64,000 bases of DNA. Origin: Bdellovibrio bacteriovorus HD100. Lineage in GTDB: Bacteria > Bdellovibrionota > Bdellovibrionia > Bdellovibrionales > Bdellovibrionaceae. Positions 1 to 64,000 of this stretch are shown one piece after another. A model generated the notes under the pieces. That model had not been told where the DNA came from. It did no database searches and saw only the letters and a program-made list of their open reading frames with translations. The DNA is taken from contig NC_005363.1 in NCBI RefSeq assembly GCF_000196175.1, forward strand, positions 3,472,001 through 3,536,000. The letters are read 5' to 3'. Each line of letters begins with the position of its first letter. Positions within the stretch are counted from its first letter, which is position 1. The position numbers and the translations under genes are program-made.

Positions 1-1548
1 TTCTATGACGCCTCCACGGTGCAAAGAACCTTTAATCTGAATTCTCTGGATATCAAATCAGTCCGTCGCATTGAAATCATCAAAGGCGGCCAGACGGTGC
101 TTTACGGTGGCCAGGCCTTGTCCGGCGTAATCAAGATCGACACCATTCCTCAGGAAATCAAAAGCCAAAGCTCTCTGCAAGGACAGATCGGCACCCAGAA
201 CTTCCGTGACGTGACGGTTGCCCACACCGAACCTCTGAACGAAAGCAACGCCCTGGTTCTGCGTGGTCATGGCGCATGGAAAGACGCCGAATCCCCGGTG
301 CTTGATTCCAGCGAGACCTATTCCCGCAACAACTGGAATGCCGAGGGGGCTTATGTGTGGAAAGGGGCTGTTGACGGAAATATGAAAGCCCTGTTCCTGC
401 AGGACTTCAACAACTCGCCAACCACAGACCGCACCACCAACCAGGTGATGGACACCGAGGACCTGGAAATGTTCACCCGTCAGATCGGCGGCTCCACTTA
501 CATGAAGTTCAATGAACTGCCGCTGGAACCGCGCCTGGCTTTGAGCATGCAAAACTCCCTGCGCACTTATGACTGGCCGGTTGTTCCTGTGCAGAATCCG
601 ACGGGTACCGACCAGGACTATGGCGCGAACCTTCGTACGGCCCGCCTGGATCTGACTCCGTACAAATCTGAAAAGATCAGCGTGGCTGCGGGGCTCAGTT
701 ATCTGTATGAAGACTTCACTTACCGCGACAAGGGTGTGGAGTCCGTGAATACGTTCTCTGAGCAGCGTGGTGTATTCGCCAAGGCTGACTATGAATTTCA
801 TCCGGGCTTTTCTTTGGTCGTGGGTGGTCGCGTGGAAAACTGGGCCGATCAGGATGCGGTCAGCACTTATCAAGTGGGTCTGACTTTATTTGAGCACACC
901 AAACTGGAAGTGGCTTCGGGCTATAAGATCCCCTCTCTGTTCCAGCTGTACTCCTCTTATGGCAATCCGGATCTGAAAGCAGAACGTGCGGTTCAGTACA
1001 GCCTGATGCAGGAATTTGAGATCTCTGACAGCCAAAGTGCTTCCATCACGTTCTTCCGATCTGATTTCACGGATCTGATCCAGATTTCCGGCTCATTCCC
1101 CAGCATCAAGTACGAAAACGTTTCCAAAACTGAAACCCGTGGCGTGGACATCAGCTACACTCTCCGCCCATGGACTGGTGGCACATTTGTCGCCACTTAC
1201 GGTTACCAGGAACCCCGCAACGTGGATACCGGCACCTGGTTGCTGCGTCGCCCGCTTGTGAACGGCAGTCTGAAGTACATCCAAAACCACGACAAACACA
1301 CCGCCGCCGTGGAACTGGTGGGGGCTGGCGAACGCATGGACAACGGGGCACCGATTTCCATGACCACTTATGCCACCACGGCAATCCCGGGCTATGTGAC
1401 TGCTAATGCTGCTTATTCCTATCAATGGAATAACAACATCAATGTCTTCACCCGCCTGAACAATCTGGCGGACCACCGCTATGAAGAGACTTACAGCTTC
1501 TATTCAGAGGGCTTCTCTGGCTCTCTGGAAGCGGAATACCTGTTCTAA
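1..1548 (+). CDS. TonB-dependent outer-membrane receptor, 5'-truncated by the window edge
   Basis: The frame is open from base 1, so the N-terminus (signal peptide, TonB box, start of the plug) lies outside the window. The visible part begins inside the plug domain, with the characteristic RRIEIIKGG then GVIKID pattern around bases 61-140. A long beta-barrel follows, alternating aromatic and polar residues, and ends in a terminal Phe (EAEYLF) as expected for BAM-dependent insertion. The NNLADHRYEE segment near the end is typical of BtuB/FepA-like receptors. Such proteins import siderophores, cobalamin or similar ligands across the outer membrane using TonB energy. The overall look is BtuB/colicin-receptor-like, but the ligand cannot be deduced. 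A GC-rich hairpin follows at 1564-1586. Confidence 0.9.
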   Translation, partial: FYDASTVQRTFNLNSLDIKSVRRIEIIKGGQTVLYGGQALSGVIKIDTIPQEIKSQSSLQGQIGTQNFRDVTVAHTEPLNESNALVLRGHGAWKDAESPVLDSSETYSRNNWNAEGAYVWKGAVDGNMKALFLQDFNNSPTTDRTTNQVMDTEDLEMFTRQIGGSTYMKFNELPLEPRLALSMQNSLRTYDWPVVPVQNPTGTDQDYGANLRTARLDLTPYKSEKISVAAGLSYLYEDFTYRDKGVESVNTFSEQRGVFAKADYEFHPGFSLVVGGRVENWADQDAVSTYQVGLTLFEHTKLEVASGYKIPSLFQLYSSYGNPDLKAERAVQYSLMQEFEISDSQSASITFFRSDFTDLIQISGSFPSIKYENVSKTETRGVDISYTLRPWTGGTFVATYGYQEPRNVDTGTWLLRRPLVNGSLKYIQNHDKHTAAVELVGAGERMDNGAPISMTTYATTAIPGYVTANAAYSYQWNNNINVFTRLNNLADHRYEETYSFYSEGFSGSLEAEYLF

Positions 1549-1563
1549 GCAGTCACTTTGCAT

Positions 1564-1586
1564 CTGAGGGGTCCAGTGCCCCTCAG
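1564..1586 (+). terminator. Stem-loop after the TonB-dependent receptor gene
   Basis: CTGAGGGG at 1564-1571 pairs perfectly with CCCCTCAG at 1579-1586 around a 7-base loop, 16 bases after the receptor stop codon. Only a weak pyrimidine tract follows (ACTTTCCC), so it may be an imperfect terminator or an mRNA 3'-end stabiliser. Confidence 0.45.
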
Positions 1587-1667
1587 ACTTTCCCGGAACA
1601 GGACCTTCCCCGCCATTTGACACAAACTGGCCTTAATTTCAGAGTCTTTTTCATTTAAATTAAGACT

Positions 1668-2813
1668 ATGAGACCGTTCATTGTTGGCGCTTTTATATTT
1701 CTGTTACAAGCAGTCAGTTATGCATCCACCGAGGCGGTCATGCCTATCGGGGCCTTGCCGAAGAATTCTTCAGTCAAACTTCAGGCTGTCAAAGAAGGCA
1801 CTCGCTTTATCACCCCTCAATACGAAGGTAACAGCGGTTTCCTCAAAGACGTTGATCAGAACTCTCTTTATCAGGTCACCGATATCAGCGGCACGGAAGA
1901 CACCTCCGACAACGCCGATCTGCAAGCTCTGGCCAAATCCTCCAATCTGGTCGTGCAAAAATCTGATCTGGGCACGAACTCTGCCACCTGCTCCAGCGGC
2001 GATGGCACCACGAACTGTACTTTGACCAGCGATGTGCCGGCTTATAAAACAGGAAGCTTCAATCTGATTGACTGGTTCCTGAATCTTTTCGGCTTGGGAT
2101 CCAAGCCAAAATCACTGGTCACCCCAAGCACCGGAACCGAGGTCGCAGAAGCCGATGCCATGGCTGCAGCGATGACCGAAAAAATCGACAGCACCAACCG
2201 CCTGCTTAATTCCCGCAGCACCACAGCCAATTGCGATGAAAAGAAGTTCCCGGAAGTCATTCAGAACAACAAGACTTTGAATTGCGGTTTAAAGCAGGCT
2301 CTGGAAGCTTTGAAAAAGAACAAAGACAAAGTCAATCAGGACAAATTCATTTTCAATGACTTCTCTGATGGCGGGGTCATGGGAAAAATGTGGATTCTGA
2401 ATGCCGACGGCTCCCTTGCCAATGTCGTGGATAAAAATCCTCTGTGGGTTTCCCGTGGCGAAGGTGGCTTTGGTAACGGACGCGGTTCTTTGAAAACTCC
2501 GAACGGCGCAATCATGACCAAGGCCTACAGTCCTCCCCGCGGCGGCAATATTCGTGACGGGATTGAACTTTTGGGACTGGAGCCAGAAAACAAGGATATT
2601 CACAGTCGTGGGGTTTTATTGCATGGCTGGGATCCGTACACTCCAACACAGGGCTGCCTGGGAGTTGCCGGCTCTCTGGACACCGTTCGCCACGGCCGCA
2701 GCAAACTGGGAACTCCACCACCGTATTTGGATCAGCTGAAGCAAGGGTTCCTGAAAGAGGGCGGTACGATGATTTACAACTTCACTCCGTCCAAAGTGAA
2801 ATCCTGTCAGTAG
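1668..2813 (+). CDS. Secreted protein with L,D-transpeptidase-like catalytic motif
   Basis: A 381-residue protein with an N-terminal signal peptide (MRPFIVGAFIFLLQAVSYAS). The N-terminal half (about 20-190) is rich in Ser, Thr and Asp and matches no family I recognise. The C-terminal third has glycine-rich strands leading to HGWDPYTPTQGCLGV, with His319 and Cys330. This resembles the H-G...(S/T)xGC(L/I) signature of YkuD/murein L,D-transpeptidase-like folds. If active, it would cleave or form peptidoglycan cross-links in the periplasm, in its own or the prey's wall. The motif spacing is tighter than in classical YkuD, so family membership is inferred. It faces the solute-binding protein gene convergently with one base between. 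Confidence 0.6.
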   Translation: MRPFIVGAFIFLLQAVSYASTEAVMPIGALPKNSSVKLQAVKEGTRFITPQYEGNSGFLKDVDQNSLYQVTDISGTEDTSDNADLQALAKSSNLVVQKSDLGTNSATCSSGDGTTNCTLTSDVPAYKTGSFNLIDWFLNLFGLGSKPKSLVTPSTGTEVAEADAMAAAMTEKIDSTNRLLNSRSTTANCDEKKFPEVIQNNKTLNCGLKQALEALKKNKDKVNQDKFIFNDFSDGGVMGKMWILNADGSLANVVDKNPLWVSRGEGGFGNGRGSLKTPNGAIMTKAYSPPRGGNIRDGIELLGLEPENKDIHSRGVLLHGWDPYTPTQGCLGVAGSLDTVRHGRSKLGTPPPYLDQLKQGFLKEGGTMIYNFTPSKVKSCQ

Positions 2814-2814
2814 C

Positions 2815-3612
2815 CTATTCGTAGGACACTGATGACAACTGATCTATGGTAAGATACTTCGAAAGTATCTTTTCAATCGTTCCATCTTTCTTCATCTTGT
2901 GGACGATTTCTTCCAGCCTTTGCCGCTCTTGCGGCCCTACTCGCTTCCGGGAAACGTAAATACCCAATGACGTTGTGAAGTTCCGGTCCGCGACCGTTAC
3001 CACGTCATTTTCAATTTTTAAGTCTTTGACCAGATAATTGTTTAAAAGAGGTGTTGCAATCACGGCATCTGTCCGGCCTTTTTGAATCAGGGCAAACACA
3101 CCCGCCGCATCCGGGACCTGGATAAGACGCTTGTCTTTGATCAACAACTGATACTCGGACTCCGTCATCACTGCCCGCGACCCAATCAGATTGCCAAATA
3201 TAACTTTCTTATTTGCAAACACATCAGCGACTGTCTGCCCTTTTTTATACTTGGACTTACGCACAACCAGTTCCCGCACGGAACGAAACAAGGGAATGTA
3301 ATCCGCGCCAGCGTCGGAATAAATATTGTTTTCTGCCACCAGCAAGATCAGATCCAATTGATTCCGCTTCAAGGACTCAACGGCCACTGGCCTGGCCATT
3401 CCCCGGGAATTGTATCCACACTCCCGCCGCGCCATGATCGCCGAGATCAACTCCTCATCAACTCCTCCGGCCTGCCCGCCAGAGTTGCGAAAATACATCG
3501 GCTGATAATTATTGGTACCTACAATAAACTGCCTTGAGCAGATGTCCTTGGCAAAAGCCGCCTCAACAGCAAATCCCATCACAATGACTAAAAGCGCTTT
3601 CAAAATCTGCAT
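2815..3612 (-). CDS. Periplasmic solute-binding protein, family 3 (amino-acid type)
   Basis: 265 residues with a signal peptide (MQILKALLVIVMGFAVEAAFA) and the two-lobe SBP_bac_3 pattern. Early there is FIVGTNNYQPMYF and the GGVDEELISAI segment. In the middle comes an IFGNLIGSRA-type hinge region with a VIATPLLNNYLV turn, and the end resembles MKKDGTIEKILSKY, which is diagnostic of this family. Such proteins bind amino acids or small organic ligands, for ABC importers or as sensory or orphan binding proteins. No permease or ATPase gene is adjacent, so the partner is unknown. No strong ribosome-binding site precedes the ATG. Confidence 0.8.
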   Translation of the reverse strand: MQILKALLVIVMGFAVEAAFAKDICSRQFIVGTNNYQPMYFRNSGGQAGGVDEELISAIMARRECGYNSRGMARPVAVESLKRNQLDLILLVAENNIYSDAGADYIPLFRSVRELVVRKSKYKKGQTVADVFANKKVIFGNLIGSRAVMTESEYQLLIKDKRLIQVPDAAGVFALIQKGRTDAVIATPLLNNYLVKDLKIENDVVTVADRNFTTSLGIYVSRKRVGPQERQRLEEIVHKMKKDGTIEKILSKYLTIDQLSSVSYE

Positions 3613-3737
3613 ACATTTAATCTTAACCAGGTCGTCTCATTCTGACACGTTTCAAAAGCATTTTTAAACGGCCCCCACCCGCCAGCTACTTAGCCTCCAA
3701 AGGGTACGATTAGTGCAGCTATACCTCTTTAAGAACT

Positions 3738-5360
3738 ATGCAGAAAAACCGGTTTAAGACTTTATTAATGATTTCAAGCATCTTCGCCCTGACCCTGGCG
3801 GCGGCAGGTTGCTATTTCGATGCCGGTTTTGGGCAGCTGTTACAAAATGTACATGCCAGCCCCACCCCCGTTTCCCAGGAACATAAAGAAGCCGCCGAGC
3901 TCTTTATTCAACTGAATGAAAAGCACAACTTCTTTGCCGCCCGCTATAAGGGCTGCCATATCGAACGCAATGCGGTTCTTTGCAAAAGCTTCTATAAGGA
4001 CAAATCTGCTGCCGAGAAAAACAAAGACAGTCGTTTAAAAGCCGCCCAGCTGACAAAGCTGATTCGTCAGCAAAAATGGACCGAGCTTACAAACACTTCG
4101 GAATCTGAAAGTGTGCGCGCTATTTCGGCCCTTTCAAATAAGGACCGTCAGAATCTGACAGCGCACATTCTGAGCGACAAAGCCTGTATTTCCCCACACC
4201 TGGCAACGGCCATGGCCTTCAAACTGGAAGAGAAACTTCCCGATGCAAAAGTGCTTTCCACAGTGCGTGCGCTGTATGCCCGCACCTTGGAATGCAGCAC
4301 AGATAAAGAATTCAGCGACCTGGGCCTGTACCGTGGTGGTTTGTTTGAGATCTGGCAGGACAATCCAGAACAGGCCACAGACTTCCTGAAAAAACTTTCC
4401 AAGCTTTCCAAAGACATCGCACTGACTTCCCGGGCGCAGTTCTGGATAAATCATGCCGCACGCGAGCAGGGTAAATCCGTATCTGCCAACACCATGGAAG
4501 ATCATTTCACGAACTTCCCGCTGAGCTATCACATTCTGACGGACTACGCGACGATGGAAGACGGCCCCTATCAGACAGTTTCTGATCTGCGTGAACAGCG
4601 CATTCAAACCCGCAGTTCATTTGAAGATCTGAATGGCGCCATCCAGCTGGTTGAACACTTCCTGGCTCAGCAAAAAGACTCGCTGGCCAAACGCACACTT
4701 GAATTTATTGATTACGCTGAACTGAGCGAGGCAGAGCCCGGCTTCCAGCTTTATGTGGCAACACTGTTGGCGAAATTCGACGACATGAACCACCAGCGTT
4801 TCATGGTGCTCAGCCGTTTGTTCCAGAATCACCCTCAGTTCAAGACGCTGAAGAATCTGAATATCTACTATCCTCTGGCGTTTGAAGACCTGGTGATCAA
4901 ACATCACCGCGATCAGGACCCATTCCTGCTGCTGTCTTTGATCCGTCAGGAAAGCTCATTCAATCCGAACACGAAAAGCCCGGTGGGTGCGACGGGCTTG
5001 ATGCAAATCATGCCTCGCACAGCAAAAGACTTAAAAAAACGCGTGGTCACCGACAAAGAACTATTGGATCCTTCCAGCAATATCCAATTGGGTGCACGTT
5101 ACTTTGCAGCGTTGGTCAAAGAATTCAAGAATGATCACATGAAAGCCCTGGCGTCTTACAACGCCGGCAGCGGCAACGTGCGCAAATGGATGAAACGATA
5201 TCCGGTGGACAATCCTTTGTTGTTTGTGGATCTGATTCCGTTTGATGAAACGCGTGAATACGTTGCAGGCATCCTGCGCAACCAATATTGGTATTCCAAG
5301 CTGTATCCAGAACTGCTTGTGACACCGCAAATGGCTTCACAAGTTTCTGCTCAGAAATAG
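3738..5360 (+). CDS. Lytic murein transglycosylase (SLT family), probably membrane-anchored
   Basis: 540 residues. The hydrophobic N-terminus ends in AAAGC, a possible though non-ideal lipobox. Residues about 45-390 are predominantly alpha-helical, like the Slt70 superhelical U domain. The C-terminal SLT domain is clear: LIRQESSFNP with catalytic Glu405, GATGLMQIMPRTA, a LGARYFAALV segment and LASYNAGSGNV. The enzyme cleaves the MurNAc-GlcNAc bond, leaving 1,6-anhydro ends. Its size is a little below E. coli Slt70. In a periplasm-invading predator it could act on its own wall or the prey wall; sequence alone does not decide. It is monocistronic and convergent with the HMG-CoA lyase gene. Confidence 0.9.
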   Translation: MQKNRFKTLLMISSIFALTLAAAGCYFDAGFGQLLQNVHASPTPVSQEHKEAAELFIQLNEKHNFFAARYKGCHIERNAVLCKSFYKDKSAAEKNKDSRLKAAQLTKLIRQQKWTELTNTSESESVRAISALSNKDRQNLTAHILSDKACISPHLATAMAFKLEEKLPDAKVLSTVRALYARTLECSTDKEFSDLGLYRGGLFEIWQDNPEQATDFLKKLSKLSKDIALTSRAQFWINHAAREQGKSVSANTMEDHFTNFPLSYHILTDYATMEDGPYQTVSDLREQRIQTRSSFEDLNGAIQLVEHFLAQQKDSLAKRTLEFIDYAELSEAEPGFQLYVATLLAKFDDMNHQRFMVLSRLFQNHPQFKTLKNLNIYYPLAFEDLVIKHHRDQDPFLLLSLIRQESSFNPNTKSPVGATGLMQIMPRTAKDLKKRVVTDKELLDPSSNIQLGARYFAALVKEFKNDHMKALASYNAGSGNVRKWMKRYPVDNPLLFVDLIPFDETREYVAGILRNQYWYSKLYPELLVTPQMASQVSAQK

Positions 5361-5373
5361 TTCACACAAGACT

Positions 5374-6309
5374 TTACTTTTGAACTTTACCCAAAGGTTT
5401 CAGACGGCCGACTTTGCCGACCTTTGAAGGCAGTGGATGCTGGATTTTTTCCGCCATCCACGGATTGATTTCAATCAGCTTGTCCAGATTCAGACCCGTC
5501 TTCACACCCATGCCATGGAACATGTAAACCACGTCCTCAGTCGCAACGTTGCCAGTGGCCCCCGGAGCGTAAGGGCATCCGCCCAAACCACCCAGGCTGG
5601 TATCAAAGACATTGATACCCAGCTTGTACGCCGCAAGGATATTGGCCAAAGCCTGGCCGCGCGTATCGTGAAAATGCCCGGCAAGTTTTTTCACCGGAAC
5701 AACTTTCTTTAGCTTTCTGAACAGGGATTCCACCTGCCCCACATCCGCCACACCGATGGTGTCGCCGATGGAAAGTTCGTACACGCCCAGTTTGTGCATG
5801 CGCTGAGCAAGCTTCACCACTTTGGCTTCAGACACTCTGCCTTCAAATGGACAACCAAAACACGTGGACAGGTATCCGCGCACTTTGATCTTGTGCTTCT
5901 TCGCCAAAGCCATCACCGGCTCAAAACGTTTGAAGCTTTCATCGATAGAACAGTTGATGTTTTTCAAAGAGAAGGATTCAGAACACGCCGCAAAGATCGC
6001 AACTTCCTTCACCCCGCTGGCGATGGCATCCATCATCCCGCGTTCGTTGGGAACCAGTACTGAAAATTCTGTCTTCTTGGGGATAGAACCGGACTTCACA
6101 AGAGCAAATGTCTTTTGCACCACTTCCGCAGTGCCCGCCATTTGCGGAACCCAGGTCGGGGAAACAAACGCCCCGATTTCAACACGCTTGGTTCCGGCCA
6201 GAATCAGTCGTCTTGCAAATTCCACACGAGTGTCAGCATCCAGAACCGTTTTTTCGTTCTGAAGGCCGTCTCTTAATCCCATTTCCACAATGACAACTGA
6301 CTTTTTCAT
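5374..6309 (-). CDS. mvaB: Hydroxymethylglutaryl-CoA lyase
   Basis: 311 residues of the HMGL-like TIM-barrel family. Residues near the N-terminus read VEMGLRDGLQNE (metal and substrate site). The middle has CFGCPFEG. The C-terminal part has GGLGGCPYAPGATGNVATED, which carries the catalytic Cys of the glycine-rich loop. The enzyme splits HMG-CoA into acetoacetate and acetyl-CoA, the last step of leucine breakdown. It is the last gene of the minus-strand operon, 5 bases after the biotin carrier gene, so it is co-transcribed with the enzymes that supply its substrate. Confidence 0.95.
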   Translation of the reverse strand: MKKSVVIVEMGLRDGLQNEKTVLDADTRVEFARRLILAGTKRVEIGAFVSPTWVPQMAGTAEVVQKTFALVKSGSIPKKTEFSVLVPNERGMMDAIASGVKEVAIFAACSESFSLKNINCSIDESFKRFEPVMALAKKHKIKVRGYLSTCFGCPFEGRVSEAKVVKLAQRMHKLGVYELSIGDTIGVADVGQVESLFRKLKKVVPVKKLAGHFHDTRGQALANILAAYKLGINVFDTSLGGLGGCPYAPGATGNVATEDVVYMFHGMGVKTGLNLDKLIEINPWMAEKIQHPLPSKVGKVGRLKPLGKVQK

Positions 6310-6314
6310 AGGTC

Positions 6315-6695
6315 CTATTTATCGGATGCTGGTTTGATTTTCACAAGGGCTTTACCCAAGGCCACTTGTTCGCCAACCGTACAGTTCACACTGTCGATAG
6401 TCCCGGCGATTTCTGCCTTTAAAGTGTACTCCATTTTCATGGCTTCCATCACCAAAACCGCCTGGCCTGCAGCCACAGCCGCCCCTGGCGCCAAAAGCAA
6501 TTTGGTCACTTTGCCCGGCATAGGGGCCATGATCTGATCGGAAGAACCACCCGTACCGCCCTTTTTACGGGACTTTCGTCCTGTCGTTGCGTCCTGGGTG
6601 AAAACACGGCCGTTATAGTGAACCCACAAAGTCCCGGCAATCAGCTGGGCTTGGGCTTTATGATCAACACCGTCGATTCTTACTTTCACTTCCAT
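6315..6695 (-). CDS. Biotin carboxyl carrier protein of the methylcrotonyl-CoA carboxylase
   Basis: 126 residues from the chosen ATG at 6695. A longer frame exists, but this ATG overlaps the stop of the upstream gene as TAATG, indicating translational coupling. The C-terminal half is a biotinyl/lipoyl domain: APMPGKVTKLLLAPG, then VMEAMKMEYTL with biotinylated Lys87, then GTIDSVNCTVGEQVALGKALVKI. The N-terminal about 50 residues are a basic linker. In most methylcrotonyl-CoA carboxylases this domain is fused to the biotin carboxylase subunit; here it is a separate polypeptide next to it, as in acetyl-CoA carboxylase. The context makes MCC the likely complex. Confidence 0.88.
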   Translation of the reverse strand: MEVKVRIDGVDHKAQAQLIAGTLWVHYNGRVFTQDATTGRKSRKKGGTGGSSDQIMAPMPGKVTKLLLAPGAAVAAGQAVLVMEAMKMEYTLKAEIAGTIDSVNCTVGEQVALGKALVKIKPASDK

Positions 6696-8173
6696 TAGAT
6701 ACCTCTCCAGTAAGAAGCCCAAGGGGATGCGGAAGTTTTCGCCGTTTCACCAGCGCCTCCGCGAAGCTGCAACAATGCACCCGCCGCCACGGTTTTTTCA
6801 ATTTCCGTCAAAGCTGGTTCTTTCAGTGATTCACTGAAGTAAGTTTCAATAAATCTTGTCGTCATCGTGCCCATGACGAACTCTTTGTGCGAAAGAATTT
6901 CGATCAGGTACGGGATGTTCGTGTGAACACCAAACACCACGGAATCCTTCAATACGCGGATCATTTTCTGAATCGCACGCGGACGGTTTTCATCCCACAC
7001 GATCACTTTGGCAATCATCGGGTCATAGTACGGCGTAATGGTGTCGCCGGAATCAAAGCCGTATTCATAACGACGGCCCGGACCTTCCGGCCATTCCACA
7101 TGACCCAAAAGACCTGTGGAAGGAACGCCACCCAGGAATGGATTTTCAGCATAGATACGGCATTCGATGGAATGGCCCTTCGGTGCGCGGATCTGTTTGT
7201 TGTCATGAACGAAATCACCCTGCGCAGTCAGGATCTGCATTTTCACCAGATCCACACCCAGAACTTCTTCCGTCACCGGGTGTTCGACCTGCAAACGAGT
7301 GTTCACTTCCAAAAGATAGAACTCCCCATCTTGCAGAAGGAATTCCACCGTGCCCGCCCCTTTGTATTTGCCCAAAGTCGCAATGGCACAAGCCGCCTCT
7401 CCCATACGGCGGCGCAGATCATCGGTCAAAGAAGGCGAAGTCGCCTCTTCGATGATTTTCTGGTGACGGCGCTGAACAGAGCATTCGCGGTCAAAGAAGT
7501 GCTGCACATTTCCGGTGCTGTCACCGAAGACCTGGAATTCAATGTGTTTTGCACGATCCAGATACTTTTCCAGGAAGACTTTCGGAGAACCAAAAGCCGA
7601 CTGTGCTTCACGCTGGGCGGATTCAATCAGCTCGTGAGCTTCTGCGGAAGACTTCAAAAGTTTCATCCCGCGGCCACCACCACCGGCAGCGGCTTTCACG
7701 ATCACCGGATAGCCGATCTTCTCAGCCTGCGTGATCAAGTGAGCCACATCCTGGTTTTCACCCTGATAACCCGGCACCAGCGGCAAACCCGCCTGCTTTG
7801 CCAGCTCTTTACAGTGAACCTTGTCACCCAAAGCACGGATCGCTTCCGGAGAAGGACCAATGAAGGTCAAACCGGCTTTATTCACAGCCTCCGCGAAATC
7901 GGCGTTTTCAGACAGGAAACCAAAACCCGGATGCACCGCTTGCGCACCACCGGCCAAAGCGCCGTTGATGTTGGCTGGAATGTTCAGATAACTTTCCGCC
8001 GTTGCCGCAGGACCCACGCAGATGGTTTTAGTCGCCATACGATAAGCGCGGGTGTTGATGTCGGCTTCTGAGTGCAGAAGAACGGTTTCAATACCCATTT
8101 CCTCGCAGGCTTTGATAATACGAACAGCCACTTCACCGCGATTGGCGATGGCAATACGTGTGAACTTTTTCAT
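6695..8173 (-). CDS. Biotin carboxylase subunit of methylcrotonyl-CoA carboxylase
   Basis: 492 residues starting at MKKFTRIAIANRGEVAVRII; this ATG overlaps the hydratase stop codon as TAATG. All biotin carboxylase parts are present: N-terminal Rossmann-like region, ATP-grasp domain with the KAAAGGGGRGMKL loop, EKYLDRAKHIEFQVFGD, ECSVQRRHQKIIEEAPS-like block (here EEATSPS), EVNTRLQVEHPVTEEV, and the C-terminal domain. It carboxylates biotin on the carrier protein using ATP and bicarbonate. It ends about 45 residues past the usual AccC core and lacks the biotin domain found in canonical MccA; that function is supplied by the next gene. An acetyl- or propionyl-CoA carboxylase role is possible but less consistent with the operon. 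Confidence 0.92.
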   Translation of the reverse strand: MKKFTRIAIANRGEVAVRIIKACEEMGIETVLLHSEADINTRAYRMATKTICVGPAATAESYLNIPANINGALAGGAQAVHPGFGFLSENADFAEAVNKAGLTFIGPSPEAIRALGDKVHCKELAKQAGLPLVPGYQGENQDVAHLITQAEKIGYPVIVKAAAGGGGRGMKLLKSSAEAHELIESAQREAQSAFGSPKVFLEKYLDRAKHIEFQVFGDSTGNVQHFFDRECSVQRRHQKIIEEATSPSLTDDLRRRMGEAACAIATLGKYKGAGTVEFLLQDGEFYLLEVNTRLQVEHPVTEEVLGVDLVKMQILTAQGDFVHDNKQIRAPKGHSIECRIYAENPFLGGVPSTGLLGHVEWPEGPGRRYEYGFDSGDTITPYYDPMIAKVIVWDENRPRAIQKMIRVLKDSVVFGVHTNIPYLIEILSHKEFVMGTMTTRFIETYFSESLKEPALTEIEKTVAAGALLQLRGGAGETAKTSASPWASYWRGI

Positions 8174-8952
8174 TAATTCAGTCTCCATGCGGGCTCACGC
8201 TTTTCAAGGAAGGATTTCAGGCCTTCCTGCCCTTCATTGCTGGCGCGACGTTCTGCGATCACCGTGGTTGTACGGCTGCGCTGATCGGCCCAGCTCAAGG
8301 TATCAAGATCATTCAATAGTTTTTTGGTTTCACGAACCGCATCCGGACCGCACTGCATGTAGCCGTGCAGAACCTTTTGCAAAGCCGTGTGGCCTTCACC
8401 CACAGGAACCACTTCTGTTACCAGACCGGCTTGCTGGGCGATGTGCGAGTTAAACACCACACCTGAAAGCATCAACGGACGAACTTTACCGGCAACTGCT
8501 TTTTTGTTCACAAAGGCACTGATCACCGCCGGCGCGATTCCCAGCTTCACTTCACTGAAACAGAACTGGGTGTTTTCTTCAGCAATGACTTCGTCACAAA
8601 CCGCCACGAGTCCCAAAGCGCCGCCAAAAGCCGCGCCGTGAATCATGCCAATCACCGGCAGACTGCACTGGGCGATGGCTTCAAACATGCCGAAAAGCTT
8701 CAAAGAGTCTTCACGGTTTTGTTCGAAGGTGAAATTCACCATTTCTTTCATCCAGTTCAGGTCAGCTCCGGCGCAGAAGACTTTGCCTTCCCCTTGCAGA
8801 ACCACGGCACGCAGATCTTTGCGCGCTTCCAGATCGGTAAAGATCTTGGTCAGCTCCGCGATCATCTCCGGGTTGAAAGAGTTACGCACTTCGGGCCTGT
8901 GAAGTTTCACATAGGCCACCTGATTCATTTCTGTAACTACAACAAAAGACAT
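8173..8952 (-). CDS. Methylglutaconyl-CoA hydratase (enoyl-CoA hydratase family)
   Basis: 259 residues of the crotonase fold: an N-terminal HRPEVRNSFNPEM segment, the oxyanion-hole strand GKVFCAGADLNWM, a second oxyanion motif GMIHGAAFGGALGLVAVCD, and FCFSEVKLGIAPAVISAF, carrying the acidic residue region used by hydratases. It lies between the MCC beta and alpha subunit genes, which points to hydration of 3-methylglutaconyl-CoA to HMG-CoA in leucine degradation rather than generic beta-oxidation. It starts two bases after the MCC beta stop codon. Confidence 0.88.
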   Translation of the reverse strand: MSFVVVTEMNQVAYVKLHRPEVRNSFNPEMIAELTKIFTDLEARKDLRAVVLQGEGKVFCAGADLNWMKEMVNFTFEQNREDSLKLFGMFEAIAQCSLPVIGMIHGAAFGGALGLVAVCDEVIAEENTQFCFSEVKLGIAPAVISAFVNKKAVAGKVRPLMLSGVVFNSHIAQQAGLVTEVVPVGEGHTALQKVLHGYMQCGPDAVRETKKLLNDLDTLSWADQRSRTTTVIAERRASNEGQEGLKSFLEKREPAWRLN

Positions 8953-8954
8953 AA

Positions 8955-10562
8955 TTACATCCTGAAGACGCCCTGAGTTTTTTCACCCCAGGACTTGTTA
9001 AGGCTTGCGGAGATCCCCAGTGCCAGCACACGGCGGGTGTCAGCCGGATCAATGATCCCGTCATCCCACAGGCGCGCTGAAGAATAATAACAAGCACTTT
9101 CTTTTTCGTATTTTTCCAAAGTCGGACGTTTAAACTCGGCCTGCTCTTCAGCAGACATCGTTTGTTTTTTCGCCGCCATCTGATCCATCTTCACAGTCAG
9201 AAGAACATTGGCCGCCTGCTCGCCCCCCATCACGCTGATTTTGGCGTTAGGCCACATCCACAACTGACGAGGCTGGAAGGCACGACCGCACATGCCATAG
9301 TTGCCGGCGCCGTAAGAGCCACCGATGACCACGGTGAATTTCGGCACATGGGCGTTGGAAACGGCCATCACCATCTTCGCCCCGTGTTTGGCGATACCTT
9401 CGTTTTCATATTTTTTACCGACCATGAAGCCGGTGATGTTTTGCAGGAAGATCAAAGGCACTTCGCGCTGTTCACACAGTTCGATAAAGTGCGCGGCTTT
9501 CAAAGAGCTTTCGCTGAACAAAACGCCGTTATTCGCAATGATACCCACAGGCATACCCCAGATGTGGGCAAAGCCGGTCACCAAAGTTTTACCATACAGC
9601 GGTTTGAATTCATGGAAACGGGAACCGTCCACGATACGCGCAATCACTTCACGCACATCAAATGGCACACGGCTGTCTTTCGGGATGATCCCGTAAAGCT
9701 CTTTCTGGTCGAACAGGGGTTCTTCCACCGGAAGGGTTTTCAACTGCACGGCACGCTTGTGGTTCAAGTGAGCCACGATCGAGCGCGTGATTTCAATGGC
9801 GTGTTCGTCGTCTTCCGCAAAGTGATCCGTCACACCGGAATTTTCACAGTGCACTTGCGCGCCGCCTAGTTCCTGCGCATCAACAACTTCTCCGGTTGCG
9901 GCTTTCACCAGTGGAGGACCACCCAGGAAGATGGTTCCGTTTTCTTTTACGATCACGGTTTCATCACTCATCGCCGGAACATACGCGCCACCCGCGGTGC
10001 AAGACCCCATCACCACCGCGATTTGCGGGATGTTGGCGGCCGACATGCGGGCCTGGTTGTAGAAGATTCTGCCGAAGTGATCACGATCCGGGAACACATC
10101 CGCCTGCATTGGCAGGAAGGCGCCGCCGGAATCGACAAGGTAAATACATGGCAGACCGTTTTCAAAAGCGATCTCTTGCGCGCGCAAGTGCTTTTTTACG
10201 GTCATTGGGAAGTACGTGCCGCCTTTGACTGTCGCATCGTTTGCCACGATCACACATTCAGTGCCGTGAATGACACCGATACCAGTGACCACACCCGCAC
10301 CCGGAGCCTGGCCTTCGTACATGTCCCAAGCCGCCAGGGTTGAGAACTCTAGGAACGCGGTTCCGCCGTCCACCAAAGCCTCGATACGCTCGCGCGCCGT
10401 CAGCTTGCCACGGGATTTGTGTTTTTTAGTCGCGTCTTCGCCGCCACCTTGTTTCACAAGATTTACGCGTTCACGCCATTCGTTGACGATACCAAGCATG
10501 GCCTCGCGGTTGAGCTTGAAATCACTGGAACTGGAATCAATGTTTGTCTCTAAAATTTCCAT
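8955..10562 (-). CDS. Methylcrotonyl-CoA carboxylase carboxyltransferase (beta) subunit
   Basis: 535 residues, the usual MccB length. Two crotonase-like carboxyltransferase halves are visible. The N-terminal half has [44 protein letters not shown] and [16 protein letters not shown]. The C-terminal half has [39 protein letters not shown] and [24 protein letters not shown] and QNITGFMVG are characteristic of MccB/AtuF-type subunits. It transfers CO2 from carboxybiotin to 3-methylcrotonyl-CoA. Together with the carrier and biotin carboxylase genes downstream it makes a complete three-polypeptide carboxylase. Confidence 0.93.
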
Positions 10563-10573
10563 AGAACCTTGTA

Positions 10574-11209
10574 CTATCCCTCACTGCCAGGCAAAGCCGG
10601 AGTGTGTTTAAAACTCAAATGCAAACGGAACTCTGCCACGGCCTGATCGTTGCTGTCGAAAACCTTCAGCTCCACTTCAGCTTTGGCTTCGCGGCGATCA
10701 CGGACTTCCGCCAGCACCACTTCGCGGACTGTTTCTGGAAGCTCCATGCGCACACGGCACTCTTCACTGGTGACTTTGAACAATTCAGACTCAAGACGGG
10801 TCACGTTGATTTCAAAAGAACCCATCGGGGCATGGCGCATCCACAGAAGTTTGGCCGCCTCAATCGCCGCCGTCACCAAAGCCCCCTCGTGCATGGTTTT
10901 GACTTCGTTCAGGTTGCGGGTGCGGGCCGAAACCACCATTTCGACTTGAGTGTCCGACAAACGAGAAATTCTCAGGCCCATGCCTGCCGAGAACGGGCGC
11001 ACGATATCCAGGGCATAACTAAGCGCAGCATGAGACGCCTTCGGGGAAACCTCTTCCAGCAAGGCTGCCAGGTCCGCGGCACTCAGGCGAATACCCCGTT
11101 CTTCAAGCTGGGACTTCAGCCCGTCTTTGGCGTTTTGCAACTGCTGACGCAGGTTCTGCTCCAGCTCAATCCCCTTTGACATTAAGATTGTCAGCCATTG
11201 TTGGTTCAT
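10574..11209 (-). CDS. Hotdog-fold protein, DUF4442/thioesterase-like, first gene of the leucine operon
   Basis: 211 residues. The start is the ATG at 11209, preceded by an AGAGGG ribosome-binding site, rather than an upstream in-frame codon. Residues about 60-200 fit a DUF4442-type hotdog fold: [21 protein letters not shown], then [21 protein letters not shown], which is the usual helix region, then strands ending [10 protein letters not shown]. The N-terminal 50 residues are helical. Such proteins are related to acyl-CoA thioesterases. Being the promoter-proximal gene of a leucine-catabolism operon, it may release CoA from stalled branched acyl-CoAs; this is an inference. The intergenic region 11210-11310 must hold divergent promoters for this operon and the plus-strand gene. 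Confidence 0.7.
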
Positions 11210-11310
11210 GAGATACCCTCTCTGTGCGAGTGTTGAAAAAAACTGAATATCATGCTCGGATAACGATGTCAGTTTTATCACACTGAGTAAATGGAGAGAG
11301 GACTCTAGAG

Positions 11311-11811
11311 ATGAAGAAAATTGTAAGCCTGGTTATTTTCATTGCTGCCTTGGTTTGGACCTGGAATGTGATCCACACTTCCCAAGCCGTTGGATTTGAG
11401 ACGCACTCCGGCATTCAGGTGAAACTGGCTGAACTTATCACTCAAACTTTGGCTGCTAAAAAGCCACACGCCAAAGACCTTTCCATCTCCCGTTTGTGGA
11501 CCGAAACCCTGAGCGACAACAAGGTTCGCGCGGTGTTTGCTTACAAGTTCACCGATGTTTCTGAAGACGGCGAATCCATGGAACAAGTGATCGAAGGCGA
11601 AGCGGTTCTTTACCGCGACATCTCTGATCAGGAAAACGTGGATAAATGGGTTCTGCAATCCGTAAAAACCACCAATGATATCGTGGTTTTCACTGAAGGC
11701 TCCACTATCACTCCGGGCGCAGACGAAGTAACAACTGAGGCTACTCCAGAGGCAACTCCGGCAGCCACTGCGACTCCGACTCCTGCTCCAACCGCAACTC
11801 CTGGCCACTAA
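11311..11811 (+). CDS. Membrane-anchored or secreted protein with Thr/Pro-rich tail
   Basis: 166 residues that I do not recognise. An N-terminal hydrophobic segment (MKKIVSLVIFIAALVWTWNVI) is a signal anchor or signal peptide. Residues about 25-130 form a compact alpha/beta region with TETLSDNKVRAVFAYKF and VIEGEAVLYRD. The tail from about residue 140 is a low-complexity run of Thr, Pro and Ala ending in His, like a flexible periplasmic linker. The stop codon overlaps the ATG of the methyltransferase gene (TAATG), so the two are translationally coupled. A long antisense frame over the same bases is a shadow. Confidence 0.7.
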   Translation: MKKIVSLVIFIAALVWTWNVIHTSQAVGFETHSGIQVKLAELITQTLAAKKPHAKDLSISRLWTETLSDNKVRAVFAYKFTDVSEDGESMEQVIEGEAVLYRDISDQENVDKWVLQSVKTTNDIVVFTEGSTITPGADEVTTEATPEATPAATATPTPAPTATPGH

Positions 11812-12848
11812 TGGCTATTCCCACAAATTTCATCCAAATTGATGAAGAGGGTTTTGCTCTGAGCCGCGAGGTTCGCATCCAAGACCCGATTGTGGGACAG
11901 GAAATCCTGCAAAATCTGAAAATTCACGAGGGCGGAACCCTGCTTTCCACCTTCGGCGATGTCCCGGTGATCGTTGAAGCTTTCGACGAACCTTACGTAG
12001 CCGCTCAAGTAAATCTGAAAGAGGACAAAACCTGGGAAATCCTGCTTCCGTATGGCGTGCACTACGCCTTCGAACTGGAGTCTTTGTCTTTGGACGAGTG
12101 GGACCGCTTTCACGGTTATGCCGCCAACAAAATTCCGTTCGTGATGTCCCGCAAGGCCCAAGCCACGTTCTTCAACTTGCTTGAAGAATTCGGCGACGAC
12201 TTCATCGAATTTGACGGCAAAACCTACGACATTCCGGCTTACTGGCCACCCCACAAAGACGTCGAAAAAGAAACCTACTGGAGCCAGATCTACCAGCAGG
12301 AAGAAAACCCGGGCTGGAATCTGGGTGAACCCGCCGAAGCTCTGAAAGACATGATTCCCCGCCTGAAAATCAGCCGCTCCCGCGTGTTGGTTTTGGGTTG
12401 TGGTGAAGGTCATGATGCGGCTTTGTTTGCGGCCGCCGGCCACTTTGTCACAGCTGTCGACATCTCCCCATTGGCTTTGGAACGTGCCAAAAAACTGTAC
12501 GGCCATCTGCCCACTTTGACTTTCGTGGAAGCCGACCTTTTCAAGCTGCCGCAAGACTTTGACCAGTCCTTTGATGTCGTGTTTGAACACACCTGTTACT
12601 GCGCCATCAACCCGGAACGCCGCCAGGAACTTGTCAAAGTCTGGAACCGTGTGCTGGTACAAGGCGGCCATTTGATGGGCGTATTCTTCACCTTCGAAAA
12701 ACGCCAGGGCCCACCCTACGGCGGCACCGAGTGGGAACTGCGCCAACGCCTGAAAAACCACTACCACCCGATCTTCTGGGGCCGCTGGCAAAAATCAATC
12801 CCCCGCCGCCAAGGCAAAGAGCTTTTCATCTACACCAAAAAGAAGTAA
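11811..12848 (+). CDS. SAM-dependent methyltransferase with an unassigned N-terminal domain
   Basis: 345 residues. The C-terminal domain (about 170-345) is a class I methyltransferase of the thiopurine-methyltransferase-like group: SRVLVLGCGEGHDAALFAAAG (SAM-binding motif I), VTAVDISPLALERA (acidic loop after beta-2), and FDVVFEHTCYCAINPERRQELV. The N-terminal about 130 residues (IPTNFIQIDEEGFALSREV onward) precede the catalytic domain as a separate acidic module that I cannot name; it ends in a TYDIPAYWPPHKDVEKETYWSQIYQ bridge. The substrate is unknown. It is coupled to the preceding membrane protein by a one-base overlap, and a perfect inverted repeat begins two bases after its stop. Confidence 0.8.
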   Translation: MAIPTNFIQIDEEGFALSREVRIQDPIVGQEILQNLKIHEGGTLLSTFGDVPVIVEAFDEPYVAAQVNLKEDKTWEILLPYGVHYAFELESLSLDEWDRFHGYAANKIPFVMSRKAQATFFNLLEEFGDDFIEFDGKTYDIPAYWPPHKDVEKETYWSQIYQQEENPGWNLGEPAEALKDMIPRLKISRSRVLVLGCGEGHDAALFAAAGHFVTAVDISPLALERAKKLYGHLPTLTFVEADLFKLPQDFDQSFDVVFEHTCYCAINPERRQELVKVWNRVLVQGGHLMGVFFTFEKRQGPPYGGTEWELRQRLKNHYHPIFWGRWQKSIPRRQGKELFIYTKKK

Positions 12849-12850
12849 CT

Positions 12851-12925
12851 AAAAGGTACCTGCTTACTTTTGCATAAGCATCGCGCTAGACGCACCGTTT
12901 ATGCAAAAGTAAGCAGGTACCTTTT
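12851..12925. repeat. Perfect 27-bp inverted repeat with AAAAGGTACC ends
   Basis: The arm at 12851-12877 (AAAAGGTACCTGCTTACTTT then TGCATAA) is exactly complementary to 12899-12925, with a 21-base loop between. One end lies 2 bases after the methyltransferase stop codon; the other abuts the ribosome-binding site of the next gene. There is no U-tract after the stem, so it is not a standard terminator. Related sequence occurs at 42192-42255 and 42328-42348, so this is a dispersed element. Its boundary position and symmetry fit a REP/MITE-like repeat or an mRNA-end structure. Confidence 0.85.
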
Positions 12926-12935
12926 GGGAGAAGCT

Positions 12936-13460
12936 ATGCATATTGAATTTACTCAGGCTGATTCTAGTCATGTTGAAGACCTTGTTGAACTGGTTAACTC
13001 CGCTTATCGCGGGGACAGCTCCAAACAAGGGTGGACGACTGAGGCTGACTTGTTGGATGGACAGCGTGTGGATGCTAAAGGCATTCAGGCTTTGATCGAC
13101 AAAGAAGAGTCCGTGATTCTGGTCGCGGAAGATGACGACACCGGCGATCTTTTGGGGTGTGTTCACGTTGAAAAACAAGGTTCCAAAATGTATCTGGGCA
13201 TGCTGACTGTGGCTCCGGAATTACAGTCAAAAGGCCTCGGAAAATTATTGTTGAACGAATCAGAGGCACTTGCACAATTCTGGGATTGTAATACCATTTT
13301 CATGACAGTGATTTCCGTTCGCACAGAGCTGATCAAGTGGTACGAAAAGCATGGCTTCCGCAACACCAAGGAAACCAAGCCGTTCCCTTACGGCGATGAA
13401 CGCTTCGGGATTCCAAAAGTCGAAGGACTGCAGTTCACAGTTCTTGAAAAGAAAGTATAA
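12936..13460 (+). CDS. GNAT-family N-acetyltransferase
   Basis: 174 residues from the ATG at 12936, preceded by GGGAG; an upstream in-frame extension would run through the inverted repeat and is rejected. The GNAT fold is visible: N-terminal FTQADSSHVEDLVELVNSAYRG, then ILVAEDDDTGDLLGCVHVE, then the acetyl-CoA-binding segment LTVAPELQSKGLGKLLLNESE, a (R/Q)xxGxG/A-type pyrophosphate loop, and finally WYEKHGFRNTKETKPFPYGDERFG. The substrate is unknown. It is followed by a terminator at 13466-13493. Confidence 0.88.
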   Translation: MHIEFTQADSSHVEDLVELVNSAYRGDSSKQGWTTEADLLDGQRVDAKGIQALIDKEESVILVAEDDDTGDLLGCVHVEKQGSKMYLGMLTVAPELQSKGLGKLLLNESEALAQFWDCNTIFMTVISVRTELIKWYEKHGFRNTKETKPFPYGDERFGIPKVEGLQFTVLEKKV

Positions 13461-13465
13461 ATCCT

Positions 13466-13493
13466 AAGGCCCTTCACTGATGAGGGGCTTTTT
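13466..13493 (+). terminator. Rho-independent terminator after the GNAT gene
   Basis: AGGCCCTTCA pairs with TGAGGGGCTT (one mismatch-like wobble and one G-U) around a short loop and runs directly into TTTTTTT. It lies 5 bases after the GNAT stop and just before the ribosome-binding site of the next gene. Confidence 0.8.
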
Positions 13494-13509
13494 TTGCAAG
13501 GAGCAAAAA

Positions 13510-14316
13510 ATGATCAAGGGATTGATCCTGGCCCTGAGCCTTTCCGTATCCTCTTACGCCTTCGCGGAAGAGATTCAAAAAGAAATTCCCGCTGACAAAG
13601 ACGTTCACACTCAGTTTGGCCAGTGCCAGCACGAGTTCCTGCCGTCCAACTTTGACCTGTTCGTCTGGAACATCAAAAAGGCCGAAGCCAAGGACCGCTG
13701 GGCCCGTGACTTTGAATACTTTGTTCCAAAGAATGACCTGATCCTGATTCAAGAAGGCATGATCGATTCCTATGTGCCCAATGTGATCCTGCGCCAGAAA
13801 AACTTCTGCTGGGATTTTGCCACCAGCTTCCTGGAAAAAGACGGCGATCAGACCGGAGTCATGAACGGCTCTTATGCCCGCCCCTCCATGGTTCACTTCC
13901 TGCGCAGTCCGGGTCGCGAACCGGTGATCAAAACCCCGAAAATGGTTCTGGTCAGCGAATACGCCATCGCCAACAGCCCGTTCACACTGTGGGTTGCGAA
14001 CATCCATGGCTTGAATTTCGTAGCCAACAAACACAACCGCGAGCAGATCGAACAGGTCGCGGCTTTCCTGAAAAAGCACGAGGGCCCGCTTATTTTTGCC
14101 GGAGACTTCAATTCCTGGAATGGCGAACGCCTAGCCTATCTTGATGAAATCCTTGGAAAACTTAAGATGAAGAAACTGCCGTTTGCCAACGACAATCGCA
14201 GGTTCAAATTGGATCATATCTACGTCCGCGGGCTGGAAGCCACCTCCACGACCCTGCACAACGATATCGAAACATCCGATCACAAGCCGCTTTCAGCCTC
14301 GTTCCGCCTGAAATAG
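13510..14316 (+). CDS. Secreted endonuclease/exonuclease/phosphatase (EEP) family protein
   Basis: 268 residues from the ATG at 13510, with AAGGAG 7 bases upstream and a signal peptide ending in SYAFA. EEP motifs appear in order: FVWNIKK (metal-binding Asn), LILIQEGM (catalytic Glu), NIHGLNF, FAGDFNSWNGER (the GDFN motif), and LDHIYVRG with terminal SDHKPLSASF (general-base SDH). The family includes DNase I-like nucleases, sphingomyelinases and inositol phosphatases. An exported one could attack prey nucleic acid, phospholipid head groups or phosphate esters; the substrate cannot be read from sequence. The gene stands alone. Confidence 0.88.
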   Translation: MIKGLILALSLSVSSYAFAEEIQKEIPADKDVHTQFGQCQHEFLPSNFDLFVWNIKKAEAKDRWARDFEYFVPKNDLILIQEGMIDSYVPNVILRQKNFCWDFATSFLEKDGDQTGVMNGSYARPSMVHFLRSPGREPVIKTPKMVLVSEYAIANSPFTLWVANIHGLNFVANKHNREQIEQVAAFLKKHEGPLIFAGDFNSWNGERLAYLDEILGKLKMKKLPFANDNRRFKLDHIYVRGLEATSTTLHNDIETSDHKPLSASFRLK

Positions 14317-14443
14317 CCTCCTCGGGTCGGCTTCGTTATGCGCGGTCGGCCCCCGGTTGATTCATTTTTTGTATAATAAGTTCTTTTGTATGTATTAAAA
14401 GTTTCCTCGATTTCGGAGCATATTCACCTCACAGGAGGTTTCT

Positions 14444-14974
14444 ATGTCTTTGAAAACTGCACTCACAGCACTTTTGGGGCTTTTGGTTTCCTCTGTGACC
14501 ATGGCTGATCAGATGGGCCCGAACGGCGACAAATTCTATGAAGAAGCGGCTCACTACGAACACGCTTGCCAGACTCAGCCGTGCAAATCCAACTATTCCC
14601 ACCAGATCGTTTACAGCCAGAAAACCCGCATGAACAAACTGAACGATCCCACCCGCGACAACTTGAAGGCCATCGCAGTTGAGCAAGCCCAGGTTTGGGG
14701 TGACACCATTTTGGAAGGCGACTACCACGCGGCCGGCCGCACTCGTCTGGATGAGGTTCTGGCTTTCTACAAAGGCGCGCGCCTGATCGGATACAAAATC
14801 AAGTATTCTGAAAAAGCCTGGTACGTGGGTGACTGCGACTATAACGGCCAACGCGAGTCTTTGAAAAACTGCAAAGCAGGCCGAATTATCGAAGGCAGCT
14901 ACGTGTCTGCCGACCAGAAAACATTCTTCAGTGATGAAGAACGTTACGCTGAGTTTTCTTTTATCAACGAATAA
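14444..14974 (+). CDS. Exported protein of unknown function
   Basis: 176 residues with a near-ideal ribosome-binding site (ACAGGAGG) and a signal peptide (MSLKTALTALLGLLVSSVTMA). The mature part has four conserved-looking cysteines (CQTQPCKS and, later, GDCDYNGQRESLKNCKAG), suggesting two disulfides in the periplasm, and a YEEAAHYEHACQ helix. It ends in DEERYAEFSFINE. I recognise no family. It is 22 bases upstream of the ABC transporter ATPase gene in the same orientation and may share its transcript. Confidence 0.7.
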   Translation: MSLKTALTALLGLLVSSVTMADQMGPNGDKFYEEAAHYEHACQTQPCKSNYSHQIVYSQKTRMNKLNDPTRDNLKAIAVEQAQVWGDTILEGDYHAAGRTRLDEVLAFYKGARLIGYKIKYSEKAWYVGDCDYNGQRESLKNCKAGRIIEGSYVSADQKTFFSDEERYAEFSFINE

Positions 14975-14996
14975 GTTCTAGGTTATAGTCGCCGAC

Positions 14997-15827
14997 ATGG
15001 CGATCGTAATTGAAACCACCGACCTTTCCCGCGTCTATCAGACTTACCAGAAGCCCGAAGGATTCATCAATTCCCTGAAGGGCTTCGTCAATCGTAAGCA
15101 TGTCTCCAAAGTTGCTTTGGACAAAACCACTTTGAAAATCGAATCCGGTCAGATTGTGGGATTGGTGGGCGCCAACGGTGCTGGCAAAACCACTTTGCTG
15201 AAAATGCTTTCCGGCCTTGTCACTCCGACCAGCGGTGATGCACGGGTTCTGGGCTTCAGACCGTGGGAGCGCAAGAACGAATTCCTGCGCCAGATCAGCA
15301 TTCTGCTGGGGCAGAAGAATCAGCTGTGGTGGGATATTTCTCCAGCGGATTCTTATTCCCTGCTGGCGCGCATTTACGATCTGGATCCGGCCCAGGCCCG
15401 AAAACGGGTCGAGCACCTGGCCGAGATGCTTCAGTGCACCCATGTTCTGCACACACAACTTCGCCGCCTCAGTCTTGGTGAGCGCATGAAGATGGAGATC
15501 ATCGGCGCCCTTTTGCATGAACCCAAAATACTGTTCCTGGATGAGCCGACCATCGGTCTGGACATCGTGGCTCAGGAGACCATCCGTGAGTTCCTGGATC
15601 AGTACGTGAAAGAAAAAGAACCGACCGTGATTCTGACCAGTCACTATATGGACGATATCGCCAAACTTGCTGACAAGCTGCTTCTGATCAGCAAAGGCCA
15701 CATCGTCTATCAGGGCACGGTTCCTGAGTTTGTAACCAAATCCAACACTGAACTGGCTGAAAACGAAGAGGTCGATTTTGAAGATGTCATTCGCCGCTTT
15801 TTGGAAGCGGAATCTCGCGTTCGCTAA
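14997..15827 (+). CDS. ABC-2 type transporter ATP-binding protein
   Basis: 276 residues. Walker A GANGAGKTT, Q-loop region SILLGQKNQLWWD, a divergent signature LSLGERMKMEI, Walker B ILFLDEPTIGLD and the switch His in LTSHYMDD are all present, so the ATPase should be active. The unusually long N-terminal lead (KPEGFINSLKGFVNRKH) and the LGQKNQLWWDI motif are typical of the uncharacterised three-component exporters made of one ATPase and two six-helix permeases (COG4586/4587/3694 type). The next two genes are those permeases, and the first overlaps this gene by 50 bases. Confidence 0.92.
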   Translation: MAIVIETTDLSRVYQTYQKPEGFINSLKGFVNRKHVSKVALDKTTLKIESGQIVGLVGANGAGKTTLLKMLSGLVTPTSGDARVLGFRPWERKNEFLRQISILLGQKNQLWWDISPADSYSLLARIYDLDPAQARKRVEHLAEMLQCTHVLHTQLRRLSLGERMKMEIIGALLHEPKILFLDEPTIGLDIVAQETIREFLDQYVKEKEPTVILTSHYMDDIAKLADKLLLISKGHIVYQGTVPEFVTKSNTELAENEEVDFEDVIRRFLEAESRVR

Positions 15828-16596
15828 ACTCGCGATTCTGTCCAATCTTGAATACCGGCTGAATTATTTCGTCGATGCGATTCTTCAGCCGACACTGACC
15901 ACAGGGATTGAAGTCCTTTTGTGGTTTGCCGTCTTTAAAGGCGCTGGCGCCACAGAGATCGCCGGTTTTGGCCGTGAGTACTATCTGGCCTATGCCATGT
16001 GGGGCGCTTTCTTTGCACGCATCTGCACCAGCTGGATGTATGAATACCGCATGATTCAGGAGATCGACTCCGGAAGCATCAACAGTCTGCTGGTGCGACC
16101 GATGAGTTTCTATGAATACTATTTCTCGCAGTTGATGGGTTACAAGTTCATCACCACCCTGGTGTCGATGCTGATTCCCTTCTTCGCAATCTTCATCTTT
16201 GATCTGCCGACCAAATTTGAACGTCTGCCGCTGGCATTCGCCCTGGAATTCTATTATTTGATTTTAGTGCATTCGATCAGCTTTGTGATCGCGGCCTGCG
16301 CCTTTTATCTGAACAAGGTCTATGCCGTCACCGGGGCAAAAAATCTGGCCTTGTGGCTGATGACCGGGGAACTGTTCCCGCTGGATCTGATGCCGGAACC
16401 GGTGAAGTCCATCATGATCGCTTTGCCGTTCAGTGCCGGGGTTTATGTTCCCGTGGGTTACCTGACCGGGCGACTTGAAATCGGCACAGTCTGGCAGTCC
16501 TTTGCTTCGGTCACAGTCGGCATCGTCGTGGTGAATCTTATTGGCGCGTGGCTGTGGCGAAAAGGTGTCAACGTGTACACCGGAACGGGGGCTTAA
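15778..16596 (+). CDS. ABC-2 type transporter permease, first subunit
   Basis: 272 residues with about six hydrophobic segments, of the COG4587-like permease type (YRLNYFVDAILQP near the N-terminus, WMYEYRMIQEIDSGSINSLLVRPMSFYEYYFSQ in the cytoplasmic loop). The start is uncertain: two in-frame ATGs (15778 and 15784) lie within the ATPase gene, so the two genes overlap by 44-50 bases and are probably translationally coupled. It forms a heterodimeric membrane channel with the next gene product. The substrate of this exporter class is generally unknown. Confidence 0.88.
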   Translation: MKMSFAAFWKRNLAFAKLAILSNLEYRLNYFVDAILQPTLTTGIEVLLWFAVFKGAGATEIAGFGREYYLAYAMWGAFFARICTSWMYEYRMIQEIDSGSINSLLVRPMSFYEYYFSQLMGYKFITTLVSMLIPFFAIFIFDLPTKFERLPLAFALEFYYLILVHSISFVIAACAFYLNKVYAVTGAKNLALWLMTGELFPLDLMPEPVKSIMIALPFSAGVYVPVGYLTGRLEIGTVWQSFASVTVGIVVVNLIGAWLWRKGVNVYTGTGA

Positions 16597-17394
16597 ATGT
16601 TTCAGACGCTGAAGAAGTACCTGTCTTTGTACGCCGCTCTTTTCCGCACCAGCTTTATCGCAGATCTGGAATACCGGGTGAACTTCGTTACCCGTATCGC
16701 CACTGATATATTTTGGTATTTGGCGCAGATCATGACCTTTGAAGTTTTGTTCCGCCATACACCGAAAATCGGCGACTGGAACCTGGAGCAAATGCGCGTG
16801 TTCCTGGGCGTGGTTTTTGTCGTCGACGGACTTTACATGATCATTCTTTCCGAGAACCTGGATCAGTTTTCGGAAAAAGTGCGCAAAGGCGATCTGGATC
16901 TGCTGCTGGCAAAGCCCATCAACTCGCAGTTCATGATTTCACTGCAAAAGGCGTCCACAGCGATGATCGGAAATCTGATCATTGCTTCCAGCTGGTTCAT
17001 CTATAGCATCTTGCAGCTTTCAAACTTTGAATGGCTGCGCCTGTTCTGGCTGCTGCTGTTAATCCCATGTGGGCTGGTGGCCTTGTATGCCATGAGATTC
17101 TTCATGGCCTCCACCGCGGTGATCTTTGCGCGATCAGAGAATTTGCAATTCATCTGGTATCAGATTTACCGTCTGGGCATGCGCCCGGATTCAATCTATG
17201 TGCCGTGGTTCAAATGGGTGCTGCTGACCGCCCTGCCCGTGGGTGTGATCGCCAGTGTGCCGGCCCGCGCGCTTTTAGAACCACCCGATCTGGCATTGTT
17301 TGCATGGGTGGTGGTGCTTTCAGGTATTTTGATTTATCTAACAAACAAATTTTGGAAATTTGCCCTGCGGTTTTATTCCAGCGCAAGTTCCTAA
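16597..17394 (+). CDS. ABC-2 type transporter permease, second subunit
   Basis: 265 residues, about six membrane segments, of the COG3694-like type. It shares the paralogous N-terminal plan with the preceding permease (FIADLEYRVNFVTRIATDIFWYL) and the loop SEKVRKGDLDLLLAKPINSQFM, which mirrors SINSLLVRPMS in its partner. Its ATG follows the stop of the first permease gene directly. It completes an exporter of one ATPase and two permeases. Confidence 0.88.
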   Translation: MFQTLKKYLSLYAALFRTSFIADLEYRVNFVTRIATDIFWYLAQIMTFEVLFRHTPKIGDWNLEQMRVFLGVVFVVDGLYMIILSENLDQFSEKVRKGDLDLLLAKPINSQFMISLQKASTAMIGNLIIASSWFIYSILQLSNFEWLRLFWLLLLIPCGLVALYAMRFFMASTAVIFARSENLQFIWYQIYRLGMRPDSIYVPWFKWVLLTALPVGVIASVPARALLEPPDLALFAWVVVLSGILIYLTNKFWKFALRFYSSASS

Positions 17395-17406
17395 GGAGAA
17401 ATTCAT

Positions 17407-18033
17407 ATGATTAAAATCTACGGATCCCCGATGTCCAGCGCCGGCCGCTGCTACTGGATGCTTGAAGAACTGGGCCTGCCTTATGAGCAGATGCCAATGA
17501 ATATGCGTGAAAAGCAGCATAAATCCCCGGACTATCTGAAAATCAACCCGAACGGAAAAATCCCGGCAATCATTGATGGCGAATACATCCTGTGGGAATC
17601 CATGGCTATCACCAACTATCTGGCCAAAAAACACAACAGCCCCCTGGCTCCGCAGAATCTGGAAGAAGAAGGCCACATCATGCAGTGGAGCTTCTGGGCC
17701 CTGGTGGATTTGCAAACTCCTGCGGTGAACTGGCTGATTCAGGCGCTGTTCGTCCCGGACGAGTTCAAGAATCCCAAAGTCATCGAAGACGCCAAAAAGG
17801 TTCTGCCGAACTATCTGAACACTCTGGAAGCGGGCCTTAAAGGCAAGACTTACCTTGTTGGAAACCGCTTCACCGTGGCGGATCTGAATGTAGCTTCTGT
17901 AGTGGGTTTGCTGTACGCCCTGAAGTTCGACATGTCCCCTTATCCGGAAATCAACAAGTGGATGGGACTTTGTACCAGCCGTCCAGCGGCCCAGAAGCTG
18001 GATAAAATGCGCGCGACCGCCCAGGCTCACTAG
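17407..18033 (+). CDS. Glutathione S-transferase family protein
   Basis: 208 residues with an AAGGAG ribosome-binding site. The N-terminal thioredoxin-like domain reads MIKIYGSPMSSAGRCYWMLEELGLPYE, with Ser residues at the usual catalytic position. It then has NPNGKIPAIIDGEYILWESMAITNYLA, which contains the cis-Pro and the Glu-Ser pair that bind glutathione. The C-terminal helical domain contains GNRFTVADLNVASVVG, the N-capping box. It may detoxify electrophiles or lipid peroxides. It lies 12 bases after the ABC permease and could be the last gene of that operon. Confidence 0.9.
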   Translation: MIKIYGSPMSSAGRCYWMLEELGLPYEQMPMNMREKQHKSPDYLKINPNGKIPAIIDGEYILWESMAITNYLAKKHNSPLAPQNLEEEGHIMQWSFWALVDLQTPAVNWLIQALFVPDEFKNPKVIEDAKKVLPNYLNTLEAGLKGKTYLVGNRFTVADLNVASVVGLLYALKFDMSPYPEINKWMGLCTSRPAAQKLDKMRATAQAH

Positions 18034-18057
18034 AAATCCCGAAGACAAAAACGGGAC

Positions 18058-18124
18058 GCCTCTTTGAAATGCATTTTTCTTAGAGGCTCCATCAATTTAA
18101 TTAATTTGTCTGGTGGCCTCTTTT
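18058..18124 (+). terminator. Terminator-like hairpin with a competing upstream segment
   Basis: AGAGGC at 18082-18087 pairs with GCCTCT at 18116-18121 (with CCA/TGG extending the stem) and is followed by TTTT, giving a plausible terminator after the glutathione transferase gene. GCCTCT also occurs at 18058-18063 and could pair with the same AGAGGC, giving a mutually exclusive structure, as in attenuators. The stem is only 6 bp plus an extension, and the loop is AT-rich. Confidence 0.4.
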
Positions 18125-18157
18125 CGCCGATCTTAAAGATCACCAAAGGAGGTCACT

Positions 18158-18724
18158 ATGGCATTGCATGAAAACCGCACCGTACAAACTAAAAACGGCG
18201 ATTCCATCATTTTGAGGCCTGCTTTGGTCACAGAGGCCGAAGATCTTCTGAATGCTTTCAAAGAGATCCTGCCGACCTCTCCCTATATACTGAGCACAGT
18301 TGAATCGGCGGCGACAAAGACCGTGGAAACCCAAGTGAAGTGGATCACCGCAGCCAATGAGGATCCCCGCAGCGCTTTGATCATCGCTGAACATCAAGGC
18401 CGCATCGTGGGCATTACCAACATGGCCGCCTTCAAGGACAGCAAACGTTCGCACCGTGCGGGACTTGGCATGTCTGTTCATCATGACTATCGGGGGCGGG
18501 GCTTGGGCGAAGCGCTTTTGCGCCGCCTGATTGAGGTTGCACAAACCCTTGAAGGTCTGCGCTTTCTGGAACTGAACGTGATGAGCGCCAACAAGGTGGC
18601 TCACCGTCTTTATCTTAAGTTGGGATTTAAACAGATCGGATATCAGGAACTGGCCTATCGCCAGCCCGATGGAACATTTACGGATGATATCTGTATGTGT
18701 CTGGATTTAACAGCTCGCCCTTAA
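18158..18724 (+). CDS. GNAT-family N-acetyltransferase
   Basis: 188 residues with an AAAGGAGG ribosome-binding site. It reads like RimI/RimJ- or phosphinothricin-type GNATs: SIILRPALVTEAEDLLNAFKEI, ALIIAEHQGRIVGITNMAAF, then the acetyl-CoA loop LGMSVHHDYRGRGLGEALL (R-G-R-G-L-G), and NKVAHRLYLKLGFKQIGY near the end. The substrate is unknown. The terminator stem at 18713-18735 overlaps its last codons. Confidence 0.9.
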   Translation: MALHENRTVQTKNGDSIILRPALVTEAEDLLNAFKEILPTSPYILSTVESAATKTVETQVKWITAANEDPRSALIIAEHQGRIVGITNMAAFKDSKRSHRAGLGMSVHHDYRGRGLGEALLRRLIEVAQTLEGLRFLELNVMSANKVAHRLYLKLGFKQIGYQELAYRQPDGTFTDDICMCLDLTARP

Positions 18725-18740
18725 CCAGGGCGAGCTTCTC
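18713..18740 (+). terminator. Terminator overlapping the end of the GNAT gene
   Basis: GCTCGCCCT (18713-18721) pairs with AGGGCGAGC (18727-18735) and is followed by TTCTC. The left arm is the last codons of the acetyltransferase gene. The same 9-bp stem recurs at 23086-23108. Confidence 0.7.
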
Positions 18741-18744
18741 AAGG

Positions 18745-19434
18745 CTATTTCACTGAATAGGTTTTTACGCGGCTTTTTACACCCGTGTGGCTTTGCAGGC
18801 TGGCATTCACCAAAACCAAAGTGCTTTGCACCAGCTTGGCTTCCCGAACGCGGCCCCCTACCACAATCACTTTTCCCTGAACCGAATCAAGACCTTCGAC
18901 TTCAGCAAAGCCGCACAGAACCACCAGGCCCTGAACATTGCGGGCTTCGACGATTTTGGAATCCGCCGATGCAGCTCTTAGTACAACTGTACTATGCACA
19001 CCACTGAGCTTTGCCACCTGGTCGACACTATAGTCGGCTTTGCCATGCACCACTTTGATCTCTTGGTCTGAAACAAAGCCCTGGGTTTTACCCTCATTCG
19101 AGCACATCGCGACAGCTTTGGCGACTTCGTCGTCTTTGACGTCTTTACAGCCGCCATCGTCTTCGGCGTCAACGTCTGCCGTTTCGCCTCCGCCCTCTTT
19201 ACCCGGCTCTTTCACAGGATCTTTCACCGGATCCTTTACAGGAGCGGCAGGCTCTTCCTCATCAGGCAGGTCCACCACGACATCGGGCTGATCGACAATC
19301 TCAACCTGATCCAGAGACAAAGAGTTTTCTTCAATAGCAATTCCATTTGTACCAATCTTAGAACAGTTTTGAAATGCCACCATCAAGACGGTCGCACCTG
19401 CAAGTATCCCCAGCTTCAACATCAGTGATTTCAT
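18745..19434 (-). CDS. Lipoprotein with acidic linker and repetitive beta-rich C-terminus
   Basis: 229 residues from the ATG at 19434, which has a strong GGAGGGG ribosome-binding site; the longer frame upstream is rejected. The N-terminus is a lipoprotein signal with the lipobox around AFQNC. Residues about 50-95 form an Asp/Glu/Pro linker with near-repeats of VKDP/VKEP. A small Cys-containing region follows (DDGGCKDVKDDEVAKAVAMC). The C-terminal 110 residues are short valine-rich strands (VVLRAAS, LVVLCGFAEVEGLDSVQGKVIVVGG) that look like a beta-solenoid. The family is unknown. It is divergent from the Glt-like operon, separated by about 350 bases. Confidence 0.7.
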   Translation of the reverse strand: MKSLMLKLGILAGATVLMVAFQNCSKIGTNGIAIEENSLSLDQVEIVDQPDVVVDLPDEEEPAAPVKDPVKDPVKEPGKEGGGETADVDAEDDGGCKDVKDDEVAKAVAMCSNEGKTQGFVSDQEIKVVHGKADYSVDQVAKLSGVHSTVVLRAASADSKIVEARNVQGLVVLCGFAEVEGLDSVQGKVIVVGGRVREAKLVQSTLVLVNASLQSHTGVKSRVKTYSVK

Positions 19435-19792
19435 TTCCCCTCCATCACCTGTTAAGAATGCATATGCAAGATCGGTGCATTCCTCGATTTTCTGAATACT
19501 GCAACCTGCGATGGCTGAAGCGTCTAAATTCTGATTTTGCATATAAGTTCAACGTCTTAATTACCCTGAATGAGGCATGGAAATTACTGACCTGTAATTT
19601 TCGGAGGTCGCCTCTTGTGTCCTCTGGGCAGAGCCTCGGGGTTAATTTTCAGAAGAGAAATTGCCGCACTTCAGACGAAGCCCCACTGTAAATCTTCTGA
19701 GCATCTTCACCTGCGAAAATGGTCTAACTTCACTGCCATAATGACATTAAAACTTGGCAGTGATTTCTTTGATTGTTGAAATGTCATTAAAC
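19435..19792. promoter_or_regulatory. Divergent intergenic region between the lipoprotein and the Glt-like operon
   Basis: No convincing gene is seen in these roughly 350 bases. Near the plus-strand operon there is a nested dyad: CTGCCA (19733-19738) pairs with TGGCAG (19755-19760), and between them lies the palindrome TAATGACATTA (19739-19749). A variant of its core (ATGTCATTAA) recurs at 19781-19790, immediately before the start codon. A 7-bp inverted repeat, GAATGCA...TGCATTC, lies near 19455-19482 on the lipoprotein side. These could be operators; no clear -35/-10 pair was assigned. Confidence 0.4.
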
Positions 19793-20590
19793 ATGAAATC
19801 AATTTTGCTCATCTTCACCGTTTTATTCGCAAGCACTTTCAGTCGTGCTCAATCTGAAATTTCCCCGGCCGATTCCGGCACCGAGCAAGGAGAAATCGAC
19901 TTCGTCGAACGTCTTCTGGAAAATGACACCAATGTCTTCAAAGAGCCGCCAAAAAGTTTCGGGGGCTCCAGCGCCAAGCCACAGGCGGCGGAATATACAA
20001 CCTTGAATTCACAATCAATTCATTCTGATCTGGCGGTCATTCAAAAAAACTACATGCCCAAAACAGGACGTGTGCAGCTGAGCGGCGGCTTCACGCTGCT
20101 GCCATCGGATGTCTTCTTCCGCACCTTTGGACTTAACACCAAAGCCAGCTACCACTTCAACGAAACCTGGGGTTTGGAAGCCTTTGCCTATGTCTTCACC
20201 TCCTCTTCGCGCAGTGAAGTTGATTCACTGAACCAGGAGCAGGGGCTTGAAGTCAAAAGCCTGCTGTCGATGCAGAATTTTTATGGAGTGAATCTTTACT
20301 TTAACAGCATCTACGGCAAGACCGCCTGGATGGATTCCAAGATCATCCCTTTTGAAATCTACCAGACCGTAGGAATAGGAAAAGTTCGTACCGATGGCGG
20401 AGAGGACGCCACCAGCTTTCAGGTCGGACTGGGCGATCTCTTTTCTCTGGATCGTTCCCACGCATTGCGGGTGGACCTCACCTGGGCCTTTTATTCAGCG
20501 AAGAACTATGAGGGTGACGACCAGAATTCAAACTCTCTCTTTTTAACCCTTAGCTATGGGCTGTTCTGGCCGGAACCGGACTACCGATGA
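19793..20590 (+). CDS. Outer-membrane beta-barrel protein, Glt-like (GltA/GltB type)
   Basis: 265 residues from ATG 19793 (an alternative ATG lies at 19781), with a signal peptide (MKSILLIFTVLFASTFSRAQ). After an acidic, Ser-rich 70-residue lead, alternating strands begin at GRVQLSGGFTLLPSDVFFRTFGLNTKASYHFNETWGLEAFAY and continue to FLTLSYGLFW. This fits the small outer-membrane barrel family seen in myxobacterial gliding clusters (OMP_myx_plus-like). Its stop overlaps the ATG of the TPR gene by 4 bases. The Glt assignment rests mainly on the four-gene arrangement and is an inference. Confidence 0.65.
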   Translation: MKSILLIFTVLFASTFSRAQSEISPADSGTEQGEIDFVERLLENDTNVFKEPPKSFGGSSAKPQAAEYTTLNSQSIHSDLAVIQKNYMPKTGRVQLSGGFTLLPSDVFFRTFGLNTKASYHFNETWGLEAFAYVFTSSSRSEVDSLNQEQGLEVKSLLSMQNFYGVNLYFNSIYGKTAWMDSKIIPFEIYQTVGIGKVRTDGGEDATSFQVGLGDLFSLDRSHALRVDLTWAFYSAKNYEGDDQNSNSLFLTLSYGLFWPEPDYR

Positions 20591-22128
20591 AAAACACCTT
20601 TGCATTTCTTTTTCTCACCATGATGTTCCCCGTGACTGCGCTAGCCCAAAACGGCAACGCCATTTCAGCGGCCCAAAAAAGCTTTCGCGACGGGCAGTTT
20701 CGCAAATCGGCGGTTCAATTTTACAACCTGGCCTTTACCGAGAAAAATCTGAAGCCCCAGGAAAAGTCCGCCGCCCGGTACTATCTGGGTCTTTCTTTGA
20801 TGAAACTGAAGATGAACCAGGCCGCTGCGTTCCCCCTGATCATCACCACCCGAGAGTCCAGCGGAACCTTGGCGCAAAAAGCCCTGCAGAATCTGGTGGT
20901 GGTTTCTGACCGCCTTAATGATACGGGTCTTCTGGACTACACCATCCGAAAAGTGGATCCAAACAATCTGGGTGAAGTGGCTCGTGATCTGTATCTGAAT
21001 CGTCTGGCTCAGGCTCAGATGAACAAAGGTGAATTGGACCCGGCATTGGAGAATCTGGCTGCGGCTTTGCGTTTGCAACCGCACAACGAGGAATCCCTGT
21101 ACCTCCAGGGATTGATCCATCTGAAAAAGAATCAAGCCGAGCCTGCAATCGCAAGTCTTTCGACTTTACTGGACAGATATCAGTCCCGTCCCGCAACAGA
21201 TCCCAAGCGCGGCCTGGCATCCATCGCCCTGGCCCGGGCCCACTATCAAGGAAAGAACTTCAAAGAAGCCATCGATCTGTACCGGGAAATTCCCAAGGAC
21301 CACCCGGCATACCGTGACTCGCAGATTGAACTGACCTGGTCCCTTTTCCGGTCAGCCCAGTTCCGCAGCGCCATGAGCACCATTCAGACACTGCACACAC
21401 CATACTATGAAAACTTTTATGATCCCGAGTCCCTGATTCTTCGGGCCATCATTCTGCTTTTTGTGTGTCAGAACGATGAGGCCGACAAGTCCCTGCAAAA
21501 CTTCACACGAAACTACACTCAGGCTTATTCGCAGATCGCCCAATACAACAAAGCCGCCCGCACCGCTGAGTCCAACTACAAACAGATCGATGCGGCCCGC
21601 AGACACCTCAATATCATAAAGAAAGGCGCTGCCGGAAACTACAGCGGAGAGATTCCCTTCTTTGTGGTTCGCACCCTGATGGATCGCGGGGCCCTGAAAA
21701 ATAAAATCACCTATCTGAAGGAAATTGAGGAAGAAATCAAGCGGGCGGAATCCCTGCGCCAGCCCTCGGAAAAAGGCTTAAGAACTTACATCCAAAAAAT
21801 TCTTCTGAAACGACAGGCCAATGCCCAGCGCGAGGCTGGACAGTTGTTGGCGAACAGCCTGCGCGCCACGGAAGAAGAGCTCTCGGTCCTTTCCGGAGAT
21901 CTGAACCTGCTGCGCTATGAAGTTCTGAACGGCAAGAAGAAACAGGCCCGCAGTGAATACATCAAAAAGATCAACAACGGCGAAGCCCACAGCCGCATCG
22001 ACCATGACAACAGCCGCAACTTTTACATCTCCAACGGAAATCGCTATTGGCCATTCGAAGGCGAATACTGGCGGGATGAAATCGGCAACTATCAGTACCT
22101 GGGAGTAAACACCTGTGAAACGGAATAA
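20587..22128 (+). CDS. Exported TPR protein, GltC-like
   Basis: 513 residues with a signal peptide (MKNTFAFLFLTMMFPVTALAQ) and at least five tetratricopeptide-like helical pairs, for example FRDGQFRKSAVQFYNLAF, AQMNKGELDPALENLAAALRLQPHN, GLIHLKKNQAEPAIASLSTLL and ARAHYQGKNFKEAIDLYREIP. The C-terminal 150 residues are charged and helical and end in a Trp/Tyr-rich stretch. TPR scaffolds of this kind sit between the outer-membrane barrels in the myxobacterial Glt complex (GltC). It overlaps the barrel gene by 4 bases upstream and the small gene by 14 bases downstream, so tight co-translation is expected. Confidence 0.75.
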   Translation: MKNTFAFLFLTMMFPVTALAQNGNAISAAQKSFRDGQFRKSAVQFYNLAFTEKNLKPQEKSAARYYLGLSLMKLKMNQAAAFPLIITTRESSGTLAQKALQNLVVVSDRLNDTGLLDYTIRKVDPNNLGEVARDLYLNRLAQAQMNKGELDPALENLAAALRLQPHNEESLYLQGLIHLKKNQAEPAIASLSTLLDRYQSRPATDPKRGLASIALARAHYQGKNFKEAIDLYREIPKDHPAYRDSQIELTWSLFRSAQFRSAMSTIQTLHTPYYENFYDPESLILRAIILLFVCQNDEADKSLQNFTRNYTQAYSQIAQYNKAARTAESNYKQIDAARRHLNIIKKGAAGNYSGEIPFFVVRTLMDRGALKNKITYLKEIEEEIKRAESLRQPSEKGLRTYIQKILLKRQANAQREAGQLLANSLRATEEELSVLSGDLNLLRYEVLNGKKKQARSEYIKKINNGEAHSRIDHDNSRNFYISNGNRYWPFEGEYWRDEIGNYQYLGVNTCETE

Positions 22129-22378
22129 ACTGCTCATCGCCCTGCTATGCCTTCTGGTGCAAACCGCTGAAGCCCAACAAAGCCAGGCAAAAAAAGGTCC
22201 CAAAAAGAAGGTCGTCAAGATGCAGTTTGATGACGAGCTGGTCAAGGGCGGCATCGCTTTGCCCGACATGTCCAGCATCAACTCAAAGAAGGACTTTAAC
22301 TTCAAACGTCTGATCCGCGTGCGGGAAAACTTTGTGCCGGAAATGGAGAACGGAATCAATGACTTCAAAGGCAATTAA
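22115..22378 (+). CDS. Small exported protein, CglF-like (tentative)
   Basis: 87 residues with a GTG start inside the end of the TPR gene. A signal peptide ends near TAEAQ. A basic stretch (KKGPKKKVVK) leads to MQFDDELVKGGIALP, then KKDFNFKRLIRVRENFVPEM. This short conserved-looking module (QFDDE..xG...P......FN(F/Y)..LI..RE.F.PE) is what I associate with the small myxobacterial gliding protein CglF and with tails of Glt proteins; that is recollection and was not checked by alignment. Its overlap with both neighbours supports a role in the same complex. Confidence 0.55.
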   Translation: MKRNKLLIALLCLLVQTAEAQQSQAKKGPKKKVVKMQFDDELVKGGIALPDMSSINSKKDFNFKRLIRVRENFVPEMENGINDFKGN

Positions 22379-23078
22379 ACTTCTAAGTCTGCTGTTCTGT
22401 TTGCTCTTGCTGGGCCGCTCTCTTGAAGCTGCAACCATCGAGTTCAGTGAAGAGGAACTTCCTTCCGAATCCGTGGTGCCGGTACTGGACAGCCCCTTGG
22501 CCGTTAAAAACAAACTGGTGAAACCCAAGGGACGCCTGGAACTCGGTGTGAATGCCGGCTACATCATTGATGAAATGTTTTTCAATAACGTCCTGTGGGG
22601 AACGTCGGTCTTTTACCACAGTTCAGACTACAAAGCCTGGGGGATCAAATACCTGGGGCGGATGACAGGCTTAAGCACTTATTCTGAACAGTTTGAGGGA
22701 ACATCGCAGGGGCTTGATTTTAACAAAGCCCCCGCTCCGGGCGCCATGCTTCTGGGCAGCTACCGTTGGACTTTCCTGTACGGAAAATTGAGCTTTTCCA
22801 AGGATCTGGTTTTACCAACCCAATTCAGCCTGGAATTTGACCTGGGTGTGCAGCAATCCGGTCAGCAGAATCTGCCACTAACGGCAGCGGCGATCAGTCA
22901 TCGCCTTTATATGAAAAGACAGTTTGCACTGGCAGCCACCTACCGGTTGTTGTTGTACCAGATGCTGGATCCGGTTTCCGCTGACATTGGCACAGGCACC
23001 ACCCCGTCTGAATCTGACTTTTCTAAAAAGATTCAAATCAGTCAGGGCCTGGAGCTGGGCCTGTCCTATTTGTTCTAA
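22359..23078 (+). CDS. Outer-membrane beta-barrel protein, second Glt-like barrel
   Basis: 239 residues from ATG 22359 (GGAGA upstream, inside the preceding gene), signal peptide ending LLLGRSLEAA. The mature part opens with an acidic lead, then KGRLELGVNAGYIIDEMFFNN, and ends SQGLELGLSYLF with a terminal Phe, consistent with an 8- to 10-strand barrel. It is the last gene of the four-gene operon and shares the size and layout of the first barrel. A terminator follows at 23086-23112. Confidence 0.65.
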   Translation: MTSKAIKLLSLLFCLLLLGRSLEAATIEFSEEELPSESVVPVLDSPLAVKNKLVKPKGRLELGVNAGYIIDEMFFNNVLWGTSVFYHSSDYKAWGIKYLGRMTGLSTYSEQFEGTSQGLDFNKAPAPGAMLLGSYRWTFLYGKLSFSKDLVLPTQFSLEFDLGVQQSGQQNLPLTAAAISHRLYMKRQFALAATYRLLLYQMLDPVSADIGTGTTPSESDFSKKIQISQGLELGLSYLF

Positions 23079-23085
23079 GGCCTCT

Positions 23086-23112
23086 GCTCGCCCTAGCCCA
23101 GGGCGAGCTTTT
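23086..23112 (+). terminator. Terminator of the Glt-like operon
   Basis: GCTCGCCCT (23086-23094) pairs with AGGGCGAGC (23100-23108) and is followed by TTTTC. It overlaps the last codons of the convergent M3 peptidase gene. The stem is identical to the one at 18713-18735. Confidence 0.8.
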
Positions 23113-24886
23113 CAAACTCTTCGATTTTACGGTTGATCACCGCAATGGATTTTCGCCAGAACTCGGGACGACGGATGTCTTCACCCAGGTGTTTTTGCAC
23201 CAGATCTTCCGCAGTCATGCGGCCCGTGTCGCGCAGGATGTTGATGTAAGTCTGCATAAAGTCCTTACCCAGCTCTTCACGACGGGCATAAACACTGATG
23301 CTGAAAAGATATCCGAAGGTGTACGGATAGTTATAGAAACTGATTCCGGACATCGAAAAATGCAGCTTGGTTGCCCAATACATTTTATCATTTTCGCTCA
23401 AGGTACTGCCATACCACTTGCTCCAGGCGTCGTCGGTCAGCTTGCTCAGTTCATCGGCGCTGACCGTGCGTTTTTCGCGCATCTCATAGAAGCTTTTTTC
23501 AAAGTCATAACGAGCCGGAATGTTCAGCAGGAAGGCGGTGGCACGATCCATCTCACCCCAGGCAAATTCAATCTTTTCTTCACGGGTCTTTGCATTGGTC
23601 AAAAGCACGTCATGCAAAAGGGTTTCCGAGAAAATGCTGGCGGTTTCTGCCAAAGTCATTGGATAACCACACTCGGCAATGGGCATATCACGCATCACCC
23701 ACGAATGATAAGCATGCCCCAGTTCGTGCGCTAAAGTGGATATGTCACTGTTAGAACCCATGTAGGTCATGAAAACACGCGGTTCACGTTTTTTGCGGAA
23801 GCCCGTGCAATAAGCACCGTTGCGCTTGTTCGGAAGAACACGCGCTTCAATCCAGTGTTTTTCCGCCATCATGTCCACGAACTGCGCCATTTCCGGCGAG
23901 GCCTGACCGAAGGCATCCTTGATCATCTTCAGGCCCTCTTCATAGCTGCGTTCGGCTTTTGAAGCTGAAATCGGGCTTTGTGCCAGCAAATCCCACGGGT
24001 CCAAGGCCTTTTTGCCCATCAGTTTTGCCATCGCCAGATTCGCACGGCGGGACATATCGACATTTTCATAACAAGCCGTCAGCATCGCATCCAGAGTTTC
24101 CTTGGTGATACGGCTGTAGAACAAGGACTGATCCAGATAGTGTGCAGGCTTCACCTGAGAGCGCTTTTTGATAACCTCATGGCGCCAGCCGGACAAAGCA
24201 TTCAAGATCGCAGAAGCTGTTTCTTTGTGGGTGGTCCAAGCCTCTTGAATGGAAGTCCAAGCCACATGGCGGGTTTCTTCATCCTGACTGCGGATCAAAG
24301 CTGAAGCTTTCGCCAAGCCCACAGTTTCAGTGCGGTCTTTGAACTTCATTTCACAGCGCATGGTGCCGCTAAGGTTACTGTAAAGCTCACCCCATGCATG
24401 CAGGCCGGGCATGGAAAGGGCCTGCAATAAAGTTTCCTCGTCATCGGAAAGCATGAACGGTTTTTGTGTGCGTTCCTGGCTCCAGTCAAATTTTGCAGGG
24501 GTCAGTTCCGGGTGGGAAAGAATCTTGTTCAGAGTTTCCTCTGAACAACGTTTCATAAAGTTATCCACCGGGATCAGGATCTGCCACATGCGGGAACTTA
24601 AAGCCATCACTTCAGACTTCTTGGCCTGCGCCTCGCTGAGAGTGCTATCGACAGACAGATGGCAATTCAGGAAGGTCGACATGTTACCCACCAGAACTTG
24701 AGTGGCTTCCACGTCGATCCAGATCTTTTGGATCTTCTCCACATCGTTATCGAACGGAGTCTTCAGGGATTTGACGTCCTTTTCCAGCTGATCGACCTTG
24801 GATTTCACCAGGTCAAATTCAGAAAGAAATTCAGGAGAGTTGTAAGACGGATATTCAGATTCTAGATTCCAAGCCATTTTTTCCAT
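23093..24886 (-). CDS. M3-family oligoendopeptidase
   Basis: 597 residues from MEKMAWNLESEYPS (24886; an ATG at 24877 is also possible). The zinc site is HELGHAYHSW with His387, Glu388 and His391, and the third ligand region MTLAETASIFSETLL follows, as in M3/PepF enzymes. The N-terminal half is the helical oligopeptidase lobe, and YTFGYLFSISVYAR near the C-terminus is typical of the M3B group. No signal peptide is seen, so it is probably cytoplasmic. It would cut short peptides from protein turnover or prey digestion. It is convergent with the Glt-like operon; their ends are 14 bases apart. Confidence 0.92.
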   Translation of the reverse strand: MEKMAWNLESEYPSYNSPEFLSEFDLVKSKVDQLEKDVKSLKTPFDNDVEKIQKIWIDVEATQVLVGNMSTFLNCHLSVDSTLSEAQAKKSEVMALSSRMWQILIPVDNFMKRCSEETLNKILSHPELTPAKFDWSQERTQKPFMLSDDEETLLQALSMPGLHAWGELYSNLSGTMRCEMKFKDRTETVGLAKASALIRSQDEETRHVAWTSIQEAWTTHKETASAILNALSGWRHEVIKKRSQVKPAHYLDQSLFYSRITKETLDAMLTACYENVDMSRRANLAMAKLMGKKALDPWDLLAQSPISASKAERSYEEGLKMIKDAFGQASPEMAQFVDMMAEKHWIEARVLPNKRNGAYCTGFRKKREPRVFMTYMGSNSDISTLAHELGHAYHSWVMRDMPIAECGYPMTLAETASIFSETLLHDVLLTNAKTREEKIEFAWGEMDRATAFLLNIPARYDFEKSFYEMREKRTVSADELSKLTDDAWSKWYGSTLSENDKMYWATKLHFSMSGISFYNYPYTFGYLFSISVYARREELGKDFMQTYINILRDTGRMTAEDLVQKHLGEDIRRPEFWRKSIAVINRKIEEFEKLALG

Positions 24887-24907
24887 GGGAAAGATCTTAC
24901 CGTATGG

Positions 24908-24942
24908 ACAGAAAAACAAAAAGGGCCTTTGGGGCCCTTTCT
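24908..24942 (-). terminator. Terminator after the phospholipase D gene
   Basis: On the minus strand the sequence reads AAAGGGCCCCAAAGGCCCTT, with GGGCC/GGCCC stems followed by TTTTTGTTTTTC. It lies directly downstream of the phospholipase D stop codon and separates that operon from the M3 peptidase gene. Confidence 0.85.
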
Positions 24943-24946
24943 GGTT

Positions 24947-27001
24947 TTAACGCTTTTCGATGTCGTCTTTGGCTCGAAGCACCGTGGAGCCCAGATCGTT
25001 GATGATCTTGCTCAGCTCCGGCGAAAGGGTTTTACCCATCACCTGCAGTTGCAGGCGTTCACCTTCATAGAACGGCCCGACCAGTTTGTCGTCGTTCCAC
25101 GCATCCAGGAACTCTTCTTCAAAGCCGCCGATGACCTTCTGGTCAAACAACTGCGCCCCGAACTCACGGAAACTGCCCTGCAAAGTGTCCGGATTCAAGT
25201 TGGAAGAACCCACCAGCATCACCTTACCGTCCACGGATGTGATTTTGCGGTGATTTTCCTGGTGATAGCCCTGCGTTGTTCCATTAGGGAACTTCGCTTC
25301 AATACCGAGGGTGCGACGAGCACGAACCTCGACTCCATGGCGCAGCAACTGATCCAGATAGAGTGTGTTAGGCAATCCACCCAATCCGAAGTTTCCGTTG
25401 TGATCGGCAAGAATGCGGATCTTCAATCCCGGCACCTGAGCTTTACGCTTCATCAGAGCATCATTGATGTACTTGTCGTAAATGAACAGGTGCTCCATAT
25501 AGATATGGCTTTCTGCTTTCATGATCATATCCACCAGCATATTGCGGGTGTCTTTGATTTTTCCATCCACGTTGGCTTCCGCCAAACGCACGGACTGGTT
25601 GCCCACCGCCGGGAAAACAGAACGGTCCACACGGAACCACGCCAGAATTTGCTCGCGGTTTTTCAAATAGGCTTCGTTGCCGTAGCCTTCCTCTTTGTAG
25701 AAGAACCACTTCTTTTCATTCGGATCTGTCGTCAGGGCGGCATCCACGTCATCATAGTACGCCGCCTGAACCAAAGCCGCCGCCGGGCCCTTCACGTACA
25801 GGGCATTATCATAGTAATAACCACCGCTGTGATCGGACCAGTTCTTGGAACCGAAATACGCCTGAGGTGCCTCAGATTCCGGGTCCACCACGATCACCTT
25901 ACTGTGATCGATCTTGGATTCGTAATACGTGTTGCGCTTTTCCAGGGCTTTGAAAGTCTCTTCCGTTTTAGGCACCAGATTGGTGATGCCAAATGGAATC
26001 CCCGGCGGATGGCGCTGAATATTGGCCTGAAGCAGATACACAGACCCCTTCAAGCCCGGATCGGTCGCCGCACGATCTTTGATGTACTTAAAGATCGGCA
26101 TCATCTCGTCCTTCATGTTGTAATTTGTGGCATAGTCATGCAACAGAAGCACTTTGAAGTTCGGATTGGCTTTTTTCTTTTCCACCGTCTGATCCAGAAG
26201 GAACTTGCTCAAAGTTCCCCCCATGGTTCCACCAAACAGGAAGATATCAATGAACACGGATTCCTTCGCGGAAAGAATCATGTCACGGATCTTGGCAAAC
26301 ATCGGGTCTTTGAAAGACGGATGTCCTTCATCGTCCTTATGCAAAGGCATCTTCATATAAGGCTGATTAAAGTCCAAAACCCCACCAGCAAAGATCACGC
26401 GGTCGTTGAACCACTGGATTCTTTCCGGAGAGATTTCATTATGACTGACCAGCTCTACAATGTTGCCCGGTATAAAACCACCGGCCGACAATGAGTACGG
26501 ATCCATCTGCGGGAAGCGTTTCTGCAGATTTTCGGTCAGTTCACGGCTGGTCAGATTCAAGTTGGAAGCCGCAGCCCAGGAAGTCATCAAAGAGCGCGCT
26601 TCGTTCTGAGCCGCCTTGTCTTTAACCAATGGGTTGTCAGCATAGTCACGCAGGGCCTGCAAGCGCATCTGCAGCCAGTACTGCATCACTTTGCCTTCGT
26701 TAGCCGCGTTCTTTTTCACAAACTTCCAATAAACCAAAGGAAGCAGTATTTTTTCCGGAACAACGGCCTCGTTGGCCTTTACAAAGGCACGAGCCTTGGT
26801 TTGTTCGGCCGCTGGGAGCTTTTTGATTTCCTGAAGCAACGTCTCGGGACGACGACAGGCTTCCGCCGCAAACATCAGATCATGATTTTTCTTATAATAG
26901 TCCATGGCGGCAATTCGCTCTTTCAGCGACACTTGCGCTGTCTGCGCCACAGCCGTGGAAGCCATCGCCACCGAGGTGAGAATTAATAAGGCCTTTTTCA
27001 C
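24947..27001 (-). CDS. Exported phospholipase D-like protein (two HKD motifs)
   Basis: 684 residues with a signal peptide (MKKALLILTSVAMASTAVAQ). The start is GTG at 27001, overlapping the upstream lipoprotein stop as GTGA, with GGAGG upstream. Both catalytic motifs are present: IDHSKVIVVD (His366, Lys368) followed by YFGSKNWSD, and ENHRKITSVDGKVMLVGSSNLNPD (His584, Lys586). This is the layout of cardiolipin synthases and bacterial PLDs. Residues about 20-190 form a helical N-terminal extension not found in small PLDs. An exported enzyme could hydrolyse or transfer phospholipid head groups in the prey membrane or the host envelope. It is the third gene of an operon with two lipoproteins. Confidence 0.9.
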   Translation of the reverse strand: MKKALLILTSVAMASTAVAQTAQVSLKERIAAMDYYKKNHDLMFAAEACRRPETLLQEIKKLPAAEQTKARAFVKANEAVVPEKILLPLVYWKFVKKNAANEGKVMQYWLQMRLQALRDYADNPLVKDKAAQNEARSLMTSWAAASNLNLTSRELTENLQKRFPQMDPYSLSAGGFIPGNIVELVSHNEISPERIQWFNDRVIFAGGVLDFNQPYMKMPLHKDDEGHPSFKDPMFAKIRDMILSAKESVFIDIFLFGGTMGGTLSKFLLDQTVEKKKANPNFKVLLLHDYATNYNMKDEMMPIFKYIKDRAATDPGLKGSVYLLQANIQRHPPGIPFGITNLVPKTEETFKALEKRNTYYESKIDHSKVIVVDPESEAPQAYFGSKNWSDHSGGYYYDNALYVKGPAAALVQAAYYDDVDAALTTDPNEKKWFFYKEEGYGNEAYLKNREQILAWFRVDRSVFPAVGNQSVRLAEANVDGKIKDTRNMLVDMIMKAESHIYMEHLFIYDKYINDALMKRKAQVPGLKIRILADHNGNFGLGGLPNTLYLDQLLRHGVEVRARRTLGIEAKFPNGTTQGYHQENHRKITSVDGKVMLVGSSNLNPDTLQGSFREFGAQLFDQKVIGGFEEEFLDAWNDDKLVGPFYEGERLQLQVMGKTLSPELSKIINDLGSTVLRAKDDIEKR

Positions 27002-28206
27002 AGGATACCTCCATTCACCAGAGCATCCAGATTCAGGAACTTCTCCATAGAAGACTCACATTTTTTCAGATATTGGATGCGTGCGGAATAAAGCGCCTGC
27101 GTGTCGTTCGCCATACTGTCGTTATCGCGGGAGGAATAGTACTCCACCAGCTTAACGCGGGAACGATCGCGATCCAGCTTCTTTTCCTTCAGGTCATAAA
27201 CGATCTTTTCAAGGTTGAAGCTGATCTCTTCCTGAAAGGACTTTTTACTTTCCACCAGGAACTGACCTGTGGGAATGGACTTTCCGGTTCTGTCATATTT
27301 ATCCGGCATCAGCTCGGATCGGCCCTCATTCGTAGAGGCCAGAAGACCCGGGAAGATCTCGATGGTTTCTTCCGTCGGAATTATATTTTTCAAAGTGAAG
27401 TTCTTGTACAAATCCACTGTGTAGAACAACGGCACTCCGGCCCCGGCGGGTTTTGCTGACAGAGTGAAACCTTCACAAGTTATAGATTTTTGCACTTCGC
27501 GATTCAGGCGATAGTAACGGCGATAGCGCACAAAACCCTTCACGCCGTTCTTTTTGATACTTGGCAGACCAAATTTCGGACGGGTGTCCAAAATCTCGGC
27601 GTACAACGTCATCGTGCCGCCAATATAGTCGGCTTTCCCCTGCTTCGCCGGGATATACACGGAATTATTGTATACTGTGCCGGTGTCCGTGGACTTTTCA
27701 AGCTGATCCCATTTAGAGCTCAACGCGCCGGTTTCATTAAAGCGGACCAGCTGATTGCTGTTCAACTCAGCCGCATAGTCATTCTTTTGATTGGGCTGAG
27801 GCAGGAACGTCAGGTCCACCTGCAAACCTGTGTTGATGATTTTATAAATACGCATGGTTTTTACAAAATTCTCAAGCAGAGCGTCTTTCAGATTTCCGGC
27901 AGCCAGCTTCGCCAGACCCTGCTCGGGATTTTCCACACCCAGAGTTTCAATGATCGCCTGATTCAGGGCCTTGCGGGCTGTTTCGGACAGATACTTCTGG
28001 TCTCCGTTTGTGTAAAACTGAATTTTCATGGGATGACGATACGGATTCAGCGGTGAATCCCCACCCATCAGGTCCCCCAAGGCTTGAACCTGACCGTCCG
28101 AAACGATCTTATTCAGGCTGGCTGGTTCACGAACTTCTTTGTGGGAGCAATGCACGGCCATCAGGGCGGCACAGGCAATCAAAGCGGATTTCATCGTCAT
28201 CTTCAT
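26998..28206 (-). CDS. Lipoprotein of unknown function in the PLD operon
   Basis: 402 residues; the signal MKMTMKSALIACAALMAVHC has a lipobox-like end at Cys20. AGGAAG precedes the ATG. The body is mixed alpha/beta with KIQFYTNGDQKYLSETARKALNQAI near the start and ends in a charged helix with a terminal LDALVNGGIL. No family is recognised. It sits 9 bases after the YiiX-like gene and overlaps the phospholipase gene by 4 bases, so it probably functions with them at the envelope. Confidence 0.7.
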   Translation of the reverse strand: MKMTMKSALIACAALMAVHCSHKEVREPASLNKIVSDGQVQALGDLMGGDSPLNPYRHPMKIQFYTNGDQKYLSETARKALNQAIIETLGVENPEQGLAKLAAGNLKDALLENFVKTMRIYKIINTGLQVDLTFLPQPNQKNDYAAELNSNQLVRFNETGALSSKWDQLEKSTDTGTVYNNSVYIPAKQGKADYIGGTMTLYAEILDTRPKFGLPSIKKNGVKGFVRYRRYYRLNREVQKSITCEGFTLSAKPAGAGVPLFYTVDLYKNFTLKNIIPTEETIEIFPGLLASTNEGRSELMPDKYDRTGKSIPTGQFLVESKKSFQEEISFNLEKIVYDLKEKKLDRDRSRVKLVEYYSSRDNDSMANDTQALYSARIQYLKKCESSMEKFLNLDALVNGGIL

Positions 28207-28215
28207 GATTACTTC

Positions 28216-29799
28216 CTAAAGATTCTGGAATTTTTTGAATTCAGCGTAGTGTTGATCGTCGGCTTTTAGAAGAAGGCCCAAAGAATAAGGCAGATCTTTG
28301 TAAACGCGTTTACCGTCGTAATACATGATCACCGGTTCGAAAGTTCTTTGGTTGCCAATTGCCAGTTGCGCCACGTTGTCCGGGCTGATGGTGTAACGGC
28401 GCAGAGTTTCTTCCAAAGGCCATTTCACATCACCAAAGACCACATACGCGATCTCGGAGCAAACAATGCGGGTGTGAGTGTGCACGTCGAAATTGAAGTC
28501 ATACTCTTTCCCGATTTGGGCAATCGCCTGCAAAATGGCCTTGCGACGATATTCATCCGTAATGTTGGTACGAGTGTCGCGAACCACCAGGAAGTCGTCA
28601 ATATTCAGGAAGTGCTCCAGCGTATTCAGCTCAACACCCGGGCGCAGAGCTTCCACGATGCGATGACCGGAGCGGATTTTGGCCTGAATGTTGGCTGGAA
28701 TTTGATCCCACACTCGCAGGTCTTTCAACTGCTCTTCAGTTCCCAACCAGATCGCCACGTGACCGTAGTGCCCAGGAATCATCTTGTCAGTCAGACGGAA
28801 CGGAGTTTTCTCCATTAAAATATCCAACGGCTTCATTTCGGCAACCAGATTGGCCTTTTCAGACTGGGACATGCTATAAAGATAGCCCTTGCGGCTTTCC
28901 ACCAAACCGACCATGTTACCAAAGCCCATGCTGACACCGTAAGAAACCGCACGCACACCGCGTTTTCCACGCAGGGTCAGGCGATTCCACAGATTGGCAA
29001 TGGCATCTTTAAAACCGGTACCGGTTTTGTCATTCTTAACCGCCAGGTACCAGATGCTGGACTGGGTGAGTGTGTAAAGCTGTGTTTCTTCCGGGCTGGT
29101 CTTGACCCCGTTGGCACGGCGCCAGGCCATCACAGAGTCGACAAATTTGATCGCATTTTCGATCTGGTCACGACGTTGCGTGGAGGAATAGGAATCCGCA
29201 ATCGCCTGCAAGGCACGCTTTTGAGGAACGTCATAGTTCAGAACATAGCGCAAAGAAGAGTTCTCATTGAATGGCTGAATCGCCACCAGATAGTTGTCCA
29301 TCAGAAGCAGAGCCGAAGCCAAGGCCATCTGCATGCGGAAGATCTGTTTTTCACCCTGAGCATCCTTCGGGTCCACATTCAGAACGTTGTAGGTCTCCCA
29401 AGTATCCTTACGAACGAAACGTTCTTTTTTGACCGTCTTGGTGCCCTTGTAAGGTTCCAGTTTGACTTGATTCTTGCCTGCGAAGTACTCGCCTTCAGCA
29501 ATGGCAAGATCCATCAGCTTCTTGCGTGTTTCCAGATACTGGGCCCCCATGGCCCGAACCCATTCCCCTTCAGAACGGCTCAAGCTGATGTCACCGGTCT
29601 GTCCCAGTTTCTTTTCATCAGCAAAACGCAGTGCCTGGGCACGGAAGCTCAGGGCTTCGGACATCAAAACCTGCAGGTCATAGTATTGAGGATCTACATA
29701 ATATGTGGCTGCCGGGGCTCTTTCTGTGGAAGATTTGAACGAAGAACAAGCGCCAACAAATGCTGTGAGTGCACACAACAGAACAATAGCGAAACGCAT
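28216..29799 (-). CDS. Lipoprotein with YiiX/YebB-like permuted papain-type amidase domain
   Basis: 527 residues from the ATG at 29799, which is preceded by GGAGGG. The signal ends in a lipobox near VGACSS. Residues about 20-300 are helical and unassigned. The C-terminal about 190 residues fit the permuted NlpC/P60 (YiiX/YebB) fold: MIPGHYGHVAIWLG with His347, IVEALRPGVELNTLEHFLNIDDFLVVR, then THTRIVCSEIAYVV with nucleophile Cys447. Such enzymes hydrolyse amide or ester bonds in peptidoglycan-derived or lipid substrates. It is the first gene of a three-gene operon with an unknown lipoprotein and a phospholipase D. Confidence 0.8.
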   Translation of the reverse strand: MRFAIVLLCALTAFVGACSSFKSSTERAPAATYYVDPQYYDLQVLMSEALSFRAQALRFADEKKLGQTGDISLSRSEGEWVRAMGAQYLETRKKLMDLAIAEGEYFAGKNQVKLEPYKGTKTVKKERFVRKDTWETYNVLNVDPKDAQGEKQIFRMQMALASALLLMDNYLVAIQPFNENSSLRYVLNYDVPQKRALQAIADSYSSTQRRDQIENAIKFVDSVMAWRRANGVKTSPEETQLYTLTQSSIWYLAVKNDKTGTGFKDAIANLWNRLTLRGKRGVRAVSYGVSMGFGNMVGLVESRKGYLYSMSQSEKANLVAEMKPLDILMEKTPFRLTDKMIPGHYGHVAIWLGTEEQLKDLRVWDQIPANIQAKIRSGHRIVEALRPGVELNTLEHFLNIDDFLVVRDTRTNITDEYRRKAILQAIAQIGKEYDFNFDVHTHTRIVCSEIAYVVFGDVKWPLEETLRRYTISPDNVAQLAIGNQRTFEPVIMYYDGKRVYKDLPYSLGLLLKADDQHYAEFKKFQNL

Positions 29800-29885
29800 G
29801 GGAATTCCCTCCATACAAACAGATTATCCGAGGTGTCCTAACTTCTCGCTTTAAAGATGTTTCCCGACAGCAAATCTAGTCCAGA

Positions 29886-29911
29886 GGACCAGTGCGAAAA
29901 GACACCAAAAA
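29886..29911. repeat. GGACCAGT-AAAAG-CCAAAAA motif, copy 1
   Basis: This intergenic stretch reads GGACCAGTGCGAAAAG followed by ACACCAAAAA. It aligns with 45101-45127, allowing one inserted base and a few substitutions. It is flanked by GTCCAG (29878-29883) and CTGGAC (29919-29924), which can pair. It lies in the 180-base gap between the YiiX-like gene and the Omp85-like gene. This may be a dispersed element; only two copies are in the window. Confidence 0.4.
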
Positions 29912-29977
29912 TCCGACAGCTGGACCTGGCAACTCGACATTGATAAACTTTCATCTATTCATCAGAGGAGATACACA

Positions 29978-31156
29978 ATGAAGTCCAGGATCGAAGTCCT
30001 GCTTTTACTGGCTCTTTCTTTTTCGGCAAATGCCCAAAATTCTTCCTCTGAAGAAGGTCCCCGCATAATTTGGGAAGAATCATCGGACCTTCTGGATGAT
30101 GATAAAGCCCTTCCTGTAAATCCTGCTCAACCGACCCCATTCAATGCCATACAGAAAAAAGACAAAAACGAATTTGTTATTGCGCCAATTCCCTTTTTGA
30201 ATCCCAGTCAGGGTTGGGGAATCGCACTCATGGGTCAGTATATTTTCACTCTAAAAGAAGATGAAAGCCCGCCTTCCATTGTCGGCGGAGGCGCTTTCTA
30301 CACCGAGAAACATTCTTATGGAGGAGGCCTCGCCTATTCTGGAAAACTGGCCAACGACCAGTGGCGCGTGGGCCTGGCCACAGGGAAGGCCACTGTTTTC
30401 TATGACTTTTATGGCATTGGCTATAATCAAAACAAACAGAACCTCTCCGTTCCCCTGAAACAGGAAGTAGACTTTGCCGGAATCCGGCTTATGAAACAGA
30501 TCACCAACAAACTTTTTCTTGGGCTGGAGCTGATCGGCGCCGAAATCACCACCGGAATTGAGTCAGAAAATATTCCCGCCGGACTGACGGACAAACTGGT
30601 CGCCAAAACAAATTTCGTTGCTCCGAATCTGAAGGCCGAACGCGACACCCGCAATGACAGCTTTTATCCAACCGAAGGATCCCTGTTTGATCTGCAGGCC
30701 GAATTTCACAGTGAAGACCTGCACGACAACACCACCTACCAGACTTATAAGATTGCCTGGAATCAGTATATTCAACTGGCCCCGTTTTCTGTTTTTGCTT
30801 ATCGCCTGATGGCCCGCTTCGCATATGGAGATGCGCCTTTTTACAGTCTGAGCATGTTTGGCCAGGGTGGCGACTTGCGCGGCTATGAAACCGGGAAATA
30901 CCGGGACAAGATGATGTGGGCGGCTCAAGGCGAATATCGCTATCGTTTCTCCGATCGCTGGGGGGGCGTCGCTTTCGCTGGCGCAGGCCAACTGGCCCCC
31001 AAAGTTTCGGACTTTGAAGGCGCCGCCTTTTTGGGAAGCGGTGGACTGGGTGTGCGTTTTAAAATAGCACAAAAGAATCCAGTCGACTTCCGGTTTGACA
31101 CAGCCTACGGCGATCAGAAAATCAGCTACTACTTCAGCGTCGGTCAGGCCTTCTGA
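29978..31156 (+). CDS. Outer-membrane protein of the BamA/TamA (bacterial surface antigen) family, no POTRA domains
   Basis: 392 residues with AGAGGAG before the ATG and a signal peptide (MKSRIEVLLLLALSFSANAQ). After an acidic lead, a 16-strand-type Omp85 barrel is suggested by PIPFLNPSQGWGIALMGQYIF, the conserved RDTRNDSFYPTEGSLFDLQAEF, and SMFGQGGDLRGYETGKYRD, which holds the lid-loop (V/L)RGY-type motif. It ends with an aromatic residue (SVGQAF). Unlike BamA it has no periplasmic POTRA repeats, so it belongs to the short surface-antigen group, whose roles include adhesion, lipase anchoring or lipid handling. Confidence 0.85.
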   Translation: MKSRIEVLLLLALSFSANAQNSSSEEGPRIIWEESSDLLDDDKALPVNPAQPTPFNAIQKKDKNEFVIAPIPFLNPSQGWGIALMGQYIFTLKEDESPPSIVGGGAFYTEKHSYGGGLAYSGKLANDQWRVGLATGKATVFYDFYGIGYNQNKQNLSVPLKQEVDFAGIRLMKQITNKLFLGLELIGAEITTGIESENIPAGLTDKLVAKTNFVAPNLKAERDTRNDSFYPTEGSLFDLQAEFHSEDLHDNTTYQTYKIAWNQYIQLAPFSVFAYRLMARFAYGDAPFYSLSMFGQGGDLRGYETGKYRDKMMWAAQGEYRYRFSDRWGGVAFAGAGQLAPKVSDFEGAAFLGSGGLGVRFKIAQKNPVDFRFDTAYGDQKISYYFSVGQAF

Positions 31157-31246
31157 GTCCTTTTTGTTTTTCTTCAAGTTTCTATCTGTAAGATATCCGA
31201 ACCTGCTGGATCAGGGAATAATGACAGTTCCATATTGGAGGTCTGT

Positions 31247-32044
31247 ATGAAATGGGGACTTAGCAGCACTTTGGTGACCCTGATAGTCGCATCATTGCCA
31301 ATGACCGCTCTGGCAGACGCTTCTGCAGAAGACATGAATAAATCCAACAATCCACTGACACCAATGGTCGCCCTGAGTCTGCATGACTATATAACCTCTT
31401 CCATCTTCGGCACGGATGAAACATCAAACTCATTCAATCTGCGCGGAGCCATGCCGCATCTGCTGGGCGGCCTTCCGCAAATCGCCCGCATGACAATTCC
31501 CTATCAAACCGTACCAGGCCCCGACGGAGACCAAGTCTCGGGCCTCGGGGACATCAACGTGTTTGATATCTTTCTGTTGAAAGGCAACGAAGGCTTAGAG
31601 TTAGGCGTCGGTCCCTATTTTGTATTTCCCACCGCCAGCGAGGATGAAACCGGAGCGGGGAAATGGCAAGTCGGAGCCTCGGTCATGGCCATGAGCCCGC
31701 ACCCCTGGGGACTTATCGGGGGCTTACTGACCTATCAACATGATGTTGCAGGCGATGAGGATCGTCCAACCCAGAACATCGCCACCTTGCAGCCTTTCGT
31801 TATCTATAATTTACCGTCAGCTGTCTATTTGCGCTCAACTGGCATCTGGTTCTTCAACTGGGAAACCGGCGACTATTACATTCCAATCGGGGTGGGGCTC
31901 GGCAAAATATGGAAGCTCGAAAGCGGAACCACCATGAATCTTTTCGCAGAACCCCAGTGGACCGTCGCCCATGAAGGCCTCGGCGTTCCGAACTATCAGA
32001 CCTTTATTGGTTTGAACTTCCAGTTTCCTATAACAAGACATTAA
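31247..32044 (+). CDS. Outer-membrane beta-barrel-like protein (neuromedin U-like family)
   Basis: 265 residues from ATG 31247 with GGAGG upstream; signal peptide ends TALADASA. Alternating strands run through the mature part, for example GLGDINVFDIFLLKG, LELGVGPYFVFPTASEDETGAGKWQVGASVMA and TTMNLFAEPQWTVAHEGLGVPNYQTFIGLNFQF. The GLGD and FPTAS...G.GKWQ blocks are shared by a widespread family often mislabelled as neuromedin U, of unknown function and probably a porin-like barrel. A terminator follows at 32086-32123. Confidence 0.7.
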   Translation: MKWGLSSTLVTLIVASLPMTALADASAEDMNKSNNPLTPMVALSLHDYITSSIFGTDETSNSFNLRGAMPHLLGGLPQIARMTIPYQTVPGPDGDQVSGLGDINVFDIFLLKGNEGLELGVGPYFVFPTASEDETGAGKWQVGASVMAMSPHPWGLIGGLLTYQHDVAGDEDRPTQNIATLQPFVIYNLPSAVYLRSTGIWFFNWETGDYYIPIGVGLGKIWKLESGTTMNLFAEPQWTVAHEGLGVPNYQTFIGLNFQFPITRH

Positions 32045-32085
32045 AAACGAACGTGGATCTTTAGGAATGAAGATCCTGTGAGTTG

Positions 32086-32123
32086 AAAACCCGCCCTCAG
32101 AACGAAGGCGGGTTTTCTTTTTT
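32086..32123. terminator. Bidirectional terminator
   Basis: AAAACCCGCC (32086-32095) pairs with GGCGGGTTTT (32107-32116) and is followed by CTTTTTTT on the plus strand; the A-run on the other side gives a short U-run on the minus strand. It lies between the convergent barrel and DUF1254 genes. Confidence 0.9.
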
Positions 32124-33490
32124 TATTTCAGAATGGTTGAATTGCGATCGGCTTTGGCCAGGGAACCACCAACCTTCACCAGAGGTGGAGGGAAGTATCG
32201 GCCGCTTTCAAGCTCTTTTGCGGGGCCATAGAACCGCAAAGTCAGATGATAGTTCTTCCCAGCCGGAGTGGGCAGCCAGTTGGTCTGCGCATACCCTGAG
32301 GGCAGCTTGTTCGCAAATACCAGCGTCAGCGACCCGTCGGCATTGGTTCTTAAGCTTGAATGGTTGTTCAGATTGTAGCGATTCAAGGAATTCGGCACCA
32401 CCTGGAACTTTTCGGCATCCACCACAATAACCGACCAGAAATACCGCACCAAAGACTGCGGCAACTGATCTTTCGGGAAAGTCATCGTATAGGCATTAGA
32501 CCCGTTTAATTCTATACTTTGACCGTCGGTATGGGTCTTGTAATAGATTACTTCCTTGCTGTTGTTGGCCCAGATGCCACCAAAATTTACCACCGTGCGG
32601 GCGCGATAGTCAGAACCATAGTTCCCCACCACCTTGGGATAATGCCAGCCATTGCCTACAGTTCCAAATTTTGCAAACTGACTGACAAAATCAGGAATAG
32701 CCCGTTTGCGAATGACTTCATTCAGTCGGTTTCGCTCAGTCCCCTTTGCGGCATCTTGAATAGCGCGAACCTTCACCTGCAGTTCATCCATTCCCGGATT
32801 GATGTCGGCCTCACTGGCAAGCACAGCCGAGGCATTATCAAAGACAGCAATGCCAGGAAGATTTTTATTGGTAAATATCGGTGTCACCACCGTTTTTGGC
32901 AGGACCGGTGTGCCTGTCGCGTACAGCTTTATTTCCTTCTGCAATGCCACGGCCTGCGCGGGATCCGAACCCAGCTCCACGCGCGCCAGAATGCGCGACT
33001 TCGCACTTGGCAATACCACTTTCTGCACATCCGGGCCTAAGGCCACCGTGCTGTCAGGCAGACAATAAGCAAATTTTCCCGAGGCATGACGAGGGAAGGT
33101 TCGTTCATTGATGTTCGAGGTGGTTTCACCCCAGCCATTCAAAGTTTGAATGGTGTAATAGCGTCCCGTGATTTTTGGAATCTCCAGCATGGTGCAGGAG
33201 TTTTTATCCAGACCCACCCACGCTTCACTGTATGCCACATCCAGATTGGGATTGGCCCATTTCACTCCGCCGACGGAGCGATGGATGATTTTGTTCCAGC
33301 GTAAACCTTCATCGCGAAAATCAAGATGCTCCTGACGCAACACCAGCAGGCGTCCCAGATAGTAGGCGTAGGCATCCACCACATCCTTGTCACTGATACG
33401 ATCGGTTTTATCCGCGGCGATGACTGCCGATCCCGCAAACAGGGACGCTGTCAGCACGAAAACAAAAACACACTTCGACCACTGCCACAT
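32123..33490 (-). CDS. DUF1254/DUF1214 domain protein, exported
   Basis: 455 residues with a very strong ribosome-binding site (AAGGAGG) and a signal peptide (MWQWSKCVFVFVLTASLFAGSAVIAA). The N-terminal domain has the DUF1254 features NLDVAYSEAWVGLDKNSCTMLEIP and YYTIQTLNGWGETTSNIN. The C-terminal DUF1214 part has GSNAYTMTFPKDQLPQSLVRYFWSVIVVD and NWLPTPAGKNYHLTLRFYGP. The family is common in periplasms and its biochemical role is unknown. Monocistronic. Confidence 0.85.
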   Translation of the reverse strand: MWQWSKCVFVFVLTASLFAGSAVIAADKTDRISDKDVVDAYAYYLGRLLVLRQEHLDFRDEGLRWNKIIHRSVGGVKWANPNLDVAYSEAWVGLDKNSCTMLEIPKITGRYYTIQTLNGWGETTSNINERTFPRHASGKFAYCLPDSTVALGPDVQKVVLPSAKSRILARVELGSDPAQAVALQKEIKLYATGTPVLPKTVVTPIFTNKNLPGIAVFDNASAVLASEADINPGMDELQVKVRAIQDAAKGTERNRLNEVIRKRAIPDFVSQFAKFGTVGNGWHYPKVVGNYGSDYRARTVVNFGGIWANNSKEVIYYKTHTDGQSIELNGSNAYTMTFPKDQLPQSLVRYFWSVIVVDAEKFQVVPNSLNRYNLNNHSSLRTNADGSLTLVFANKLPSGYAQTNWLPTPAGKNYHLTLRFYGPAKELESGRYFPPPLVKVGGSLAKADRNSTILK

Positions 33491-33594
33491 AAAGACCTCC
33501 TTGTCTTTTAAGCAACGATCTCTATTTTAGCCCCGTGGGAACGTGAAAACAGATTCACTCAAAGGCCGGTGCCGACAAACAAGCAGCCCCGACT

Positions 33595-34929
33595 TCAGTT
33601 GGAAGTGTAAGCCCAGAAATGGCCGCTGGCTTTTTTCATTTCAGAATAAAGAGTCTTGGGAATTGGCAAACCCTTCATCGCATAATCAAAGATCTGCAAT
33701 TGTTGTGGATTTTCGTACAGGATCAGTTCCAGATTCGGATTGTGCCCACCACGCACCAGAATCGCCAGCTGCTTAAATCCCACCGGAACATTCTTATAGT
33801 GACGAACACCTTCCGGTGCCGCCGTGGCGCCGTCGTCAGATCCCTGGAAATACGTGACCGGCACTTTCACCGGATAGTTTTCGGCCCGATAGATTTTGTC
33901 ACCTTTGGCGCGAAGACGTGCGCATTGTTTCAACGACTCAGTATCGACCTTGCGAACCAACTGCCCTTTGATAAAGGAATCCTCGATACTGACTTCCGGA
34001 TTCGCCATCCCCAATTCCTGACAGGAAATCATCATGTAAGCGATGTCATTGGAGGCAAACAGAATGTGCGGAGTGTATGTGATGGGTTCATAGCTTTTGC
34101 GAACCTCGGTCAGAAAATCTTTGAAGACCTTGTCGTCAGTTAAAAGCTCCAGGCGCTTTTTCAGTTTTTTCACGCCATCATTGTACATCAACTGTGTGCG
34201 CGCCTGACGTGACAGCCATGTGTCGGGAATGCCATGAACCGCAGAAACACTTTCCAGTCTTGCCATCAAAGACGGCGACAACGAATTCAGCATCCTCTGC
34301 AACAGCTTGCGACGATGAGGTGCATCCCAAAGCAGCAAGCCGCCGTCATAAACGACACCTTCCAAAATAGCCGCGCGAGTGTTTTGCGGGAACAGCGAAG
34401 CATACATCGTCGCCGGAACCGTCCCGTAAGAAATTCCATAGACGGTCCATTGATTGATCATCAGGTGCTGACGAACCACCTCGGCGTCGCGAGCGACATT
34501 TTCAGAGGAATAATAAGATGGATCCAGGAACATCGATCGCGTGTCCGGGCGCGAGCACCCCACCCCCCGGTGCTCCATGATCAGAACATTGTAAGGCACC
34601 GGATTGCGGAACAAACCCCAATGTGAGGTTTGCCCGGGACCGCCGGTGAAATAGATCAAAGTTTCTTTGCTGGGATCAAACCCGCGGTGGAAATAAGAAT
34701 AAACCTCAGTCATGCCCCGCTCCGGGCGGGAATAGTCCACGGGGACTCGGACATAGAACCCTTTTTCATGGGCTATCAAAGACGCATAGGTTTTCTGGCA
34801 AAGGGATTTGCCTGATTCATAAGTCGATTCAGAAGGAATATTCAAAGAAACTTGGGCCTGAGCCTCAAGGCGCGAAGCCATGCTCGCACCCAGAATCAGG
34901 GCAAATACCACTGTGTTCATGATTTTCAT
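33595..34929 (-). CDS. Secreted alpha/beta hydrolase, S33 aminopeptidase-like
   Basis: 444 residues with a signal peptide ending around RLEAQAQ. The fold is clear: oxyanion region LIYFTGGPGQTSHWG, MEHRGVGCSRPD, the nucleophile elbow TVYGISYGTVPATMYASLFP (G-x-S-x-G), and a C-terminal acid and His region (GSDDGATAAPEGVRHY, then LVRGGHNPN). This resembles tripeptidyl/prolyl aminopeptidases of the S33 family (TAP-like). It would trim peptides outside the cytoplasm. The start has no obvious ribosome-binding site. Confidence 0.85.
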   Translation of the reverse strand: MKIMNTVVFALILGASMASRLEAQAQVSLNIPSESTYESGKSLCQKTYASLIAHEKGFYVRVPVDYSRPERGMTEVYSYFHRGFDPSKETLIYFTGGPGQTSHWGLFRNPVPYNVLIMEHRGVGCSRPDTRSMFLDPSYYSSENVARDAEVVRQHLMINQWTVYGISYGTVPATMYASLFPQNTRAAILEGVVYDGGLLLWDAPHRRKLLQRMLNSLSPSLMARLESVSAVHGIPDTWLSRQARTQLMYNDGVKKLKKRLELLTDDKVFKDFLTEVRKSYEPITYTPHILFASNDIAYMMISCQELGMANPEVSIEDSFIKGQLVRKVDTESLKQCARLRAKGDKIYRAENYPVKVPVTYFQGSDDGATAAPEGVRHYKNVPVGFKQLAILVRGGHNPNLELILYENPQQLQIFDYAMKGLPIPKTLYSEMKKASGHFWAYTSN

Positions 34930-35027
34930 GACGGCAAATTTAGCCCAAATAGGTATCCTAAGGGCACGAAAACTCTCAAGTTTTGGAAAACTTGCAGAGT
35001 TGTCTATAAAGAAGGCGGGATCTCGGT

Positions 35028-35365
35028 TTTGCTATAAGCCGGATTCTGTCCAAACTACCAGGTCCCATAATTTACCCGATAATCGTGGATGATCATTCCT
35101 CTGGGAGTGGCATTACTGACACCCTCAAGCGATCTTACCCGGTGACTACGGGCTGGCCGCCCTACTAGTGTCACCCTATTTGATCTTGCTCCGCGCAGAG
35201 TTTGGCTGTTTTCACTCCAGCAGCTCCCCAGACCCTCCCGTTCCCGGTGTCTGGCTCAATGCCCTGGACATTCTCTCTGTTCCACTGTTCCTTACATTAC
35301 TGTAGAGGGGCGTTACCCCTTGCGCTGCCATATGGAGTCCGGACTTTCCTCTCTAATTTCAGGAA
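35028..35365 (-). ncRNA. rnpB: RNase P RNA (class A)
   Basis: On the minus strand the transcript begins near 35365. It contains AGAGGAAAGTCCGGACTCC (5' strand of P4 and flanks; reverse complement at 35335-35353) and the bacterial GGTAAGATCG/GAGGGTGTC region. It ends in ACAGAATCCGGCTTATAGC (reverse complement at 35030-35048), the universal 3' P4 strand. The two P4 strands lie about 300 nucleotides apart, as expected for a compact class A RNA. RNase P matures the 5' ends of tRNAs. Boundaries are approximate. An AATAATACT -10-like sequence lies just upstream of the 5' end. Confidence 0.95.
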
Positions 35366-35499
35366 TTTAGAGTATTATTAGAGCAATCATCCGCAAAACC
35401 GTGGGGATTTCTAACACCGTCCAGCATTTCGTGCAAGAAGGTTTTCTTAATCCCGGTTTTATTTTACTTTCTAAGCATCGTTTACAAAAGGATTAAATC

Positions 35500-35976
35500 A
35501 TGAAGATCTTGGTATCTCTATTCGCGTTCGCTATGACTTTGACTCTTACTTCTGCTTCTTTGGCTGAAGAGGCTCATGGTGGTGGTGGTCACGGCGGCGG
35601 CCACGGTGGTTTGACTGAAAAGATGAACTCCCTGTTCCCACAGCCAAAAGCCGATCCTGCGAAAAACGAAGTTCCCGCAAAACCAGAACTTGTGAGTCCG
35701 GCTTATTACACTTCCGTTAAAGCTGATAAAACAACTTTGACTTGGAAATCAGTTGCTGGCGCGGACGAGTACCATGTTCAAGTGGCTACAGATCCTAACT
35801 TCAAATGGCTGGTGGCAAACGAGTACGCTGTTAAAGGCACGACGTTCGAAGCAACAGGCCTGGAAGCTGGCAAACACTACTTCTGGAGAGTCGCGGCTGT
35901 GAAATCCACAAACTGGAGCACCTTCCGCAAAAGCTACTTTGCAATGTCCATGTTCGAAACACCGGCTGCAAAGTAA
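35500..35976 (+). CDS. Small exported protein with His/Gly-rich segment and fibronectin III-like domain
   Basis: 158 residues. A signal peptide (MKILVSLFAFAMTLTLTSASLA) is followed by a His/Gly-rich run (HGGGGHGGGHGG), which could bind metal. A Pro/Lys linker leads to an FN3-like beta domain: PELVSPAYYTSVKADKTTLTWKSVAGADEYHVQVATDPNF...GLEAGKHYFWRVAAV. This last part matches the fibronectin III core (Trp, YxVQV, L.xG..Y.WRV). Probably periplasmic or surface-exposed; function unknown. Terminator at 36010-36050. Confidence 0.75.
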   Translation: MKILVSLFAFAMTLTLTSASLAEEAHGGGGHGGGHGGLTEKMNSLFPQPKADPAKNEVPAKPELVSPAYYTSVKADKTTLTWKSVAGADEYHVQVATDPNFKWLVANEYAVKGTTFEATGLEAGKHYFWRVAAVKSTNWSTFRKSYFAMSMFETPAAK

Positions 35977-36009
35977 CACGTCCTTAGCTTTATCGTTCTA
36001 AGTTCCCCA

Positions 36010-36050
36010 AGAGCCCTCCTATACTTCTCTTCAGAGAGGGCTCTTCTAAA
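36010..36050 (+). terminator. Terminator after the FN3-like protein gene
   Basis: AGAGCCCTC (36010-36018) pairs with GAGGGCTCT (36036-36044), a 9-bp perfect stem with a 17-base loop, followed by TCTAAAAAAT. The U-tract is weak, but the stem is strong and well placed 34 bases after the stop codon. Confidence 0.7.
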
Positions 36051-36123
36051 AAATCTCCCTCTTCAAAATACGAAAAACAAAATAGCTCTAACAGATCCCG
36101 CTTCCATAGCGGACGGAGTTGCC

Positions 36124-36546
36124 ATGGATCATCGTGTTCTGGTTGGAATGCTCACGCTCCTTTTTACACTGATTTTCATATTCTCTATTGAAGCCCTGGC
36201 TCAGACAGAAAAGACGGCTCTGGACCCCTGCCGTGCAGACTTAAGCCGCTTTTGCCAGGATGTCGAACCCGGCGGCGGAAATTTTTTGAAGTGTTTGAAC
36301 GATCACAAAGACAAGCTGACCACGGACTGCCGCCTGCGCAGCCAACGGCTGCACGAACTGATGATGGAACTTCGTCGCGCCTGCAACAACGATCTGCTGC
36401 AGTTCTGCGATATGCTCAAACCCGGAGAAGGGCGCATCCTGCGCTGCTTGAAAGACAACAGCCGTCAGCTTTCCAATTCATGCACAGTGGGAATTCGCAA
36501 CGCCCTGGAGGCGCGCAAAGCACTGAAGGAAAATCAATGGCCATAA
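36124..36546 (+). CDS. Exported cysteine-rich repeat protein (GLG1-type repeats)
   Basis: 140 residues with a hydrophobic signal sequence. Two Cys-rich repeats follow: DPCRADLSRFCQDVEPGGGNFLKCLNDHKDKLTTDC and RRACNNDLLQFCDMLKPGEGRILRCLKDNSRQLSNSC. They fit the pattern C-x4-D-x3-FC-x3-(E/K)PG-x-G-x3-CL-x3-(H/N)-x3-L-x4-C of the Cys-rich GLG1/FGFR-binding repeat. In proteobacteria these are secreted or periplasmic and stabilised by disulfides; function unknown. Short but convincing. Confidence 0.85.
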   Translation: MDHRVLVGMLTLLFTLIFIFSIEALAQTEKTALDPCRADLSRFCQDVEPGGGNFLKCLNDHKDKLTTDCRLRSQRLHELMMELRRACNNDLLQFCDMLKPGEGRILRCLKDNSRQLSNSCTVGIRNALEARKALKENQWP

Positions 36547-36720
36547 ATTTTCGCCGCGCTTTTCACTTGTTAAGTTGCGGTGAAGACTCTACGTTCATTC
36601 AATACATTTTCGTGATTTGATTTTGTCGAAGCACAGGACTCAGAGCGTAATTACAAAACTTTAATCCCCACGGGCTTTTGTAATTTTATTAATAAACAAG
36701 ACTGTAGATACACTTATGTC
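36547..36720. promoter_or_regulatory. Intergenic region with 10-bp inverted repeat upstream of the hybrid kinase
   Basis: AATTACAAAA (36649-36658) pairs with TTTTGTAATT (36676-36685) around 17 bases, followed by TTATT. It could be a terminator for the Cys-rich gene or an operator for the kinase gene. A TAGATA -10-like hexamer (about 36705-36710) lies near the kinase start. No small gene is apparent. Confidence 0.4.
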
Positions 36721-39151
<2,431 letters not shown>

Positions 39152-39173
39152 CTAAATTGTCTAAAAAGCCCCC

Positions 39174-40091
39174 ATGGACATGATCAAAAACCGCCTCGAG
39201 AAAAACTACAAAAAACTGAAAAACTGGGCTGAGCGCGCCCAGATCGAGGCGTACCGTCTGTATGACCGGGACATTCCCGAGTACCCGTATATCGTCGACA
39301 TCTACAAGGATCACTTCCTGATCTACGACAAAAGCGACCTGCGTGATCTTGAAAAGAACCACCTGCCTCACGTGCAAGAGGCCTTAAAAGCCCTGTTCAA
39401 ATGTGACGACAGCAAGATCGTGATTAAAAAACGTGAACGCCAGGAAGGCCTGAAGCAATACGAAAAGCTCGACGCTAAGGAAGAAACCTTTGTCGTGCGT
39501 GAATCCCAGGCGCTGCTAAAAGTGAACCTTTACGACTATCTGGACACCGGCCTGTTCCTGGATCACCGTCCGATGCGCCAGAAGGTGTTTAAATCCGTCA
39601 AAGACAAGAAGTTCCTGAATTTGTTCTGCTATACCGGCTCGGTCAGCGTGTTTGCCGCCTTGGGTGGCGCCATCACCACCAGCGTGGACATGTCTCAAAC
39701 CTACCTGCGCTGGGCCCAGGAAAATTTCCAACTGAACAATCTGGATCCGGCCAAACACAACTTCATCAACGCCGACGTTCTGGAGTGGCTGCGAAACACA
39801 AAATCGCCGAACACTTTCGACGTGATCTTCCTGGATCCACCGACGTTCTCAAACTCGAAGAAAATGGACGACACCTTCGAGGTGGAAAGGGATCAGGAAT
39901 TCCTGGTGGAAAGCTGCATGAACATGCTGCGACCAGAGGGAATACTCTATTTCTCCAACAACAAACGTAAATTTAAAATTTCTCCGGCCGTTCTGTCCAA
40001 ATACAAGGTGAAGGAAATCACCGCCGAGAGCATCCCTCAGGACTTCCACGACAAAAAAATACACAACTGTTTCGAGATCAGAAGCAACTAG
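39174..40091 (+). CDS. Class I rRNA methyltransferase, RlmK-like
   Basis: 305 residues equivalent to the C-terminal half of E. coli RlmKL. Basic N-terminus (MDMIKNRLEKNYKKLKNWAE), then IEAYRLYDRDIPEYPYIVDIY. The catalytic domain has the substrate loop YLDTGLFLDHRPMR, motif I FLNLFCYTGSVSVFAALGG, VDMSQTYLRWAQENFQLNNL and FDVIFLDPPTFSNSKKM (LDPP motif). It probably makes m7G in 23S rRNA, the RlmK reaction. It is divergent from the deaminase gene across only 46 bases, so the two promoters must overlap or be very compact. Confidence 0.88.
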   Translation: MDMIKNRLEKNYKKLKNWAERAQIEAYRLYDRDIPEYPYIVDIYKDHFLIYDKSDLRDLEKNHLPHVQEALKALFKCDDSKIVIKKRERQEGLKQYEKLDAKEETFVVRESQALLKVNLYDYLDTGLFLDHRPMRQKVFKSVKDKKFLNLFCYTGSVSVFAALGGAITTSVDMSQTYLRWAQENFQLNNLDPAKHNFINADVLEWLRNTKSPNTFDVIFLDPPTFSNSKKMDDTFEVERDQEFLVESCMNMLRPEGILYFSNNKRKFKISPAVLSKYKVKEITAESIPQDFHDKKIHNCFEIRSN

Positions 40092-40111
40092 GGGCCAAAC
40101 GGCCCCTTTTC
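40091..40111 (+). terminator. Terminator after the rlmK-like gene
   Basis: GGGGCC (40091-40096), AAAC loop, GGCCCC (40101-40106), then TTTT. It begins at the last base of the stop codon. Confidence 0.85.
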
Positions 40112-40216
40112 CATTTTGGGGACAAAAATACCTTGCCCCACAGGTAAAAACGCCCTAGAACCCCCTAAATTTTACTTATTAAGGCCACTTTGCAGGGGCC
40201 GTTGGAGGACAGGGAA

Positions 40217-41503
40217 TTGAAAGCTTTAGGTCGTCATATTTTGGTTGAGTTCAGTGGATGTAACGCAGAAGTTCTGAACGACGTTTCCATCATCGAAAGA
40301 AGCATGGTCGAAGCGGCGCAAATTGCTGGTGCGACAGTCATCAACTCCACTTTCCACCACTTCTCCCCATGGGGCGTAAGCGGTGTGGTTGTTATTCAGG
40401 AAAGCCATTTGGCTATTCACACGTGGCCTGAATATCGTTATGCGGCCGTGGATCTGTTCACCTGTGGTGATTCTGTGGATCCTTGGGTTTCTTTTGAACA
40501 CCTGAAAAAAGCTTTCCAGGCGAACTATTCGGCTTTGGAGATGAACCGTGGTTCTTTGCACGTCATCCAGAAATCCGACTTCCAGCCTAAGATCATGCGC
40601 GAAAAACCTTCTTTCGACCTTTCCAAAGGCCACCAGATCGACCGCAATGTCTGGTTCACAGACAAAGACGAAAACCAGGCGCTTTCTTTGCGCTACACCG
40701 GCGATGTTTTGTTTGATGAAACAAATCCGTTCCAGCGCGTGCGCGTTTTGGATTCTTATTCTCATGGCAAATTCCTGGCGATCAACAACATGGTGATGTG
40801 CACCGAGCGTGACGAATACCACTACCACGAAATGATCACTCACCCGGTGATGCAGACTCATGGCAATGCGAAAAACGTCTTGGTGATCGGTGGCGGCGAT
40901 GGCGGCACTATTCGCGAATTGTTCAAATATAACGTGGACAATGTGACCATGGTTGAAATCGACGAAGCGGTGGTTCGTGCTTCCAAAGAACACCTGCCAA
41001 AGATCGCTTGCGAATTCAACAACCCGAAATTGAATCTTATTATCGGTGACGGCATCCAGTTTGTGAAAGATGCACCTGCCAACTCTTACGATGTGATCAT
41101 CGTGGATGGCTCTGACCCGGTGGGTCCGGCAAAAGGCCTGTTCACAGCGGAATTCTACAATAACTGCAAAAACGCATTGAAAGACGGCGGTTTGGTGATC
41201 ACACAGGGTGAATCTCCAATGTTCCATGAAGGCACCTTCGTGGAATTGAACCACTGCCTGAAAGGCATCTTCGGCAAGCAAAGCGTCCACACAATGCTGT
41301 TCCACGCTACGACTTACCCGTCTGGCATGTGGAGCTTGCAAGTAGCCGTCAAAGGATCCAAACATCCGGCGAAGGACTTCAACAAAGACCAAGCGGCGAA
41401 GTTCGCTCAGGACAAAGGTCTTAAGTACTACAATGAAGACCTGCACACTGCGGCCTTCAGCCTTCCTACTTTCGTCAAAACGATGCTTGGCGATAACGCT
41501 TAA
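40217..41503 (+). CDS. speDE: Fused S-adenosylmethionine decarboxylase - spermidine synthase
   Basis: 428 residues from a TTG start at 40217, chosen because GGAGG lies 8 bases upstream and the product begins [15 protein letters not shown], the normal SpeD N-terminus. The first about 120 residues are a prokaryotic AdoMetDC: the self-cleavage site [11 protein letters not shown] has Ser63, the pyruvoyl precursor, followed by the VDLFTCGD motif. From about 150 the spermidine synthase follows: [61 protein letters not shown] and [17 protein letters not shown]. The two activities convert SAM plus putrescine to spermidine in one chain; such fusions are known in bacteria. Monocistronic. Confidence 0.93.
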
Positions 41504-41568
41504 TTGATAGACCGCCTCCTGTTTTCATTATAGTTTCATTTAGAAAACTAAACAAAACAGGAGGCGTA

Positions 41569-42189
41569 ATGTTCAAACTTCCAAATCTTCCCTACGCAAA
41601 AACCGGTATTGCTCCATTGTTCAACGAAGAACAAATGACTTACCACTACGACAAGCACCACAAAGCTTACATCGACAATCTGAACAAATTCATGGAAACA
41701 GATGCATCCCTGAAAGGGAAATCCCTGGAAGAGATCACTCTGACTTCCACGGGTGGCATCTTCAATAACGCCGCTCAGGCATGGAACCACACCTTCTTCT
41801 GGTTTGGTATGAGCCCAGCGGGTCAGGGTGGCCAGCCATCTGCAGAACTTTCTGCTGCGATCACTCGTGATTTCGGTTCTATGGATGAGTTGAAAGCCAA
41901 GTTCGTGGACGGCGGCGTAAAAACCTTCGGTTCCGGCTGGATCTGGTTGTGCATGGATGCTGCTGGCAAATTGAGCCTGGTATCCACTTCCAACGCAGCG
42001 GTTCCGTTCACTAACAACGGTCCAACTCCATTGTTGGTTGCTGACGTTTGGGAGCACGCTTACTACGTTGATTACAGAAATCTTCGCGCAAAATATCTTG
42101 AGACTTTCTGGGCGCAAGTAAACTGGAACTTCGTTTCCGAAAACTTCGCTTCCAAAAAAGTTCGCGACCTGACCAAGTCCATGACGTAA
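41569..42189 (+). CDS. sodB: Superoxide dismutase, Fe-type
   Basis: 206 residues with AGGAGG before the ATG. Metal ligands of the Fe/Mn family are visible: His in MTYHYDKHHKAYIDNL, His in AAQAWNHTFFWFGMSP, and DVWEHAYYVDYRN with the Asp and last His. GGIFNNAAQAWNH places a Gln at the outer-sphere position typical of FeSOD. The enzyme dismutates superoxide; with no signal peptide it is cytoplasmic. A 5-base-pair-like GGAGGCG leader and short AT-rich upstream region are seen. A mosaic copy of the AAAAGGTAC element and a strong terminator follow. Confidence 0.95.
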   Translation: MFKLPNLPYAKTGIAPLFNEEQMTYHYDKHHKAYIDNLNKFMETDASLKGKSLEEITLTSTGGIFNNAAQAWNHTFFWFGMSPAGQGGQPSAELSAAITRDFGSMDELKAKFVDGGVKTFGSGWIWLCMDAAGKLSLVSTSNAAVPFTNNGPTPLLVADVWEHAYYVDYRNLRAKYLETFWAQVNWNFVSENFASKKVRDLTKSMT

Positions 42190-42191
42190 CC

Positions 42192-42255
42192 AAAAGGTAC
42201 TCTGCGGCACCCTCCACAGGGGGGCCCACCGCAGTTTTGCATAAGCAGTGCGCCA
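42192..42255 (+). repeat. Mosaic copy of the AAAAGGTAC element after sodB
   Basis: AAAAGGTAC (42192-42200) is followed by a 34-base hairpin-forming block (CTGCGG at 42202-42207 pairs with CCGCAG at 42229-42234, with a further C-rich/G-rich stem inside), then TTTTGCATAAGCAGTGCGCC at 42235. The last part matches 18 of 21 bases of the same-position sequence in the 12851 element (TTTTGCATAAGCATCGCGCT then A). The block that differs replaces CTGCTTAC. It starts two bases after the sodB stop codon. Confidence 0.75.
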
Positions 42256-42265
42256 CAAAAACAAG

Positions 42266-42301
42266 AAAAGGAACTGCCTTCATCAGCAGTTCCTTTTTTT
42301 A
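42266..42301 (+). terminator. Terminator of sodB
   Basis: AAGGAACTGC (42268-42277) pairs with GCAGTTCCTT (42286-42295) around CTTCATCA, and the T-run continues to about 42301. An A-run precedes the stem, so it may also work weakly on the minus strand. Confidence 0.92.
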
Positions 42302-42327
42302 TGGCCAAAATGAAGCGACGCTTCGGA

Positions 42328-42348
42328 AAAAGTAAGCAGGTACCTTTT
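42328..42348 (-). repeat. Third AAAAGGTACC element, on the minus strand
   Basis: Reading the minus strand, AAAAGGTACCTGCTTACTTT follows directly and overlaps the TAA stop of the barrel-like gene (stop at 42347-42349). It equals the first 20 bases of the 12851 arm. Beyond it the sequence diverges into TCCGAAGCGTCGCTTCA, which contains its own palindrome GAAGCG-T-CGCTTC. Confidence 0.75.
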
Positions 42349-43120
42349 AGAGTTCGAAGAAGGTGGTGGAGAGCAGGAAGAGGGTGTCTTGGGTGTCGGG
42401 GGTATAGTAGACGCCGACTGAGGGGCGCGAGAACATTTCCTTCGGGCGAAGCTGGGACCAGGCCACACCGACTCCCGTGTTCATCTGCTCGTAAGGAGAC
42501 ATGCCCGCTTCACGCAGGTGTCCGTAAGCCAACGTGATCCATTCACGATCTTTAATCTGATACTGAATATCCAGGCCGTACTCGGCTTCACACTTCAGCG
42601 AATAAACAAAGACCAACCCGTTGGTGGAATCGATGTGCCCGCACACCTGAGTCATAAACGGCGACATCGTCACGTTTTCATTCCAGTCGGGACGATAGTT
42701 GAAACCCAGCTGGGTCGAACGCAAAACCAGGTCGGGTCTTTCGACAACCTTGCCCTCTTGTTTCACTTCGGATCTAAAGCGGGTTTCGGTGAATGAAGCC
42801 GCCCAGTCAAAGTTGTCGCCACGATAGAAATTTCCCTTCACGGTGTAATTGCGGCTGCCAGATGCGGTGGCATAGAACATCGGAACAGTCCCGATTTCCA
42901 GACGAGGAAAGATACCCATACTCAAAGCATTGGTCAGCATGTGGGAATTGACGTTGGCACCGCCAGCCCGCTGATAGCCGAACTGCCACTGCGGCAGGGT
43001 GCGGGCGGAGGTGCTGACCACGGGATTAAACACCACCCGTTTTTCAGGAACGACGTCGTCAAACCCCGCAAAGGATTGAACACTGAAGGCCAAAATGATG
43101 AATGAAATCAACGCGCGCAT
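42347..43120 (-). CDS. Exported beta-rich protein, probably an outer-membrane barrel
   Basis: 257 residues with a signal peptide (MRALISFIILAFSVQSFA). Strands alternate aromatic and small polar residues: WQFGYQRAGGANVNSHMLTNALSMGIFPRLEIGTVPMFYA, NYTVKGNFYRGDNFDWAASFTETRF, LGFNYRPDWNENVTMSPF, and the end LFLLSTTFFEL. It has two cysteines (VCGH and LKCEAEY). No family is recognised. The stop codon overlaps the AAAAGGTACC element. Confidence 0.65.
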   Translation of the reverse strand: MRALISFIILAFSVQSFAGFDDVVPEKRVVFNPVVSTSARTLPQWQFGYQRAGGANVNSHMLTNALSMGIFPRLEIGTVPMFYATASGSRNYTVKGNFYRGDNFDWAASFTETRFRSEVKQEGKVVERPDLVLRSTQLGFNYRPDWNENVTMSPFMTQVCGHIDSTNGLVFVYSLKCEAEYGLDIQYQIKDREWITLAYGHLREAGMSPYEQMNTGVGVAWSQLRPKEMFSRPSVGVYYTPDTQDTLFLLSTTFFEL

Positions 43121-43148
43121 ACCCGGACGCGATACAAGATAAGTGCCA

Positions 43149-43172
43149 AAACAAAGGGGCCGAAAAGCCCCT
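43149..43172 (-). terminator. Terminator after the FMN reductase gene
   Basis: On the minus strand AGGGGC-TTTTCG-GCCCCT is followed by TTGTTTTGG. It lies 70 bases after the FMN reductase stop and upstream of the barrel-like gene start. Confidence 0.8.
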
Positions 43173-43243
43173 CAAGTCCCTCTGAGTGCCGCCATCCCCC
43201 GGAAACCGGGTAAATAGTTCACGGCGACTAAAAGCTGATCAGA

Positions 43244-43813
43244 TTATTTAAGCCATTTGCGACGGGGGTCTTTTTTGTCGACAGGCCACGTGGTCCACGT
43301 CACCTGCAGATCGCAAGCTTTCAGGAAATTTTCCACAATCAGCTCGGCGTCCTCTTTTTGCCAGAAGTCCTTGGCGTGCGAGCTCGCGCTTTTCAGGGCG
43401 ATATCAGAAACCAGTGAATAGACCATCCCACTCATCGGAGGAATCAAAAAGCCCATCGTCGACAGGGCCCCTTGCAGACGGGACAGCACCCCTTTGCCAC
43501 CCACCGAATGCATCAACACAAAGACCGCGGCAGGCTTTCCCATAAAGGCGGCAGAACCTTCAAGTTCGGTCATGTCTTCCATCAACTTTTGCAGCGGGCT
43601 TCCCCAGGAATCCCAGTAAGTCCCCGTCACAAAAAACAGACCCGAAGCGGATTCGATTTTCTTTCTAAGAGCCGGTCCGTAAGAGGCTTTCGCCAGATGT
43701 ACAACTTCCACTTCGGCTCTCTTTCCAAAGAGCTTCACTAATCCCTTGATCCACTGGGCGCAGTTGCCTTTGTCACCCGTGGGACTGCCATTTAAAATCA
43801 AAACTTTTTTCAT
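43244..43813 (-). CDS. NADPH-dependent FMN reductase / flavodoxin-fold protein
   Basis: 189 residues beginning MKKVLILNGSPTGDKGNCAQWIKGLVKLF, the classic phosphate-binding loop (GSP-x5-N) of the flavodoxin-like NADPH-dependent FMN reductase family. Further flavin contacts are expected at ASGLFFVTGTYWDSWGSPLQKLMEDM and VFVLMHSVGGKGVLSRLQGALSTMG. Predicted to transfer electrons from NAD(P)H through FMN, perhaps to quinones or electrophiles. Cytoplasmic. A terminator follows at 43149-43172. Confidence 0.85.
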   Translation of the reverse strand: MKKVLILNGSPTGDKGNCAQWIKGLVKLFGKRAEVEVVHLAKASYGPALRKKIESASGLFFVTGTYWDSWGSPLQKLMEDMTELEGSAAFMGKPAAVFVLMHSVGGKGVLSRLQGALSTMGFLIPPMSGMVYSLVSDIALKSASSHAKDFWQKEDAELIVENFLKACDLQVTWTTWPVDKKDPRRKWLK

Positions 43814-43891
43814 GCCTTCATTTCCCCGCTGCTTTCCACATTATTGTCTGTTTCCACGGTTCAGGCCAAGGACATCCTGCCCAGCCCCGGA

Positions 43892-43923
43892 AAAAACGAC
43901 AGGCGTCTGTAATCAGACGCCTG
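43892..43923 (-). terminator. Terminator after the BON protein gene
   Basis: CAGGCGTCTG (43900-43909) and CAGACGCCTG (43914-43923) form a perfect 10-bp stem with a TAAT loop. On the minus strand it is followed by TCGTTTTTTCC, a proper U-tract. It closes the raiA-BON transcript. Confidence 0.92.
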
Positions 43924-43973
43924 CACATGGAGGGATGGGAAAAGGACCGCACTTTAATTTGTATCAACTTTCA

Positions 43974-44531
43974 TCAAGAGACCTCCTTTAGTTTGTCCTC
44001 GAGGATCTCTGTCCCCTTGTTCAAAGGGAACAGCATTTCAAATTCAAAACCTACAGTCATGCGAACCCGTCTTGGCGGCTCTTTGATTTCAATGGCATTG
44101 ATGACGTCATGAACTCCGGAAAGCTCCCAGGCGGCACCCACGGCCATGGCTTTCAGACGTGGACGGAAAACCTCCCCTTCCAGTCGGACCACGGCGTCTT
44201 TGACGACCACCTCAATATGCTCTCCACCGATCTTGATCATTTCATCGACCTGAGCCTTTAGGATACTCTGAATCTCGTCATCGGAGCGGTAATAATCCGC
44301 TGGCACGATGATGCGGTCTTCGATTGTCCAGACACCTTCCGTTTCAGAGATCACCTCCAAAGCGGCATTTTTCTTATAAGAAGTGTCGACAAATCCACTG
44401 ACCACCACCACGCCATCACGAATAACGATATCCAGATCAGCCAAGCTCACTCTTTTGTCCCATTTGATACGGTCGCGGATCTTTCGACTCAGCTCACCGT
44501 CATTTTGGTTCCTCAGAAGATGAGATTTCAT
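43974..44531 (-). CDS. BON-domain protein (two to three BON repeats)
   Basis: 185 residues with AAGGAG before the ATG. Repeats of the BON fold are visible: LSRKIRDRIKWDKRVSLADLDIVIRDGVVVVSGFVDTSYKKNAALEVISETEGVWTIEDRI and then VDEMIKIGGEHIEVVVKDAVVRLEGEVFRPRLKAMAVGAAWELSGVHDVINAIEI. The V.L.G.V......A......GV..V.N.I pattern is diagnostic. BON proteins bind phospholipid or polymers and are often stress-induced (OsmY-like). No signal peptide is seen, so it may act in the cytoplasm. It follows the RaiA-like gene by 39 bases in the same direction. Confidence 0.88.
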   Translation of the reverse strand: MKSHLLRNQNDGELSRKIRDRIKWDKRVSLADLDIVIRDGVVVVSGFVDTSYKKNAALEVISETEGVWTIEDRIIVPADYYRSDDEIQSILKAQVDEMIKIGGEHIEVVVKDAVVRLEGEVFRPRLKAMAVGAAWELSGVHDVINAIEIKEPPRRVRMTVGFEFEMLFPLNKGTEILEDKLKEVS

Positions 44532-44570
44532 AAAGCTGCTCCTTGTTTCTGACAGGTCCTTGTTCTTGGG

Positions 44571-44948
44571 TTATGCCACCCCTTCGAGTGGCATAGGCTG
44601 GAACTCCAGCATCGGGTCATTGCGACGGTGCTGGGATTTACGAGAGGAACGTTTACTAAGAACGCCCTTCAAAGCAGATACCGTCTTGGCTACACATCGT
44701 TTGAAGTTCTCGTCTCGTTTGACCACCTTGATCACAGTTTTCGAACGAGTCGGCTTCAAAATGACCTCACATAAATAGCTGGGCTTGCGGGTCTGCGATC
44801 GATGTCGATCGGTCTCCACTCGCACTGTGAGGTGAGCACCACTGTCATACTTGAAGAAATCTCCAACAGCCCCTTCGACTGTTTCCAACAAGTAAGCTTC
44901 GAGATTTTCAGTTTTAGTGATGTCTCTGTAGTAGATGTCTGTTTGCAT
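44571..44948 (-). CDS. Ribosome hibernation factor, RaiA/HPF family
   Basis: 125 residues with a strong GGGAGG ribosome-binding site. The RaiA/HPF fold (beta-alpha-beta3-alpha) is visible: MQTDIYYRDITKTENLEAYLLETVEGAVGDFFKYDSGAHLTVRVETDRHRSQTRKPSYLCEVIL, then VIKVVKRDENFKRCVAKTVSALKGVLSK. The N-terminal contact residues and the C-terminal basic patch, with a 25-residue tail, place it with short HPF-type factors. It would bind the 30S decoding region and store ribosomes during starvation, a state relevant to attack-phase cells without prey. Its promoter lies in the AT-rich stretch at 44949-45045. Confidence 0.85.
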   Translation of the reverse strand: MQTDIYYRDITKTENLEAYLLETVEGAVGDFFKYDSGAHLTVRVETDRHRSQTRKPSYLCEVILKPTRSKTVIKVVKRDENFKRCVAKTVSALKGVLSKRSSRKSQHRRNDPMLEFQPMPLEGVA

Positions 44949-45154
44949 ATCTACCTCCCTTTCTTGAGTCTATTATCGTTCATATCAACAATTTCGTTAA
45001 ATATATAATTTAGAAGACATAATTAGGTTAAAGTTATATATTAAAGGGGTCCAGACGGGAATTTCGCTGTAGAGATCATCACTTACAGAATTGCAGCGAA
45101 GGACCAGTTCCAAAAGGGCGCCAAAAAAGCCATGTTATTAGGAGGTCCAGTATC
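44949..45154. promoter_or_regulatory. Divergent AT-rich intergenic region between raiA-like and nhaR-like genes
   Basis: About 205 bases. The left 90 bases are strongly AT-rich (ATATATAATTTAG, TTATATATTAAAG), as for promoters. The right part holds TTCGCTG (45063-45069) pairing with CAGCGAA (45094-45100), flanked by GGTCC and GGACC, then the GGACCAGT...CCAAAAAA element at 45101. The nhaR-like start has AGGAGG upstream. No coding region seen. Confidence 0.5.
45101..45128. repeat. GGACCAGT-AAAAG-CCAAAAAA motif, copy 2
   Basis: The stretch GGACCAGTTCCAAAAGG then GCGCCAAAAAA aligns with the copy at 29886-29911, sharing the GGACCAGT, AAAAG and CCAAAAA blocks. It directly follows the right arm of the TTCGCTG/CAGCGAA hairpin. 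Confidence 0.4.
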
Positions 45155-46075
45155 ATGTTTAACTACAATCATCTGTACTATTTCTATGTAACCGCCCGGC
45201 TGGGTGGAGTCAGCAATGCTGCCAAATACCTGCATATCAGTCAGCCCTCCCTCAGCTCACAGATCAAAGTTCTTGAATCTTCCATCGATCAAAAGCTCTT
45301 TGAAAAGCGTGGCAGAAATCTGCATCTGACTCCGGAAGGCGAACGCACGTTTGCTTATTGTAAAAAGATGTTCGACGTTGCCGCCGACTTTGCTGAATCA
45401 CTGAAAAGCCCGACGGAAAAGCAAAGTCAGCGCATCCGCATCGGCGTGAGCGATCAGGTGGAACGTCCTTTTATCGCCGACTTGCTGGCCCCGCTGATTC
45501 GCGAACAGCGCCGTGCTGTGGAAAAAACCTTCTTCGTCAGCTCGGCCCCTTCCGACGCCCTCCTCACCCAGCTGCGCAGTCGCGAAATTGATCTGCTTCT
45601 GACCAACAAGCCGATTTATGCCGATGACGTCACCGAACTTGCCACAGCCGAAATGCCGGTGAATCTGATGGTGTCCACCAAGAACCTGAAAGAACGCAAG
45701 ATGCGCATTTCTCGAAACACCTCGGCCGTGGATTTTCTGGCTGCCGTTCCGTGGGGACTGATCATTCCGTCCTACAAGATGAAACTGCGCCATGAAACTG
45801 ACCTGTTCTTCCAGGACATCCGCGCCCGCAAAAAAGTGGTCTTTGAAAGCGACATCATTTCGGTCGTGGGCCGCGCCATCGTCGACGGCGCCGGTGTGGG
45901 CTTTTTGCCTGTGCCCTATGTGATGGACGAAGTCAGCTCGGGCATCCTGACGCTGCTAGGACCCAAAGCCGGCTACTGGAAGCACACCTTGTACCTACTG
46001 GGAAGAAAAGACGAAAAAGAAGACGAAACAATTCAGGATCTGAAAAAGACCATCAAACGTCTGGAGAAGATTTAG
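45155..46075 (+). CDS. LysR-family transcriptional regulator, NhaR-like
   Basis: 306 residues with AGGAGG before the ATG. The N-terminal helix-turn-helix is canonical: FNYNHLYYFYVTARLGGVSNAAKYLHISQPSLSSQIKVLESSIDQKLFEKRGRNLHLTPEGERTFAYCKKMFD. The start motif NYNHLYYF is typical of NhaR (sodium and pH response). The C-terminal effector domain covers about 95-306. No antiporter gene is next to it; the divergent raiA-BON pair is the likeliest regulated neighbour, which is an inference. A bidirectional terminator follows. Confidence 0.9.
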   Translation: MFNYNHLYYFYVTARLGGVSNAAKYLHISQPSLSSQIKVLESSIDQKLFEKRGRNLHLTPEGERTFAYCKKMFDVAADFAESLKSPTEKQSQRIRIGVSDQVERPFIADLLAPLIREQRRAVEKTFFVSSAPSDALLTQLRSREIDLLLTNKPIYADDVTELATAEMPVNLMVSTKNLKERKMRISRNTSAVDFLAAVPWGLIIPSYKMKLRHETDLFFQDIRARKKVVFESDIISVVGRAIVDGAGVGFLPVPYVMDEVSSGILTLLGPKAGYWKHTLYLLGRKDEKEDETIQDLKKTIKRLEKI

Positions 46076-46080
46076 AATAA

Positions 46081-46115
46081 AAAAAGGGAGCCGTCAGGCT
46101 CCCTTTCTGTTTTCA
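46081..46115. terminator. Bidirectional terminator
   Basis: AAAAA-GGGAGCC (46086-46092), GTCA, GGCTCCC (46097-46103)-TTTCTGTTTT. It terminates the regulator gene on the plus strand and, with the A-run on the other side, the M28 peptidase gene on the minus strand. Confidence 0.9.
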
Positions 46116-46126
46116 TCACCCAAGGC

Positions 46127-47362
46127 TTAATAGGGCTGTCTTGCGGTGCTGTTGGCAAGATCCATCCCCATCACCAGGGCAATTTTTGTATAAGCCGCCG
46201 AGTGTTTGAAGTTGGACTCTGGAGAAATCACATCACGCGTGGTGTGGATGTTTTTGTTGCTCTTGCTGAAGGTGGCTTCAAACGGCATCAGTGCCGGATA
46301 ACCTTGACGATTCCAGGACGCATGATCGCTGCAACCATAACCGCACTTGTCATCAACGATGCGCGCGTGGATATAGGTTTCGTTCGCCGCCTTCAGATAA
46401 TCACGCAACCAGGAGCTTGTGAAATCCGTCATGCTGCCGATAACCAGTTCACCTGAACCGGGGAATAAGGTCATATCCAATTGCAGAACCGCGACCACGT
46501 CCTTTTTGTCAGCTTTGTATTGTTTGGCAATTTCGGCTGATCCCAAAAGACCGGATTCCTCACCCGCGTACCAGAAAAACTCCACCGTGCGTTTGGGCTG
46601 AGCTTTCGTCATCATGATCCGCAAAGCTTCAATCAGATTCGCAGAACCTGAAGCATTGTCATCAGCCCCCGGCGCAGTCTTGCCTCCGCCCCAGCTTTGG
46701 TTGATAGAATCCAGGTGCCCCCCCAGAACCACGATTTCGTTCGGACGCTCGCTGCCGACCAGACGGACTTTCAGGGTTCTTTGTTTTGTGGAGGTGTGGT
46801 TGATCTCGGAAATCTCGTAAGGAATGGTGGCTTCAGCCAGCATCGCCTCCAAACGGGTTTTCATTTCCACCACGTGGCGGTTTGGTTCCGCATCGCGGTT
46901 GCTGCGACTAGGGAACGAGGACAGCCAGGTCACATAGCTGCGCAGATTGTCTTCACTGACTTCTGTCATGGCCGCTTCGATGGTCCCATTTTTTTCCAAC
47001 GACAAGGCGGCAAATGGGGCACGCTCATAAAGGGCGTTTTTTTCCTGGATAGCCGCAAGACTGTCCAAAATGCTGTTAAAGCCTGTGCCTTGAATATGCA
47101 TATCCAAAGTCAGGTCTTCAAAGCCTCCGCATTTACCCACCTGATGGGCGCGCTCTTGAATTCTTTGCTGCATCACCGGAGTCACGATGGCGTAACCCAC
47201 TTCGATGCGTTCATCTTTTGCCAATACCGGGATGTTCAGGGCGCGCAGGTCTTTAAGATCGGCCAGAATAGGTTTGGTTTCAAAACTTTCTAGCGCAGGC
47301 ACATGCGCAGTTGCCGTCATAGCAACCAACGTCACAAAAGCCATCGTGGCAGTTTTCATCAT
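46127..47362 (-). CDS. Secreted M28-family aminopeptidase
   Basis: 411 residues from ATG 47362, with AAAGGA upstream and a signal peptide (MMKTATMAFVTLVAMTATAHVPA). The dinuclear zinc site is visible: VVLGGHLDSINQ (first His and Asp), GADDNASGSANLIEALRIM (bridging Asp), EFFWYAGEESGLLGSAEIA (catalytic Glu-Glu), VLQLDMT, and the last His in CSDHASWNRQGYPALMPFEA. This is the Aeromonas/Vibrio leucyl aminopeptidase-like group. It would liberate N-terminal residues from peptides outside the cytoplasm, which fits prey digestion. Monocistronic. Confidence 0.93.
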   Translation of the reverse strand: MMKTATMAFVTLVAMTATAHVPALESFETKPILADLKDLRALNIPVLAKDERIEVGYAIVTPVMQQRIQERAHQVGKCGGFEDLTLDMHIQGTGFNSILDSLAAIQEKNALYERAPFAALSLEKNGTIEAAMTEVSEDNLRSYVTWLSSFPSRSNRDAEPNRHVVEMKTRLEAMLAEATIPYEISEINHTSTKQRTLKVRLVGSERPNEIVVLGGHLDSINQSWGGGKTAPGADDNASGSANLIEALRIMMTKAQPKRTVEFFWYAGEESGLLGSAEIAKQYKADKKDVVAVLQLDMTLFPGSGELVIGSMTDFTSSWLRDYLKAANETYIHARIVDDKCGYGCSDHASWNRQGYPALMPFEATFSKSNKNIHTTRDVISPESNFKHSAAYTKIALVMGMDLANSTARQPY

Positions 47363-47471
47363 TTTCAATCCTTTGAAAAAAGCATTACCGCAAAGTAATG
47401 GTAGCTAAATTGTCCTCATGTTGGCAAAGACAATTCGCTTATTTTTTCAACATGCATTAGGATAGCTGCCT

Positions 47472-49043
47472 ATGACGACAGACATTTTGCTTGTGACCCT
47501 GAACTCCACCTACCAACACAGTTCATTTGGACTGCGATATCTGTACGCCAATCTTGAAGAGTTGCAAAACCGCGCCCAAATCATGGAGTTCACAATCGCC
47601 CGGGACCCCCGCGATATCGCAGAAATCCTGCTGCGTCAGAAACCAAAGATAATCGGTTTGGGTGTCTATATCTGGAATGCCCAGGAATCCCTGGAGCTGG
47701 TGTCCCTGCTAAAAAGAATCAGCCCCGAAACCTTGGTGGTCCTGGGAGGACCCGAGGTCAGCCACGAAGCCGAGACCAATCCGATTTGTCAGATCGCAGA
47801 TTTCACAATCAAAGGCGAGGCGGACTTCTTATTCCGCGACTTCTGCAAAAACTTCCTCAATGACGGAACCCTGCCGGCTCAAAAGTTTGTCACAAACATT
47901 CTGCCCGACATCAAAACCATCAAAACCCCTTACGAGTTCTATTCCGACGAAGACATCCAGAACCGGGTTTTGTATGTCGAGGTGTCCCGCGGCTGCCCTT
48001 ACCGCTGCGAGTACTGCCTGTCATCGTTGGACAAAGCCGTGCGCAACTTTGACGTCCCGGCTTTTTTGGCTGACATGCAAAAGCTGATGGACCGCGGAGC
48101 CCGCCAGTTCAAGTTCATCGACCGCACCTTCAACTTGAGTCCCTCCACCTGCACCCAGATCCTGGAATTCTTCCTGGAGCGTGTCCACTTGGGATTGTTC
48201 CTGCACTTTGAAATGGTGCCGGACCGCCTGCCGACAGAAATCCGCGAACTGATCAAAAAGTTCCCGGCCGGAGCCTTGCAATTTGAAATCGGTATCCAGA
48301 CCTGGAACACCGATGTGGCTCGTTTGGTCAGCCGCCGTAACGATCTGGAAAAAGTAAAAGACAACTTCCGCTTCCTGGCTTCAGAAACCGGAGTGCACAC
48401 TCACGCCGATCTGATCGTGGGTCTGCCGGGTGAGGACATCCACAGCTTTGCGCGCGGATTTGACACTTTGGCCGAGCTTCGTCCTGACGAAATTCAGGTG
48501 GGTATTTTGAAACGCCTGAAAGGCGCCCCTATCGCCCGTCACGACAAAGAATGGGAAATGGTTTATTCCAACCACCCTCCGTTCCAGATCCTGCGCACCA
48601 AATCCATGGATTTTGCGACCTTGCAGGTGATGAATCGCTTTGCAAAGTACTGGGACCTCTACGCCAACAGCGGCACTTTCAAAAAGTTTGTGGAAAGCCT
48701 GAAAGACAAGGCCCAGGAGCAGGAACACAAGTCCTTCTTCTGGCAGTTCTATGAATTTAACGATTTTATGTCCAAACGCCATGCCCAGTCCCACGGGATT
48801 TCGCAGCTGAATCTGTTTGAATCAGCCTTGGTGTATCTGATTGAAAATCAGAAGTGGCCTGAAGAAAAAGCCAAAGAGCTTCTGGCCGAAGACTATCTGG
48901 CCACGGGAAAAAAAGAGCTTCCTCGCTTCTTGAAAAAAGGCGAAGAAAAGAATCAGAAGCTGTCAGGGGAAAATTCCAACAAGATCAATCTGCCTAAGCG
49001 ACAGCAAAGGCATCTTGTCGGGAAGCCGGAGACCGTTTCATAA
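47472..49043 (+). CDS. B12-binding-domain radical SAM protein (DUF4080 type)
   Basis: 523 residues. An N-terminal cobalamin-binding-like Rossmann domain (ILLVTLNSTYQHSSFGLRYLYANL, IIGLGVYIWNAQESL, VVLGGPEVSHE) precedes the radical SAM core, with VEVSRGCPYRCEYCLSSLD (CxxxCxxC 4Fe-4S cluster), FKFIDRTFNL and LIVGLPGEDIHSF. A C-terminal DUF4080-like domain follows, with a charged Lys-rich tail. The enzyme class performs radical methylations or rearrangements; the substrate is unknown. Its 3' end overlaps the convergent DUF1772 gene by 50 bases. Confidence 0.9.
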   Translation: MTTDILLVTLNSTYQHSSFGLRYLYANLEELQNRAQIMEFTIARDPRDIAEILLRQKPKIIGLGVYIWNAQESLELVSLLKRISPETLVVLGGPEVSHEAETNPICQIADFTIKGEADFLFRDFCKNFLNDGTLPAQKFVTNILPDIKTIKTPYEFYSDEDIQNRVLYVEVSRGCPYRCEYCLSSLDKAVRNFDVPAFLADMQKLMDRGARQFKFIDRTFNLSPSTCTQILEFFLERVHLGLFLHFEMVPDRLPTEIRELIKKFPAGALQFEIGIQTWNTDVARLVSRRNDLEKVKDNFRFLASETGVHTHADLIVGLPGEDIHSFARGFDTLAELRPDEIQVGILKRLKGAPIARHDKEWEMVYSNHPPFQILRTKSMDFATLQVMNRFAKYWDLYANSGTFKKFVESLKDKAQEQEHKSFFWQFYEFNDFMSKRHAQSHGISQLNLFESALVYLIENQKWPEEKAKELLAEDYLATGKKELPRFLKKGEEKNQKLSGENSNKINLPKRQQRHLVGKPETVS

Positions 49044-49503
49044 AGAAGGTGGATGCCAGAAGCAGTGCAAATCCGGACACCAGCAAAGCACTGCGGATGT
49101 ACATGAATCGCAGCCATTGGGAGCGAATCTCAACCCAATCCGGTGGCGGCGCAATCAGATCCCACTGGCTGATCACGTGATTCAAAGGCAGATTCCCGAA
49201 ACGGGTCATCAGCAGTTCATCCACCACACAAAGAAGCGCAAACGCAATCAAAAGAAATTCCATCGATTTCCACGACTGGCGAAGCTGATAAAGACTGGCC
49301 ACCAAAGTCGCGATGGCCAGCAAATAGATCAAGGGACTGAAGATATTGAACGGAGTTTCCATCGAGCGGTGGAATTCCATATAGGATGTGATCGACAGCT
49401 GTTCCATTGCCGGTCCCATACCCAGGACAAAGGCGAAGGAGCTGCCCGCCATCATGCCCACCAAGAGCAAGCCGCAATATCTAAGAAGAGTGGAAACGTT
49501 CAT
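48994..49503 (-). CDS. Membrane protein, DUF1772 (anthrone oxygenase-like)
   Basis: 169 residues from ATG 49503. Four hydrophobic segments are seen: GLLLVGMMAGSSFAFVLGMG, FNIFSPLIYLLAIATLVASL, FLLIAFALLCVVDELL and IRSALLVSGFALLLAS. The pattern NLPLNHVISQWDL..PPPDWVEIRSQWLRFMYIRS is that of DUF1772. Function unknown. The last 50 bases are antisense to the radical SAM gene. Confidence 0.75.
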   Translation of the reverse strand: MNVSTLLRYCGLLLVGMMAGSSFAFVLGMGPAMEQLSITSYMEFHRSMETPFNIFSPLIYLLAIATLVASLYQLRQSWKSMEFLLIAFALLCVVDELLMTRFGNLPLNHVISQWDLIAPPPDWVEIRSQWLRFMYIRSALLVSGFALLLASTFFMKRSPASRQDAFAVA

Positions 49504-49554
49504 GTCGAAATCTATATTCCTTTGTTTACTACTCCTCAAGTTGCTTTTTGTTAA

Positions 49555-50322
49555 TTAATTGAATCCCCGCGACTTCTTGGCAAACCCCGTGTACGCAATC
49601 AAGGGTGCGCGCGAAAATGTGAATTTAAAATCTTTGGGCACTTCACCGGTGCGAATCAGCTGCCACAGCGCCTTTTGCATGAACACCGGACGAATACCCC
49701 GGATTTCCTGGGTATCCAGGCTAAAATCCTCCAGCCACAGCTTCAGTTTTTTGGGTTCAATGAACAGCGAATACACGTGATAGTCATTGGGTGTGTTTTT
49801 TACGAACCACTCCATGCCCTTGATCACCACAAGCCACGCCAGCGGATTCTTGTTGAAGGTGTTAAAGAAGAACAGCCCGCCCGGACGCAGCACCCGCGAG
49901 GCTTCTGCGATCACCCTCTGCGGATCTGAAACATGCTCCAGCAAATCCATCGCGGCCACCACATCGAAACTTTCGTTGGGAAATGGCACCTGATAAACAT
50001 CGCCCTGGCGATAGTGCACTGAATGGGTGAGATCACGAGATTCCGCCACTTTCAGGCTGGAAGTGGAAAGATCAATCCCCGTCACTTTGTGACCTGCGGC
50101 TGCAAGATCATTCGCCAGAAAGCCCGCCCCACAGCCCATATCCAGAATTTCGGCTTTGTAACCGATATTGCGGCGAATGGATTCCAGAATCCACGGCATT
50201 TCCACTTTGTGCTGATTGCGCAAAAGAGCGATGGGATCATCCTGAGCCTCATACCAACGGTCCGCGAGATGATCATAAGCTTCATTGTTCACGATCTCGC
50301 GATCCACTTTCGCCAATTCCAT
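49555..50322 (-). CDS. ubiG: UbiG-like 3-demethylubiquinol methyltransferase
   Basis: 255 residues from ATG 50322; a GTG six bases upstream (50328) is closer to the optimal spacing from GGAGG and is a credible alternative. The domain order is UbiG-like: MELAKVDREIVNNEAYDHLADRWYEAQDDPIALLRNQHKVEMPWI, then motif I ILDMGCGAGFLANDLAAAGHKVTGIDLS, then FDVVAAMDLLEHVSDPQRVIAEASRVLRPGGLFFFNTFNKNPLAW. It would methylate a hydroxyl in quinone biosynthesis. Ends KKSRGFN. The gene is divergent from the DoxX-like gene. The family is clear; quinone specificity is inferred. Confidence 0.8.
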   Translation of the reverse strand: MELAKVDREIVNNEAYDHLADRWYEAQDDPIALLRNQHKVEMPWILESIRRNIGYKAEILDMGCGAGFLANDLAAAGHKVTGIDLSTSSLKVAESRDLTHSVHYRQGDVYQVPFPNESFDVVAAMDLLEHVSDPQRVIAEASRVLRPGGLFFFNTFNKNPLAWLVVIKGMEWFVKNTPNDYHVYSLFIEPKKLKLWLEDFSLDTQEIRGIRPVFMQKALWQLIRTGEVPKDFKFTFSRAPLIAYTGFAKKSRGFN

Positions 50323-50458
50323 ATCCACGTCGACCTCCCTGTCTTTCCCAAAGCTATCAAGGGGCTCCGGGCAATTGGAGGTTTGGCGAAGTCCAGTGGT
50401 AAGAATCATGCAAGAATCCCGCATTGATCTGACCTGGGCCTTCCGCTACACTGACCCC

Positions 50459-50833
50459 ATGATTGAATACATCGAGATTGTCTGCCGGTGGATTTTTGGA
50501 CTGCAAATGTTTTTCTGGGGCCTGAATGGCTTCTTCCACTGGGTGAAGATTCCACCCTCTGATCCCAAGATCGATGCCTTTGTGAATGCCTGCATGGAAA
50601 CACGCTTTATCATGCCCACGGTTAAATTGATGGAAATCATCGGCGGCGCCGTTCTTTTGCTGAATTTTGCGGTGCCGGCAACGCTGGTGGTGTTTGCTCC
50701 CCTGATTTTTGTGATTTCGGGTCTGCACATCTTGCACAATCCGAAGCCCTGGGGGGTTTTAGTGACCACCACAGTGCCTTATCTGCTTTTGGTCTTCTTC
50801 CACAACACGTCACTATTACGACTTGTTCACTAA
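50459..50833 (+). CDS. DoxX-like membrane protein
   Basis: 124 residues from ATG 50459 (an upstream ATG at 50408 would extend it). Four membrane segments of the DoxX/SURF4-like type: YIEIVCRWIFGLQMFFWGLNGFFHW, PTVKLMEIIGGAVLLLNF, ATLVVFAPLIFVISGLHIL and VLVTTTVPYLLLVFF. A promoter-like TTGATC (about 50424), 17-base spacer and TACACT lie so close that the transcript would begin at or near the ATG, and there is no ribosome-binding site. Function unknown; the family is linked to quinone-dependent or stress-related oxidoreduction. Confidence 0.8.
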   Translation: MIEYIEIVCRWIFGLQMFFWGLNGFFHWVKIPPSDPKIDAFVNACMETRFIMPTVKLMEIIGGAVLLLNFAVPATLVVFAPLIFVISGLHILHNPKPWGVLVTTTVPYLLLVFFHNTSLLRLVH

Positions 50834-50885
50834 GGGTTTCGTAACTTGAAGGCAGGGACTTCTTTTAAGTAGAAAGTCCCCAGCC

Positions 50886-52700
50886 ATGAAATACTCTTCG
50901 AAATCCAACCTATTCTTCAGCCTGGGCCTGGTCCTTTTCACACTGGCAATGAGCTGGCTGTTCCTGCTGACCCCCAGAGCCCACAACATTGAAATCATCA
51001 AGCCGGACTTAAACACCGTACAGGACTCTTTGGCGAGCTTTCAGTTTCAGGACATGAATCCGGAACGTGAAGGGCTTTACTGGGTGAAGTTCACCACCGC
51101 GCCGATGATTTACCCCTTAAAACATTTGAAACTTCGCACGATGAACTGCGTGCATGAAATGAGCACTCAGCATGGCGACTGGAATCTGCCCACGGATTTG
51201 AACGCCCGCTGTGACAATTCTGCAGGATTCAAGTTGAATAACACCGGCCCCAGTCTTGCCAAAGAAACCACCTGGCACTTCGCTGGCAGCACCAAAGGCG
51301 ACAGCTACGGTGTCCTGCTTGAAAAGGATTGGAGCGATGTTCCGGTAGCGCTAGGTCTTTTGCTGGTTGCAGGCTCCCTTATGCTGATGCTGTTTGCGAA
51401 ACTGCCGGCCATGACTTTGCCCGAGCGAGTCTTTGTCGTCGCCGTTCTGGGCGCCGCTTTTTTATTCCGCTTTTGGCTGGTGTTTCTCAAAGCCCCGCCG
51501 GAATTCAGTCTTTTTTCAGACATGGCCGGATACTTCCACCGTGGCGAAGAAATCATGCGGGGGGAATACACTTTAAGTCAGCTCTTCCAACCAGCGGGCT
51601 TCACTCTGTGGAGCCTGTGGCTGCGCCGGCTGGGTGGATTTGAGCTTTTCAACTGGTCCCAGGTGTTCCTGTCATGGGGAACGGTTGTCTTGATTTATCT
51701 GATGGTGCGGGAACGCTTTGGCGCATTGGCGGGTGCTTTTTCTGCACTCATTGCGGCCAGCTATATGCCGCTGGCGGGATTTGCCACTTTCCACATGGCT
51801 GAAAATGCTTATGCATTTTTGATCACGCTGTTCCTGTGGCTCATGATGAAAACATTAAAACACGAAAGACTGTCCGGCTATCTTTCGATGGGCGTCTTAC
51901 TGGCCTTGGCGTTTTACTTCAAAGGCAATCATGCGTTCTTCATCCCGATCCTGGGATTGTGGCTGCTTTATCGCGAGCGCCAGCACCTGACCCGCGCGTT
52001 CGTGAAAGTGTCTGTGATGGCCGTGGGTTGCCTGCTGATCGTGGTTCCCCACATGGCCTGGACGTGGAAACACTATGGCAAGCCGCAACTGGGGCCCACA
52101 GCCGGAGCTTTGAACTTTATCGAAGGCAAATGCCCCTCGAAGGACAACGCCGATTCCTCTGGTGCACGCTGGATGTCGCCGCTTTTTCACTTTACCAATG
52201 AAAGAACCTTCAAACAGTGGGACCAACCGTTCACCAACCAAAGTTACTACTGGAAAGAGGGCCTGAAGTGCGTGGCGGAGAATCCTGCCGTGCTGGTTTC
52301 AAGTTTGCGATATATTTATTATCTGGCCTGGGGAAATCCCCTGTGGCCGATTATTTCAAACCCCACCCAAGAGCTCTATTATCCTTGGGAGAGTTTCTTC
52401 TATTATGCCATGCTGCCACTGACCCTGTTGGGCCTTTTGGTTCTGCGAAAGTCAGAAGAGCCCTTTAACAAGGCGACGATTCTTCTGATGCTTTCGCTGT
52501 TTTTGACGGTGTGGTTCTTTAAATCTGAAAACCGTTTCCGCGTCCCCTTTGATGCACTTTTGATCAGCTGGGGATCACTGGGGGCTGCGTGGTTAAGCCG
52601 CCTCGCGGTTCACGTCGGAAATCTGCTCATTCAAAGTCCAATAGTCATACAGATAACCGATCAGGAAAAGACCGCCGGTACAAAGCCAGATCAAACCTGA
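50886..52700 (+). CDS. Polytopic glycosyltransferase, GT39/ArnT-like
   Basis: 604 residues. One N-terminal membrane segment is followed by a periplasmic domain (about 35-150), then about ten hydrophobic segments. The first catalytic loop carries FSDMAGYFHRGEEIM, with an acidic residue after the second segment as in the PMT/ArnT/GT39 group, and the FQPAGFTLWSLWLRRLGG motif. A C-terminal YYAMLPLTLLGLLVLRK region follows. These enzymes transfer a sugar from a polyprenyl phosphate to protein or lipid. Its last 108 bases overlap the convergent TM2 gene, so its C-terminal 35 residues are coded antisense to that gene. Confidence 0.75.
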   Translation: MKYSSKSNLFFSLGLVLFTLAMSWLFLLTPRAHNIEIIKPDLNTVQDSLASFQFQDMNPEREGLYWVKFTTAPMIYPLKHLKLRTMNCVHEMSTQHGDWNLPTDLNARCDNSAGFKLNNTGPSLAKETTWHFAGSTKGDSYGVLLEKDWSDVPVALGLLLVAGSLMLMLFAKLPAMTLPERVFVVAVLGAAFLFRFWLVFLKAPPEFSLFSDMAGYFHRGEEIMRGEYTLSQLFQPAGFTLWSLWLRRLGGFELFNWSQVFLSWGTVVLIYLMVRERFGALAGAFSALIAASYMPLAGFATFHMAENAYAFLITLFLWLMMKTLKHERLSGYLSMGVLLALAFYFKGNHAFFIPILGLWLLYRERQHLTRAFVKVSVMAVGCLLIVVPHMAWTWKHYGKPQLGPTAGALNFIEGKCPSKDNADSSGARWMSPLFHFTNERTFKQWDQPFTNQSYYWKEGLKCVAENPAVLVSSLRYIYYLAWGNPLWPIISNPTQELYYPWESFFYYAMLPLTLLGLLVLRKSEEPFNKATILLMLSLFLTVWFFKSENRFRVPFDALLISWGSLGAAWLSRLAVHVGNLLIQSPIVIQITDQEKTAGTKPDQT

Positions 52701-52988
52701 CAACCACTTGCCCATATAGAATCTGTGCACACCAAAGATCCCCAGGAACGTCAGCAGAATCCAGCTGACGTTATAGTCCACCCGTCCACTGCGATAACTG
52801 CGCTGGGCGCTTCGACTCATGCTTGGAATAAGAAAGATATCAATCAACCAGCCAATACCGGCCAGACCGAAAGTGAAAAACCAGATGGTTCCGGTGATGG
52901 ACTTGCCGAAATAAAAACGGTGCGCGCCCATAAAACCAAAGATCCAAAGAATATAACCTATAAAAGTGGAGTGATCTGATTTGGCCAT
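52593..52988 (-). CDS. TM2-domain protein (two TM2 units)
   Basis: 131 residues. Two similar halves each have a G-x-(H/F)-RFYxGK motif between hydrophobic segments: FGFMGAHRFYFGKSITGTIWFFTFGLAGIGWLIDIFLIPSM and LGIFGVHRFYMGKWLSGLIWLCTGGLFLIGYLYDYWTL. This is the TM2 domain in tandem. Role unknown. The 3' end overlaps the glycosyltransferase gene by 108 bases. Confidence 0.88.
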   Translation of the reverse strand: MAKSDHSTFIGYILWIFGFMGAHRFYFGKSITGTIWFFTFGLAGIGWLIDIFLIPSMSRSAQRSYRSGRVDYNVSWILLTFLGIFGVHRFYMGKWLSGLIWLCTGGLFLIGYLYDYWTLNEQISDVNREAA

Positions 52989-53010
52989 GCGGGCCTCCTT
53001 GCACTTAAGA

Positions 53011-54381
53011 TTACCGCGCAGACTTTGGCCGATTCAAGTAAAGTCCGAACTGACGCATAACCCAGATATGAAACAAAGCCTGGGTCCAGCGATATAAAAA
53101 CCACGGCATCCGGGGTTTGAATTCGTGAATGGCCGCGATCACAGCCTTTCCACCCAGTGTTTCGCGAAACTCCAGACGCCCCCGCACTGTTTTTTGCGCC
53201 AACAGTCCGCCACGCACATAAAACAGCTGACGATGCGACCAGCTTCTTTCCGGCGAGTACTCCAGGATCAAAAGCCGCACATAGGGAAAGCTCCAACAAA
53301 AGTTCACCCACCGTCCACTGACTTCCACCTTCATAAGACCCGGGCGCATGCTGGGCAGAAATTCCATATACGCATGAGCCACCTCATCAGCCGTGACCCC
53401 TTCGGGAATCAACAAACGCTGCACTGAACGCACCTCATAGCTTCCCAAAGGGCTCTTTTGAAATGCCAGCGGTGTTTTCTTTTCGGTAAATTCAGAAAGA
53501 GCCTCTTCAAGAGCTTCGGCCACCGGCATGAATCGGTATCCCGGGATTTCCAGACGGCGTTTATCACTAACCAACAGAGTGGATCGCAAGCCCTCCACCA
53601 GAGGTGCGACCAGGGCTTTGGGGGCCCCGGTGACCAGACACACCCACAAGGTGGAAAGGTTGGGGCTTAAAAATGGAATCGGCAAAAGCTTGCGCTTTAA
53701 TCCCTGCATACGAGCGATCATCTTCATCATGTCCAGATAGCTGATCACATCCGGGCCGCCAATATCGTAAATATGATTTTGGGTTTCTGCCGTCTCAATA
53801 CAGTAACGCAGGCTACGCACCACATCCCTCAAGGCCACGGGCTGGCTTAGTGTGCTGGTCCACTTCGGACAGACCATCACGGGCAGTCGCTCCACCAAAC
53901 GGGTCATGATATGAAAGGAAGACCCCTCAGGCCCCAGAATCACTGCCGCCCGCAGAATGGTTGCAAGGATGCGGCTGGTTTTAAAAATACCCTCCACCTC
54001 TAGTCGGCTGCGCAAATGACGGGACATCTCTTGAGAATTTTCAGGGCACATGCCACCCAGATAAAAGATGCGTTTGACTCCGCAGGTTTCTGCGGCCCGC
54101 ACAAAGTTATCCGCGACAATCAGATCAAAGTCTTCAAAGGTTCCCTGGGTCAGTTGAGCCGAAGGGCGCATGGAATGCACCAGATAGACGGCAACGTCAC
54201 AGCCCTGCAAAGCTTTCTCGGCATCCAACAAACTGAACAAATCACAGGATCGCCACTCAATACCGTCCCCTGAATCCTTTTTACTGGACCGGCTTAAAGC
54301 AACGACTTCATGATGTCCCTGCAGTTCTTTGATCAGCGCCTTGCCAACAAAACCGCTGGCTCCGGCAATTGCCACCTTCAC
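53011..54381 (-). CDS. NAD(P)-binding SDR protein fused to DUF2867
   Basis: 456 residues from a GTG start at 54381, preceded by GAGG; it begins VKVAIAGASGFVGKALIKEL. The N-terminal about 300 residues are an atypical SDR (GxxGxxG motif, VALSRSSKKD, CDVAVYLVHSM, RIFYLGGMCPEN), like the NmrA/NDUFA9 group. The C-terminal 150 residues (VRSVQRLLIPEGVTADEVAHAYMEF...WRLF-like, ELLILEYSP) match a DUF2867 domain. Such fusions are found in diverse bacteria, with no known substrate. Monocistronic, divergent from the Hsp20 operon. Confidence 0.82.
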   Translation of the reverse strand: MKVAIAGASGFVGKALIKELQGHHEVVALSRSSKKDSGDGIEWRSCDLFSLLDAEKALQGCDVAVYLVHSMRPSAQLTQGTFEDFDLIVADNFVRAAETCGVKRIFYLGGMCPENSQEMSRHLRSRLEVEGIFKTSRILATILRAAVILGPEGSSFHIMTRLVERLPVMVCPKWTSTLSQPVALRDVVRSLRYCIETAETQNHIYDIGGPDVISYLDMMKMIARMQGLKRKLLPIPFLSPNLSTLWVCLVTGAPKALVAPLVEGLRSTLLVSDKRRLEIPGYRFMPVAEALEEALSEFTEKKTPLAFQKSPLGSYEVRSVQRLLIPEGVTADEVAHAYMEFLPSMRPGLMKVEVSGRWVNFCWSFPYVRLLILEYSPERSWSHRQLFYVRGGLLAQKTVRGRLEFRETLGGKAVIAAIHEFKPRMPWFLYRWTQALFHIWVMRQFGLYLNRPKSAR

Positions 54382-54554
54382 TTCAAACCTCGCAAATAAA
54401 ATGATCCTATCACATTCGTCCAGAGTCCTAAAATTATTGGCAAATAACAAGTACTTGCACGCGCCTTGACAATAAAAAGGACGGACACAGATTTAGGGCA
54501 ACAGACTTGTTTTTTCGGTTCCTCTTTTTGACCCACGAAAGGAGGTTGTTGGTC

Positions 54555-54731
54555 ATGAGACGAACGGATTCTTTTTCAATCAAACATCTTATTAAAGAAC
54601 TTCTGATTGCACTTTATTTGACGGCGTTATTTTTGGTGGCCGCAAAAATTATTGGTCCGCCCAACTTGACAGTCGCACAAACAATCACATCGTTAGAGTG
54701 TAATAACGAAACCTGCAAAGGAGGTTTATAA
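54555..54731 (+). CDS. Small membrane protein coupled to Hsp20
   Basis: 58 residues from the ATG at 54555, preceded by GAAAGGAGG; a longer frame starting at 54507 is rejected. It is basic and hydrophilic at the N-terminus (MRRTDSFSIKHLIKEL), has one hydrophobic segment (LLIALYLTALFLVAAKIIG), and a periplasmic or exported tail with two cysteines (SLECNNETCKGG). The TAA stop overlaps the Hsp20 ATG, so translation is coupled and both probably share a promoter. No family recognised. Too small for a confident function. Confidence 0.65.
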   Translation: MRRTDSFSIKHLIKELLIALYLTALFLVAAKIIGPPNLTVAQTITSLECNNETCKGGL

Positions 54732-55222
54732 TGAGACTGATTACACCTTATTGGCCCACTCGCAGAATGACATCCAATATCTTCGACGAGATGGATCGTA
54801 TGTTTGAGAACTTTGCAACGGTCCCTGCCGCCGAAAGTCAGGAGCGTCTTTTCAAAACCGCTTGTGAAGTGACTGAATCCGATGATCATTATTTACTGAG
54901 TGTGGATCTGCCAGGATTCAAAAAGGAAAACATCAATATAGAGATGAACGGAAATCTTCTGACCATCTCAGGCGAAAGAAAGCGCGACGAAAAGGTCATA
55001 GGCACCTTCAGCCGCAGCTTCACGGTTCCTGACACTGTGGATGGAGCTAAAATTGAAGCCCACCACGAAGACGGAGTGCTCAGTATTTATCTGCCCAAAG
55101 CTCCGTTGGCCAAAGCTCAAAGAATTGAAATTCAAACTCATAAAGGGGGTTTCTTCGACAGACTATTGGCAGCTAAAAACACTGCCATCGAAGGCAACAA
55201 GTCCGAATCTTCTTCCCACTAA
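54731..55222 (+). CDS. Small heat-shock protein (Hsp20/alpha-crystallin)
   Basis: 163 residues. The alpha-crystallin domain is complete: CEVTESDDHYLLSVDLPGFKKENINIEMNGNLLTISGERKRDEKVIGTFSRSFTVPDTVDGAKIEAHHEDGVLSIYLPK, including the VDLPG and (E/G)VL(S/T)(I/V)-type motifs. A C-terminal (I/L)-x-(I/L)-like motif RIEIQTH follows. The N-terminus has MRLITPYWPTRRMTSNIFDEMDRMFENF. It is an ATP-independent holdase. GGAGG lies upstream. A promoter with TTGACA lies near 54466, before the coupled small gene. Terminator at 55254-55290. Confidence 0.95.
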   Translation: MRLITPYWPTRRMTSNIFDEMDRMFENFATVPAAESQERLFKTACEVTESDDHYLLSVDLPGFKKENINIEMNGNLLTISGERKRDEKVIGTFSRSFTVPDTVDGAKIEAHHEDGVLSIYLPKAPLAKAQRIEIQTHKGGFFDRLLAAKNTAIEGNKSESSSH

Positions 55223-55253
55223 TCCTTCCCGCTAATCCTTCTCCCATCCCTCT

Positions 55254-55290
55254 GAGGGCTTGATTCCCCGTCAAGCCCTCTTCTATTTTA
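55254..55290 (+). terminator. Terminator of the Hsp20 operon
   Basis: GAGGGCTTGA (55254-55263) pairs perfectly with TCAAGCCCTC (55271-55280) and is followed by TTCTATTTTA. Confidence 0.9.
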
Positions 55291-55340
55291 TCGTTTGCCT
55301 GAATTCCCACAAACGACGATAATGGCAACAGAGGTGTCCC

Positions 55341-55820
55341 TTGGATAAAAAGAAACTGATCGAAGCCATTCGCACGCAACTTGTCGCGGACATGACGGCT
55401 CTTAAAGAAGCCGTCAAAGCCACCATTGATGCGGCCACGAACGAAGAAAGCAAAGCCGAAAACGAATACGACACCCGCGGCTTGGAAGCCTCTTATCTGG
55501 CGCGTGGTCAGGCCAAACGCATTGCGGATATCGAGGAAGTTTTACTTTTGCTGAAACACCTGAGTGTCAGGGATTTTGGTCCCAACGATGGAATTTCATC
55601 TTCCGCGGTGATTGAAGTTGAACACAACGGCAAAACCAGCTTCTTTTTCATTCTGGCCAAAGGCGGCGGCGTCAGTGTGCAGTTTGAAGGAAAGACCATC
55701 CAGGTGGTCACACCCAACAGCCCTTTGGGCGAAGCGCTTTTAGATCAGAAGGTCGGCGGAGTGGCCGTGGTGGAAAATGGCCCACAGGTTCGCGAATACG
55801 ACATTATCAATATCTGGTAG
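55341..55820 (+). CDS. GreA/GreB-family protein
   Basis: 159 residues from a TTG start with GAGGTG upstream. The N-terminal about 75 residues form a long helical, coiled-coil-like region (LKEAVKATIDAATNEESKAENEYDTRGLEASYLARGQAKRIADIEEVLLLL). The C-terminal half is the FKBP-like domain of GreA/B, with ISSSAVIEVEHNGKTSFFFILAKGGGVSVQFEGKTIQVVTPNSPLGEALLDQKVGG. The SPLGEALL motif is the Gre signature. It could act at the RNA polymerase secondary channel. It differs from canonical GreA/B in the N-terminal arm, so the exact role (Gre-like or Gfh-like) is open. Confidence 0.8.
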   Translation: MDKKKLIEAIRTQLVADMTALKEAVKATIDAATNEESKAENEYDTRGLEASYLARGQAKRIADIEEVLLLLKHLSVRDFGPNDGISSSAVIEVEHNGKTSFFFILAKGGGVSVQFEGKTIQVVTPNSPLGEALLDQKVGGVAVVENGPQVREYDIINIW

Positions 55821-55832
55821 GACAGCAGCGCC

Positions 55833-56258
55833 CTAAGGCAGCTGCATCTCGCCTTTTTCATTCAGTGGCGCCAGGGGATTCCACGCCACTTCCCACAAGA
55901 ATCGATCCGGGTCTTCAAAGTACCCACTGTGACCTCCCCAAAAAACATCCTGAGCGGGTTTGATGATGCGGCCTCCGGCTTTTTCCGCCTGAGCCAGCAC
56001 TTGGGCCACCTCTTCTTTGCTGTTCACATTGTGCGCGATGGTAAAGTCGCGAAAGCCACTGCCCTGCGGATCAACACCAGCATCTTTTGCCAGCTCTTCG
56101 GAAGGAAACAGCGCCAACACCACGCCTCCGGTGCGCAGAAAGACCACGTTGTCATTACTGGCTGGGGACACAGGCCACTTCAGTCCTTTTTCATAGAATT
56201 CCCGGGACACTGCCAGATTTTGAACGCCCAGCGTGATCATCGTCAGTCGTGCTTCCAT
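55833..56258 (-). CDS. VOC-family protein (glyoxalase/dioxygenase fold)
   Basis: 141 residues from ATG 56258, preceded by GAGGTGGGT. Two beta-alpha-beta-beta-beta modules are visible: TMITLGVQNLAVSREFYEKGLKWPVSP...VVFLRTGGVVLALFP, then DFTIAHNVNSKEEVAQVLAQAEKAGGRIIKPAQDVFWGGHSGYFEDPDRFLWEVAWNP. The DVFWGGHSGYFEDPDRFLWEVAWNP block is typical of the short VOC group with unknown substrates. It is divergent from the asparaginase-like gene. Confidence 0.85.
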   Translation of the reverse strand: MEARLTMITLGVQNLAVSREFYEKGLKWPVSPASNDNVVFLRTGGVVLALFPSEELAKDAGVDPQGSGFRDFTIAHNVNSKEEVAQVLAQAEKAGGRIIKPAQDVFWGGHSGYFEDPDRFLWEVAWNPLAPLNEKGEMQLP

Positions 56259-56363
56259 ACCCACCTCGTTTGCCACCAAATCCTACCACGGGGGCTTTTC
56301 CGCGAGCATCCGCTTTTTTGCTTTTCTTGCCAGCTTGCGAAAGTTGACATAGGATCTCGAACC

Positions 56364-56882
56364 ATGGGCACAGCTATTCAAGACGTCATCATTATCACCA
56401 CCGGTGGCACCATCGAAAAAACTTATAATGAGTTCGATGGATCTCTGGAAAACAGAGGCACCAGCATTAAAAACCGCATTCTTTCCAAGATGCGACTGCC
56501 GTACACCAATATCATGGTGTACCCACTGCTGAGCAAAGACTCCCTGTATATGACAGATGAAGACCGTGCCCTGATTTCTGCCACCGTCAAAGATCAAATG
56601 CAGCGGGGAAGCCCGATCGTTGTTTTGCACGGAACCGACACCATGCACGTTTCTGCCGAACACTGTTTTAAAGAAATCGGCACACCAAAAGTTCCCGTGG
56701 TGTTTACCGGCGCCATGATTCCAATGGGTTTCGATGACAGCGATGCTGCTCAGAACGTCACGGAAGCTTTGCTGTCAGCAAAACTTCTGCAACCGGGATT
56801 CTATATTTCCTTCCACAACCAGGTGTTCAACGTACCGCAAGTTCGCAAGAACCGTGAAAAGGGCACTTTCGAAAGCTTCTAA
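56364..56882 (+). CDS. One-domain asparaginase-like protein
   Basis: 172 residues from ATG 56364. It contains only the N-terminal asparaginase/glutaminase domain: VIIITTGGTIEKTYNEFDGSLEN with the first catalytic Thr16 of TTGGTIE, then PIVVLHGTDTMHVSAEHCF with the second Thr-Asp site, and VVFTGAMIPMGFDDSDAAQNVTEAL. The C-terminal domain of ordinary type I/II asparaginases (about 150 residues) is missing, and the frame ends naturally at KGTFESF. The end is not ragged, so this looks like a real short family rather than a pseudogene. Activity is uncertain. Confidence 0.8.
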   Translation: MGTAIQDVIIITTGGTIEKTYNEFDGSLENRGTSIKNRILSKMRLPYTNIMVYPLLSKDSLYMTDEDRALISATVKDQMQRGSPIVVLHGTDTMHVSAEHCFKEIGTPKVPVVFTGAMIPMGFDDSDAAQNVTEALLSAKLLQPGFYISFHNQVFNVPQVRKNREKGTFESF

Positions 56883-56997
56883 TCGCGAATTCCTCTCTGA
56901 AAGTCCTGTGTTAATTTGAGATTCCCCATGGACGCCATTAAGCCCATGGGACCTTCTCCGAAAAGACACTATTGGATCTATTCTTGAGGAGTTACGT

Positions 56998-58752
56998 TTG
57001 TTTTTATCCCGCATTGTACTGGCAGCCGTTTTTGTACTTTCCGCCTGCACTCATCTGCCCAAATCGGTGTTGAAAGAAAGCCCGCACGTCACCGATCACG
57101 CCGCGCCTCTTCCGCCTAACAAACGCACTCCTGCCGCCGAAGAACTGGATTGGTGGGCGGCCAATGAACGGCAGGTGAAATCTGCTGTGTGCCGAATGCG
57201 ACTGCCCGTCACCACCGCAGAGATTCAGCGCTATTACAAAAGTCTTCCCGTGGAAAATGGCTCTGAACCCGGAACGCACGAAGTTCTGGGTATTGTTCTG
57301 ACCAATGAACGTCCTCATCTGGTTCTGGCCCTCAGCCGATTGCTGACGTTGGGGCGCGAAAGTGCGACGCCTGAAAAAGTCATCAAGGACTTCCAGAAAG
57401 AATTTAAAATAGGACCGGGCTGCGACAAGGCCCTGTGTGCTGCACAGAAAATCTTCGGAGCTGATGTCGGACCTCAGATGCTTTATCTGATGGACAAGTT
57501 TGATGTGAACACGTCACCTTATTCATTTACAAGCGCTTCTCTTTTCACTGCCGGCGAGATCGCCGATGTCATTCGCACTTTTGAACTGGTGAAGCCCGAC
57601 CAGCTGCCGTTTGGATTCAACAAACAACTGATCAAATTCAAACGCGGCTACACCCGCGCCTCTTACGGTGACGACGGCGGAAAAGTTCTGGCCAATGCCT
57701 CGATTGAACTTTTTGACTCGTGGTCCGAGCAGTCTTCGATCATGCGCCAGTACACACTTTATCATGAAATTGCCCACAATCATTCGGACAATCAGTTTTC
57801 AGACTATGACCGCTCGGCGACCTGGCTGCAACTGAGCAACTGGAAAGAAGCCAAAGCCGGTGGTTTTGAAGTCGAAAAGAAAAAAGCCCTGCAAGGCCAT
57901 CCTTTCGTGTCCCGCTATGGCCAATCCAATCCCTTTGAGGACTTTGCCGAAAGTGTGACGGCTTACCGCTTTAATCCAGATTTGCTTAAGAAAAAATCCG
58001 CCGAAAAGTACAACCTGATCAAGTACCTGGTGCACGACGGGCTGGAATACACCTCCAGCAAAAACTGCAATGACACGGGCGTTTCAAAGAAATTCCAAAA
58101 TGAGATCGACCGCGACGACGGCCTGACCAACGCCGAAAAGGACCGCGTGCTGAAAGCCTGCCGTCAACCCTTCTATCAGACTTTGCTGGGGAATATGCCG
58201 GTGTCGTTCTTTGATTCCTGCGTGAATTATGAAGCGACTCAGCTCTGGGCAAAAACAAACGGGGAACGCTATCCGGATTTGCTGCCTCAGGCCCTGTTTG
58301 ACCCGAAACTGCGGGTCAGCACCCTGAAGTTTGCCAAACTCCGAGCAGAACTGGCCAGCGCTTTGCAACCGGAAGTGACTGACTGGATTCTGAATTCAGT
58401 GCAGACCTTCGCCTACCAATTGCGCTCAGACATGAACAACTCCGAGTACTGTGAAGTGTGGGCGCAGCTCAATCGCAAGGTCTATCCCGACATTGATCGC
58501 GATAACAAATGGCGCTACAAGGGAATCTTCGTGTCCCACGACTATTCACCCAAAGCCGGTGCGGCTCGTGGCATCTGTCTGGAGCTGGCGACCGGATTCG
58601 TTCCGACTTCCAAGTCGACTCTTTCTACAGTGAAAAGCTGGATCAAAGAAACCGGCCACATCAGCACCCAGGGTCCCTTGAAAGAACGCGGCATCAGCCG
58701 AGAAACGCTGCTAAAATATATTATCGATCGCACGAACGTCAGTGTTCGTTAG
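56998..58752 (+). CDS. Lipoprotein zinc metallopeptidase of unassigned family
   Basis: 584 residues from a TTG start with GAGGAG upstream; the signal ends in a lipobox LSAC (MFLSRIVLAAVFVLSAC). Residues 256-261 read HEIAHN in the context LYHEIAHNHSDNQFSDYDR, a zinc-protease HExxH motif, and FEDFAESVTAYRFNPDLL about 60 residues later would supply the third ligand Glu, as in gluzincins. N-terminal 240 residues and C-terminal 300 residues match nothing I know; five or more Cys are spread through. Probably an outer-membrane- or inner-membrane-anchored protease facing the periplasm. Ends overlap the SRPBCC gene by 4 bases. Confidence 0.75.
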   Translation: MFLSRIVLAAVFVLSACTHLPKSVLKESPHVTDHAAPLPPNKRTPAAEELDWWAANERQVKSAVCRMRLPVTTAEIQRYYKSLPVENGSEPGTHEVLGIVLTNERPHLVLALSRLLTLGRESATPEKVIKDFQKEFKIGPGCDKALCAAQKIFGADVGPQMLYLMDKFDVNTSPYSFTSASLFTAGEIADVIRTFELVKPDQLPFGFNKQLIKFKRGYTRASYGDDGGKVLANASIELFDSWSEQSSIMRQYTLYHEIAHNHSDNQFSDYDRSATWLQLSNWKEAKAGGFEVEKKKALQGHPFVSRYGQSNPFEDFAESVTAYRFNPDLLKKKSAEKYNLIKYLVHDGLEYTSSKNCNDTGVSKKFQNEIDRDDGLTNAEKDRVLKACRQPFYQTLLGNMPVSFFDSCVNYEATQLWAKTNGERYPDLLPQALFDPKLRVSTLKFAKLRAELASALQPEVTDWILNSVQTFAYQLRSDMNNSEYCEVWAQLNRKVYPDIDRDNKWRYKGIFVSHDYSPKAGAARGICLELATGFVPTSKSTLSTVKSWIKETGHISTQGPLKERGISRETLLKYIIDRTNVSVR

Positions 58753-59411
58753 GACTTTTTCCTTCGCACCGGGGCCGTCGGAGTCATCGCCGACAGGGCC
58801 TCGACGGCTTCATTCCAGCGATCACGAATGGCGGCTTTGGAACGGGTGTCTTTGATGCCGTCATGCATGAAGGCCAGCATAGATTTGTTCTCGTCCCGGC
58901 CCATCACATAGATTTGTACAATTGTGGGCTTGTGCCATTCAGGATCCTGCCAGCTCATGCGCAGGCGTTCGCCTTCCCTCATGGTGCGGATTTCGCCAAA
59001 GAATCCATCTTCGGTTTCAAAAACATTTTTGGGCTTAAACTTGAAACGAGACAAAGGCTTTAGCCAAGCGGCCTGACCTTCGGCGGACTCCAGAAGCTTC
59101 CAGAGTTTTTCTGCGCTGATATAGAAAGTGCGTGTCACCGTGGCGGAAAGCTCGCCTTTTTGATTGCGGCCTTCCTGGCGGCGACCGATATGAACTTCGT
59201 AACCGGAAGTCACAATCTGGCGCCACCATTCTTTCATCTTGAAAGCTTTCTTTCCCAGCAAAGCCACGATCTCTTTGTGGGAAAGGTTCTTCGCACCCTG
59301 GTCATTCAGAATTTTTATCCACTGATCCCAATTCTTGCCCGTGTGTTTTTCCACGGACACGGCAGTGACTTTATTTAGAACTTCAATGACAACAGGTGCT
59401 TTTTTGGCCAT
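58749..59411 (-). CDS. SRPBCC/AHSA1-domain protein
   Basis: 220 residues. The N-terminal 70 are helical (VEKHTGKNWDQWIKILNDQGAKNLSHKEIVALLGKKAFKMKEWW), a region often found fused to SRPBCC domains. The remaining part is the AHSA1-like fold: TRTFYISAEKLWKLLESAEGQAAWLKPLSRFKFKPKNVFETEDGFFGEIRTMREGERLRMSWQDPEWHKPTIVQIYVM then RDRWNEAVEALSAM. The domain binds hydrophobic ligands; the exact role is unknown. Ends in a basic tail. Confidence 0.82.
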   Translation of the reverse strand: MAKKAPVVIEVLNKVTAVSVEKHTGKNWDQWIKILNDQGAKNLSHKEIVALLGKKAFKMKEWWRQIVTSGYEVHIGRRQEGRNQKGELSATVTRTFYISAEKLWKLLESAEGQAAWLKPLSRFKFKPKNVFETEDGFFGEIRTMREGERLRMSWQDPEWHKPTIVQIYVMGRDENKSMLAFMHDGIKDTRSKAAIRDRWNEAVEALSAMTPTAPVRRKKS

Positions 59412-59417
59412 GCGAAA

Positions 59418-60140
59418 CTAGAGCGCCTTCTTGATATGCAGGTTCGCGGAACCGGACTTCAGTTTCACTTTGAATCCCGCATTCGCAGTGTCACCCACTT
59501 CATTGGTCATTTTGCCGCCCACAGAAATGAAGCTCGTCTGGATTTTGGCATCTGCTGGCAAAGTCAGCTCGACATTGCCGCTGCCGGATTTGATCTCAAA
59601 CTCTCCCGTGGCTGGCAACGCGGAATAAGCGGCTTTCACGGTGCCGGAACCCATTTTCAAATCGGATTTGCCAGTCAGGGATTTCACATTGACTTCCGCA
59701 TTTCCGGCAGAGCCATCCAGTTCGTGCACGTCCGCGTCGATCGTCACCTGGCCATTGCCGATTTTAAAGTCGATGCCACCTTTGGTTCCGGTGATGGTGA
59801 TGTTACCAGAGCCCAATTTCATATCCAGCTCCATCACTTTGGGCAAAAGCACAGTGAAATTGGTGGTACAGTCAGATTTTTTAAAGACACCTTTGCGGGT
59901 CACTTCCACTTCCAGGTCAGCGCCTTTTTGTTTGAACTCCAGGCGGCAGGATTTCGTGAAATCGGTCTTTTCTGCCGTGATCACGATCTTATCCTCATGA
60001 CCCCCGTCAATTTTGATGTTTCCGTTCAGATTCTCGATTTCAAAACTGCGAATAGTTTTCGCATCAAACTCTTTCACTTCGGTCTCGGCGGCCAGGGCCA
60101 CAGGACTGATAAACAGGGCCAACAATGCTGCAAACTTCAT
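59418..60140 (-). CDS. Exported DUF4097-type beta-repeat protein
   Basis: 240 residues from ATG 60140, with AGGAGG upstream and a signal peptide (MKFAALLALFISPVALAA). The mature part is a repetitive beta structure with regular short strands: IENLNGNIKIDGGHEDKIVITAEK, VMELDMKLGSGNITITGTKGGIDFKIGNGQVTIDADVHELDGSAGNAEVNVKSLTGKSDLKMGSGTVKAAY and LKSGSANLHIKKAL. This is the DUF4097 solenoid. Function unknown; such proteins are often envelope-associated. It starts six bases before the SRPBCC gene and may be co-transcribed with it. Confidence 0.85.
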   Translation of the reverse strand: MKFAALLALFISPVALAAETEVKEFDAKTIRSFEIENLNGNIKIDGGHEDKIVITAEKTDFTKSCRLEFKQKGADLEVEVTRKGVFKKSDCTTNFTVLLPKVMELDMKLGSGNITITGTKGGIDFKIGNGQVTIDADVHELDGSAGNAEVNVKSLTGKSDLKMGSGTVKAAYSALPATGEFEIKSGSGNVELTLPADAKIQTSFISVGGKMTNEVGDTANAGFKVKLKSGSANLHIKKAL

Positions 60141-60320
60141 AAGTCCTCCTACAAACATAATTCATTTATTAAGCCGTCAAGCCCCCCTATTTTCAAGCCA
60201 AGAGCACACGGCCAGGCCTTTTCACCGGGAGTTTTTTCCAAGGCGCCCTTTCCGATGGGGAAAGGGTTGCGTTTCCCGCCTGAAACACGTAAAAAAACAG
60301 CTTTCCAAAGGACCCATCCG

Positions 60321-61919
60321 ATGATCAGCACGAACAATGTAAGTCTGCGTTTTGGCGGCAAAAAACTCTTCGAAGACGTAAACGTAAAATTCACCCCGGG
60401 GAACTGCTATGGCCTGATTGGCGCCAACGGGGCTGGCAAGTCCACGTTCCTGAAAGTTCTTTCCAAAGAGATCGAACCCAACACCGGTGAAGTGATCATC
60501 GGTTCTGATCAGCGTCTTTCGATCCTGAAACAGGATCACTATGCCTATGACGAATTTCCGGTGCTGAAAACCGTTCTGATGGGGAACGACCGCCTTTACA
60601 AGGTGATGGAAGAAAAAGACGCTCTGTATGCGAAGCCGGACTTTTCTGAAGCTGACGGCGTTCGTGCTTCCGAGCTGGAAACCGAATTTGCGGAACTGAA
60701 CGGCTGGGAAGCTGAATCCGAAGCCGCCGTGATGCTGGCTGGCCTGGCAATCCCGGAAGAACTGCACGGCAAACTGATGAAAGAGCTTAATGGCGGCGAA
60801 AAAGTAAAAGTCCTTCTGGCGCAGGCCCTTTTTGGCCGCCCGGACATTCTGCTGCTGGATGAGCCGACGAATCACTTGGACATCTATGCGATCCAGTGGC
60901 TGGAAGAATTCCTGCTTAATTTTGAGAACACCGTCATCGTGATTTCGCACGATCGTCACTTCCTGAACAAAGTCTGCACTCATATTGCTGACATCGACTT
61001 TGGCAAGGTGACCACCTACACCGGCAACTATGACTTCTGGAGACAGGCCAGCGAGCTGAATCAGCGCCTGCGCGAAGACCAGAACAAGAAAAGCTCGGAC
61101 AAGGCCGAAGAACTGAAAGCCTTCATCGCCCGTTTCAGCGCCAATGCCTCCAAATCCCGTCAGGCCTCTTCCCGTCAGAAACAACTGGAAAAGCTGGAGT
61201 TCGTGGATCTTCCGGCCTCTTCCCGCAAAAAACCGTTCATCGGTTTTGATATCAAACGCGAACTGGGGAACGACGTTCTGGTCGTGGACAAGCTGACCAA
61301 AACATGGGAAGGCGAAACACTGCTGAAGAATCTAAGCTTCACCCTGAAGAAAGGCGACAAGGTCGCACTTCTGGGCCGCAATGACCTGGCAAAGACCCTG
61401 TTGATGGAAATCATCGCAGGCGAAATGCAGGCTGATTCCGGAACTTACAACTGGGGTATCACCACGTCGATCGGCTATTTCCCGACAGACAACTCCCGTT
61501 ATTTCAATGGTGATGAAGAAACTTTGGTGGACTGGCTGCGCCCGTACTCCACCGAAAAAGATGAAACCTTCCTGCGCGGATTCCTGGGAAAAATGCTTTT
61601 CGGCGGCACTGATGCCCTGAAACAGCCTAAAGTTCTTTCCGGGGGCGAAAAAGTTCGCTGCATGTTCTCTAAGCTGATGCTGTCAGGGGCGAACATTCTG
61701 ATTCTGGATGGTCCGACGAGCCACTTGGATCTGGAAAGCATCACAGCCGTGAATGAAGGCTTGAGCCGATTCAAGGGCACTGTGATCTTCACTTCCCATG
61801 ACCACGAGCTGATTCAGACCGTGGCCAACAGAATTATCGAAATCGATCAAGGTGTGGTTTACGACAATCACATCACTTACGAAGAGTACCTGGCTTCCAA
61901 AGCCCTGGTGACTCACTAG
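60321..61919 (+). CDS. ABC-F ATPase, YbiT-like, with degenerate second nucleotide site
   Basis: 532 residues from MISTNNVSLRFGGKKLFEDVNV (60321). The first domain is intact: Walker A GANGAGKST (34-42), signature LNGGEKVKVLLAQALFG, Walker B ILLLDEPTNHLD. The linker FIARFSANASKSRQASSRQKQL matches the ABC-F interdomain linker. In the second domain the Walker A reads GRNDLAKT (352-359), lacking the Gly before the Lys, and Walker B reads ILDGPTSHLD with Gly464 in place of the catalytic Glu; the LSGGEK signature remains. ABC-F proteins act on ribosomes. Asymmetric sites suggest a regulatory role for the second ATP. A long in-frame upstream extension is rejected. Confidence 0.9.
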   Translation: MISTNNVSLRFGGKKLFEDVNVKFTPGNCYGLIGANGAGKSTFLKVLSKEIEPNTGEVIIGSDQRLSILKQDHYAYDEFPVLKTVLMGNDRLYKVMEEKDALYAKPDFSEADGVRASELETEFAELNGWEAESEAAVMLAGLAIPEELHGKLMKELNGGEKVKVLLAQALFGRPDILLLDEPTNHLDIYAIQWLEEFLLNFENTVIVISHDRHFLNKVCTHIADIDFGKVTTYTGNYDFWRQASELNQRLREDQNKKSSDKAEELKAFIARFSANASKSRQASSRQKQLEKLEFVDLPASSRKKPFIGFDIKRELGNDVLVVDKLTKTWEGETLLKNLSFTLKKGDKVALLGRNDLAKTLLMEIIAGEMQADSGTYNWGITTSIGYFPTDNSRYFNGDEETLVDWLRPYSTEKDETFLRGFLGKMLFGGTDALKQPKVLSGGEKVRCMFSKLMLSGANILILDGPTSHLDLESITAVNEGLSRFKGTVIFTSHDHELIQTVANRIIEIDQGVVYDNHITYEEYLASKALVTH

Positions 61920-62644
61920 CGACTGCCGCGGGCCTTAAGATCACGTGAATTGAAAGGCCCGTGAATCTCTTCCGCATGGCGCAGGTGAAGCAGCTGCCGC
62001 TCCACCATCAGCTCAAAGACCTCCAGCAGGTTGTCATGCGGGCGCGGCTTCAGGTCCAGCCCCAAATCACCACCCAACAATTCAATCGTCTGATGAACAG
62101 CCTCAATCGTGGAATAACAAAATTCTTTGGGCTGCTTGCGCACCCGAAAGCCTGAAGGCTTTTCCGGGGAAAAACAAATCTTCGGAAGCGCGTGCAGATT
62201 GCGGCTTTCACGCATCATTTTCTTGGCGGTGGCCCAGGTGCCATCAATCACAAACACCGTGAGCCTCTTTCCGTCTGGCACCAAACTGCGGCGGGCCAGG
62301 GGGTTCATCAAAGACAAGTCACTGGAATCCGGGCCCGGATAAAGAATCACACAGTGATTGCCGGGATCCTTAATCAGGGCATTGACCTGTGGATTTTCAC
62401 TGAAGTTCTGACCCGAGATCAAATGGGAACTTTCCAGACACAGCGACGTCATGCGCCCGGTGGCAATGCGCCGGCGCACCTCGATGGGATGAATCAGGAT
62501 CACAAAACTGATCTGAGGATCAAACTTTTCAATGGCGTGGCAATAACAGGCTTTTCCCGGCTGCAGGCAGGAAGGACACAAGGGCCGCCCCAAGTGATTG
62601 CTCTGCTGTTGTGCTTTTCGCTCTTGATACTGTTTTAGATCCAA
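61916..62644 (-). CDS. DTW-domain protein, TapT-like tRNA-uridine aminocarboxypropyltransferase
   Basis: 242 residues from a TTG start (GGGAG upstream). Zinc-ligand cysteines: RPLCPSCLQPGKACYCH. The DTW core is VFVIDGTWATAKKMMRESRNLHALP, followed by SGFRVRKQPKEFCYSTIEAV, which is typical of DTW/TapT proteins that install acp3U on tRNA. C-terminal helix FELMVERQLLHLRHAEEIHG. It is convergent with the ABC-F gene and overlaps it by 4 bases. The tRNA target is inferred from the family. Confidence 0.88.
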   Translation of the reverse strand: MDLKQYQERKAQQQSNHLGRPLCPSCLQPGKACYCHAIEKFDPQISFVILIHPIEVRRRIATGRMTSLCLESSHLISGQNFSENPQVNALIKDPGNHCVILYPGPDSSDLSLMNPLARRSLVPDGKRLTVFVIDGTWATAKKMMRESRNLHALPKICFSPEKPSGFRVRKQPKEFCYSTIEAVHQTIELLGGDLGLDLKPRPHDNLLEVFELMVERQLLHLRHAEEIHGPFNSRDLKARGSR

Positions 62645-62881
62645 TTCCGCGCTCCCAATCCAGGTGATGAGTCTAACCGTTGTTTAACATTCTGTCCCCA
62701 TCTTTCACACCAGACTTCTGTGTCGTTCCCTTTCCTAGCTTACATGAAGGTTCCCTTCGTCCGTCTGTCACTCTGAAAACTTCCCTGTCATCCGTCCAAG
62801 CTTGTACGGAAATTACCAATTTTTTGCCCCCACAAAGTACAATGAGGACAAATCCCAACTCTCTAACCAATGAGGTGTGGC

Positions 62882-63529
62882 ATGAGAACTCTACAACAAA
62901 TAACAGGAGCAATAGTCGCTCTGCTGTTTTTGACAGTGAATACTGCCCAGGCAGAGCCCACCGAAACAATGCAAAAACGCAGTCCCCATGTGATTGAAGA
63001 AATCAACCCCTTTGACCCGAACATCGAGCAAGTGCTGGAACAATTCGATAAAATTTACGAAGAAGAAACCGGTCAACCGGCCCATCTTCCCGAAACTTAT
63101 CTGGATGAATTGGTAAACATCTTCGGCGGCTGTTATCGCAACAGCTGTGCGGTGTGGGCTCAGGTCGTGAAGTCTTCTCAACGCATGTATCTGTATGTGA
63201 ACGGATCTTTGCGTGGATCATGGCTGGTCTCTACCGGCATGGCGGGATATGGCACTCCTAACTTTGACAAACATCCCAACGGCCGTATCTATGACCGCTA
63301 CAGCTCCAAAAAATTCCCCGGTGGGGATTACAACGGACTAGGCAACATGCCTTATGCTGTCTTTATCAGTGGAGGATTTGCCCTGCATGGCACACCTCAA
63401 GGCAACTGGTCCAAACTGGGCACGCGTGCATCCCATGGTTGCATTCGCATGCACCCTGACAACGGATATGTTTTCAACCGGCTGGTGCGAAGCTACGGAA
63501 AATCAAATGTGTGGATTACAGTTCAATAG
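62882..63529 (+). CDS. Secreted L,D-transpeptidase (YkuD)
   Basis: 215 residues from ATG 62882, with GAGGTG upstream and a signal peptide (MRTLQQITGAIVALLFLTVNTAQA). The catalytic domain lies in the C-terminal half: MYLYVNGSLRGSWLVSTGMAGYGTPNFDKHPNGRIYDRY, then FALHGTPQGNWSKLGTRASHGCIRMHPDNGYVFNRLVRSYG with His185 and nucleophile Cys187 in SHGCIRM. This is the classical HGT...SHGCIR signature. It would make or edit 3-3 cross-links or attach lipoproteins to peptidoglycan in the periplasm, its own or the prey's. Monocistronic. Confidence 0.93.
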   Translation: MRTLQQITGAIVALLFLTVNTAQAEPTETMQKRSPHVIEEINPFDPNIEQVLEQFDKIYEEETGQPAHLPETYLDELVNIFGGCYRNSCAVWAQVVKSSQRMYLYVNGSLRGSWLVSTGMAGYGTPNFDKHPNGRIYDRYSSKKFPGGDYNGLGNMPYAVFISGGFALHGTPQGNWSKLGTRASHGCIRMHPDNGYVFNRLVRSYGKSNVWITVQ

Positions 63530-63561
63530 AGCACGTTGTGAAGGAGCGTTCCTGGCACAAG

Positions 63562-63584
63562 GGCCCCGTTCATAGGACGGGGCC
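63562..63584. terminator. GC-rich hairpin between convergent genes
   Basis: GGCCCCGT (63562-63569) pairs with ACGGGGCC (63577-63584) around TCATAGG. It sits between the L,D-transpeptidase gene and the minus-strand gene at the window end. No U-tract on either strand, so termination is only suggested. Confidence 0.45.
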
Positions 63585-63594
63585 GTGCATTCAC

Positions 63595-64000
63595 CTAGCG
63601 GCGAGACGTATAGTTGGTGGGAATGGCGGTGCCACTCCAAAGATGGGTCTGATAAGCCCCGTTACGGACTTTCTTAGAGGTGATTTCCACATCGATGATC
63701 GCATTGAATTTCGCCTGCACCGCAAAAAATGCCAAACGCAACAGCGTCTCTTCACGATCTTCGCAATCCACTACCTTAAAAGCTTTTTCCGTACGTTTGA
63801 AGTTGCGAGTTTCTTTGCTTTGATCCTTGAAAAAGACCGCGATATTGCGGGCGGCCTCCAGATCCGCATCATAGGCTTCCACTTCAGGCATGACCTTGAA
63901 ATCAAAACACGGCGTACAATAGGCACCGAAAGACAACAGTTCCGGAACCTTGGTCATAAAGGAAAAGCGGCCCTCTTCCAGAAACTGCGCACAGTTCTTA
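63595..64000 (-). CDS. Unidentified protein, 3' part only (continues beyond the window)
   Basis: On the minus strand the frame is open from the window edge (NCAQFLEEGRFSFMTKVPELLSFGAY, codons up to 63999) to the TAG stop at 63595-63597. No ribosome-binding site precedes the internal ATG at 63957, so the gene very probably starts outside the window. About 134 residues are visible: CTPCFDFKVMPEVEAYDADLEAARN, then a basic helical part and NAIIDVEITSKKVRNGAYQTHLWSGTAIPTNY near the C-terminus. I recognise no family. Confidence 0.6.
   Translation of the reverse strand, partial: KNCAQFLEEGRFSFMTKVPELLSFGAYCTPCFDFKVMPEVEAYDADLEAARNIAVFFKDQSKETRNFKRTEKAFKVVDCEDREETLLRLAFFAVQAKFNAIIDVEITSKKVRNGAYQTHLWSGTAIPTNYTSRR

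Follow-up and report, generated by a model that had tools for sequence, protein, structure and literature searches.

What kind of element keeps its two ends, changes its centre and lies on or just behind the stop codons of genes? This question is raised by the sequence downstream of sodB in Bdellovibrio bacteriovorus HD100, where two conserved boxes enclose a hairpin that replaces the bases found between the same boxes elsewhere. An earlier note, made from the letters of the window alone (i.e. the whole stretch of 64,000 nucleotides analysed, NC_005363.1, positions 3,472,001 to 3,536,000), had read the pattern as a mobile or RNA element undergoing evolution. It is very probable that the boxes are the ends of short non-autonomous mobile units working like REPs or REPINs and moved by a RAYT, an HUH transposase acting on single strands. 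This reading is based on a repeat family, its linkage to RAYT genes, empty sites in relatives, centres that differ between orthologous sites and covariation within the hairpin.

The units, hereafter A units, form a genome-wide repeat that reads AAAAGGTACC-centre-TTTT-NNNN-AAGC-NNYGCR and measures about 35 nt, or about 62 nt with a hairpin centre. Three centres are found: A1 (TGCTTA), carried by the majority of copies; A2, a 34-36-nt hairpin, which is the form after sodB and recurs at genome positions 1550282 and 3057754 as well as within a composite at 3108330; and A3 (AGGTAC), found at 483810 and near 2167476. The features of the window, in window coordinates, are the following.

41569-42189, + strand: sodB, Fe/Mn superoxide dismutase gene (Pfam Sod_Fe_N and Sod_Fe_C), stop codon TAA at 42187-42189
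42192-42200, + strand: 5' box (head) AAAAGGTAC of an A2-type unit, 2 nt past the sodB stop (sequence)
42201-42234, + strand: swapped centre of the A2-type unit after sodB, a 34-nt hairpin (sequence, folding, covariation)
42235-42254, + strand: 3' box (tail) TTTTGCATAAGCAGTGCGCC of the A2-type unit after sodB (sequence)
42263-42300, no strand given: terminator-like hairpin separating both units behind sodB (folding; occurs in relatives without units)
42315-42348, - strand: inverted A1-type unit AAAAGGTACCTGCTTACTTTTTCCGAAGCGTCGC, whose AA provides the end of the convergent gene's TAA stop
42347-43120, - strand: convergent gene, 257 aa, no Pfam family (sequence, Pfam search)
12851-12885, + strand: A1-type unit forming the left arm of a REPIN-like doublet, 2 nt past a TAA stop (sequence)
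12891-12925, - strand: A1-type unit forming the right arm of that doublet (sequence)

Re-read directly from the sequence, the box after sodB and its replaced 34-nt centre have the letters given in the earlier note. The hairpin is made of an outer stem (42202-42207/42229-42234, CTGCGG/CCGCAG) and an inner stem (CCCTCC/GGGGGG), and is followed by the tail TTTTGCATAAGCAGTGCGCC, which reads TTTTGCATAAGCATCGCGC in the 12851 copy. The units at 42192 and 42348 are oriented towards each other, with the terminator-like hairpin between them. The second one runs from 42348 down to 42315 and, as had been noticed, overlaps the stop codon of the convergent gene, its first AA (42348-42347) being the last two bases of TAA (42349-42347); the label "barrel-like" given to this gene is not confirmed by a Pfam search, which assigns its product to no family. 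The three reported copies of the box at gene ends are all present, but the window holds four units, since the 12851 copy is one arm of a doublet. This doublet (12851-12925) contains a perfect 27-nt inverted repeat (12851-12877/12899-12925) and, folded as 12849-12927, reaches -32.6 kcal/mol (z -10.7). Within the window, AAAAGGTAC occurs four times versus 0.31 expected, a count reached in 0 of 100 shuffles. The only Rfam match in the window is a gene for the class A RNA of bacterial RNase P (35019-35402, - strand).

At the scale of the genome (a single contig of 3,782,950 bases), the bare 9-mer AAAAGGTAC is not enriched (56 occurrences versus 131 for the reversed control), whereas the 14-mer AGTAAGCAGGTACC, one mismatch allowed, is found at 29 places versus none in the reversed control; this genome-wide check, suggested by the earlier note, excludes chance as the source of the longer form. 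An alignment of the 29 A1 units needs no gaps over its 35 columns and, with few exceptions, their tails read TTTT-(TCCG, GCAG, GCAT, GCTT or GCTG)-AARC-NNYGC(G/A). Centres and tails combine freely: this genome alone has five different tails behind the A1 centre and three behind the A2 centre. Five 75-bp inverted doublets of A units are present and are outnumbered by singles, tandems and composites. A sister family, B (AAAAGGTGCCTGG), reads AAAAGGTGCCTGGTGACTTTTTACACCTAC-NNYGC or AAAAGGTGCCTGGTTGTTTTTTCTGGC and has the head type GGTGCC instead of the GGTACC of A. The genome carries 29-30 copies of A1 and about 25 of B, and A1 is present in four closely related genomes out of 66. When the variants are folded, A2 does form a hairpin with a covarying stem, but the common A1 unit folds weakly alone (z of single units: 0.7 and -1.1 for A1, 0.0 for B, -2.3 for A3, -0.8 to -3.2 for A2), and a fold comparison of all unit types established no hairpin common to all of them. 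An Rfam search of the units gave sub-threshold hits only, and the hairpin unit has no match in the phage and plasmid collections searched.

A profile search reveals four Pfam Y1_Tnp genes in the genome. Two of them are intact RAYT-like genes, each located within inverted copies of its own unit type: RAYT-A (1866218-1866853) lies inside an 809-bp unit (1866161-1866970) whose ends are inverted A1 units, and RAYT-B (563163-563747) lies between two inverted B units and between two flagellin-like genes. Their products, 48% identical, match PF01797 (Y1_Tnp) with 36.1 and 26.9 bits (cut-off 23), and the top NCBIfam match of both is NF047646 REP_Tyr_transpos (E 2e-17 and 6e-19), with scores of 63.5 and 68.4 that do not reach its curated cut-off of 80 bits. 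Among PDB entries, RAYT-A is best matched by TnpArep (4er8, E 1e-6), the HxH and Y-x3-NP motifs are kept at 95% or more in 29 homologues, and pN/pS of the RAYT-like gene is 0.16 between this genome and a close relative (G005). The two other Y1_Tnp-like genes (962004-962213 and 437925-438173) are without clear cognate repeats; the latter adjoins an A1 doublet, does not reach the Pfam cut-off and lacks HxH where it would be expected.

The association extends to the family Bdellovibrionaceae, in which 47 of 66 genomes carry a RAYT homologue. Most of the 30 RAYT loci fetched have inverted ends opening with AGGTRC or a near form, behind which the centre varies, a T-run usually follows and a YGC-type tail is frequent; loci devoid of this head or of clear ends are L107, L109, L112, L119, L122 and L124, two of which are short contigs. 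In three other genomes (G004, G007 and G010), a different unit, AGGTGCCTGCTTCTTTTTTG, occurs at 36-45 places (two mismatches allowed) and at the ends of the RAYT gene, and its near matches number at most two in this genome and none in G005. Judging from these sequences, unit type and RAYT go together. The relatives G008 and G009 have 25-30 A1 copies, and no close RAYT-A homologue was found in them in the search of the 66 family genomes; in G008, a short unrelated sequence occupies the RAYT-A site.

The modularity of the units is best seen by comparing orthologous sites, orthology being judged by flank matches. At five gene ends, relatives carry different centres within the same boxes, and at two of these, the variable tail bases are identical. 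At sodB, A2 is present in this genome and in G005, an A3-like form in G023 and A1 on both sides in G009 (sodB 88% identical); in G008, the left side retains only a remnant and the right side is empty, and the more distant readable relatives have the terminator alone (eight loci without a located sodB frame were left out). The 2152483 site carries A1 here and A2 in G005 and G008, the tail TTTTGCTTAAGCAGTGCGC being common to this genome and G005. Conversely, 3057754 carries A2 here and A1 in G005 and G009, with an identical tail, GCAGAAGCATCGAG, here and in G005. At 1489112, A1 (here and in G009) is replaced by A2 in G005 and G008, and at 2673230, A1 (here, G005 and G008) is replaced by A2 in G009, with AAGCAGTGCG kept; at both sites, the variable tail bases are nearly identical. 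Furthermore, 3383004 and 3108330 show a composite (head, partial hairpin and full A1) in one genome and A1 alone in another, and such composites are possible intermediates. The proposal of the earlier note that the element is both mobile and modular is upheld by RAYT-like genes lying between inverted boxes, by empty sites in relatives, by free combination of centres and tails and by differing centres inside the same boxes; the refuting conditions named in that note, chance co-occurrence of the boxes or relatives lacking both with no junction, did not overturn it.

The A2 hairpin deserves separate attention. Across five genomes, A2 centres come in nine distinct versions, in which 97.2% of the cells are paired and 5 of the 12 pairs show double changes (9 cells); the covariation score is 0.322 versus 0.127 in shuffles (0/500) and at most 0.098 when slid, and the inner part is nearly invariant. 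This marks the hairpin as constrained. In G023 (L289, L294), it lies between boxes of the B type, with AGGTGCCT as the head and TCTGGC in the tail, and this centre is therefore a part able to fit between the boxes of two families. The hairpin could conceivably be a cassette that moves on its own level and is exchanged, by RAYT cleavage or template switching, into the head-tail slot of more than one REP family (that of A in this genome and of B in G023), a tentative idea with the balance somewhat against it. If true, REPs would evolve by cassette recombination, beyond mutation alongside their RAYT.

The units lie mainly outside genes, as judged from their position relative to long ORFs (crude calls). 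Their start falls between -2 and +4 nt from a same-strand stop codon for 16 of 29 A1, all four A2 and 10 of 19 B units, versus 2.0% expected from the possible placements in the intergenic DNA of the window, with crude ORF calls. The excess is at least 25-fold (binomial p <1e-6 per group, a generous value since units in doublets or tandems are not independent), and the exact -2 position, at which AA of the unit completes TAA, is used by eight A1, three A2 and nine B units. The term "gene-end element" used in the earlier note thus describes a frequent landing place, but a good part of the copies are located away from gene ends. Empty sites reveal insertion into A-tracts between the stop codon and the terminator: near sodB, the right-hand site of G008 reads CTCTAAAAAAAAAAGGAACTGC versus CTCTAAAA-unit-AAAAAAAGGAACTGC in this genome; at 2152483, G009 reads TAAAAACAAAAAGCCCC versus TAAAA-unit-AAAAGCCCC here; and the site of the G008 unit at 3549352 is a plain terminator tract in this genome. 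It is probably because of insertion into such A-tracts that units are found on or just behind stop codons and that AAAA precedes the head; we infer that AAAA may be the cleavage target. Three states are seen at one gene end: an A1 unit in G008, a related doublet (AAAAGGTACGGACTTACTTTTGGT, L278) in G009 and no unit in this genome.

Could the units instead be regulatory elements of the host, i.e. 3'-UTR RNA or terminator modules that act on the mRNA and whose link with RAYTs is incidental? Their strong excess on stop codons, the covarying hairpin, the many sites common to three or four relatives and the stalling of ribosomes reported for E. coli REPs near stop codons (PMC12306157) would all agree with it. 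However, the units are also the inverted ends of two RAYT units, with similar ones family-wide, close relatives have empty sites, many copies are away from gene ends and A1 is limited to four closely related genomes of 66, which makes this explanation quite improbable. The mobile and regulatory readings could nevertheless be compatible if some copies have been co-opted. As for a chance or low-complexity likeness of A- and T-tract gene ends, the absence of genome-wide enrichment of the bare 9-mer is its sole argument; it has practically no chance of being correct in the face of orthologous conservation and is ruled out by the 14-mer count (29 versus 0) and the perfect 27-nt inverted repeat.

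A closer competitor accepts mobility and denies any exchange of centres: A-tract gene ends would be hot spots at which whole units of different subtypes insert separately. One gene end with A1 in G008 and a different doublet, AAAAGGTACGGACTTAC, in G009 and the sodB tail, which differs between G009 and this genome, are in line with this scenario, which may hold for some sites. It fits poorly where tail letters are kept, namely under different centres at 2152483 (GCTTAAGCAGTGCG) and 3057754 (GCAGAAGCATCGAG), where they are identical, and at 1489112 and 2673230, where they are nearly so; moreover, the composites made of a head, a half-hairpin and A1 resemble intermediates. Globally, re-insertion appears rather unlikely to account for the centre differences.

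In the favoured reading of REP-like units moved by a RAYT, RAYT-A would move the A units, which would enter A-tracts lying past a stop codon and ahead of the terminator. The stretch from head to tail would then be free to change, with centres (TGCTTA, the 34-nt hairpin, AGGTAC) and tails (TCCG, GCAG or GCAT before AAGC) exchanged among copies. The most likely route of this exchange would be that, while a single strand or hairpin is replicated, a second unit serves as template through the short boxes common to both; RAYT cutting would be a possible alternative.

The closest known systems are the REP/RAYT associations, or REPtrons (PMC2817692, PMC6006769, PMC8266576), in which a Y1 HUH gene likewise lies between inverted copies of a scattered extragenic repeat (inverted REPs flank RAYT genes; PMC2817692), the repeat type pairs with the transposase and the HxH and Y-x3-NP motifs are present. 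The Bdellovibrio units differ by their head, GGT(A/G)C(C) instead of the canonical REP foot GT(A/G)G, which they lack, by the weak palindrome of the common unit, by about 30 copies versus usually more than 100, by centres interchangeable between fixed boxes and by the NCBIfam score under the cut-off. Because of this non-GT(A/G)G head, poor folding of lone units and low copy number, they are not filed as canonical REPs. Like REPINs (PMC3116915, PMC3686654), the five 75-bp doublets consist of two inverted units with a short spacer that form one long hairpin, but here doublets are rarer than singles, tandems and composites. With IS200/IS605 elements (IS608, ISDra2), the system shares a Y1_Tnp family transposase and insertion beside a short target without clear long duplication, which would fit single-strand insertion; unlike in these elements, the gene is few-copy and its ends are multi-copy. 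The E. coli REPs reported to stall ribosomes, located at most 15 nt from stop codons (cited in PMC12306157), similarly lie near the stop, but many Bdellovibrio units reach into the stop codon. According to PMC3733652, a stop codon may be furnished by the end of a REP.

No paper linking RAYTs or REPs to Bdellovibrio was found in the open-access papers searched, and Bdellovibrio is not named in PMC8266576, PMC3733652, PMC2817692, PMC6006769 or PMC12306157. The letters of the head matter for RAYT cleavage (PMC8266576). The guide model holds that they set the cleavage site, and RAYTs paired with GGT(A/G)C-headed repeats would be naturally suited to testing it. Orthologous units with different centres would provide before/after pairs for changes of REP shape. 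Since units sit on the stops of sodB and other host genes, whose mRNA they may affect, consequences for translation or mRNA ends would be measurable there.

Several additional observations concern the surroundings of the units. A longer second repeat, with CGACGTGCTNNNAGCACGCC- and GCCTTGCATCTGG-type parts, adjoins several of them (L011, L028, L071; flanks in G005, G008 and G009). The hairpin core GGCACCCTCCACAGGAGGGCCCACC is also found in a box-less GC-rich intergenic structure of G008 (2298168-2298188, L292) with no Rfam match. The segment between the inverted units at 3057591-3057754 (L019, L065), including the terminator, is inverted in G005 (L228), as if recombination had occurred between the units. 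Finally, exact AAAAGGTGCCTGG places are biased, 12 of the 15 in the first half of the genome being on the + strand and 8 of the 9 in the second half on the - strand, a bias that may reflect lagging-strand insertion or gene orientation.
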